32,126 bases of DNA from positions 1-32,126 of the forward strand of contig JASHOR010000003.1 of assembly GCA_030041005.1 (NCBI GenBank). Reading direction: 5' to 3'. Below are positions 1 to 32,126 of the stretch, piece by piece; within the stretch, counting starts at the first letter, position 1; each line of letters begins with the position of its first letter. Under the pieces are notes generated by a model that did no database searches, was not told where the DNA came from, and worked only from the letters and a program-made list of their open reading frames with translations. Position numbers and translations under genes: made by a program. The stretch is from Xanthobacteraceae bacterium. GTDB taxonomy: Bacteria > Pseudomonadota > Alphaproteobacteria > Rhizobiales > Xanthobacteraceae.

Positions 1-2174
<2,174 letters not shown>

Positions 2175-2178
<4 letters not shown>

Positions 2179-2462
2179 CGCGTCGCCTCGCGCTTGCAAT
2201 GGAATGCGATGAGCTGCCGCAGCACTGCGGTATCGTGCGTTTGCGGAATTGTTTCGGCACCCACGATCAAGGCATACAGGAGGTCGTTGGGCAGCTCGAT
2301 CACCCGTTCGAAATCGTCAAGCCCCTGCTCGTCAAGCGCACTGATATGCGCATCGGCAAATCGGCCGACGATCAAATCCATCTCGCGCACCCCGCGCCGC
2401 CAAGCGCGAAATAGAAGCTTGCGCCGCCGCTCATCCAACCCTTCGCTCGATCGTTCCGTCAT
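2175..2462 (-). CDS. sdhE: FAD assembly factor SdhE (succinate dehydrogenase assembly factor 2 family)
   Basis: A small cytoplasmic protein of 95 residues. The family helps attach FAD covalently to the succinate dehydrogenase flavoprotein subunit. RRRKLLFRAWRRGVREMDL near the N-terminus carries the family's RG-x-x-E-x-D signature (RGVREMD), and the length is typical. The open frame extends upstream to 2597, but that extension does not look like the family, so the ATG at 2462 (MTERSSEG) is chosen. Its TGA overlaps the mfd GTG by 4 nt, so the two are probably co-transcribed. recG diverges from it about 170 bp away; recG, sdhE and mfd are often neighbours in alphaproteobacteria. Confidence 0.9.
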
Positions 2463-2635
2463 TGCCGCAATCTTGAGCAACGCCAAAAGCCCGGACGTGC
2501 CGGGCGCGGTGTATATAGAGGGCGGCCCGGTGCTTGTCATGGCCCGCGCAGGCACACCATCCATTAGGCGCCTGCACTCCAGCAATGACTGGATCATCCG
2601 GTTTTCGCGGATGATGACAGTGTAGAATGCGCGTC

Positions 2636-4741
2636 ATGCGCCCTCCGACCCTCAATCCGCTGTTCGCTTCGCTCTCGACACTCCCCGGGATCGGGCCGCG
2701 GTTGGAGAAGCTTTACGCCCGGCTGCTTGGCCGCGAGAGCGAGAAGCCGCGCGTCGTCGATCTGCTGTTCCACTTCCCGACCGGCTTTGTCGATCGCCGC
2801 AATCAGCCGAAACTCAGCGAGATCAGGCCCGACACGGTGGTGACGGTCGCGGTGACGGTCAATCGCCACCGGCCGCCGCCGCCGCACCGCCCGCGCGCGC
2901 CCTACAATATCGATACCTTCGACGACACCAACACCCTGACCATCACCTATTTCAACGCTCGCCGCGACTATCTGGAGAAGCTCTTTCCCGTCGGCGAGAC
3001 CCGCTACGTGTCGGGGCTCGCCACGCTTTACGATGGCCATTTGCAGATGGCGCATCCCGACCGAGTGGTGGACGAGGCCGGATTCGCCAATCTGCCCCTG
3101 ATCGATCCGGTCTATCCGCTGACAGAGGGGCTGCACTCCGGTCAGTTGCACCGCGCCATCGAGGCGGCGCTCAATCGCCTGCCGAAGAGCTTGCCGGAAT
3201 GGCAGGACAAGGCATGGCTCGAGCGCAACGCATTTGCGAGTTTCGCCGAATCGCTGCGCCGCGTGCACCGGCCGCAATCGCCCGACGATATCAAGCCCGA
3301 GAGCGGGCCGTGGTCGCGGCTTGCCTACGATGAGCTGCTCGCCGGCCAGTTGGCGCTGGCGCTTTTGCGCGCACACCAGCGCATCCGCGCCGGGCGCGGC
3401 AGCGCCGCCGAAGGCCGGCTGCGAGCCCGCATCATTACCGCCCTGCCCTACGCGCTCACGCCGTCGCAGCAGCAAGCCGTCACCGAGATCGTCGCCGACC
3501 TGGCGCAGCCGACGCGGATGCTGCGGCTCCTGCAAGGCGACGTCGGTTCGGGCAAGACGGTCGTGGCGCTCCTTGCCGCTGCCCAGGTCATCGAGGCCGG
3601 CCGGCAGGCGGCGTTTATGGCGCCGACCGAAATTCTGGCACGGCAGCATTTCTCGACCGTTGCGCCGCTTGCCGGGAGAGCAGGCATCCGCGCCGCGCTA
3701 TTGACCGGACGCGAGCGCGGGCGCGAACGCGACGAGACGCTGACCGCACTTGCCGCGGGCACGATCGATCTCATCGTCGGCACGCACGCGCTGTTCCAGG
3801 AAGAAGTCTCCTTCCGCGATCTCGCACTCGCCATCGTCGACGAGCAGCATCGTTTCGGCGTGCACCAGCGTTTGGCGCTCGCGCACAAGGGCGAAGCGGT
3901 CGATCTTCTTGTCCTCACTGCGACGCCAATCCCGCGCACGCTCGTTCTCACCTATTTCGGCGACATGGACGTGTCGGCGCTGCGCGAAAAGCCGGCCGGC
4001 CGGCAAAAGGTTGATACGCGCGCGGTCCCGCTCGACCGCCTCAACGAAGTGATCGAGGCCGTAGCGCGCGCGCTCGACGAAGGCCGCCGCGTCTATTGGG
4101 TATGCCCACTGGTCGAGGAATCCGAACTCGTCGATCTTGCAGCCGCCGAGGAGCGCTTTGGGGCTCTGAAAAAGCGCTTTGGAGACCGTGTCGACCTCGT
4201 CCACGGCCGCATGCGCGGCGCCGACAAGGATCGCGCCATGGCGCGCTTTGCCGCGGGCGAAGCGCGACTGCTGGTCGCTACCACGGTGATCGAGGTCGGC
4301 GTCGACGTGCCGGAGGCGAGCGTGATGGTGATCGAGCACGCCGAACGCTTCGGACTGGCGCAATTGCATCAGTTGCGCGGCCGCGTCGGCCGCGGCGCCG
4401 AGCAATCCACCTGTCTTCTGCTCTACAAGGCCCCACTCGGCGAAACCGCCAAGGCGCGCCTTGCCATCCTGCGCGAAACCGACGACGGCTTTCGCATTGC
4501 CGAGGAAGATCTGCGGCTGCGCGGCGAAGGCGACGTGCTCGGCACCCGGCAGAGCGGCGAACCTGGCTTCCGCATTGCCCGCCTGGAACTGCACGGCAAG
4601 CTTCTGAGCGCCGCCCGCGACGATGCCGCGTTCGTGCTGTCGCGCGATCCGAAACTATCCTCGCTGCGAGGCGAAGCACTGCGTCACCTGCTCTACTTGT
4701 TTTCTCGCGACGAGGCGATCCGGCTGTTGGCGGCGGGGTAA
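2636..4741 (+). CDS. recG: ATP-dependent DNA helicase RecG
   Basis: RecG regresses stalled replication forks and processes branched DNA. The 701-residue protein has the usual order: a wedge/OB domain over roughly 1-170 (LPGIGPRLEKL near the start, then FFHFPTGFVDRR-like sequence), Walker A GDVGSGKT at 301-308, DEQH box at 402-405, a TATPIPRT motif soon after, and the C-terminal helicase lobe with VATTVIEVGVDVPEA and LHQLRGRVGRG. The last part matches the RecG C-terminal domain (RLRGEGDVLGTRQSG). An ATG three codons upstream (2627) is also possible; the one at 2636 gives MRPPTLNPLF, which looks like the family N-terminus. It diverges from sdhE-mfd and converges on the DUF502 gene. Length is normal and no damage is visible. 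Confidence 0.97.
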   Translation: MRPPTLNPLFASLSTLPGIGPRLEKLYARLLGRESEKPRVVDLLFHFPTGFVDRRNQPKLSEIRPDTVVTVAVTVNRHRPPPPHRPRAPYNIDTFDDTNTLTITYFNARRDYLEKLFPVGETRYVSGLATLYDGHLQMAHPDRVVDEAGFANLPLIDPVYPLTEGLHSGQLHRAIEAALNRLPKSLPEWQDKAWLERNAFASFAESLRRVHRPQSPDDIKPESGPWSRLAYDELLAGQLALALLRAHQRIRAGRGSAAEGRLRARIITALPYALTPSQQQAVTEIVADLAQPTRMLRLLQGDVGSGKTVVALLAAAQVIEAGRQAAFMAPTEILARQHFSTVAPLAGRAGIRAALLTGRERGRERDETLTALAAGTIDLIVGTHALFQEEVSFRDLALAIVDEQHRFGVHQRLALAHKGEAVDLLVLTATPIPRTLVLTYFGDMDVSALREKPAGRQKVDTRAVPLDRLNEVIEAVARALDEGRRVYWVCPLVEESELVDLAAAEERFGALKKRFGDRVDLVHGRMRGADKDRAMARFAAGEARLLVATTVIEVGVDVPEASVMVIEHAERFGLAQLHQLRGRVGRGAEQSTCLLLYKAPLGETAKARLAILRETDDGFRIAEEDLRLRGEGDVLGTRQSGEPGFRIARLELHGKLLSAARDDAAFVLSRDPKLSSLRGEALRHLLYLFSRDEAIRLLAAG

Positions 4742-4823
4742 CCGGGCGGTCAATGCGGCCAAGCCAGACAGCTACACCAAGATTGAGGTTCGTTTCGCTG
4801 GAAGATTTCAATCGGCAGCAGAC

Positions 4824-5591
4824 CTATTTCGCCGTCGTGGGCAGCACCGGCTCCGCCTTCCGCGCCGCTTGTGCCGTGCGCGCGGTTTCAGCCAGCGCCG
4901 CGAGCTTGCCATGATCCTCAAGATCTCCGCCGGGCTGAATGACGCCGGCCGAAATCAGAAGCTGCATCGCCTGCTCGACCGTGATGTCGAGATCGACGAC
5001 GTCTCGCCGGGGTACGTAGAAGAAGAAACCGGTCGTGGGATTCGGCGTACACGGCATGAAGGCGGAAACGTATTCGCTCGCCGGCAGACGTGCGGAGATA
5101 TCGGCGCTCGGCGGCTGCGTCAGAAAAACCAGCGACCACATTCCCGGCCCGGGGAACTCCACCAGCCCGACATGGCGAAAGCTGGAGCCCGAACTGGAAA
5201 ACAGAGTCTGGAAAATCTGTTTGGCGGTACGGTAGATCGGACGCACGATCGGCATGCGGTTGAGCAGGCCATCGCCTACGCTCACCAGCTTGCTGCCGAC
5301 CAAATTGGCGGTGAAAAAGCCGAGCAGCGTGAGCGCCACAAACGCGATGATCAGGCCGAAACCCGGGACGTTGACCGGCAGGTAGGTCTCCGGGCGATAC
5401 GCGGTCGGAATGAACGGCCGCACCCAATTGTCCACCCAGGTGACGAACCACCAAACCAACCACAGTGTAACGGCAACAGGTCCGGCAACGATCAGGCCGG
5501 TCAGGAAATAATTGCGGATCCGGCTAACGAGCCCGTAAGCCGGTCGCGTGCCGCCCGCTTCTACGCTTACGCGATCGTTCGCATTGGTCAT
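4824..5591 (-). CDS. DUF502 family inner-membrane protein
   Basis: A 255-residue protein with two predicted membrane segments: FLTGLIVAGPVAVTLWLVWW near residues 29-48 and FGLIIAFVALTLLGFFTANL near 78-97. After these comes the soluble family core: a MPIVRPIYRTAKQ motif, then FPGPGMWSLVFLT and a TPNPTTGFFFYVPR motif. These are features of DUF502 proteins, whose biochemical role is not established. It lies 64 bp downstream of glmS on the same strand and may belong to a glmU-glmS-DUF502 transcription unit; it converges on recG. The C-terminal 35 residues are Ala/Lys-rich and probably disordered. Family assignment is confident, function unknown. Confidence 0.88.
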   Translation of the reverse strand: MTNANDRVSVEAGGTRPAYGLVSRIRNYFLTGLIVAGPVAVTLWLVWWFVTWVDNWVRPFIPTAYRPETYLPVNVPGFGLIIAFVALTLLGFFTANLVGSKLVSVGDGLLNRMPIVRPIYRTAKQIFQTLFSSSGSSFRHVGLVEFPGPGMWSLVFLTQPPSADISARLPASEYVSAFMPCTPNPTTGFFFYVPRRDVVDLDITVEQAMQLLISAGVIQPGGDLEDHGKLAALAETARTAQAARKAEPVLPTTAK

Positions 5592-5655
5592 GACTGATCG
5601 TCGTCAGCTTTCTCGCGCCGACAATAATACATCATAACACATTGCCGCGGGGTGT

Positions 5656-7482
5656 TCACTCCACCGTCACGGACTTGGCGAGATTGCGTGGCTGATCGAC
5701 GTCGGTGCCGAGCAGAACCGCGGTGTGATAGGCAATGAGCTGCACCGGAACCGCGTAGACGAGCGGCGTGATTGTTGCCGCCATCGTCGGCAGCGTAAGA
5801 ACGCCGAGCGGCTCGCCCGCTGCGGCCTCGGCGCCCTTGGCGTCGGTAACCAGGATAAGCTTGCCGCCGCGCGCCGCCACTTCCTGCATATTGGAGACGG
5901 TCTTGTCGAAGATACGATCGTAGGGCGCAATCACCACGACCGGCGTGCCTTCATCGATCAGTGCGATCGGGCCGTGCTTGAGCTCGCCGGCCGCGTAGCC
6001 TTCGGCGTGGATGTAAGAGATTTCTTTCAGCTTCAGTGCCCCTTCGAGCGCGACCGGGAAGCTCGTTCCGCGGCCGAGATAGAGCACGTCGCGGCATTTG
6101 GAGAGATCGCGCGCAAGCTGCTCGATCCGCGGCTCCAGCGCCAGCGCCTCGACCAGATGGCGCGGCACTTCGATGAGAGCGTGCACGAGCCGCTGCTCGT
6201 CGCTTTCCGTGAGCACGTCGCGTGCACGTCCGGCGGCGATGGCGAGCGTTGCGAGCGCTGCCAACTGACAAGTGAAAGCCTTGGTTGAAGCGACGCCGAT
6301 TTCCGGACCGGCAAGCGTCGGCATCACGACGTCGCTCTCGCGCGCAATGCTTGAGGTCTGCACATTGACGACCGACAGGATGTGCTGCTTGTGCTCGCGC
6401 GCGTAACGCAGCGAGGCGAGCGTATCTGCGGTCTCGCCGGACTGGGAGACGAAAATGGCGAGATTGTCCGGCAAGAGCGGCGCATCGCGGTAGCGGAACT
6501 CGGACGCGATGTCGACCTCCACCGGCAAGTGGGCGAAGCGCTCGAACCAGTATTTCGCAACCATGGCAGCGTAGTACGCGGTACCGCAGGCGGCGATCGA
6601 GAGGCGCTCGAGCTTCCTGAAATCGAACGGCAGCTTCATCGGCAACGCAATGCGCTCGGCCGCCATGTCCAGATAATTGGCGAGCGTGTGGCCGACGACC
6701 TCGGGCTGCTCGTAAATCTCCTTGGCCATGAAATGGCGGTGATTGCCCTTGTCGATCAGCAATACCGAGGCTTGCGATTTGATCAGTTCGCGGTGGACGA
6801 TCGCACCTTCCGCATTGTGTACCTCGACGCCCTCACGCCTGACGATCGCCCAGTCGCCATCCTCCAGATAGCTCACTCTGTCGGTGAATGGCGCAAGCGC
6901 GATTGCATCGGAGCCGACGAACATCGCGCCGTCGCCAAAACCAATGGCAAGCGGCGAGCCTTTGCGCGCGCCGATCAGCAGGTCGCCTTCGCCGGCAAAC
7001 AGGAATGCGAGCGCAAACGCGCCGCGCAGCCGTGGCAGCGCCCGCTTGACTGCCTCCACCGCGGACGCCCCGCGCTTCATCTCCTCGGAGACCAGATGCG
7101 CGACCACCTCGGTGTCGGTCTCGGTCTCGAATTTGACTCCGCCAAGTTCCAGCTCGCGCCGCAGCTCGGCAAAATTCTCGATGATGCCGTTATGGACGAC
7201 GGCAAGCTTGTCGGTTGCATGCGGATGGGCATTGTTTTCAGTCGGCCGGCCGTGCGTCGCCCAGCGGGTGTGGCCGATGCCGATTGTACCGGCGAGCGGC
7301 TCGCGTGCGAGCCGGAGCTCGAGATTTTTCAGCTTGCCCTCGGCCCGGCGGCGCGTGAGCACGCCCTGTTCGAGCGTGGCCACGCCGGCGGAATCGTATC
7401 CGCGGTATTCAAGGCGTTTGAGCGCATCGACGAGCTGCCGCGCAGCCGGCTCGGTACCGATGATTCCGACAATCCCGCACAT
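5656..7482 (-). CDS. glmS: Glutamine--fructose-6-phosphate aminotransferase (isomerizing)
   Basis: GlmS makes glucosamine-6-phosphate from fructose-6-phosphate and glutamine, the entry step to UDP-GlcNAc for peptidoglycan and lipopolysaccharide. The 608-residue protein begins MCGIVGIIG, so Cys2 becomes the N-terminal nucleophile of the class II glutaminase (about 1-240; HTRWATHGRPTENNAHPH is present). Two SIS sugar-isomerase domains follow: roughly 285-420 (SIAACGTAYYAAMVAKYW, FVSQSGETADT) and 455-595 (YLGRGTSFPVALEGALKLKE). It ends with the conserved LAKSVTVE tail. It is 221 bp downstream of glmU on the same strand, so the enzymes making GlcN-6-P and UDP-GlcNAc sit together. The Firmicute glmS ribozyme was not recognised upstream. 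Confidence 0.98.
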   Translation of the reverse strand: MCGIVGIIGTEPAARQLVDALKRLEYRGYDSAGVATLEQGVLTRRRAEGKLKNLELRLAREPLAGTIGIGHTRWATHGRPTENNAHPHATDKLAVVHNGIIENFAELRRELELGGVKFETETDTEVVAHLVSEEMKRGASAVEAVKRALPRLRGAFALAFLFAGEGDLLIGARKGSPLAIGFGDGAMFVGSDAIALAPFTDRVSYLEDGDWAIVRREGVEVHNAEGAIVHRELIKSQASVLLIDKGNHRHFMAKEIYEQPEVVGHTLANYLDMAAERIALPMKLPFDFRKLERLSIAACGTAYYAAMVAKYWFERFAHLPVEVDIASEFRYRDAPLLPDNLAIFVSQSGETADTLASLRYAREHKQHILSVVNVQTSSIARESDVVMPTLAGPEIGVASTKAFTCQLAALATLAIAAGRARDVLTESDEQRLVHALIEVPRHLVEALALEPRIEQLARDLSKCRDVLYLGRGTSFPVALEGALKLKEISYIHAEGYAAGELKHGPIALIDEGTPVVVIAPYDRIFDKTVSNMQEVAARGGKLILVTDAKGAEAAAGEPLGVLTLPTMAATITPLVYAVPVQLIAYHTAVLLGTDVDQPRNLAKSVTVE

Positions 7483-7703
7483 TTGAGCGGATGCTCCCCT
7501 TCCGGGTGTTCCCGCTAATGGTCAACGACCGGATCCGCGTCTTTGCCGCCGACCGGATTAGCGGCGACTGATTACCGTTCCTTGCATGCTTCATGGTTAA
7601 AGCGCTGCCGCGGCGCCCGGAAAGTCAATTAACGTTGCGCATCGTAACACCCCTGCGCGATATGGTCCCGGCGGCGCGGCAGCCGAACGCGGCCGTTACG
7701 CGT

Positions 7704-9068
7704 TCAGTCGCGCGAATGCGCCTTTCTTTTCCCAAGGGATTTCAGCGCCCGCAAGCGATTCGCCCATCCTTCCTTAACGACCTGCCGTCCGCGCCCCAGC
7801 GCCAACGCCTCGGCCGGCACGTCGGAGGTAATCACGGACCCGGATCCGATATAGGCTCCGTCTCCGATCGCGACCGGCGCCACCAAGGCCGAGTTCGAGC
7901 CGATAAAGGCCTTCTTGCCGATTTCGGTGCGGTGCTTGCCGGTGCCGTCATAATTGCAGGTGATCGTACCGGCGCCGATGTTGGCTTCCGCACCCACAGA
8001 GGCGTCGCCGATATAGCTCAAGTGGTTGGCCTTGGCACCGGCCTCGACCGTCGCCTCTTTCACTTCGACAAAGTTGCCGATGCGCACCCCTTCGCCAAGC
8101 CTGGTTCCGGGGCGCAGGCGCGCAAACGGACCAACCGACGCTCCCTTGCCGATTTGGGCGCCGGCGAGATGCGAAAACGAGTGAATGACCGCGCCATCGT
8201 CCACGCTGACCTTCTCGCCGAACACGACATAGGGTTCGATCACGACATCCTTGCCGAAGCTTGTGTCAGCGGCAAGGAACACCGTCTCCGGCGCAATCAT
8301 CGTGACGCCGGCTTCGAGCGCCGCCTTGCGCAGGCGCTGCTGGGCGATCGCTTCCGCCTCGGCCAGCTCTTTTTTGGTGTTGATGCCGCGCACGTCCTCC
8401 TCCTCGACTTCCACCGCGACTGTGCCGAGCGCCATGCTGCGCGCGACTTCGACGGCCTCCGTCAGATAATATTCCCCTTTGCGATTTCGATTGTCGATGC
8501 GCTCCAGGATAGCAAGAGCGGTGCGCCCGGAAAGCGCCATAATCCCGCCGTTGCAAAGACCGATGGCCTTTTCGCTTTCGCTCGCATCGACTTCTTCGCG
8601 AATGGCCACGAGTTCGTCGCTCTGGACGATCAGTCGGCCGTAGCCGGTCGGATCGGTCGGGCGGAATGCCGCGACTGCAACGGCCGCGCCGGCGGCCAGC
8701 GGCATCCGCAAACGCGCAAGCGCCGCCGGGCGCAATAGCGGCGAATCACCGAACACGACGATGATGTCATCAAAGCCCATGGCGATCGCCGGCTTTGCCG
8801 CCAGGACCGCGTGCGCCGTCCCGCGCCGCCGCTCTTGTACGAAACATGACGCAGCAGGGGCCACGCGCCTGACCTCCGCCGCGACCGCGTCCTGGGAGCC
8901 GACGACGACTGCGGTCGAGGAGGCGCCGAACTCAGCTAGCGTCTCCAGCACGTGGGCGAGCAGGGTTCGGCCGGCGATCGCGTGCAGCACTTTCGGCCGT
9001 GCCGAACGCATGCGCGTACCCTCGCCGGCCGCAAGTACAATCGCCAAGCAGGTCCGAAGCTGCTGCAT
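7704..9068 (-). CDS. glmU: Bifunctional UDP-GlcNAc pyrophosphorylase / glucosamine-1-phosphate acetyltransferase
   Basis: GlmU acetylates glucosamine-1-phosphate and then uridylates it to UDP-GlcNAc in the cytoplasm. The 454-residue protein starts with the nucleotidyltransferase motif [18 protein letters not shown] (residues about 11-28). It continues through the pyrophosphorylase domain to about 230 and then a left-handed beta-helix of hexapeptide repeats ([33 protein letters not shown]) carrying the acetyltransferase. The frame also allows a TTG start two codons upstream (9074); the ATG at 9068 (MQQLRTC) is preferred. Length is standard. It is first in the minus-strand glmU-glmS run and diverges from the SPOR-like membrane gene. 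Confidence 0.97.
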
Positions 9069-9270
9069 CGCCAAGAGCCTTCGCGGCGCACTTCATAGCC
9101 GAGCCCGTTGCCGGCCGAAAGCGCGCCCTGCACCAATGGCAAACGGCCTGGAGTTCGAAAAAGGGCGGCGATGGGCCTCGCCAAAACGGCCTCATCGATT
9201 CGAAATCTGCTAGCCTTTGTTACTGATTCGTCGGGTACGACATCTGCGCCTCGATGCAGCGGAGCGGCCG

Positions 9271-10104
9271 GTGGAGATCAAAAATCAGGCGGCAAACCGG
9301 CCTGTAAAGGTTGTGCCGAAGCGCGATCCCGGCAAGAAGCGGTTCACCATTCGTCATTTGTGGCGCATGGCGCTGTGGGGTGGTGCAGCCGCCTGCGCGC
9401 TGCTTTTTGCCATGCTGACCGCCGGGACCGATGCCGGCTTGCAACGCCTTGCCGCCATAATGCCGACGACGGTGGGGCACGCCTATTTGTCGACCGCGAA
9501 GTCGTCGTTCGATGCCCAGGCCGAGACGCGGCGGCTGGCCCAGGCCGTGCAGGATCTGCGGGCGCAGAACGGGAAGCTGGAAGCGCAGCTTGCCGAAGTC
9601 GAGCACAATATGGCCGATATCACCGGCTCGGTTACCCGCCAGATCCAGGAGGTCAAAGCGGAGACCAAGAACCCTTGGCCGGCGGATGCAACGGCGGTGC
9701 CGATTACGCCCGCGATCATTTCGTCCATCGTTCCGCCAAGTTTGCCAGCGGCCGCCTTTGGTGCGCCGTTACCGGCGCCGCCGCAGACCTCGCCCGCACG
9801 AGAAGCCGAGGCGCCAGCCGCCGAGCCGAGCGAGTACGGCGCCGACATCGGCAGCGCGCTCTCAATTCAAGTGCTGCGGGCCCGCTGGCTCGGGATCCAT
9901 TCCGCGCATGCTCAGCTTTTCGAAGGCTTGACGCCAATGGTGCGGCTGCGTGCCATCCCGCAGTCGAAGCACATCGAATTGCGGCTGATCGTGGGGCCGT
10001 TGGCCGATGCCGCGGCAGCGGCGCGAATATGCGCCGCGCTCGCGCGTTACCGACTGTTCTGCCAACCGACGCAGTTTGACAGCCAGACGCTGGCGTTGCG
10101 GTAA
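9271..10104 (+). CDS. Membrane-anchored coiled-coil protein with SPOR-like C-terminal domain
   Basis: Not recognised as a named gene. The 277-residue product has a basic cytoplasmic N-terminus, one membrane segment (LWRMALWGGAAACALLFAML, about 31-50), a periplasmic coiled coil (about 80-125), a Pro/Ala-rich linker (about 145-195), and a C-terminal domain over roughly 200-275. That domain resembles a SPOR fold: a strand with LRLIVGPLADAAAAARICAA, then a second strand with YRLFCQPTQF. SPOR domains bind denuded septal peptidoglycan, so a cell-envelope role is inferred. The GTG at 9271 is chosen because GGAG lies about 6 nt upstream; a TTG at 9217 would add 18 residues. It diverges from glmU across about 200 bp and precedes the small membrane gene by 64 bp. 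Confidence 0.75.
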   Translation: MEIKNQAANRPVKVVPKRDPGKKRFTIRHLWRMALWGGAAACALLFAMLTAGTDAGLQRLAAIMPTTVGHAYLSTAKSSFDAQAETRRLAQAVQDLRAQNGKLEAQLAEVEHNMADITGSVTRQIQEVKAETKNPWPADATAVPITPAIISSIVPPSLPAAAFGAPLPAPPQTSPAREAEAPAAEPSEYGADIGSALSIQVLRARWLGIHSAHAQLFEGLTPMVRLRAIPQSKHIELRLIVGPLADAAAAARICAALARYRLFCQPTQFDSQTLALR

Positions 10105-10168
10105 GGTTGCAATTCCCGCTCAGCCATGATTTTACGCGCCGGGGCGATGACGCGCCGGAAGCATCGAT

Positions 10169-10564
10169 GTGAGCGGACCACGCAACAACCCGCGACTTTT
10201 CCTGCCAACCGCCCGGCAGACTAATTGGCTGCTCGTGATCGGCTTTTTGGCGATCGGAGAGGCGCTCTATCTCCGTTATGTGGGTATCGAGAACGCGAAC
10301 GTCGGGCTCGCGTGTCGGGCCGGAGCCAGGACTTGGCTGTGCAGCAGCCGTTGGCTGGCGATCCTGCTGTTCACCCATCAAGTATTCGGCGCGGCTGCGC
10401 TCGCGACCGCGATCCTTAATCTCGTCCGGCCCTCGCTTGTGCTGTTTGGCTCGGCTCTCGCGCTGATCGGTTTCGGTCTCGTGCTGCACAATTCCGATCT
10501 TTCCGGCTTGGCGGTCGGTGCGCTGATCCTCAGCTTGGCGCGTCCTGCGCCGATGCCAGAATAA
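10169..10564 (+). CDS. Small multi-pass membrane protein, unknown function
   Basis: A 131-residue hydrophobic protein with about four membrane segments: WLLVIGFLAIGEALYL near 20-35, LAILLFTHQVFGAAALATAI near 63-82, LVLFGSALALIGFGLVLH near 89-106, and SGLAVGALILSLA near 111-123. Two Cys residues (AC, LC around 49-58) flank a short loop. The start is a GTG at 10169. I recognise no family. It follows the SPOR-like gene on the same strand and its 3' end overlaps that of ndvC on the opposite strand by 35 nt. Location beside the glucan genes hints at an envelope role, but that is only inference. Confidence 0.7.
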   Translation: MSGPRNNPRLFLPTARQTNWLLVIGFLAIGEALYLRYVGIENANVGLACRAGARTWLCSSRWLAILLFTHQVFGAAALATAILNLVRPSLVLFGSALALIGFGLVLHNSDLSGLAVGALILSLARPAPMPE

Positions 10565-12152
10565 AGGCCAGGATCAAGAGGCCCACGCAGAACCATACCG
10601 CCTGCCAATTGGCGAAACTCTCGTTGAAAACGATGTAGATTGCCGCCGCCGCGAGCAGCGCCGCCGCCACCCGCTCTGCGATTGCCGGCGATCCGGCGGG
10701 ACGGCGCGCCGACCACAGCAACACCAAAAAAGGCGCAACGGCAGCGCATATCGGAGCGAACGGAATGTCCCGATAGCGCGGATCGAACACGAGCCCGAGA
10801 CCGGTCTGTGCCGATAGGAGAAAGAGGGCAATAAAAATCACGCCAAGCGCGACATCCAACGCATCGAGGCGCAGTCCGGTGCGGCCGAGCAATGCGGAAA
10901 AGCTCGGCAACGGCCGGTGCTTCGCGCAAGCCACCGCGCAGACGATCGGAGCCGCGGCCGCAACGAGTGCAAAAGATATGGAGCGCAACCAGCCTCCCGC
11001 ACTGAAGCTCTCGGCGGGTATTGCCTCGGCAGTCCAACCCACCAGGACGGCCGGAGGAAAGGCAAGCGCGCCGATCCTCCACCAGAAGGAGCTTGGCGGC
11101 GCTTTGTTACGGGCACCGAAAAGGGCGCCGCCGAACGTCAAGGCCGCCAGCAGGACGCCTGCCAGGACGTTGATGCGCCATAATGGATGGTTGGATACCG
11201 CATCGCCGGAGAGGCTGAATTTCGGCCCGCCAGCGCTACGGTCAAAGATACCCCATTGCCCGCCAACGGTGCCCTCAAGCCATCGTTTCCACGGCTGATC
11301 GAACGCTTCGATCACATTGACGTTGAAATGCTCACGCTGAGCCAGCGCCAGCGTTTCATCGATTGCACGTTCCTGATTGGACGGCGACGGCAGGGCGCCT
11401 TCGCGCATGCGGCCGGCGCTCGGCCAGCCGAACTCGCCGATAAGGATGTCCTTGCCCGGGAAGGCGGCAGCCACCCGGGCGCGAATGGAGGCAACATGCG
11501 CAACAGCGCGATCGGCGGCGATCGGGAAATCTTCCCAATAGGGCAGGACATGGATCGTGACGAAGTCGACCGCGTTCGCGACCTCCGGATTGCGCAGCCA
11601 GAATTCCCACACGTCGGCGTATGTGACCGGCTCCGTCACCTCTGCCTTGACGCTTCGAATCGTGGCGATCAGGTTGCCGACGGACAGATCGCCGCGCAGC
11701 AAGACCTCATTGCCGACGACGATCGCCGTAATCACGTCGCGATATTTGTTGGCCAGTCGAACGCCGGTCGCGATCTCCTGCCGGTTCTTCTCCACGTCGC
11801 CGGAGAGCCAAAGCCCGAACAATACCTTCAACCCATATCGGCGCGCGGCTTCGAGGATGGCGGCGCCTCCGTCATGGACTGCGTAGGTGCGCACGCAATT
11901 GCTGTATTTTGCGATCAGTGCGAGATCGTGGTCGATCTGCCTCGCATGGATTTGGGTTCCCTCAACCAACGGGTCCTGATCGTCGCGGTATGGCGCGTAG
12001 GAGACGCAGTAGAGCTTTCCGTCCGACCCCAATCCGGATGGCAGCCGAACCGGCGCGCCCAGCCACCACCACATGACGCCGGCGGCCAGCGCAGTAAGCG
12101 CGAACGGCGCCAGCGCCGAGCCTATCCCGTATCGGTCCGCCGATCGAAACAC
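10530..12152 (-). CDS. ndvC: NdvC-like membrane beta-glucanosyltransferase (GH17 domain plus C-terminal membrane domain)
   Basis: 540 residues. One N-terminal membrane segment (LAPFALTALAAGVMWWWLG, about 14-32) is followed by a GH17 domain over about 45-310. The two GH17 glutamates are visible: the acid/base in VVGNEVLLRG (E149) and the nucleophile in IGEFGWPSAG (E240). The remaining ~220 residues form about seven membrane segments. This length and architecture match Bradyrhizobium NdvC, which is needed for beta-1,6 linkages in cyclic beta-(1,3),(1,6)-glucan and resembles yeast glucanosyltransferases. The start is a GTG with no strong ribosome binding site, so the N-terminus is not certain. 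It is divergent from the small exported protein and ndvB. Its 3' end overlaps the neighbouring small membrane gene. Confidence 0.85.
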   Translation of the reverse strand: MFRSADRYGIGSALAPFALTALAAGVMWWWLGAPVRLPSGLGSDGKLYCVSYAPYRDDQDPLVEGTQIHARQIDHDLALIAKYSNCVRTYAVHDGGAAILEAARRYGLKVLFGLWLSGDVEKNRQEIATGVRLANKYRDVITAIVVGNEVLLRGDLSVGNLIATIRSVKAEVTEPVTYADVWEFWLRNPEVANAVDFVTIHVLPYWEDFPIAADRAVAHVASIRARVAAAFPGKDILIGEFGWPSAGRMREGALPSPSNQERAIDETLALAQREHFNVNVIEAFDQPWKRWLEGTVGGQWGIFDRSAGGPKFSLSGDAVSNHPLWRINVLAGVLLAALTFGGALFGARNKAPPSSFWWRIGALAFPPAVLVGWTAEAIPAESFSAGGWLRSISFALVAAAAPIVCAVACAKHRPLPSFSALLGRTGLRLDALDVALGVIFIALFLLSAQTGLGLVFDPRYRDIPFAPICAAVAPFLVLLWSARRPAGSPAIAERVAAALLAAAAIYIVFNESFANWQAVWFCVGLLILAFILASAQDAPS

Positions 12153-12186
12153 GCGATCGAATTAATCTTGAAGCGCGGCTCGTGCC

Positions 12187-12228
12187 AAGCCTGTTGTGGC
12201 AAGTCTGTTGTGGCAAGTCTGTTGTGCC
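12187..12228. repeat. Three tandem copies of a 14-bp unit
   Basis: The unit AAGTCTGTTGTGGC occurs three times in a row with one or two mismatches (AAGCCTGTTGTGGC, AAGTCTGTTGTGGC, AAGTCTGTTGTGCC). It lies just upstream of the ndvC start in the ndvC/ndvB-side divergent region. A further AAGTCTG occurs a little downstream. Replication slippage is the simplest origin. Confidence 0.85.
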
Positions 12229-12349
12229 GATCTGTCATGCCAAGTCTGCCGATGCGCAAAGCATGAGCGTCGTACGCGCTGGACAAACGTGTCGGCTTGG
12301 TTTGTTGTCGGGAAGTCCACGACTGTTTCGCCCTACTTGCGGCTTAATC

Positions 12350-12371
12350 TCATGGCCGAGTCATGGCCGAG
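12350..12371. repeat. Perfect 11-bp tandem duplication
   Basis: TCATGGCCGAG is present twice head to tail in the same intergenic region as the 14-bp triplication. No function is apparent. Confidence 0.85.
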
Positions 12372-12431
12372 GTAACGCCGTTGTGAACGCCTCGCTTCCC
12401 GGCTCTTTTGCAAGCCAAGCCCGCTGTACCC

Positions 12432-12920
12432 ATGCTTCATCGCCTCCTTCGCGCCGTGGGCGGACCACCCGCCGCCGCCGTTTTCCTTGCCGCGGTCCTG
12501 GCTGGGCCGGCGCTTCCGGTTCAAGCTCAAACTTCCAGCCCCAGACCTGCCGACAAGAGCACTGCGACCGGCCAGCCGTCTGGGCAGAAGCTCGACGAGT
12601 ACACGGAAATTCAACGTGAGGTCAGCGGTCCTGCCGGCAATCCGGAATGCGTCTGGCTCGGGCGCCGCGTCGTCAGCCTGCTTTGGCGTGACGACCTGGA
12701 GACCGCCTTTCGGCATCTTGATCTTTACGACCGCTTCGGCTGCCCGGCCGGCCACATCCAGGCGGCATTCCGCTGCCTTATCCTGCACGCCAGCAGTATC
12801 GATCCGAAGGCACCCGACAGCCTGAATGGACGTGTCGAGGCCTGTTGGATCAATCCATCGGAGCCGGCACCAGCGGCCCCGGCAGCATCCGCGGCCCCCG
12901 GCCAGAAAGCCGGCCGATAG
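12432..12920 (+). CDS. Small exported protein of the beta-glucan locus
   Basis: 162 residues starting MLHRLLRAVGG. A signal peptide (hydrophobic core AAAVFLAAVLAGPALPV, cleavage likely after QA near residue 34) directs it to the periplasm. The mature part has a short conserved-looking core (ECVWLGRRVVSLLWRDDLET, then HLDLYDRFGCP and AFRCL) with four cysteines that could form disulfides, and a Pro/Ala-rich C-terminal tail. Proteins of this type beside ndvB are often named beta-1-3, beta-1-6-glucan biosynthesis protein (recalled annotation). By position it corresponds to the accessory gene between ndvC and ndvB in Bradyrhizobium (ndvD), but I cannot confirm homology. A TTG eight codons upstream is an alternative start. 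Confidence 0.75.
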   Translation: MLHRLLRAVGGPPAAAVFLAAVLAGPALPVQAQTSSPRPADKSTATGQPSGQKLDEYTEIQREVSGPAGNPECVWLGRRVVSLLWRDDLETAFRHLDLYDRFGCPAGHIQAAFRCLILHASSIDPKAPDSLNGRVEACWINPSEPAPAAPAASAAPGQKAGR

Positions 12921-12963
12921 GTTCCGTCCGACCGCGTCGCGCGCCAAAATTCCGTGTGTTGTC

Positions 12964-12992
12964 TTGAATTTGCCATGCCTGCCCGCTACATA
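12964..12992 (+). promoter_or_regulatory. Candidate sigma-70 type promoter for ndvB
   Basis: TTGAAT, a 17-bp spacer, then TACATA, about 85 bp upstream of the ndvB ATG. Found by eye; not tested. Confidence 0.4.
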
Positions 12993-13020
12993 ACGTCGCG
13001 CCGCTCGTTACGACAAAAAT

Positions 13021-13041
13021 CGAACCTTGGGGACAGGTTCG
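13021..13041 (+). promoter_or_regulatory. Small hairpin in the predicted ndvB leader
   Basis: CGAACC and GGTTCG form a perfect 6-bp stem with a 9-nt loop, between the candidate promoter and the ATG. It could affect leader structure, but six pairs may be chance. Confidence 0.3.
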
Positions 13042-13077
13042 GGCCCGTGCCCTTCGCCCCGCGTGGTTGAAAATCCG

Positions 13078-15735
13078 ATGCGCACCGTCGCTGCCGTGCT
13101 CGCGCTTGTCACGTGCGTGCATGCCGGGCTGTGGGCTCTCCTCCGAACCCAAGTCACGGCTCCCGACGTCAAGGGCCAGCTCGCGAGCGTTTCCTATTCG
13201 CCATTTGCACGATCCGACAATCCAGACCATGGCGCACGGCCGACCGCGGCGCAGATCCGCGCCGATCTCAAGGCCATCGCGCCCTATACGAAAGCCATCC
13301 GCACCTATTCGGCGACCAACGGCGCCGAACTCATTCCGCCGATCGCCGCCAAACTCGGCCTGAAAGTCACCGTCGGGGCGTGGATCGGCAAGGACAAGGC
13401 GCGTAATGAGCGCGAAATCAAGTCGGCGATCAATCTGGCCCGCCACAACAGCAACGTCGACGCCATCATAGTGGGAAACGAAACGATCTATCGCGGCGAC
13501 CAGACGATCGATCACCTGATTTCCCTGATCAAACGGGTCAAGCGATCAAGCCCGGTCCCTGTCACCACAGGCGAAATCGGTTCGGTGTGGCTCGAGCATC
13601 CCGAACTCGCCTCCGCGGTCGATTTCGTCGCCGCACACGTCCTGCCGTATTGGAACGGCATCGAGGCGTCGCAGGCGACCGATTACACGATCGAGTTTTA
13701 CGACAAGTTGCGCCGCGCGCTGCCCGGCAAGCGGATCGTCATCGCCGAGTTCGGCTGGCCGAGCGCCGGCTACAACATGCATGCCGCCAATCCAGGCCGC
13801 ATCGAGCAGGCCATGGTGTTGCGCGATTTCGTATCGGCCGCTGAGGCTTACGGCATCGACTACAACATTGTCGAGGGTATCGACCAGCCGTGGAAAACGT
13901 CCGAAGGCGGCGTGGGACCCTATTGGGGTATCTTCAACGCCGAGCGTCAAGCGAAGTTCTCCTGGACCGGACCGATCACCGACCCGGACTATTTCAAGCG
14001 CGCGACGCTTGCGGTCCTCCTTGGCTTCCTTTTGTCGTTACCGATCCTGGCCTTGGCCGGCGCGACCGTCCCACAAGCGTTCATGCTCGCGGTATCCGCA
14101 AACCTCGCGGGCGCATGGTTCGCCGCCGTCGTCGATTTCTGGAAGGGTCATTATTTTGTACCTGGAGCGGCCTTTGCCCTCGGACTGGGAGTCCTGCTGC
14201 TGGTGCCCCTCGTCGCCATTGCGCTGACGCGCATGGAGGAGATCGCGGCCATCGCATTCGGGCGGCTGCCGCGCCGGCTTGGCATGGCCGCGGCCCATGT
14301 CGCGGCCCATTCCGCCGGCAATTTCGCGCCGAAAGTGTCCATCCACATTCCGGCCTGCTGCGAGCCGCCGGAGATGCTCAAGGCCACTCTCGATAGCGTT
14401 GCCCGGCTCGATTATCCCAATCTCGAGTGCGTCTTGGTGATCAACAACACGCCGGATCCGAGTTTCTGGCGACCGGTCGAAGATCATTGTCGCAGGCTTG
14501 GCGAGCGTTTCAAATTCCTCAGGGTTGACGATCTGGTAGGCTACAAGGCAGGCGCGCTGCGGCTGGCGCTGGCGCATACCGCCGCCGACGCGGAAATCAT
14601 CGGCGTCGTCGATGCCGACTACGTCGTCGAGCCGAACTGGCTCAAGGATCTGGTCCCGCTATTCGCCGACACCAGGGTCGGTCTGGTGCAATCGCCGCAG
14701 GATCACCGCGACGGCAACCGATCGCTGATGCACCGCGCCATGAATGCCGAATACGCGGGTTTCTTCGATATCGGAATGGTGCAGCGTAACGAGTTCAACG
14801 CCATTATTGTTCATGGCACGATGTGCCTCGTCCGCCGCGGCGCGATCGAAGCCGCCGGCGGCTGGTCGAGCGACACGATTGTCGAAGACTCCGATCTTGG
14901 CCTCACGGTTCTCGAGCAAGGTTGGATTTCTCACTACACCAACCGACGTTACGGCTACGGCCTGCTTCCGGACACGTTCCAGGCCTACATCCGGCAACGG
15001 CACCGTTGGGCCTTTGGCGGATTGCAGATTTTGCGCAAGCATTGGCGGCGCCTGTTGCCCGGCGCCGAGGGTCTTTCGCGCGAGCAGAAGCGTGAATATG
15101 GCCTAGGCTGGCTCAACTGGCTGGGCGCCGAGAGCATCGGCGTGGCCGTCGCCCTGCTCAATATCATGTGGGTGCCATTTGTCGCCTTTGCCGACATTGC
15201 GGTGCCCGATCGCATTCTCACCGTCCCGATCCTTGCGGCTTTCGCGGTCTCGGTCGGGCACTTCGTTGTTCTCTACCGTCTGCGCGTGCGCGCATCACCT
15301 GGAGAAATGCTCGGCGCCGTCTGTGCAGCCATGTCTGTGCAATGGACGGTTGCGCGCGCGGTGGGCATCGGACTCGTCAGAGAGCGTTTGCCGTTCCTGC
15401 GCACGGCCAAGGGCGGCGCGACCCGCCAGGGTCCGGATTTCCCGGCTTTCTGGGAAGCTGTCATCGCCGGGCTGTTGCTTGTGGGGGCGATTGTCCTGGT
15501 CGTCACCAACGTCAAGGACGTGCGTGAGATCAACATTTTCGCGGTGGTGCTCGTGGTGCAGAGCCTGCCCTTCCTGGCGGCTGTCCTGATCGCTGGCTTC
15601 GAGAACACGCGCCTCAACAGCTTCGCCTTCTGGCACGCCCTCACCGGTAAGATCGCGGTTCTGCTGCGACAGCTCAAGGCCATCGCCGGAGCGCGAAAAG
15701 TGGGGACCAAGAATGGTATCGAGGCGGCGCAGTGA
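13078..15735 (+). CDS. ndvB: NdvB-like bifunctional glucan synthase (GH17 plus GT2 glycosyltransferase)
   Basis: 885 residues in the inner membrane, the expected maker of cyclic beta-(1,3),(1,6)-glucan from UDP-glucose, used for osmoadaptation and host interaction in Bradyrhizobium. After an N-terminal anchor (about 2-20) comes a GH17 domain with VGNETIYRG (acid/base E135) and IAEFGWPSAG (nucleophile E224), then membrane segments (about 305-385) and a GT2 synthase domain. The latter shows the DxD motif DAD at 512-514, ED at 603-604 and QRHRW at 640-644, the set expected of a processive synthase. More membrane segments follow. The ATG at 13078 begins MRTVAAVLAL; an upstream in-frame start at 13027 gives an unconvincing extension. 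Size fits the ~100 kDa NdvB of Bradyrhizobium. It shares the GH17 module with the divergent ndvC. Confidence 0.9.
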   Translation: MRTVAAVLALVTCVHAGLWALLRTQVTAPDVKGQLASVSYSPFARSDNPDHGARPTAAQIRADLKAIAPYTKAIRTYSATNGAELIPPIAAKLGLKVTVGAWIGKDKARNEREIKSAINLARHNSNVDAIIVGNETIYRGDQTIDHLISLIKRVKRSSPVPVTTGEIGSVWLEHPELASAVDFVAAHVLPYWNGIEASQATDYTIEFYDKLRRALPGKRIVIAEFGWPSAGYNMHAANPGRIEQAMVLRDFVSAAEAYGIDYNIVEGIDQPWKTSEGGVGPYWGIFNAERQAKFSWTGPITDPDYFKRATLAVLLGFLLSLPILALAGATVPQAFMLAVSANLAGAWFAAVVDFWKGHYFVPGAAFALGLGVLLLVPLVAIALTRMEEIAAIAFGRLPRRLGMAAAHVAAHSAGNFAPKVSIHIPACCEPPEMLKATLDSVARLDYPNLECVLVINNTPDPSFWRPVEDHCRRLGERFKFLRVDDLVGYKAGALRLALAHTAADAEIIGVVDADYVVEPNWLKDLVPLFADTRVGLVQSPQDHRDGNRSLMHRAMNAEYAGFFDIGMVQRNEFNAIIVHGTMCLVRRGAIEAAGGWSSDTIVEDSDLGLTVLEQGWISHYTNRRYGYGLLPDTFQAYIRQRHRWAFGGLQILRKHWRRLLPGAEGLSREQKREYGLGWLNWLGAESIGVAVALLNIMWVPFVAFADIAVPDRILTVPILAAFAVSVGHFVVLYRLRVRASPGEMLGAVCAAMSVQWTVARAVGIGLVRERLPFLRTAKGGATRQGPDFPAFWEAVIAGLLLVGAIVLVVTNVKDVREINIFAVVLVVQSLPFLAAVLIAGFENTRLNSFAFWHALTGKIAVLLRQLKAIAGARKVGTKNGIEAAQ

Positions 15736-15780
15736 CCCTTGCGCGTCAGCGCAGGTCGCCAGCGTTCTTGCGCGGCCCAG

Positions 15781-16941
15781 CTATCCGGCGAGCGCGGTCT
15801 CGACGAGCCGAACCCAATACGAGATTCCGGCGGGAATGACCTCATCGTTGAAATTGTAGGCCGGGTGATGCAACCCGGCGCTGTCGCCGTTGCCGACGAA
15901 GATGAAGGCACCAGGACGCTCTGCCAGCATGAAGGCAAAATCCTCGGCGCCCATCACCGGCGCGAAGTCGGTGTCCACGCGGTCTCCGCCGGCAATCTCG
16001 CGCGCGACCGCCGAGGCAAACGCGGTCTGTCGTTCGTAGTTGATCAGCACCGGATAGCCGTTCGTGTAAGTGATCCCGGCCTTGGCGCCATAAAGTCGCG
16101 CCGTCCCTTCGACCACCTCCGGCACGCGCTTCTGCAAAAGGCTGCGCACCTCGGCCGTCAGCGCGCGCGCCGTGCCGCGCAGTTGCGCATGCTGCGGAAT
16201 AACGTTGTCGGTATGGCCGGCCTGGAACATGCAGATCGAAACAACGGCGGATTCGAGCGGATCAACGTTGCGCGCCACGATCGATTGCAATTGGTTGACG
16301 ATCTGCGCACCGACGAGGATGGTATCGACGCACAGATGCGGCCTGGCCGCATGACCGCCTTTGCCTTCGAGGTCGATCGTGATGTGGTCCGCGGAGGCCA
16401 TCATCGGGCCCGAACGAATGGCAAATTCGCCGAGGGGAAGGCCCGGATAATTGTGCATCCCGTAAACTTCCTCGATGGCGAAACGCGGGATCAGCCCGTC
16501 CTTCACCATCGCCAAGGCGCCTGCTCCGCCCTCCTCCGCGGGTTGGAAAATGACGACGGCGGTGCCGGCAAAATTGCGGGTTTCGGCAAGATATTTGGCC
16601 GCTCCGAGCAGCATCGCGGTGTGGCCGTCATGACCGCAGGCATGCATTCTGCCGGGGACGGTGGATTGATACGGCAATCCGGTTTCCTCATTGAGCGGCA
16701 GCGCGTCCATATCGGCGCGCAGACCGATTGCCTTGCCCGCCCTGCGGCCGCGAATGACCCCGACCACGCCGGTTTGACCGATCCCGGATACGACTTCGTC
16801 GCAGCCGAAACACTTGAGCTTGTCGGCCACGAGCGCCGCCGTGCGGTGCACCTCGTAGCGCAGTTCCGGGTGGGCGTGGATGTCGCGCCGCCACTCGGCG
16901 ATTTCGGGCTGCAGGTCGGCAACACGATTGACGATCGGCAT
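15781..16941 (-). CDS. M20 family metallo-amidohydrolase (hippurate hydrolase-like)
   Basis: 386 residues of the M20D amidohydrolase family (HipO, IAA-amino-acid hydrolase, N-acyl-amino-acid deacetylases), cytoplasmic and using two metal ions. Ligand and catalytic motifs are present: IHAHPELRYEV near residue 20, GLRADMDALPL near 70, HACGHDGHTAMLLGAA near 98-113, IFQPAEEGGAGA with the catalytic Glu pair near 132, GHAARPH near 187, and MGAEDFAFM near the C-terminus. The frame runs upstream to 17109, but the ATG at 16941 (MPIVNR) matches the family start and has GAGG about 10 nt upstream. The substrate cannot be told from sequence. It converges on ndvB and lies upstream of, and opposite to, tRNA-Lys. 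Confidence 0.92.
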   Translation of the reverse strand: MPIVNRVADLQPEIAEWRRDIHAHPELRYEVHRTAALVADKLKCFGCDEVVSGIGQTGVVGVIRGRRAGKAIGLRADMDALPLNEETGLPYQSTVPGRMHACGHDGHTAMLLGAAKYLAETRNFAGTAVVIFQPAEEGGAGALAMVKDGLIPRFAIEEVYGMHNYPGLPLGEFAIRSGPMMASADHITIDLEGKGGHAARPHLCVDTILVGAQIVNQLQSIVARNVDPLESAVVSICMFQAGHTDNVIPQHAQLRGTARALTAEVRSLLQKRVPEVVEGTARLYGAKAGITYTNGYPVLINYERQTAFASAVAREIAGGDRVDTDFAPVMGAEDFAFMLAERPGAFIFVGNGDSAGLHHPAYNFNDEVIPAGISYWVRLVETALAG

Positions 16942-17179
16942 GGAGGGGTCCTCGCAAAGAAGCATCCGGCAGAGCTGACACAGTCTAGCAAAGCCGGCTG
17001 AGCCTTGCGACGATCCTGCTCCGTTTGCGCGCCGGCGGATTTCGAGCGACGATCGAGGCAAGCCCCGGCCAGCGCCATATAGCCCAGCAAGACGGCGTTT
17101 GCTTCGCAACCGCCCAATCTGATACCAGAGGGCCGCCGCGGCGGGTGGTTTCCGCTTGCGCAGAGCACGAATTATTCGT

Positions 17180-17255
17180 GAGCCCGTAGCTCAGTCGGTA
17201 GAGCACGTGACTTTTAATCACGGGGTCGTGGGTTCAAGTCCCACCGGGCTCACCA
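17180..17255 (+). tRNA. tRNA-Lys (anticodon TTT)
   Basis: A 76-nt cloverleaf including an encoded CCA. Acceptor stem GAGCCCG pairs with CGGGCTC. The D arm is GCTCAGTCGGTAGAGC, the anticodon arm CGTGA-CTTTTAA-TCACG, and the T arm GTGGG-TTCAAGT-CCCAC. The loop reads TTT as anticodon. Confidence 0.97.
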
Positions 17256-17276
17256 ATGACCCGCTTGTCCGGCCCG

Positions 17277-17394
17277 GAGACATGGGTGACGGAACGTACC
17301 TAAGAGATGGGTGACAATCTCGTGCCGGACCGATTGTCGACGGTCTGCAAAGTCCTCTGCTCCAGGTCGATATGACCGAGATCATGGTGCATGA
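17277..17394 (-). mobile_element. Possible insertion-sequence remnant just 3' of tRNA-Lys
   Basis: Within about 25 bp of the tRNA end there are two copies of an ATGGGTGAC box (GACATGGGTGAC at 17279-17290 and GAGATGGGTGAC at 17304-17315). A minus-strand frame then closes at 17300 with the peptide tail HHDLGHIDLEQRTLQTVDN. Both remind me of the end of an integrase-type transposase gene and its flank (IS481-like), but this is memory and not a search. Nothing else in the 17256-17492 gap is recognised. Confidence 0.3.
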
Positions 17395-17492
17395 AGCGCC
17401 GACTTCCGGCTTGGCGACTTGCCCACGGCCCCGCCCCGATTGCCACACCACCCGCGCATTCGTAAGCTTTGCGAAGCACGAAGGACAATACC

Positions 17493-18626
17493 ATGGATGC
17501 AACGACAACTGCGCCGGAAGAACGCCACAGGACCAACCCGGTCTTCAACGGTCGAAAACTGAAACTCGGCACGTTCGGGACCAATCTCGACCGCGGTTGC
17601 GCCATATCGACCATTGACGGGGTCCTCGAAATCAATTGGCCGAACACCCTCGAGTTGGCACGCACCTCTGAAGAGATGGAGTTCGAGGCGCTGGTACCGA
17701 TCGGACGCTGGCACGGATTCGGCGGCGTCACCAACTTCAACGGCCCGGGCTTCGAATGCTTCTCCTGGGCGGCCGCCATCGGGGCTTCGACGCATTATTC
17801 CGGCATCTTCGCCACCTCGCACGTGCCGACCATCCATCCGGTGATGGCGGCCAAGCAGGCCACCACCGTCGACCACGTCACCGGCGGCCGGTTTGCCCTC
17901 AACATCGTGACGGGTTGGAACCGACCCGAGATCGAGATGTTCGGCACGCCACTGATGGAGCACAATGACCGCTACGAGTGCGCCGCCGAGTGGCTGCATA
18001 TCCTCAAGGAGCTATGGACGCGCGACGAGCCGTTCAATTTTGAAGGACGCTTTTACACGATTAAGAAAGGCTATCTCCAACCCAAGCCGATCCAAAGGCC
18101 GTTTCCCGCTGTGATGAACGCCGGCGGTTCGGAAAAGGGTCAGCATTTTGCCGCCAAATATTGCGACATGGTCTACGTCGTGTTCGGCTCGCATGACTTC
18201 GACGATTGCAAGGCGAAGGTCGACTCCTACCGGCAACTGGCGCGCAAGGAATATGGGCGCGAGATTCAGGTGTGGAGCTACGCCTATGTCGTTCAGGCAG
18301 AAACCGAAAAGGAGGCACAAAGCTATTTCGAGGAGTACGTGCAGAAGAAAGGCGATTGGGAAGCGGTCACCAATCTGGTCGAGACCATGATCGCCAACGC
18401 CAAGACGCTGCCGCCGCCGGTGCTCGCCGAAATGAAGAAGCATTTCATCGCCGGCTGGGGCGGCTATCCGCTGATCGGTACGCCCGAGCAGATCACCGAC
18501 GGCCTTGTGCGCATGTCAAAGATGGGCCTCGACGGCACGCTCCTGAACTGGCCGCGCTACATCGAGGATCAACGCTGGTTCCGCGATCACGTCTATCCGT
18601 TGGTCCAGCAGGCCGGGCTGCGTTGA
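17493..18626 (+). CDS. LLM-class flavin-dependent monooxygenase (SfnG/RutA-like)
   Basis: 377 residues of the bacterial luciferase-like superfamily, which uses reduced FMN and O2 to oxidise small molecules. Visible signatures are GRWHGFGGVTNFNGPGFE near 74-91, NIVTGWNRPEI near 139-149, HNDRYECAAEWL, and FEGRFYTIKKGYLQPKPIQR followed by NAGGSEKGQ. These match the subgroup of dimethylsulfone monooxygenase SfnG and pyrimidine oxygenase RutA better than alkanal luciferases. GAAGGAC lies upstream of the ATG at 17493. It converges, 2 bp apart, on an acyl-CoA-dehydrogenase-like flavoprotein, with an ABC importer beyond it, so a shared substrate is likely. The substrate itself is not determinable, and no flavin reductase is visible nearby. 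Confidence 0.88.
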   Translation: MDATTTAPEERHRTNPVFNGRKLKLGTFGTNLDRGCAISTIDGVLEINWPNTLELARTSEEMEFEALVPIGRWHGFGGVTNFNGPGFECFSWAAAIGASTHYSGIFATSHVPTIHPVMAAKQATTVDHVTGGRFALNIVTGWNRPEIEMFGTPLMEHNDRYECAAEWLHILKELWTRDEPFNFEGRFYTIKKGYLQPKPIQRPFPAVMNAGGSEKGQHFAAKYCDMVYVVFGSHDFDDCKAKVDSYRQLARKEYGREIQVWSYAYVVQAETEKEAQSYFEEYVQKKGDWEAVTNLVETMIANAKTLPPPVLAEMKKHFIAGWGGYPLIGTPEQITDGLVRMSKMGLDGTLLNWPRYIEDQRWFRDHVYPLVQQAGLR

Positions 18627-18628
18627 CA

Positions 18629-19813
18629 TCAGAAATACCGACTGTTCGCGTCGCGACCGAGACCAAGTTCCATGCGGCCGTAGTGGGCGAAATTGGCCTC
18701 GACGTTCAGGCTGATGTGCATGGCCATGAAATGAATGTCGCGCCAGGCGCGCTGGATCGGATGAGAGGTGACAAAGCCCGCCGTGCCGCTCAAGGCAATC
18801 AGCGCGTCGATGGCTTCGACGCATAATTCCGACGCCCGGGTGAAATCACGGACCGAGCGCGCCAAAAGCTGCGACGAATAATCGTGCGGAGCGTCAGTCA
18901 CGCGAACTGCGCGGCACACCAGGAGCTCGGCGGCGTCGATATTGGCGGCAGCGCGGGCCATGCGCACCTGCACGGCGGATTTTTCCGCGAGCAAACTGCC
19001 GTCCTGCGCCTTTCTTGTCTTGGTCCAGTCACGGAAAGTCTCGTAGGCGCCCTGCGCCGCGCCGATCATCGGCGTCACGAACGAGATCGGCGCGTAATAG
19101 AAGAACGGGGTGTGAAAGACGATGGCGCGGTCAGACGCCCCGCCAGGCGTCTTGCCGTCGCGCAAATCGGTCAGGCGCAACACCAGGCCATGCGGCACGA
19201 AAACATTGTCGGTGACGATGGTCTTGCTGCCCGTCGCCCGCATGCCGGCGGTAAACCAGGTATCGCGCACGCAGTATTGGCCGGGCGGGACCAGAAAGAA
19301 CTTCCATTCGGGCGTTGGGCCGTCATGCGCCATGCCGCCGAGCATGACCCAGGAGCAATGGTCTACACCGCTGGCAAACGACGAGCCGGCGCCCGAAATG
19401 CGATAGCCACCGTCCACGGGCACGGCCTTGACGCTCGGCGCAAATGAAGCGGCGATCGGCACGTCGAGGCTGTCGGCCCAAACCATCTGCTGGGCGGCAT
19501 GCGGAAAATGCGCGATGAGGTGGGCGTGATGGATGATCAGGCTTGCGCACCAGCCGTGCGAGGCGTCGGCCTTGCTGAGCTCTCGGGTGACCTCGTACCA
19601 GGTGTCGAATCCCAAGCCGTATCCGCCGATCCGCTCCGGCAGCAAGACCCGGGCGAACCCGGCGTCGAGCATCTCCTTTGCCGATTGCGGGGGGATTCGC
19701 CGCGCTTCTTCGGCCGCTTCGGCTCGTTCGGCAAAAAGCGGCGCCAGCGCCAAGGCGCGCTGCAAAACCTCCTGTTTGGCGATGCGCCTTGCGGGCGCGA
19801 TCACGTCCGGCAT
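18629..19813 (-). CDS. Acyl-CoA dehydrogenase-fold flavin monooxygenase or dehydrogenase
   Basis: 394 residues. It looks like the group D flavin monooxygenases built on the acyl-CoA dehydrogenase fold (DszC, HsaA, SfnC relatives) and not a classical acyl-CoA dehydrogenase. The central part has ISGAGSSFASGVDHCSWVML and the C-terminal half RATGSKTIVTDNVFVPHG, followed by a helical bundle ending GTAGFVTSHPIQRAWRDIHF. The latter is the typical tail of this subgroup, in which a His/Arg-rich loop replaces the acyl-CoA catalytic Glu. The ATG at 19813 has AGGGG upstream; a GTG one codon earlier is possible. It is the last gene of the minus-strand transporter run (9 bp after livM), so it should act on what the importer brings in. 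Substrate unknown. Confidence 0.85.
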   Translation of the reverse strand: MPDVIAPARRIAKQEVLQRALALAPLFAERAEAAEEARRIPPQSAKEMLDAGFARVLLPERIGGYGLGFDTWYEVTRELSKADASHGWCASLIIHHAHLIAHFPHAAQQMVWADSLDVPIAASFAPSVKAVPVDGGYRISGAGSSFASGVDHCSWVMLGGMAHDGPTPEWKFFLVPPGQYCVRDTWFTAGMRATGSKTIVTDNVFVPHGLVLRLTDLRDGKTPGGASDRAIVFHTPFFYYAPISFVTPMIGAAQGAYETFRDWTKTRKAQDGSLLAEKSAVQVRMARAAANIDAAELLVCRAVRVTDAPHDYSSQLLARSVRDFTRASELCVEAIDALIALSGTAGFVTSHPIQRAWRDIHFMAMHISLNVEANFAHYGRMELGLGRDANSRYF

Positions 19814-19822
19814 CACATCCCC

Positions 19823-20863
19823 CTAAGGCTTTGCGGTCTTCTCAAACGGCGCAACCACAAGACGGCGGCCCACCGGAAAGAGCTGCAGATTGTAACGCTG
19901 AATCACCCAACCCCAAATCCCCCAGGGCGCTTTCAGCATGATGGCGATCGCTATGAGCCCCAGCAGAATGAGGTAGTACGTGCCGTAATCGGCCAGTAGC
20001 TCGCGCAACAGAATAAAGATCAGCATGCCGATGAACGGCCCCTCGATGGTGCCGATGCCGCCGATCACCACCATGAAAATGACCACGACCGTCCAGTCGT
20101 TGACGCTGAAGCCGGCCTCGGGCGAGATCCGCAGCTTCTGCAGGAAAATCAGCGCGCCGATCAGACCGGTGCAGGTGGCGGTTGCGACGTAAATGATGAA
20201 TTTGGCGCCGAACGTATTGACGCCGAGACTTGCCGATGCCGACTCGGAATCGCGGATCGCGGTGAGCGCGAGACCGTGCCGCGAGCGCAGCAACAGATAG
20301 ACGACGGTGGTAACAAACAATGAAACCGCAAGGGTCATCAGGTAGATGATCGTGTTGCGCACGTCACGTTGGTGCGAAATCTCCAGCAGGATCGGAACCG
20401 TCAGCGACATTCCAGAGCCCGCCCCAAGCGAGCCGATCAGGCTCGCCAGCAGCGCAAAGACTTCGGATACAACCCACGTGCCGATGGCAAAATAGGCGCC
20501 GCGCAGACGGAACACTGCAAAGGCGACCGGAATCGCCACGAGCCCGGCAAACGGTCCGGCGATGAGCACAGCCAGATAGACGTTTACGTTCCAGACGCCG
20601 GTCAAATAGAACAGCATGTAGCCGCCCAGACCCACGAAGGCCTGCTGTCCAACCGAGACAAGGCCCGCGTAGCCGGCCAGCAAATTCCACAATTGGGCGA
20701 GCGCGAGATAGTAGGCCATCTCGGCGATGAGCCGCATGTCGCCGGCGTCGCCCCACCACGGCAACGAAATCAGCGCCACCAGCGCCGCCGCCGCGAGCAT
20801 GGCAAAGATGCGGCTCGCTCTGGTCGCGCGCTCGACATGGACGGTCTCGGCAGCAACCTCCAT
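19823..20863 (-). CDS. Branched-chain-type ABC transporter permease (LivM family)
   Basis: 346 residues with about 8-10 membrane segments. Family features include QLWNLLAGYAGLVSVGQQAFVGLGGY near 57-82 and the cytoplasmic coupling region RSRHGLALTAIRDSESASASLGVN near 194-217, with GGIGTIEGPFIGMLIF near 270. It pairs with the LivH-type permease (stop 1 nt before this start region) to form the channel of a HAAT importer. HAAT systems carry branched-chain amino acids but also amides, urea and aromatic compounds, so the name livM would overstate the case here. It is followed at 9 bp by the flavoprotein gene. Confidence 0.92.
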   Translation of the reverse strand: MEVAAETVHVERATRASRIFAMLAAAALVALISLPWWGDAGDMRLIAEMAYYLALAQLWNLLAGYAGLVSVGQQAFVGLGGYMLFYLTGVWNVNVYLAVLIAGPFAGLVAIPVAFAVFRLRGAYFAIGTWVVSEVFALLASLIGSLGAGSGMSLTVPILLEISHQRDVRNTIIYLMTLAVSLFVTTVVYLLLRSRHGLALTAIRDSESASASLGVNTFGAKFIIYVATATCTGLIGALIFLQKLRISPEAGFSVNDWTVVVIFMVVIGGIGTIEGPFIGMLIFILLRELLADYGTYYLILLGLIAIAIMLKAPWGIWGWVIQRYNLQLFPVGRRLVVAPFEKTAKP

Positions 20864-20864
20864 G

Positions 20865-21731
20865 TCAATCCCTCGTTCGCGGAAAAAGCCCGCTGGGGCG
20901 CAGGATCAAAATGAACAGAAATGCAAGATGCCCGGCCAGGATTTGCCAGTTCGGATTGAGCGCGGCGCCCACCGCTTGCGCGATGCCAAGAACCACGCCG
21001 CCGAGCAAGGTGCCCCATAGACTGCCCAGTCCGCCGATGATCACCGCCTCGAAAGCGAGAATAAGCCGGATCGGACCGGCTGCCGGATCGAAAATGGTGC
21101 GAATGCCGAACAGCACGCCTGCGATGCCGGTGAAGACCATCGCGATCCCGAGCGCCACGGCAAAGAGCTTGCGATTGTCGATGCCCATCAATTCGGCCGT
21201 ATCGGCATCGTCGGAGACGGCGCGAAAGGCGCGGCCCAGTCGCGTCCAGTAGAACATCACCTGCAGGCTGCCGATCGCCAGGACGGCGACGGCGAAAACC
21301 AGAAGCGGATAGACGCCGAGATCGATGCCGCCCGGAAGGTGCAGGCTTGCGGTCTCGATCGCGCCCTCCTTAAGGCGGTGATCGTAGGCGCCAAAGCCCT
21401 GCTGCAATCCATTCTCGATGATCACCGAAATGCCGAAGGTCACGAGCAGCGGCGGCAGCAGGCCGCCGCTGAGCGTAAAGTTCAAGAGCCCGCGCTGCAG
21501 CGCATAGCCGAACAGGAACATCGCCGGTATGACGACGATCAAACTCATGAACGGATCGAACCCGGTCGCGTCTATGGCGACCATGCCCACATAGGCCGCA
21601 AGCACGATGAAGTCGCCGTGGGCGATGTTGACGAGTCGCATGATTCCGAACGACATGGACAGGCCGATGGCGAACAGCGCATAGAAGCCGCCGAGCAATC
21701 CGCCTTGAATGAGAATGTTGAGCCATTGCAT
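20865..21731 (-). CDS. Branched-chain-type ABC transporter permease (LivH family)
   Basis: 288 residues with about eight membrane segments. The N-terminus MQWLNILIQGGLLGGFYAL and the following GLSMSFGIMRLVNIAHGDF are typical LivH. The coupling loop TRLGRAFRAVSDDADTAELMGI is present near 160-180, and the C-terminus has GGLGSLWGTLLGGVVLGI. The frame is open further upstream (to 21977), but that extension overlaps livF and lacks family character, so the ATG at 21731 is used. It is 5 nt after the ATPase gene and 1 nt before the second permease, a tightly packed operon. Confidence 0.93.
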   Translation of the reverse strand: MQWLNILIQGGLLGGFYALFAIGLSMSFGIMRLVNIAHGDFIVLAAYVGMVAIDATGFDPFMSLIVVIPAMFLFGYALQRGLLNFTLSGGLLPPLLVTFGISVIIENGLQQGFGAYDHRLKEGAIETASLHLPGGIDLGVYPLLVFAVAVLAIGSLQVMFYWTRLGRAFRAVSDDADTAELMGIDNRKLFAVALGIAMVFTGIAGVLFGIRTIFDPAAGPIRLILAFEAVIIGGLGSLWGTLLGGVVLGIAQAVGAALNPNWQILAGHLAFLFILILRPSGLFPRTRD

Positions 21732-21736
21732 GGCGG

Positions 21737-22444
21737 CTACCGGCGCTGCATGCCGAAATAGGCCGCAGTGAGTTCGGCCCGGTCGAAATTCTTGGTAGGC
21801 GCAGCCAAGGCGAGATGGCCTTCCTGGAAGCAATAGAAGCGCATCGATGCATCGAGCGCGCGGTTGATGTCCTGCTCGACCAGCACGACGGTAGTGCCTT
21901 CGGCAATGATCGCTCCGAGGCATTGGTAGATGTCGCGGATGACGATCGGAGCGAGCCCCAACGACAGCTCGTCGCATAAGAGCAGCCGCGGATTGGACAT
22001 AAGTGCCCGGCCTATGGCCGCCATCTGCTGCTGCCCGCCGGACAGCGAAGTCGCTGGCAGATGCCGCAACTCGCGCAACCGCGGAAACAGCTCGTAAACG
22101 CGTTTGAGACTCCAGGGTCCCCTGCGCTCACTGTGGGCACCGATCAGCAGATTTTCCTCGACCGAGAGGCTCGGAAACAATCGGCGTCCCTCGGGCACCA
22201 TCGCGATGCCGAGCCGCACAATCTCGTGCGGCGTCTTACCGCCGATCGGTTCGGCATCGAAGACGACTGCATCCGGCGCGCTGCGCAGCGCACCGGCGAC
22301 CGTGCGTAGGAACGTGGTCTTGCCGGCGCCGTTGGCGCCGATGATGGCGACCGTTTCGCCTTGCTCGACGTCGACATTGATGCCGAATAGCGCCTGGAAG
22401 TCGCCGTAAAACGCCGACAGATTCTGCGTTCGCAGCAGGATCAT
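21737..22444 (-). CDS. ABC transporter ATPase (LivF family)
   Basis: 235 residues, the second cytoplasmic ATPase of the importer. Walker A is IGANGAGKTTFLRT near 35-48, the signature SLSGGQQQ lies near 133-140 and Walker B LLLCDELSLGLAP near 153-165, with VLVEQD after it. Length is normal for LivF. It overlaps the upstream ATPase gene by 4 nt (start ATGA arrangement), indicating coupled translation. Confidence 0.93.
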   Translation of the reverse strand: MILLRTQNLSAFYGDFQALFGINVDVEQGETVAIIGANGAGKTTFLRTVAGALRSAPDAVVFDAEPIGGKTPHEIVRLGIAMVPEGRRLFPSLSVEENLLIGAHSERRGPWSLKRVYELFPRLRELRHLPATSLSGGQQQMAAIGRALMSNPRLLLCDELSLGLAPIVIRDIYQCLGAIIAEGTTVVLVEQDINRALDASMRFYCFQEGHLALAAPTKNFDRAELTAAYFGMQRR

Positions 22445-23166
22445 GACACCGGAATGCCCATGTAGACTTCGCGCACGCGGCTATCCGCAATCACCTCGTG
22501 CGGGACGCCCTGGGCGAGGATTTGGCCGAAGTTCATGACCACAAGGCGGCTCGCCACCGAGAGCAGCGCATGCACAATATGCTCGATCCAGACGATCGTC
22601 GTGCCGCGCGCATGGATGTCCTTGATGGTCTTGACCAGTTCGGCGCACTCGTACTCGGTCAATCCGCCGGCGATCTCGTCGAGCAGCAAGAGCTTGGGCC
22701 TGAGCGCCAGCGCCCGCGCCAGCTCCAACCGCTTGCGCTGGAGCAGGGTCAGCGTTCGCGCCGGAACGTTGGCCCGCTCGTAGAGCCCGGTGAGTTTGAG
22801 CACCTCGCTGCAGCGCCGGTAGCTTTCCCGTTCCGTGGCTCGTCCGCCGAAGATGGCGCCGACCAGCAGGTTTTCGAACACGCTCATGTTCGCAAACGGA
22901 TGCGGGATTTGGTAGGAGCGGCCGATGCCAAGTCGCGAACGCGCGTGCGGGGCCATCGCCGTCATGTCGGACTCGTCGAACACAACGCGGCCGGCGCTCG
23001 GAGAGACATCGCCGGTGATCAGATTGAACAGCGTCGTTTTGCCGGCGCCGTTGGGGCCGATCACGGCGAGTGCCTCGCCGCTCTCAACGGCAAGATCCAC
23101 CGTGTCCACGGCTTTGAGTGCGCCGTAGGACTTGGACACCCCGTGGAGTTGGAGGAGAGCTGACAT
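22441..23166 (-). CDS. ABC transporter ATPase (LivG family)
   Basis: 241 residues. Walker A IGPNGAGKTTLFNLITG lies near 36-52, the Q-loop region GRSYQIPHPFANMSV near 82-96 and Walker B LLLLDEIAGGLTE near 158-170. The ABC signature is unusual: where LSxGQ is expected the sequence reads LTLLQRKRLELA. I recall a HAAT subgroup with LTLLxxKRLE here, so it is probably a subfamily trait. The open frame begins further upstream at 23244, but that part translates the hairpin repeat (23186-23229), so the ATG at 23166 (MSALLQLHGVSKSYG) is chosen. Confidence 0.92.
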   Translation of the reverse strand: MSALLQLHGVSKSYGALKAVDTVDLAVESGEALAVIGPNGAGKTTLFNLITGDVSPSAGRVVFDESDMTAMAPHARSRLGIGRSYQIPHPFANMSVFENLLVGAIFGGRATERESYRRCSEVLKLTGLYERANVPARTLTLLQRKRLELARALALRPKLLLLDEIAGGLTEYECAELVKTIKDIHARGTTIVWIEHIVHALLSVASRLVVMNFGQILAQGVPHEVIADSRVREVYMGIPVS

Positions 23167-23185
23167 GAAGAACTTCAGATTCCGT

Positions 23186-23229
23186 CCGCCCATCCCCTCT
23201 CCGCTCGACGGGAGGGAATGGGAGGGCGG
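23186..23229. repeat. Intercistronic palindrome between the binding-protein and ATPase genes
   Basis: CCGCCCATCCCCTCTCC and GGAGGGAATGGGAGGGCGG are imperfectly complementary around a CGCTCGACG-type loop, giving a strong GC-rich hairpin inside the operon. Its C-rich style is like the intergenic repeats of Hyphomicrobiales and broadly like the element in mfd. Such hairpins often protect the upstream binding-protein mRNA or reduce read-through. Confidence 0.7.
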
Positions 23230-23258
23230 CGCTCGTTTGCGCAATCAGCCGTGCAGCC

Positions 23259-24590
23259 TCAGGAATATTGAATCGCTGTGAACGGTCTGTCGAGCGGGAT
23301 TTCCGGCGCGGTCTTGTTGAAGACGATCTCCAAATCGTACTTCCACTTCGTACCCTTTTCCCATTGTCCGCCGACCAGGGGAGTCGTGCATACGTTCGGC
23401 ACCGGGTTGGTCGGCCCGCCCTTCCAGGTGATCGGACCGACGATAGACTTGTAATCGGTCTGCTTGATCGCATCGCGGATCGAGGCGGCGTCGAGCTTCT
23501 TGGCGCGCTTGAGCACATCGATCGCGACTTCGAGGTTGGCGTGCTTGAACCCGAGCGGCTGCGTCCATTGCTTGCCGCTCGCCTTCTCATAGGCGTCACA
23601 ATATTGCTGCGCGGTCTCGCCGGTCAGGCCGGACTTGAACGGATGATGGTGCGACCACCACACTTCGGTCGACGTGCCGGCGCCGCGGTCGCCGAGGGCC
23701 TCGACGGCGGTGGGAAACAGCAGCGCCTTCGGCGGCGTCATGATTTTCGGGCGGAAGCCCTGTTGCGCGCACTGCGTCCAGAAGATCGCAAATTGCGGCG
23801 GATTGAAAATGCCGCAGGCGATGTCGGCATTCATCTTCTTGAATTCGGTGATCTGCGCGGTGAAATCGTCCGATAGCGGCGGATAAAGACCGAGGTAATT
23901 GACGTCGAAACCGTGGCTCCTGACGGTAGCCGGCAGTCCGTGCTGCGGATTGCTCGCCGCGATGCCATCGGGATCGTTGGTCAGCATCACGCCGACCTTC
24001 TTGTTGGTCTGCAGCGTCAACCACATCTCGGCGTACATGTTGGCGACCTGATCGAAGCCCCAGAAGAAATGGTAGGTCCACTCGAAGCCCTTCTTCGGAT
24101 CGCCCTTGCGGCCGAAGAACCAGGACTGCCATGGATCATCCGAGGTTATGCAGGGCACGCCGTTCAGCTCGCATTGGTCCGCCACGGGATTCGTCGTGTC
24201 TCCCGTGGACGATGCGATCATGATGTCGACGTTTGCGTTATTGATGAGATCGGCCGCCACTTCCGAAGCGCGATTGGGGTCCGACTGACTGTCCCGATTG
24301 AGAATCTGCACCGGATGCTTCTCGCCGGCGACCGTAATGCCGCTGGCGAGGAATTTGCTGACCTCGTCGGCAACCCATTGCGAAGGCTGGCCGAATGCGG
24401 CGATCGGTCCGGTTTCAGGCGTAATCATGCCGATCTTGATGGGGCGGGCGGCGGCGCGGGATGATTGGAACGCCCACGGCGAGGCGACTGCGGCGGCGCC
24501 TCCGACCGCGGCCAGCTTGAGCAGCTTGCGGCGTCCGCTATCCACCCTTGCGTGCCGCCCGGCCTTCGATCGCGTCGATGTGATCTTCAT
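23259..24590 (-). CDS. Periplasmic substrate-binding protein of the HAAT-type ABC importer
   Basis: 443 residues. The N-terminus has a twin-arginine-like export signal (SGRRKLLKLAAVGGAAAVAS, about 18-37) and then the type I binding-protein fold: IKIGMITPETGPIAAFGQPS near 52-71, LNRDSQSDPNRASEVAADLI and IASSTGDTTNPVADQCELNG (ligand-contact region). It is longer than LivJ/LivK (~350) and rich in Trp and aromatic residues around DDPWQSWFFG and FEWTYHFFWGFDQ. That suggests a ligand larger or more aromatic than leucine; this is inference. GGGAGG stands upstream of the ATG. It is the first gene of the importer operon, with a candidate operator 34-57 nt upstream. Confidence 0.9.
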   Translation of the reverse strand: MKITSTRSKAGRHARVDSGRRKLLKLAAVGGAAAVASPWAFQSSRAAARPIKIGMITPETGPIAAFGQPSQWVADEVSKFLASGITVAGEKHPVQILNRDSQSDPNRASEVAADLINNANVDIMIASSTGDTTNPVADQCELNGVPCITSDDPWQSWFFGRKGDPKKGFEWTYHFFWGFDQVANMYAEMWLTLQTNKKVGVMLTNDPDGIAASNPQHGLPATVRSHGFDVNYLGLYPPLSDDFTAQITEFKKMNADIACGIFNPPQFAIFWTQCAQQGFRPKIMTPPKALLFPTAVEALGDRGAGTSTEVWWSHHHPFKSGLTGETAQQYCDAYEKASGKQWTQPLGFKHANLEVAIDVLKRAKKLDAASIRDAIKQTDYKSIVGPITWKGGPTNPVPNVCTTPLVGGQWEKGTKWKYDLEIVFNKTAPEIPLDRPFTAIQYS

Positions 24591-24623
24591 ACCGTGTCCT
24601 CCCTCACTGAAAGAAGCTGATGC

Positions 24624-24647
24624 CCCACCGTTAATAAGCCCGGTGGG
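24624..24647. promoter_or_regulatory. Candidate operator or leader hairpin before the binding-protein gene
   Basis: A perfect inverted repeat, CCCACCG - 10 bp AT-rich spacer - CGGTGGG, 34 bp upstream of the ATG at 24590. Size and symmetry fit a dimeric repressor site or an mRNA hairpin. No regulator gene is next to it. Confidence 0.4.
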
Positions 24648-24737
24648 ATCGGCCCCACATCATTGCAGACTGCGCCGCCAGAGGCTACCGCGCGCCGCTG
24701 CGATTTTTGCCGCAGCCCGTGGCAGGGCTGCCCAGTG

Positions 24738-25162
24738 TTAGCCCGGTCTGGGCATGAACCCGACCTTCGATTGAAGCGACGGTAGGATGATGGAGACCTG
24801 CTCGGGCACGTCGTCGAAAGCTTTTTCTTTTCCGCCGAACAGCCTCGAAAGCTTTTTCCTCTCCGCCTTCGTGACGATCGTGCGGTCACCGATGATGCCG
24901 CCCAAGCGGCCTTGCGCATGCTCCAAGTCGACCTGCGCCCAACCAAGGGGCGGGCGCGGTTCCTCGCCGGTGCGGGATGCCGGCCGCAAGGGCCGCGCGC
25001 GCAATTGCGCGCCTTGCCCCGACGCGACAGCGGATCGCATAGACTTGCTGCGCGAGGCCCGGACCCGGCAGTGGGCCGCGCGGGTCGGCCGGCCTTCAGG
25101 TTGCGGATCGCGGTGCCCGTGAGTATCTTCCGACTGGCCTCTGCAAATCCATGCGTGCTCAT
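24738..25162 (-). pseudogene. Unrecognised or decayed minus-strand gene
   Basis: This stretch between the importer and the next real gene has no convincing intact gene. In one minus frame an ATG at 25162 starts a peptide with KILTGTAIRNLKAGRPAR, which loosely recalls the arm-binding N-terminus of phage-type tyrosine integrases. The frame then becomes low-complexity Arg/Ala/Pro. In a second minus frame a protein-like segment follows (GWAQVDLEHAQGRLGGIIGD, TKAERKKLSRLFGGKEKAFD, ending VGFMPRPG at 24738). Either one gene was broken by a frameshift near 25000-25060, or only the second segment is a small hypothetical protein. I do not recognise a family, so this is a placeholder for roughly 24650-25200. 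Confidence 0.3.
24814..24868. repeat. Short direct repeat, two copies 31 bp apart
   Basis: TCGAAAGCTTTTTC occurs at 24814 and again at 24845, each followed by a similar TTTTCCGCC / CTCTCCGCC. The 31-bp offset is not a multiple of three, so a duplication here would shift a reading frame. Confidence 0.7.
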
Positions 25163-25213
25163 CAACGTAATCAACAGGTTGCAACGCCCCGTTGACGAAT
25201 CGAAGGAGATCGA

Positions 25214-25396
25214 ATGGCGGACCATGACAGGCAGGATGGAAATCGGCGCGGCCCGGTGATCGCGCTGGTCGTCGTCGTTCTTCTGTTCGTGGTCGGGTGG
25301 ATTCTCACCCAGATGCTGTACTCCAATGGACGGCTGGAGGATTGCCTGTTGTCCGGGCGGACCAACTGCGCGCCCATCCAAACTCCTTCGCGCTAA
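25214..25396 (+). CDS. Small single-pass membrane protein
   Basis: 60 residues: a charged N-terminus (MADHDRQDGNRRG), one membrane segment (PVIALVVVVLLFVVGWILTQ, about 14-33) and a short tail with two cysteines (EDCLLSGRTNCAP). A strong GAAGGAG ribosome binding site lies 6-7 nt before the ATG, which is the main reason to call it a gene. Function is unknown. It begins an all-plus group of small genes. Confidence 0.78.
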   Translation: MADHDRQDGNRRGPVIALVVVVLLFVVGWILTQMLYSNGRLEDCLLSGRTNCAPIQTPSR

Positions 25397-25544
25397 TCGT
25401 CTGACGGTGGCAGGGATTCCCCCCTCCCACTACAAAATCATGGGAGTTTCACGAAGCAGTCGCGGCCCTGCCACAGAGGACTGCGCACTATCGGGACAGT
25501 AGGGTGCGGGTGTGCGGGGATCGGCGTCGAAGGAGAATGCGACG

Positions 25545-25778
25545 ATGCATATCCAGACCGCATGCCGAGTTCGCGCTGACGCGGAATCCGGCAGGCCGGG
25601 TTGCCCTGGCAGACTCAAGGTTGCCGGCAGACCAAAGTGTCCGCGTTGTGGGTCTACGGTTCTGGTCGCCGAACATTCCGCGCTCAATGTTGACGGTTGC
25701 ATCCGTCACACTTGGTCGTGCGACGACTGCGGCAACGGATTTGTGACCTCGATCCGGGCATCGCCGCGCCAAGTGTGA
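25545..25778 (+). CDS. Small zinc-ribbon protein
   Basis: 77 residues. The C-terminal half has CPRCGSTVLVAEHS and, 20 or so residues later, HTWSCDDCGNGFVTSI, two CxxC pairs that would bind one zinc ion as a ribbon. Such proteins usually contact nucleic acid or other proteins, but no function is known here. The ATG at 25545 (MHIQTACRV) has AAGGAG about 10 nt upstream; an in-frame ATG 11 codons earlier is less likely. Confidence 0.75.
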   Translation: MHIQTACRVRADAESGRPGCPGRLKVAGRPKCPRCGSTVLVAEHSALNVDGCIRHTWSCDDCGNGFVTSIRASPRQV

Positions 25779-25959
25779 GCGAGCGGCCGGCCGAATTATA
25801 CCTGGGGCAGTTGGGGAATGCGTACGGACGCCGTATAAGAGGCGTGGCGGTTGGCTCGTTGCCACCGCTACGCTGGCAGGTTTTGCCGCCGGACAACCGC
25901 GGCGGCCACCTGTCGGACGTTGGCATTCACCTTGGACCGATCCATGGGGGTAAAGCACC

Positions 25960-26421
25960 ATGAGCCATACATTCTCTCGCCGATCTATCCTGGCGTACGG
26001 CCTTGGCAGCACGGGCGTTGCACTGCTGGCGATGACATCGCCTAGCCAAGCCGCGACTACCACGTTCAAAGCCGACCTGAAATCTTCGAGCGAAGTGCCG
26101 CCGAACAATTCGACCGGCTCGGGCTCGGGCACGGTGACGCTCGATAGCACGACCAACGAAATAACCTGGAACGTCACCTTCTCCGGTCTGACCGGCCCAG
26201 CGACCGCGGTCCATATTCACGGACCGGCACCGGCGGGCAGGAACGCCGGCGTGCTGATCTGGCTGTCGACTAAGGGCAAAACCGCGACCTCTCCAGTCAG
26301 CGGCTCGGCGAAATTCTCGGCCGCAGACACTTCTGACCTGATGAACGGCCAGTGCTACATCAACGTCCACACCGCCGCTAATCCCGGCGGCGAAATTCGC
26401 GGCCAACTCTTGAAGTCATAA
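25960..26421 (+). CDS. Exported CHRD-domain protein
   Basis: 153 residues. FSRRSILAYGLGSTGVALLA is a twin-arginine-like signal, with cleavage likely after SQA near 31. The rest is one CHRD domain: FKADLKSSSEVPPNNSTGSG near 35-54, TWNVTFSGLTGPATAVHIHG near 69-88, and CYINVHTAANPGGEIRGQL at the C-terminus, including the HIHGPA and NPGGEIRGQ motifs. CHRD domains were first seen in chordin; the bacterial versions are periplasmic or secreted and their role is not known. About 180 bp without a recognisable gene precede it. Confidence 0.88.
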   Translation: MSHTFSRRSILAYGLGSTGVALLAMTSPSQAATTTFKADLKSSSEVPPNNSTGSGSGTVTLDSTTNEITWNVTFSGLTGPATAVHIHGPAPAGRNAGVLIWLSTKGKTATSPVSGSAKFSAADTSDLMNGQCYINVHTAANPGGEIRGQLLKS

Positions 26422-26463
26422 TCACGCTGGCTTGTTGCGTCAGTGCCAACCTGATGGTCAGTG

Positions 26464-26500
26464 CCCGCCGGTTTTGCCGCTGCGGCGGCCGGCGGGTTCT
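26464..26500 (+). terminator. Possible terminator after the CHRD gene
   Basis: CCCGCCGG and CCGGCGGG form a perfect 8-bp stem about 45 bp after the stop codon. The run after the stem (TTCT) is short, so intrinsic termination is only possible. Confidence 0.35.
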
Positions 26501-26608
26501 ATGTTCGGCGTGCCCGCGACCCGATGATTGCTCCAGCGGGTTTGAGAACGCGCGCTGTGGTTCACACCAGCCTCTCACACATGCCAAGCCGATGATCCGG
26601 CACGGTGA

Positions 26609-26637
26609 TTGTCTGCACCGTTTGCCAAGATTATACT
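26609..26637 (+). promoter_or_regulatory. Candidate sigma-70 type promoter
   Basis: TTGTCT, 17-bp spacer, TATACT, with the -10 box ending 43 bp before the ATG of the small exported protein at 26681. One of the better promoter matches in the window; not tested. Confidence 0.5.
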
Positions 26638-26680
26638 TTGACCGTAATGCCGTTTGACTCTTGCTGAAAGGGAGAAGGCA

Positions 26681-26941
26681 ATGAGGCGGCGACTGTTATT
26701 GATAAGCTGCACAATCACGATGGTCGTGTTCATCGGCGGGGCGGCGAGCGCACAGATGCAACCGCAAGGCGGCAACCTAGGCGCCTCCATAAATGGCCCG
26801 CGTCTGGCGTTGTGTCGATCTGCGGCAGAACGCTACCGACTGAAAGGGTCGAATTACGACAGTTACCTCAAATATTGCATGGACTCGAATAGTTCAAAGG
26901 CTCCGACGCTGAGAGAGTGGCGGCGGGCTCGGCGAAGGTGA
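26681..26941 (+). CDS. Small exported protein, unknown function
   Basis: 86 residues. MRRRLLLISCTITMVVFIGG with a likely cleavage after ASA (about residue 24) is a Sec signal peptide. The mature ~60 residues have two cysteines (LALCRSAAERYR and YLKYCMDS) that could pair, and a basic C-terminus (LREWRRARRR). GGGAGAAGG lies just before the ATG, and a good promoter match is upstream, so it is a real gene despite its size. It converges on the TIR gene with 52 bp between stops. No family recognised. Confidence 0.75.
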   Translation: MRRRLLLISCTITMVVFIGGAASAQMQPQGGNLGASINGPRLALCRSAAERYRLKGSNYDSYLKYCMDSNSSKAPTLREWRRARRR

Positions 26942-26993
26942 AGGCGGCAAGGCGCGCCGCTTCGCGGCTGTTGGCAGATTCGACCAGGATGCG

Positions 26994-29567
26994 TCACGCT
27001 GGCGGCCTGACGGCGGGTTGACGCGCCAACAGGGCGTCGTCGCTGGCCGAAGGTTGCGGAGCTTCCCGGCACGCGCGAACAAGTTCGGCCCCCTCTCGAG
27101 TCCATCGGTGCGCCGACCCGAGTGCGGCTGCATGCACCCCGAAAGCCGCTTGCGCGAGATCTCTCGCCTCGCCGATGCGATCGGCAGCATAGAGCAGTTT
27201 TGCATAGTTGGTCTGAGCGCGTGCGGTCGACACGTGCTCGCTGCCGAAGCTCCGTGTCAGGATCACGAGCGAGCGCAGATACAGAGCCTCGGCATCGCTC
27301 GCGCGTCCGGTATCGCGCAGCAAGTTCGCAAGATTGTGGAGACAAGTCGCCAGATGCGGATGCTCCGGTCCGAGACTCTGCTCGGCATTGAGCGCCGCCT
27401 CGCGATAGAGCTTTTCTGCCTCGTCCCGGGAGCCGTTCTGCGCCAGCAGCAGCGCCAGATTGTTAAGACGAAATACGACCTGCGGATGGCCGCGTCCGAG
27501 GGATCCTTCCGCCGCTGCAATCGACTCCCGGAACAGCTTTTCGGCCTCCTCAATCTGTCCCTTCATTTGCAAAAGCGTCGCCAGATTGTTGAGCCGAATA
27601 GCAACATCGGGATGGCGGCGTCCCAAGGTTTCCTCGCCCAGGGCGATCGCTTTGCGCAGGAGCTCTTCTGCTTCATCCAAACGTCCCCAATCCTGCAAAA
27701 CGTTGGCCAAGCTGGTCAGAGTCCGGGCATAGCTGGCGTGCAAAATGCCCTCCCGCTCCAGCTCGATGGCCAACGCGTCGCGCAACAGCGATTCAACATC
27801 ATATTTGGGCTCAAGCGCATGCAGCACAAGCGCCAGATTGTTCTCGGCCTTGGCAACTGCCATATCGCGTGGTCCAAACGCCGCCTGTCCCACCTGGACC
27901 GCTTGGCGGAAAAACGTCTTCGCCAGACCAAGCGATGCACGCGCATACAGGAATTCTCCCATTCGATCGCATAGCACGGCGAGATTTTGGTCCCGCAAGT
28001 CGGCAGCTTCGGCATGGATCCGAAATTCGAGAACATGTGTCAGCAATTGGGTGCAGCGCGGCCAATGAAGCGGCTGGTCGTAGGCGCCTTCCGGGATAGC
28101 CGCGGTCAGGCAGCGCGCCGTTTCCGTCAAGACCCCGGCGGTCTTGCCATGAGCTGCAAGCTGCGCTCGCATCGCCGCCTGCACCATTCTGTGCACCGTC
28201 ACCGCCGGTGTGCCGTCGTCCAATATGCGGTGCTCGATTAGCGAGACCGCAGCTAATGCCATGAGCGCATCACTGCGCTCCTCCTCACCGAGAAGAGTTC
28301 CAGTGACCAAATCGAGCGGTATATTTTCTGGCGCAAGGAACGCGAAGGCTCCAAGCAGAGTCTCGGCCCGGTCAGTTTCGGTCGCCGCCTTTTCGATGGC
28401 CATATCGAAGGTCCGCGCGACGCTCCTCGGATATCCGCGCGGCGGGCGCGTGATGCGCGCATCCACCTTTTTGCGGTAATCGTCGAAGCTCATGCCCGGA
28501 CCCGCAAGCCGACAATATGCACCGGCATGATCGAGTGCGAGCGGCAGGCAGCCGAGTGCGCCGGCGAGGCGGATCGCACCCGCCTGGTCGGTACGGGCTG
28601 CCCGCGCTTGCAGGAATTGGGCAGCGGCGTCCTCGCTCAAAACGTCAAGCTTCATTTCAGCGGCCCGTCCGGTCCAGTCGGTCCACTGTGTCGTCATCAG
28701 TATCCGCGCCCCGAGCGACGGCAGCAGATCACGCACCGTCTCGGGCGTTTCGACATTGTCGTAGACGAGGAGAAGCGGCGTGGTGAAACCGGAAAGTCGC
28801 GCCAAGCCGGCTTTGGCGGCCATTTCCTGCTCGGAGATATTTATCAAGCGAGGATCGAGTCTGGCAGCCAGCGCCGCCAGGCTCGAGATCAAACTCGCGC
28901 GTTGCTCAGCGGGCGCCCACCACACGCCGGAATATTCACTCACGTAGCGGTGGGCATATTCGGCAACCAAGGCGGATTTGCCGGCCCCGCCGAGACCGTG
29001 AACGGCGACGTGTGTGGTCGCCGCTTGATCATCCGCGTTATCGAGCAGCCGATGAATTTCCGAGAGATGCTCGTCGCGGCCCATGAAAATAGCATCGCGC
29101 GGCGGAACGTTCTCGAACAGCCGTTGTCGCCGCGGCTGCGCCGTCGAGCGCCCTTCGACCGCGGCCAGAATTCGCGCTTTCCGCTCGCCCGGATCGGTGA
29201 TGCCGACAAGGTCGGCGTACACGCGGCTCGCCAAAATTCCTTCGAGTTCGCAATCGTCCAGGCGCAGCACGATCAATCGGCGTTCGGCGACCGCCCGGTT
29301 TGCGGCGGCCAGAAAATTGGTAACCTCCATCATCGTGAATTCCGAGGCGGTGTAATCTCTGGTGAGAAGCACGATCAAGTGCCGGCAGCTCATCAGTGCG
29401 CGATGCATTTCGGCAATAAAATCGGCGCTGTAGGGAATATCGTAGTCCTGAACTACAACTGTGTATCCTGCACCCTTGACGATTTCGGCCACTTCCTGTG
29501 CGACCGCAGCCGCCCTGCCGCGGCGGCTGACGAAATAATCGAACTCTCCGTTGGCAAGGTCGCGCAT
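26994..29567 (-). CDS. TIR - NB-ARC - TPR protein (NLR-like STAND ATPase, candidate defence sensor)
   Basis: 857 residues. Residues 8-135 form a TIR domain: FDYFVSRRGRAAAV at the start, a BB-loop-like DYDIPYSADF at 41-50, and a Glu (E81 in FTMMEVTNF) where TIR NADases keep their catalytic Glu. An NB-ARC/STAND ATPase follows: P-loop GLGGAGKS at 191-198, Walker B LLLVYDN at 265-271, ILMTTQ at 289-294, GCLPLAL at 339-345, and a winged-helix HRMVQ at 459-463. From about 545 to 820 lie kinesin-light-chain-type TPRs of ~42 residues (LNNLA / EAEKLFRES / HP pattern). This is the plan of an immune receptor with an NAD-cleaving effector, an oligomerising switch and a ligand-sensing superhelix. Bacterial TIR-STAND proteins are known in phage defence and signalling; its trigger here is unknown. 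The gene stands alone with a weak ribosome binding site. Confidence 0.9.
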   Translation of the reverse strand: MRDLANGEFDYFVSRRGRAAAVAQEVAEIVKGAGYTVVVQDYDIPYSADFIAEMHRALMSCRHLIVLLTRDYTASEFTMMEVTNFLAAANRAVAERRLIVLRLDDCELEGILASRVYADLVGITDPGERKARILAAVEGRSTAQPRRQRLFENVPPRDAIFMGRDEHLSEIHRLLDNADDQAATTHVAVHGLGGAGKSALVAEYAHRYVSEYSGVWWAPAEQRASLISSLAALAARLDPRLINISEQEMAAKAGLARLSGFTTPLLLVYDNVETPETVRDLLPSLGARILMTTQWTDWTGRAAEMKLDVLSEDAAAQFLQARAARTDQAGAIRLAGALGCLPLALDHAGAYCRLAGPGMSFDDYRKKVDARITRPPRGYPRSVARTFDMAIEKAATETDRAETLLGAFAFLAPENIPLDLVTGTLLGEEERSDALMALAAVSLIEHRILDDGTPAVTVHRMVQAAMRAQLAAHGKTAGVLTETARCLTAAIPEGAYDQPLHWPRCTQLLTHVLEFRIHAEAADLRDQNLAVLCDRMGEFLYARASLGLAKTFFRQAVQVGQAAFGPRDMAVAKAENNLALVLHALEPKYDVESLLRDALAIELEREGILHASYARTLTSLANVLQDWGRLDEAEELLRKAIALGEETLGRRHPDVAIRLNNLATLLQMKGQIEEAEKLFRESIAAAEGSLGRGHPQVVFRLNNLALLLAQNGSRDEAEKLYREAALNAEQSLGPEHPHLATCLHNLANLLRDTGRASDAEALYLRSLVILTRSFGSEHVSTARAQTNYAKLLYAADRIGEARDLAQAAFGVHAAALGSAHRWTREGAELVRACREAPQPSASDDALLARQPAVRPPA

Positions 29568-29616
29568 GAGCTATGTGGCTCGGGAGTGCGGATTACTCCT
29601 CAACTGTGCTCCGCCT

Positions 29617-29694
29617 CTAGTGTGGCGGTTCAGAAGTCCGCATCATTCCTGCCGCAACCTCGTCATGCGGAGTTCTGAACCAAAGCCACACGAG
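29617..29694. repeat. MITE-like palindromic element A upstream of the TIR gene
   Basis: CTAGTGTGGCGGTTCAGAAG (from 29617) reads in reverse complement from about 29665 to 29694 as ATGCGGAGTTCTGAACC, then AAAGCCACACGAG: arms of about 25 bp with few mismatches around a ~20-bp loop. I recall similar intergenic sequences in Bradyrhizobium genomes but could not check copy number. No gene is present. Confidence 0.75.
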
Positions 29695-29708
29695 ATCAAT
29701 TAAGTTGC

Positions 29709-29781
29709 TAGTGTCCTTCGATTCCGAAGGACGCAAATGAGGGTGCCGCATAATGATGCGAACTTCGGAATCGGGACACCC
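29709..29781. repeat. MITE-like palindromic element B next to element A
   Basis: GCTAGTGTCCTTCGATTCCG (from 29709) pairs with CTTCGGAATCGGGACACC (to about 29780): arms of about 22 bp with a 3-nt bulge and a ~22-bp loop. Like element A it opens with CTAGTGT, but the arm sequence differs. It lies between the aldolase and TIR genes. Confidence 0.75.
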
Positions 29782-29817
29782 GATGATACGCCATTATCGT
29801 CTATGTGGCTCCGCGCG

Positions 29818-30732
29818 TCAGGCCGCGGCCGTCGCTGCCAGGCGTGGCGCCAGCACCGTACTTTTCAGATACGCAGCCAGCGCCGCCCGATCATCGCCGG
29901 ATAGCGGCGCGTAGGGCGGATATGGATCGCCCGCCGCAATGCCAATGAGATTCATGGCGGCCTTCATTGTCGGAGCAAGACCATGGTGCATCCACTTGCT
30001 CGGAAATAACGCGAATTGCGCCTGCAACTGCGCGGCGCGTTCGAACTCGTTGGCGACAAAGGCCTCGACAATGAAACGGGCGATTTCGGCCGCCGGCGGC
30101 GGCATCGTGGCGCCCGAACCACCGAGCTGGATGCTCGCCAGCAACATTTGCATCGTGGTGAAATATGCAGCGTGCCCGGCACGATCGATCTCGACGATCA
30201 GTCGCGACACGCGGGCGAGATCGCGCGAACTTTCCTTGATGAACTTCACGCGCGGCAGTTTTGCGATCGCGATCGTATCCGCGATCGAGACCTCTGCACC
30301 GGGCCCCGGATTGAGATAAAGAGTGAGCGGCAGGCTCACTTCGCGCGCGATACTCTCGAAGTAACCGAGCAGGTCTCGCTGGGTGGGGGCGCCGGCAAAA
30401 GGACGAAGCGGAGCCAAAAGCTGCAGCGCGCCAGCCCCGAGCCTCTCCGCCTCGTGCGCCAACTCGATCGCCGTGCGGAACGACGGGTGGCTAATACCCA
30501 CCATGACCGGAATGCGGCCATCGACGAACTCGATCGTCGAACGAATCAATCGCTTGCGCGCCTCGAAACTCAGGTAGGTGTATTCCTGGGTCTCGACGCC
30601 AGCCGCGACCACCATGGCGGCTGCGCAATCGCGCACCACGTAGTCGATCTGTTGGCGCAATTTCTTCTCGTCGACTGCGAGATCGGCGGTGAACGGCGTC
30701 AACGGCGCGACGATCAATTGCGGCTGGCGCAT
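29818..30732 (-). CDS. DapA/NanA-superfamily class I aldolase (dihydrodipicolinate synthase-like)
   Basis: 304 residues with a (beta/alpha)8 fold. Landmarks are VAPLTPF near 8-14, the Schiff-base lysine in VKFIKESS (K166), and the active-site Tyr in LTLYLNPGPG (Y139). True DapA has a GTTGE loop that binds pyruvate; here the corresponding region reads AAGVETQEY. True DapA also has YNVPxR where this has YLNPGP. It therefore probably acts on another 2-oxo-acid-type substrate, not in lysine synthesis. GGAGAG stands before the ATG at 30732. It is on the same strand as tgt (about 140 bp apart) and upstream of the TIR gene, separated from it by the two palindromes. Confidence 0.88.
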   Translation of the reverse strand: MRQPQLIVAPLTPFTADLAVDEKKLRQQIDYVVRDCAAAMVVAAGVETQEYTYLSFEARKRLIRSTIEFVDGRIPVMVGISHPSFRTAIELAHEAERLGAGALQLLAPLRPFAGAPTQRDLLGYFESIAREVSLPLTLYLNPGPGAEVSIADTIAIAKLPRVKFIKESSRDLARVSRLIVEIDRAGHAAYFTTMQMLLASIQLGGSGATMPPPAAEIARFIVEAFVANEFERAAQLQAQFALFPSKWMHHGLAPTMKAAMNLIGIAAGDPYPPYAPLSGDDRAALAAYLKSTVLAPRLAATAAA

Positions 30733-30869
30733 TTTGGCTCTCCATATCGACGCCGATCATGCCCGCAATGTTACTGATTTGGAATATCGGCGCAGATGAT
30801 CACGGGGTCCTTTTCGCCATAGTACGCCGAGCCTGTCTGTTCGTGGCGGCGCAGCACGGAACTGCCCGG

Positions 30870-32018
30870 CTAATTCTCGCCGATATCGCCGATATCGCCC
30901 ATGTCCCTTTTCGCCGCCCATTGTTCGCCAATCCGCGCAGCGTAATCGGCGAAACGTCCGGCGGCAATGGAGGCGCGGGCGCCGGCAACCAGATCCTGAT
31001 AGTAGTAGAGGTTGATCGTGGACAGCAGCGTGCCGCCCAGCGCCTCGCCGCTGCGGAACAGGTGGTGAAGATAGGCGCGGGAGAAGTTGCGCGCCGCCGG
31101 GCAGCGGCTTTCCGCATCGAGCGGGCGTTCATCGTCGGCGTGCCGTGCGTTCTTGATATTGATCGGGCCGAAGCGGGTGAAGGCGAGACCGTGACGGCCG
31201 TTGCGCGTCGGCAGTACGCAGTCGAACACGTCGATGCCGCGGCCGATCGCCCCGAGAATGTCGGCGGGCGTGCCCACGCCCATCAGATAGCGCGGCTGTT
31301 CCGCCGGCAGCGCGGCGGCGGTTCTCTCGACCACATCGAGCATCACGTCCTGCGCCTCGCCGACCGCGAGGCCGCCGACGGCGTAACCGTCAAAACCGAT
31401 CCCGACGAGGGCGCGCGCGCTTTCCTCGCGTAGTTTCTGGTCGTCGCCACCCTGCACGATGCCGAACAGAGCCCGGCCCTGCGCTGCGGCTTCGAACGCC
31501 CGCTTGCAGCGCTCGGCCCAGCGCAGCGACAGCTTCATGGCGCGTTCGATTTCCGCATGATCGGCCGGCAGCCGCACGCATTCGTCGAGCTGCATGGCGA
31601 TATCGGAGCCGAGCAGAACCTGCACCTGCATCGCGCGTTCCGGCGACAGCTCGACCAGGGCGCCGTCGAGATGAGAGCGGAACGTCACGCCCTGTTCGGT
31701 CACCTTGCGCAGTGCCGCCAGCGACATCACCTGGAAGCCACCGGAATCGGTCAGCATCGGCTGGGGCCAGTTCATGAAACTGTGCAGACCGCCGAGCGCG
31801 GCAACCCGCTCGGCGCCGGGCCGCAGCATCAGATGATAGGTGTTGGCAAGGAGCAGTTCCGTCCCGGCGGCTCGGACATCATCGTGGTGCACGCCTTTGA
31901 CCGCGGCTTGGGTTCCCACCGGCATGAAGGCCGGAGTATGCACGACGCCGTGCGCAGTCGTCATCTCGCCGGCCCGGGCGGCGCCGTCGGTCTCGGTGAG
32001 ACGGAAGGAGAAACGCAT
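30870..32018 (-). CDS. tgt: tRNA-guanine transglycosylase (queuine tRNA-ribosyltransferase)
   Basis: 382 residues. Tgt swaps guanine 34 of GUN-anticodon tRNAs for preQ1 in queuosine synthesis. The active site is intact: DSGGFQ with the general acid/base Asp (D91), the nucleophile Asp in FDCVLPTRNGRHG (D266), and YLMGVGTP. The zinc site is not: against E. coli and Zymomonas Tgt (ECDCYTC, then a His in TEHN) this protein has ESRCPAA and STIN, so only C306 remains and S304, A309 and I335 replace Cys, Cys and His. The C-terminus has a small repeat (GDIGDIGEN) from a 9-bp duplication. queA ends 60 bp upstream on the same strand, the usual operon order. Confidence 0.96.
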   Translation of the reverse strand: MRFSFRLTETDGAARAGEMTTAHGVVHTPAFMPVGTQAAVKGVHHDDVRAAGTELLLANTYHLMLRPGAERVAALGGLHSFMNWPQPMLTDSGGFQVMSLAALRKVTEQGVTFRSHLDGALVELSPERAMQVQVLLGSDIAMQLDECVRLPADHAEIERAMKLSLRWAERCKRAFEAAAQGRALFGIVQGGDDQKLREESARALVGIGFDGYAVGGLAVGEAQDVMLDVVERTAAALPAEQPRYLMGVGTPADILGAIGRGIDVFDCVLPTRNGRHGLAFTRFGPINIKNARHADDERPLDAESRCPAARNFSRAYLHHLFRSGEALGGTLLSTINLYYYQDLVAGARASIAAGRFADYAARIGEQWAAKRDMGDIGDIGEN

Positions 32019-32078
32019 TCAATCGGATCGCATCGTGCGCAGGGGCAGATTCATCAACCTATCGCCATGCGACGCGAT

Positions 32079-32126
32079 CTAAGCGCCGCGAAACAACAAA
32101 CAAGCATCGCCGTATGAGTAGAACCG
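32079..32126 (-). CDS. queA: queA 3' end (last 15 codons)
   Basis: Reading in from the right edge on the minus strand gives RFYSYGDACLLFRGA and a TAG stop. The RFYSYGDAxLL motif is the conserved C-terminus of QueA, the S-adenosylmethionine:tRNA ribosyltransferase-isomerase acting after Tgt in queuosine synthesis. Together with tgt 60 bp downstream this is a normal queA-tgt unit. Everything before these codons lies outside the window. Confidence 0.88.
   Translation of the reverse strand, partial: RFYSYGDACLLFRGA

What the first reader, a model, noticed from the sequence alone, without database searches (positions are those of the whole stretch)
26994..29567. Stand-alone TIR-NB-ARC-TPR protein with plant-NLR-like architecture
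One polypeptide carries a TIR domain with the putative catalytic Glu retained (E81), a complete STAND ATPase (P-loop, Walker B, GxPLAL, HRMVQ) and six or so kinesin-light-chain-type TPRs. The order matches an NAD-depleting immune receptor in which the TPRs would sense an invader. The TIR start (FDYFVSRRGRAAAV) differs from the common FISY-type and may mark a distinct alphaproteobacterial subfamily. No partner gene is obvious, so it may work as a single-gene system.
Basis: partly seen in the sequence, partly recalled or inferred. Interest (0 to 1): 0.78.

Follow-up and report, generated by a model that had tools for sequence, protein, structure and literature searches.

The report
Bacterial NLR-like TIR-STAND-TPR receptor gene
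A bacterium carries one extra gene, built like a plant immune receptor, that probably senses an invader and then destroys the cell's NAD+; proteins of this layout are already known, so this is a well-supported new example rather than a new kind.

Summary
Window 26994-29567 (minus strand) encodes an intact 857-aa protein: TIR_2, NB-ARC/AAA_16 STAND ATPase, a DUF7779-like arm, kinesin-light-chain-type TPRs. E81, K197, D270, LPL341-343 and H459 are invariant in 7 of 7 aligned proteins, window included; E81 in 16 of 16 TIRs aligned.

The gene is accessory: in three congeners the flanking CHRD and dapA-like genes are adjacent; here about 3.36 kb lies between. Homologues are sparse among relatives and occur on plasmids.

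It is not new in kind. A single-gene TIR-STAND-TPR "TIR-NLR" already protects E. coli from phages (PMC9122126); TIR-AP-ATPase-TPR proteins are described (PMC7159879). NCBIfam calls it FxsT (368.6 bits, cut-off 300), but the FxSxx maturase FxsB was not found in the genome, so that name probably over-annotates.

Less expected is output swapping: the closest ATPase cores (about 50%) carry a SARP-type winged helix instead of TIR, and one Methylobacterium plasmid has TIR and DUF4062-like versions of an 84%-identical body. NADase and anti-phage activity are untested.

The parts
26994..29567 (-). 857-aa TIR - STAND (NB-ARC) ATPase - TPR protein
   Evidence: ORF list; Pfam; NCBIfam NF040586 368.6 bits over cut-off 300; homologues
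29199..29534 (-). TIR domain (residues 12-123), with catalytic-type E81 at 29325-29327 and aromatic F77 four residues before it
   Evidence: PF13676 E 5e-15; genome scan places it at 29199-29534; alignment with PDB TIRs
28587..29087 (-). STAND/NB-ARC ATPase (residues 161-327): P-loop K197, Walker B D270
   Evidence: PF13191 and PF00931; invariant in 7 of 7 aligned proteins, window included
28152..28376 (-). arm region (DUF7779-like, residues 398-472) with VHRMVQ ending at 463 (likeness to the NLR MHD motif is my reading)
   Evidence: PF25000 24.4 bits, below its cut-off of 27; H459 invariant
27120..27989 (-). kinesin-light-chain-type TPR array (residues 527-816), putative sensor
   Evidence: TPR_12/TPR_10; phmmer to kinesin light chain 1 E 2e-31; AF2 model helix pairs, 10-residue mean pLDDT mostly 76-94; Foldseek top hits KLC TPR
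26452..29812 (.). accessory insert of about 3.36 kb between the CHRD gene (25960-26421, +) and the dapA-like gene (29818-30732, -); absent at the same place in three congeners
   Evidence: tblastn and blastn against L036, L037, L038
29617..29779 (.). copy of a 163-bp palindromic, MITE-like repeat about 50 bp upstream of the start codon; at least 43 near-full copies in this genome, this one included
26681..26941 (+). 86-aa secreted-looking ORF (my reading) in the same insert, convergent with the TIR gene; probably not a partner
   Evidence: sequence; no Pfam match; no PADLOC match; found only in this genome among 41 searched

Best explanation
This is a single-gene, horizontally acquired, NLR-like anti-invader receptor. 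The C-terminal TPRs bind a foreign (most likely phage) molecule. That releases the NB-ARC STAND ATPase to exchange nucleotide and oligomerise. Oligomerisation brings the N-terminal TIRs together, and they cleave NAD+ through E81, causing abortive infection. Shown: the domain order, conserved catalytic-type and ATPase residues, accessory insertion, patchy and partly plasmid-borne relatives, and exchange of the N-terminal module among relatives. Inferred: ligand, oligomer, NAD+ cleavage and the phage-defence outcome.
For: Intact domains and invariant motif residues. E81 in 16 of 16 aligned TIRs, with an aromatic residue four before it in 13 of 16; the column aligns with the WTxYE motif of AbTIR chains, and E208 is given as AbTIR's catalytic glutamate (PMC10022894, passages). 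Insert absent at the site in three congeners. Lower GC3 of the two insert genes (0.681 and 0.651, against 0.734-0.809 in seven other window genes). Sparse distribution: 4 of 61 relatives at 1e-40, and 2 of 297, 1 of 385, 3 of 296 and 3 of 398 at 1e-60, own genome counted each time. Plasmid homologues with recombinases or an integrase, a restriction endonuclease, a NACHT gene, an abortive-infection family gene or a Pycsar effector in the fetched flanks. A published system of the same layout, TIR-NLR, is anti-phage in E. coli (PMC9122126, section 8 read). Related bodies carry other outputs, one of them DUF4062-like; DUF4062 is reported as a TIR-like NADase that defends against phage (PMC13174449, passages).
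Against: No known defence gene was recognised beside it: ten window ORFs scanned with Pfam look like ordinary metabolism and transport or have no match, and PADLOC matches of ten neighbours are weak or generic ones to the tgt gene (DpdA) and to two genes I read as ABC-transporter ATPases (mad3, AriA and others). PADLOC does not recognise the protein itself (best E 0.0026, over the TPRs). By itself the window TIR finds no solved TIR better than E 0.18; only the family profile does, and its hits include animal receptor and adaptor TIRs (TLR1, TLR2, MyD88) as well as AbTIR. The single-sequence TIR model is poor (pLDDT 70.8); its best Foldseek hit is not a TIR (E 0.0046), TIR chains follow, none at E 0.001 or below. 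The nearest cores carry a transcription-activator module, not TIR, so the ligand need not be a phage. Sequence homology to the tested E. coli TIR-NLR was not examined.
Confidence: 0.6

Rival explanations
1. Signalling variant: the TIR makes a cyclic ADP-ribose-type messenger for an unlinked effector instead of draining NAD+.
For: On the M. indicum plasmid a DUF4231/SLATT gene lies between the TIR and DUF4062-like homologues; SLATT is predicted to be a nucleotide-responsive pore (PMC7159879 passages). The genome has seven TIR_2 loci over the cut-off, the window's included.
Against: No effector-like gene was recognised next to the window gene. The published look-alike was tested as a single gene (PMC9122126, section 8).
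Confidence: 0.2
2. Stress or developmental regulator: an AfsR-like STAND-TPR switch in which the TIR is a scaffold, with no role in defence.
For: The closest cores (50% and 49%) are proteins of a Terrarubrum plasmid with Trans_reg_C (both) and BTAD (one) domains; they form a 97/97 clade with the window protein.
Against: No DNA-binding domain is among the Pfam rows shown for the window protein. E81 and its aromatic partner are retained. Patchy, inserted, partly plasmid-borne genes are unusual for a regulator of core physiology.
Confidence: 0.12
3. FxsT: the TIR-ATPase component of an FxSxx-COOH peptide-processing conflict system, as its NCBI name would say.
For: NF040586 equivalog at 368.6 bits against a cut-off of 300. 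PMC7159879 section 24 (read) puts a TIR-AP-ATPase gene downstream of FxSxx-type systems.
Against: The FxSxx maturase FxsB reaches only 20.2 bits in the genome against a cut-off of 370; 11 of 14 control genomes also ring below the cut-off. The model also passes a BTAD-bearing protein (391 bits), so it marks the ATPase-TPR body rather than the system.
Confidence: 0.05
4. Decaying or unexpressed passenger: an insert brought in by chance, with its promoter broken by the MITE-like repeat 50 bp upstream.
For: The repeat copy lies between the dapA-like gene and the start codon; the only promoter-like site found there, on the minus strand with 9 of 12 matches, is on the far side of the repeat.
Against: 857 codons without a stop and every named motif intact.
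Confidence: 0.05

Closest known systems
TIR-NLR of E. coli P4-like satellites (Rousset et al. 2022, PMC9122126; section 8 and passages read)
   Same: Single gene; N-terminal TIR, central STAND NTPase, C-terminal TPRs; carried on accessory DNA; N-terminal domain replaceable (there by SIR2 or a nuclease). Anti-phage activity was shown there.
   Different: A review's table lists that system under Pfam PF08937, PF13245 and PF13555 (PMC10952713, passages); none is among the 25 of 27 Pfam rows shown for the window protein, which matches PF13676, PF13191 and PF00931. Direct sequence comparison not made.
TIR-AP-ATPase-TPR proteins of FxSxx/VMAP conflict systems, NCBIfam NF040586 FxsT (PMC7159879, section 24 read)
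   Same: Same domain order; the ATPase-TPR body passes the NF040586 cut-off.
   Different: No FxsB found in this genome; no companion genes recognised beside it.
Plant TNP proteins, TIR-NBARC-TPR (PMC9806590, passages; PMC9153377, passages)
   Same: Same order; the maize example needs its P-loop and TIR catalytic site for cell death, as reported there.
   Different: That paper finds the likeness to bacterial proteins lies in the ATPase domain, not in the TIR or TPR; orthology not tested here.
AfsR/SARP-like winged-helix/BTAD-NB-ARC-TPR proteins (Terrarubrum plasmid pair, L015)
   Same: Closest ATPase cores found: 50% and 49% over about 370 residues.
   Different: N-terminal winged helix (both) and BTAD (one) in place of TIR.

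Membership tests
TIR NADase domain | TIR fold by sequence profile | tested here: met
   PF13676 56.5 bits over cut-off 28; a profile of 12 related TIRs hits AbTIR, 7uxr, Roq1, SARM1/tir-1, but also TLR and MyD88 chains; the window TIR alone reaches only E 0.18
TIR NADase domain | catalytic glutamate with aromatic residue four before it | tested here: met
   F77...E81; E in 16 of 16, aromatic in 13 of 16 aligned TIRs; WTxYE in AbTIR chains
TIR NADase domain | TIR fold by structure model | tested here: inconclusive
   single-sequence model pLDDT 70.8, no PDB hit at E<=0.001
TIR NADase domain | NAD+ cleavage | not testable with these tools
   needs an assay
STAND / NB-ARC ATPase | P-loop, Walker B, GLPL-like, MHD-like motifs | tested here: met
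   K197, D270, LPL341-343, H459 invariant in 7 of 7; NB-ARC 24.7 bits over 23.5
Rousset TIR-NLR anti-phage system | one gene with TIR-STAND-TPR order | tested here: met
   description in PMC9122126 section 8
Rousset TIR-NLR anti-phage system | same Pfam domain families (PF08937, PF13245, PF13555 per PMC10952713) | tested here: not met
   none among the best 25 of 27 Pfam rows at E<=1; two weakest rows not displayed
Rousset TIR-NLR anti-phage system | sequence homology to the tested E. coli protein | not tested
   its sequence was not at hand; the P4 record fetched carries gop-beta-cII instead
Rousset TIR-NLR anti-phage system | protects against phage | not testable with these tools
   needs plaque assays
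FxSxx-COOH system FxsT (NF040586) | score over the NCBIfam cut-off | tested here: met
   368.6 against 300
FxSxx-COOH system FxsT (NF040586) | FxsB radical-SAM maturase in the genome | tested here: not met
   best 20.2 bits against cut-off 370; 11 of 14 controls also ring below the cut-off; genome 95% complete
FxSxx-COOH system FxsT (NF040586) | FxSxx precursor peptide and metallopeptidase nearby | not tested
   no dedicated search; none among the ten window ORFs scanned with Pfam
Plant TNP | TIR-NBARC-TPR order | tested here: met
Plant TNP | TIR and TPR orthology with plant TNPs | not tested
   PMC9806590 (passages) reports likeness in the ATPase only

The most novel reading that the evidence does not exclude
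One STAND-TPR chassis is used as an interchangeable sensor-switch: on related bodies the N-terminal output is a TIR NADase, a DUF4062-like NADase, or a SARP-type DNA-binding activator. In that reading NLR-like cell suicide and gene activation are outputs of the same diverging receptor (about 50% identical core for TIR versus winged helix/BTAD; 84% identical body for TIR versus DUF4062-like).
Probability: 0.35. Interest if true: 0.6.

Novelty: new member of a known kind. Interest (0 to 1): 0.36.

Why it matters
The protein is a bacterial counterpart in layout of plant TIR-NLRs, in a family where natural module exchange is visible. The Methylobacterium plasmid pair (TIR and DUF4062-like versions of one 84%-identical body) offers a ready-made natural experiment for asking whether the sensor-ATPase body is independent of the output. 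It also suggests that the database name FxsT (FxSxx-COOH system) is attached to stand-alone immune-like and regulator-like proteins that probably do not belong to that system.

Tried and rejected
Rejected: (1) membership of an FxSxx-COOH system, because FxsB was not found. (2) PADLOC matches of the protein, best E 0.0026 and over the TPRs, and of ten neighbours: seven have none, the tgt gene matches DpdA weakly, and two genes I read as ABC-transporter ATPases match mad3, AriA and other ATPase models. (3) The 86-aa ORF in the insert as a partner: it is convergent, has no Pfam or PADLOC match and is found in no other of the 41 genomes; nor was it found in five stretches that carry homologues. 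(4) A phage home for the window gene: 3 phage records match, all Wolbachia-phage records and over the TPRs in their best places; the TIR alone matches none. (5) Composition as proof of foreign origin: GC is unremarkable and only GC3 is lower.

Led nowhere or weak: the genome-contig scan found three relatives, over the TPR end only. Three search for related loci viral scans for TIR relatives gave none; one DNA-pattern scan matched nothing and the other matched four stretches in which tblastn with the TIR gives nothing better than E 0.14. The single-sequence TIR model is inconclusive, and the full-length model leaves the TIR unmodelled, its alignment having no TIR rows besides the window's. No route was found to the sequence of the E. 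coli TIR-NLR. Papers: in the listings of searches (several capped) and the passages opened I saw no report on this protein or its SRRG subgroup; the library lacks most subscription papers.

Limits to the counts: only 2-3 candidates per genome were scored, so these are lower bounds, and the draws overlap. TIR rows were hand-picked: A2 holds 5 of the 13 plasmid TIR hits plus seven others; A5 adds L054, L067, L068 and L076. The aromatic residue four before E81 is missing in L034, L068 and L076. Of six other congeners with the dapA-like gene, three had no CHRD match in the stretch fetched and say nothing about the insert. In the tree several N-terminal labels ('short', 'TM', 'none', 'split', 'PROT') are my reading. 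The trypsin-like N-terminus of L020 was not confirmed by Pfam. The DUF4062 match is below its cut-off (21.1 against 24.7).
Full report
WHAT IS THERE. The minus-strand ORF 26994-29567 encodes 857 aa from an ATG. Pfam finds TIR_2 at 12-123 (E 5e-15), AAA_16 at 161-251, NB-ARC at 166-327, DUF7779 at 398-472 (below its cut-off) and strong TPR_12/TPR_10/TPR_NPHP3 matches with best stretches from residue 614 on. phmmer against the PDB finds kinesin light chain TPRs (E 2e-31).

ARE THE RESIDUES CONSERVED? In an alignment of seven proteins of the same layout, the window's included, E81, K197, D270, N271, L341-P342-L343 and H459 are invariant. In two alignments of hand-picked TIRs, 16 different rows in all, E81 is invariant and the residue four before it is aromatic in 13. 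A profile of twelve of them finds solved TIRs: receptor and adaptor TIRs (TLR15/TLR2, TLR1, MyD88) as well as 7uxr, AbTIR, Roq1 and SARM1/tir-1 chains, so the profile does not by itself tell enzymes from scaffolds. The window TIR alone reaches no better than E 0.18. The E81 column falls on the glutamate of NWTEYE in 7uxr, and the same motif reads DWTNYE in the AbTIR chains. AbTIR's catalytic residue is given as E208 in PMC10022894 (passages seen); that it is this glutamate of the motif is recalled. So the sequence supports an active TIR, while the structure model does not decide: one sequence only, pLDDT 70.8, no PDB hit at E 0.001 or below. The full-length model used only window and viral-contig proteins. 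It gives confident TPR helix pairs from 527 to 816 and a modelled ATPase, and leaves the TIR unmodelled. Its Foldseek hits are led by KLC TPRs, with a solved STAND-TPR protein, 6mfv, at rank 23.

WHERE IT SITS. The neighbours are tgt, a dapA-like gene, a CHRD-domain gene and a periplasmic binding protein, the last followed by what I read as the rest of a branched-chain-type transporter. In three same-genus genomes (L036, L037, L038) the CHRD gene is followed directly by the dapA-like gene: the stretch without alignable sequence is 171, 104 and 68 bp, against about 3.36 kb (26452-29812) here. Two of the three also keep tgt in the stretch fetched. The other three congeners with the dapA-like gene have no CHRD match in the fetched stretch and are uninformative. 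The insert holds the TIR gene, a small convergent ORF and one copy of a repeat. Both insert genes have lower GC3 (0.681, 0.651) than seven other window genes (0.734-0.809). The same-genus homologue in G005 (about 40% over the whole length) shows none of the flanking CHRD, dapA-like or tgt genes. Among ten neighbours PADLOC sees only weak or generic likenesses.

HOW WIDESPREAD. Matches were found in 4 of 61 relatives at E 1e-40 and in 2 of 297 (order), 1 of 385 (class), 3 of 296 (family) and 3 of 398 (phylum) genomes at 1e-60, own genome counted each time. In the last four searches only two or three candidates per genome were scored, so these are lower bounds, and the draws overlap. In the plasmid collection 139 records match and in 8 one place covers at least 80% of the protein. 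Flanks looked at there include recombinases, an integrase, a restriction endonuclease, a NACHT gene, an abortive-infection family gene, BrnT/BrnA and a Pycsar effector.

OUTPUT SWAPPING. The closest ATPase cores found are two tandem proteins on a Terrarubrum flagellatum plasmid, 50% and 49% over about 370 residues. In place of the TIR they carry a winged-helix Trans_reg_C domain, over its cut-off in both; the BTAD domain is over its cut-off in one. With the window protein they form a 97/97 clade in a 20-row tree. On that tree the label TIR needs seven changes, no fewer than shuffled labels do on average (6.9), and well-supported branches force at least four. On a Methylobacterium indicum plasmid two inverted genes share 84.3% identity over 739 aa (87.9% over 2,181 bp), one with TIR and one with a DUF4062-like N-terminus (21.1 bits, below the 24.7 cut-off), with a DUF4231/SLATT gene between them. 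DUF4062 has been reported as a TIR-like NADase in phage defence (PMC13174449, a preprint, passages seen). A viral-collection contig has an HTH domain on a related body, over its cut-off (L021). Another (L020) looks trypsin-like to me, but Pfam does not confirm it. On a Methylomagnum plasmid TIR, NB-ARC (19.1 bits, below its cut-off) and TPR are three separate ORFs. This pattern, a constant sensor-switch with exchangeable N-terminal output, is what is expected of STAND/NLR receptors and supports reading the TIR as the output.

WHAT IT IS CALLED. NCBIfam NF040586, FxsT, matches at 368.6 bits (cut-off 300). PMC7159879 (section 24 read) describes a separate TIR-AP-ATPase gene downstream of FxSxx-type peptide systems. 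The maturase FxsB is not in this genome above background (20.2 bits against 370), and the same family model scores a BTAD-bearing protein at 391 bits and the same-family TIR protein L032 at 267, under the cut-off. I conclude that the name marks the body and not the system. PADLOC gives nothing useful.

IS IT NEW? No. PMC9122126 (section 8 read, other passages seen) reports a single-gene TIR-STAND-TPR system, TIR-NLR, that protects E. coli against phages. PMC9806590 (passages) notes bacterial TIR-NB-TPR proteins alongside plant TNPs. A review lists TIR-NLR under other Pfam families than those matched here (PMC10952713 passages), so this may be a separate family with the same layout; a direct comparison could not be made. 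In the listings of searches I saw no paper on this protein or its SRRG subgroup.

VERDICT. A well-supported member of a known kind: an accessory, single-gene, NLR-like receptor with a probable TIR NADase output. The chain ligand -> TPR -> ATPase oligomer -> TIR -> NAD+ loss is inferred from architecture and published relatives. I put 0.6 on it, with the messenger-signalling variant next (0.2).

Noticed in passing
29617-29779: A 163-bp palindromic MITE-like repeat: 43 copies over at least 160 bases in this genome (window copy included, the others 94-99% identical to it; 40 of 209 candidates scored), several in abutting or nearly abutting pairs; 7 of the 10 copies read end in TAG after GGGACAC, the window copy not. 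It matches in 10 of 20 same-genus genomes, own counted. Looks recently amplified; its source transposase was not sought.
   Followed up: partly
L016 4484-10811 (Methylobacterium indicum plasmid pVL1_5): Two inverted STAND-TPR genes 84% identical over 739 aa, one with TIR and one with a DUF4062-like N-terminus, flanking a DUF4231/SLATT gene: a natural output-domain swap.
   Followed up: partly
L015 4588-10070 (Terrarubrum flagellatum plasmid): Two tandem winged-helix STAND-TPR proteins (one with BTAD), the closest ATPase cores found to the window protein.
   Followed up: partly
L076 2394-6164 (Methylomagnum ishizawai plasmid): TIR, NB-ARC-like and TPR parts encoded as separate ORFs, the last two overlapping by 8 bases; either a split system or a frameshift.
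   Followed up: no
L063 1761-4711 (Methylobacterium nodulans plasmid): A TIR-only gene directly behind a TPR-protein gene with no NB-ARC match; a possible two-gene arrangement.
   Followed up: no
own genome G000: Seven TIR_2 loci over the cut-off in one genome, the window's included, among them open frames of 984 and 687 codons.
   Followed up: no
26681-26941: An 86-aa secreted-looking ORF in the insert, found in no other of the 41 genomes searched.
   Followed up: partly
L020 4989-7982 (IMG/VR contig): A related STAND-TPR protein whose first ~200 residues look like a trypsin-type protease by eye; Pfam did not confirm.
   Followed up: partly
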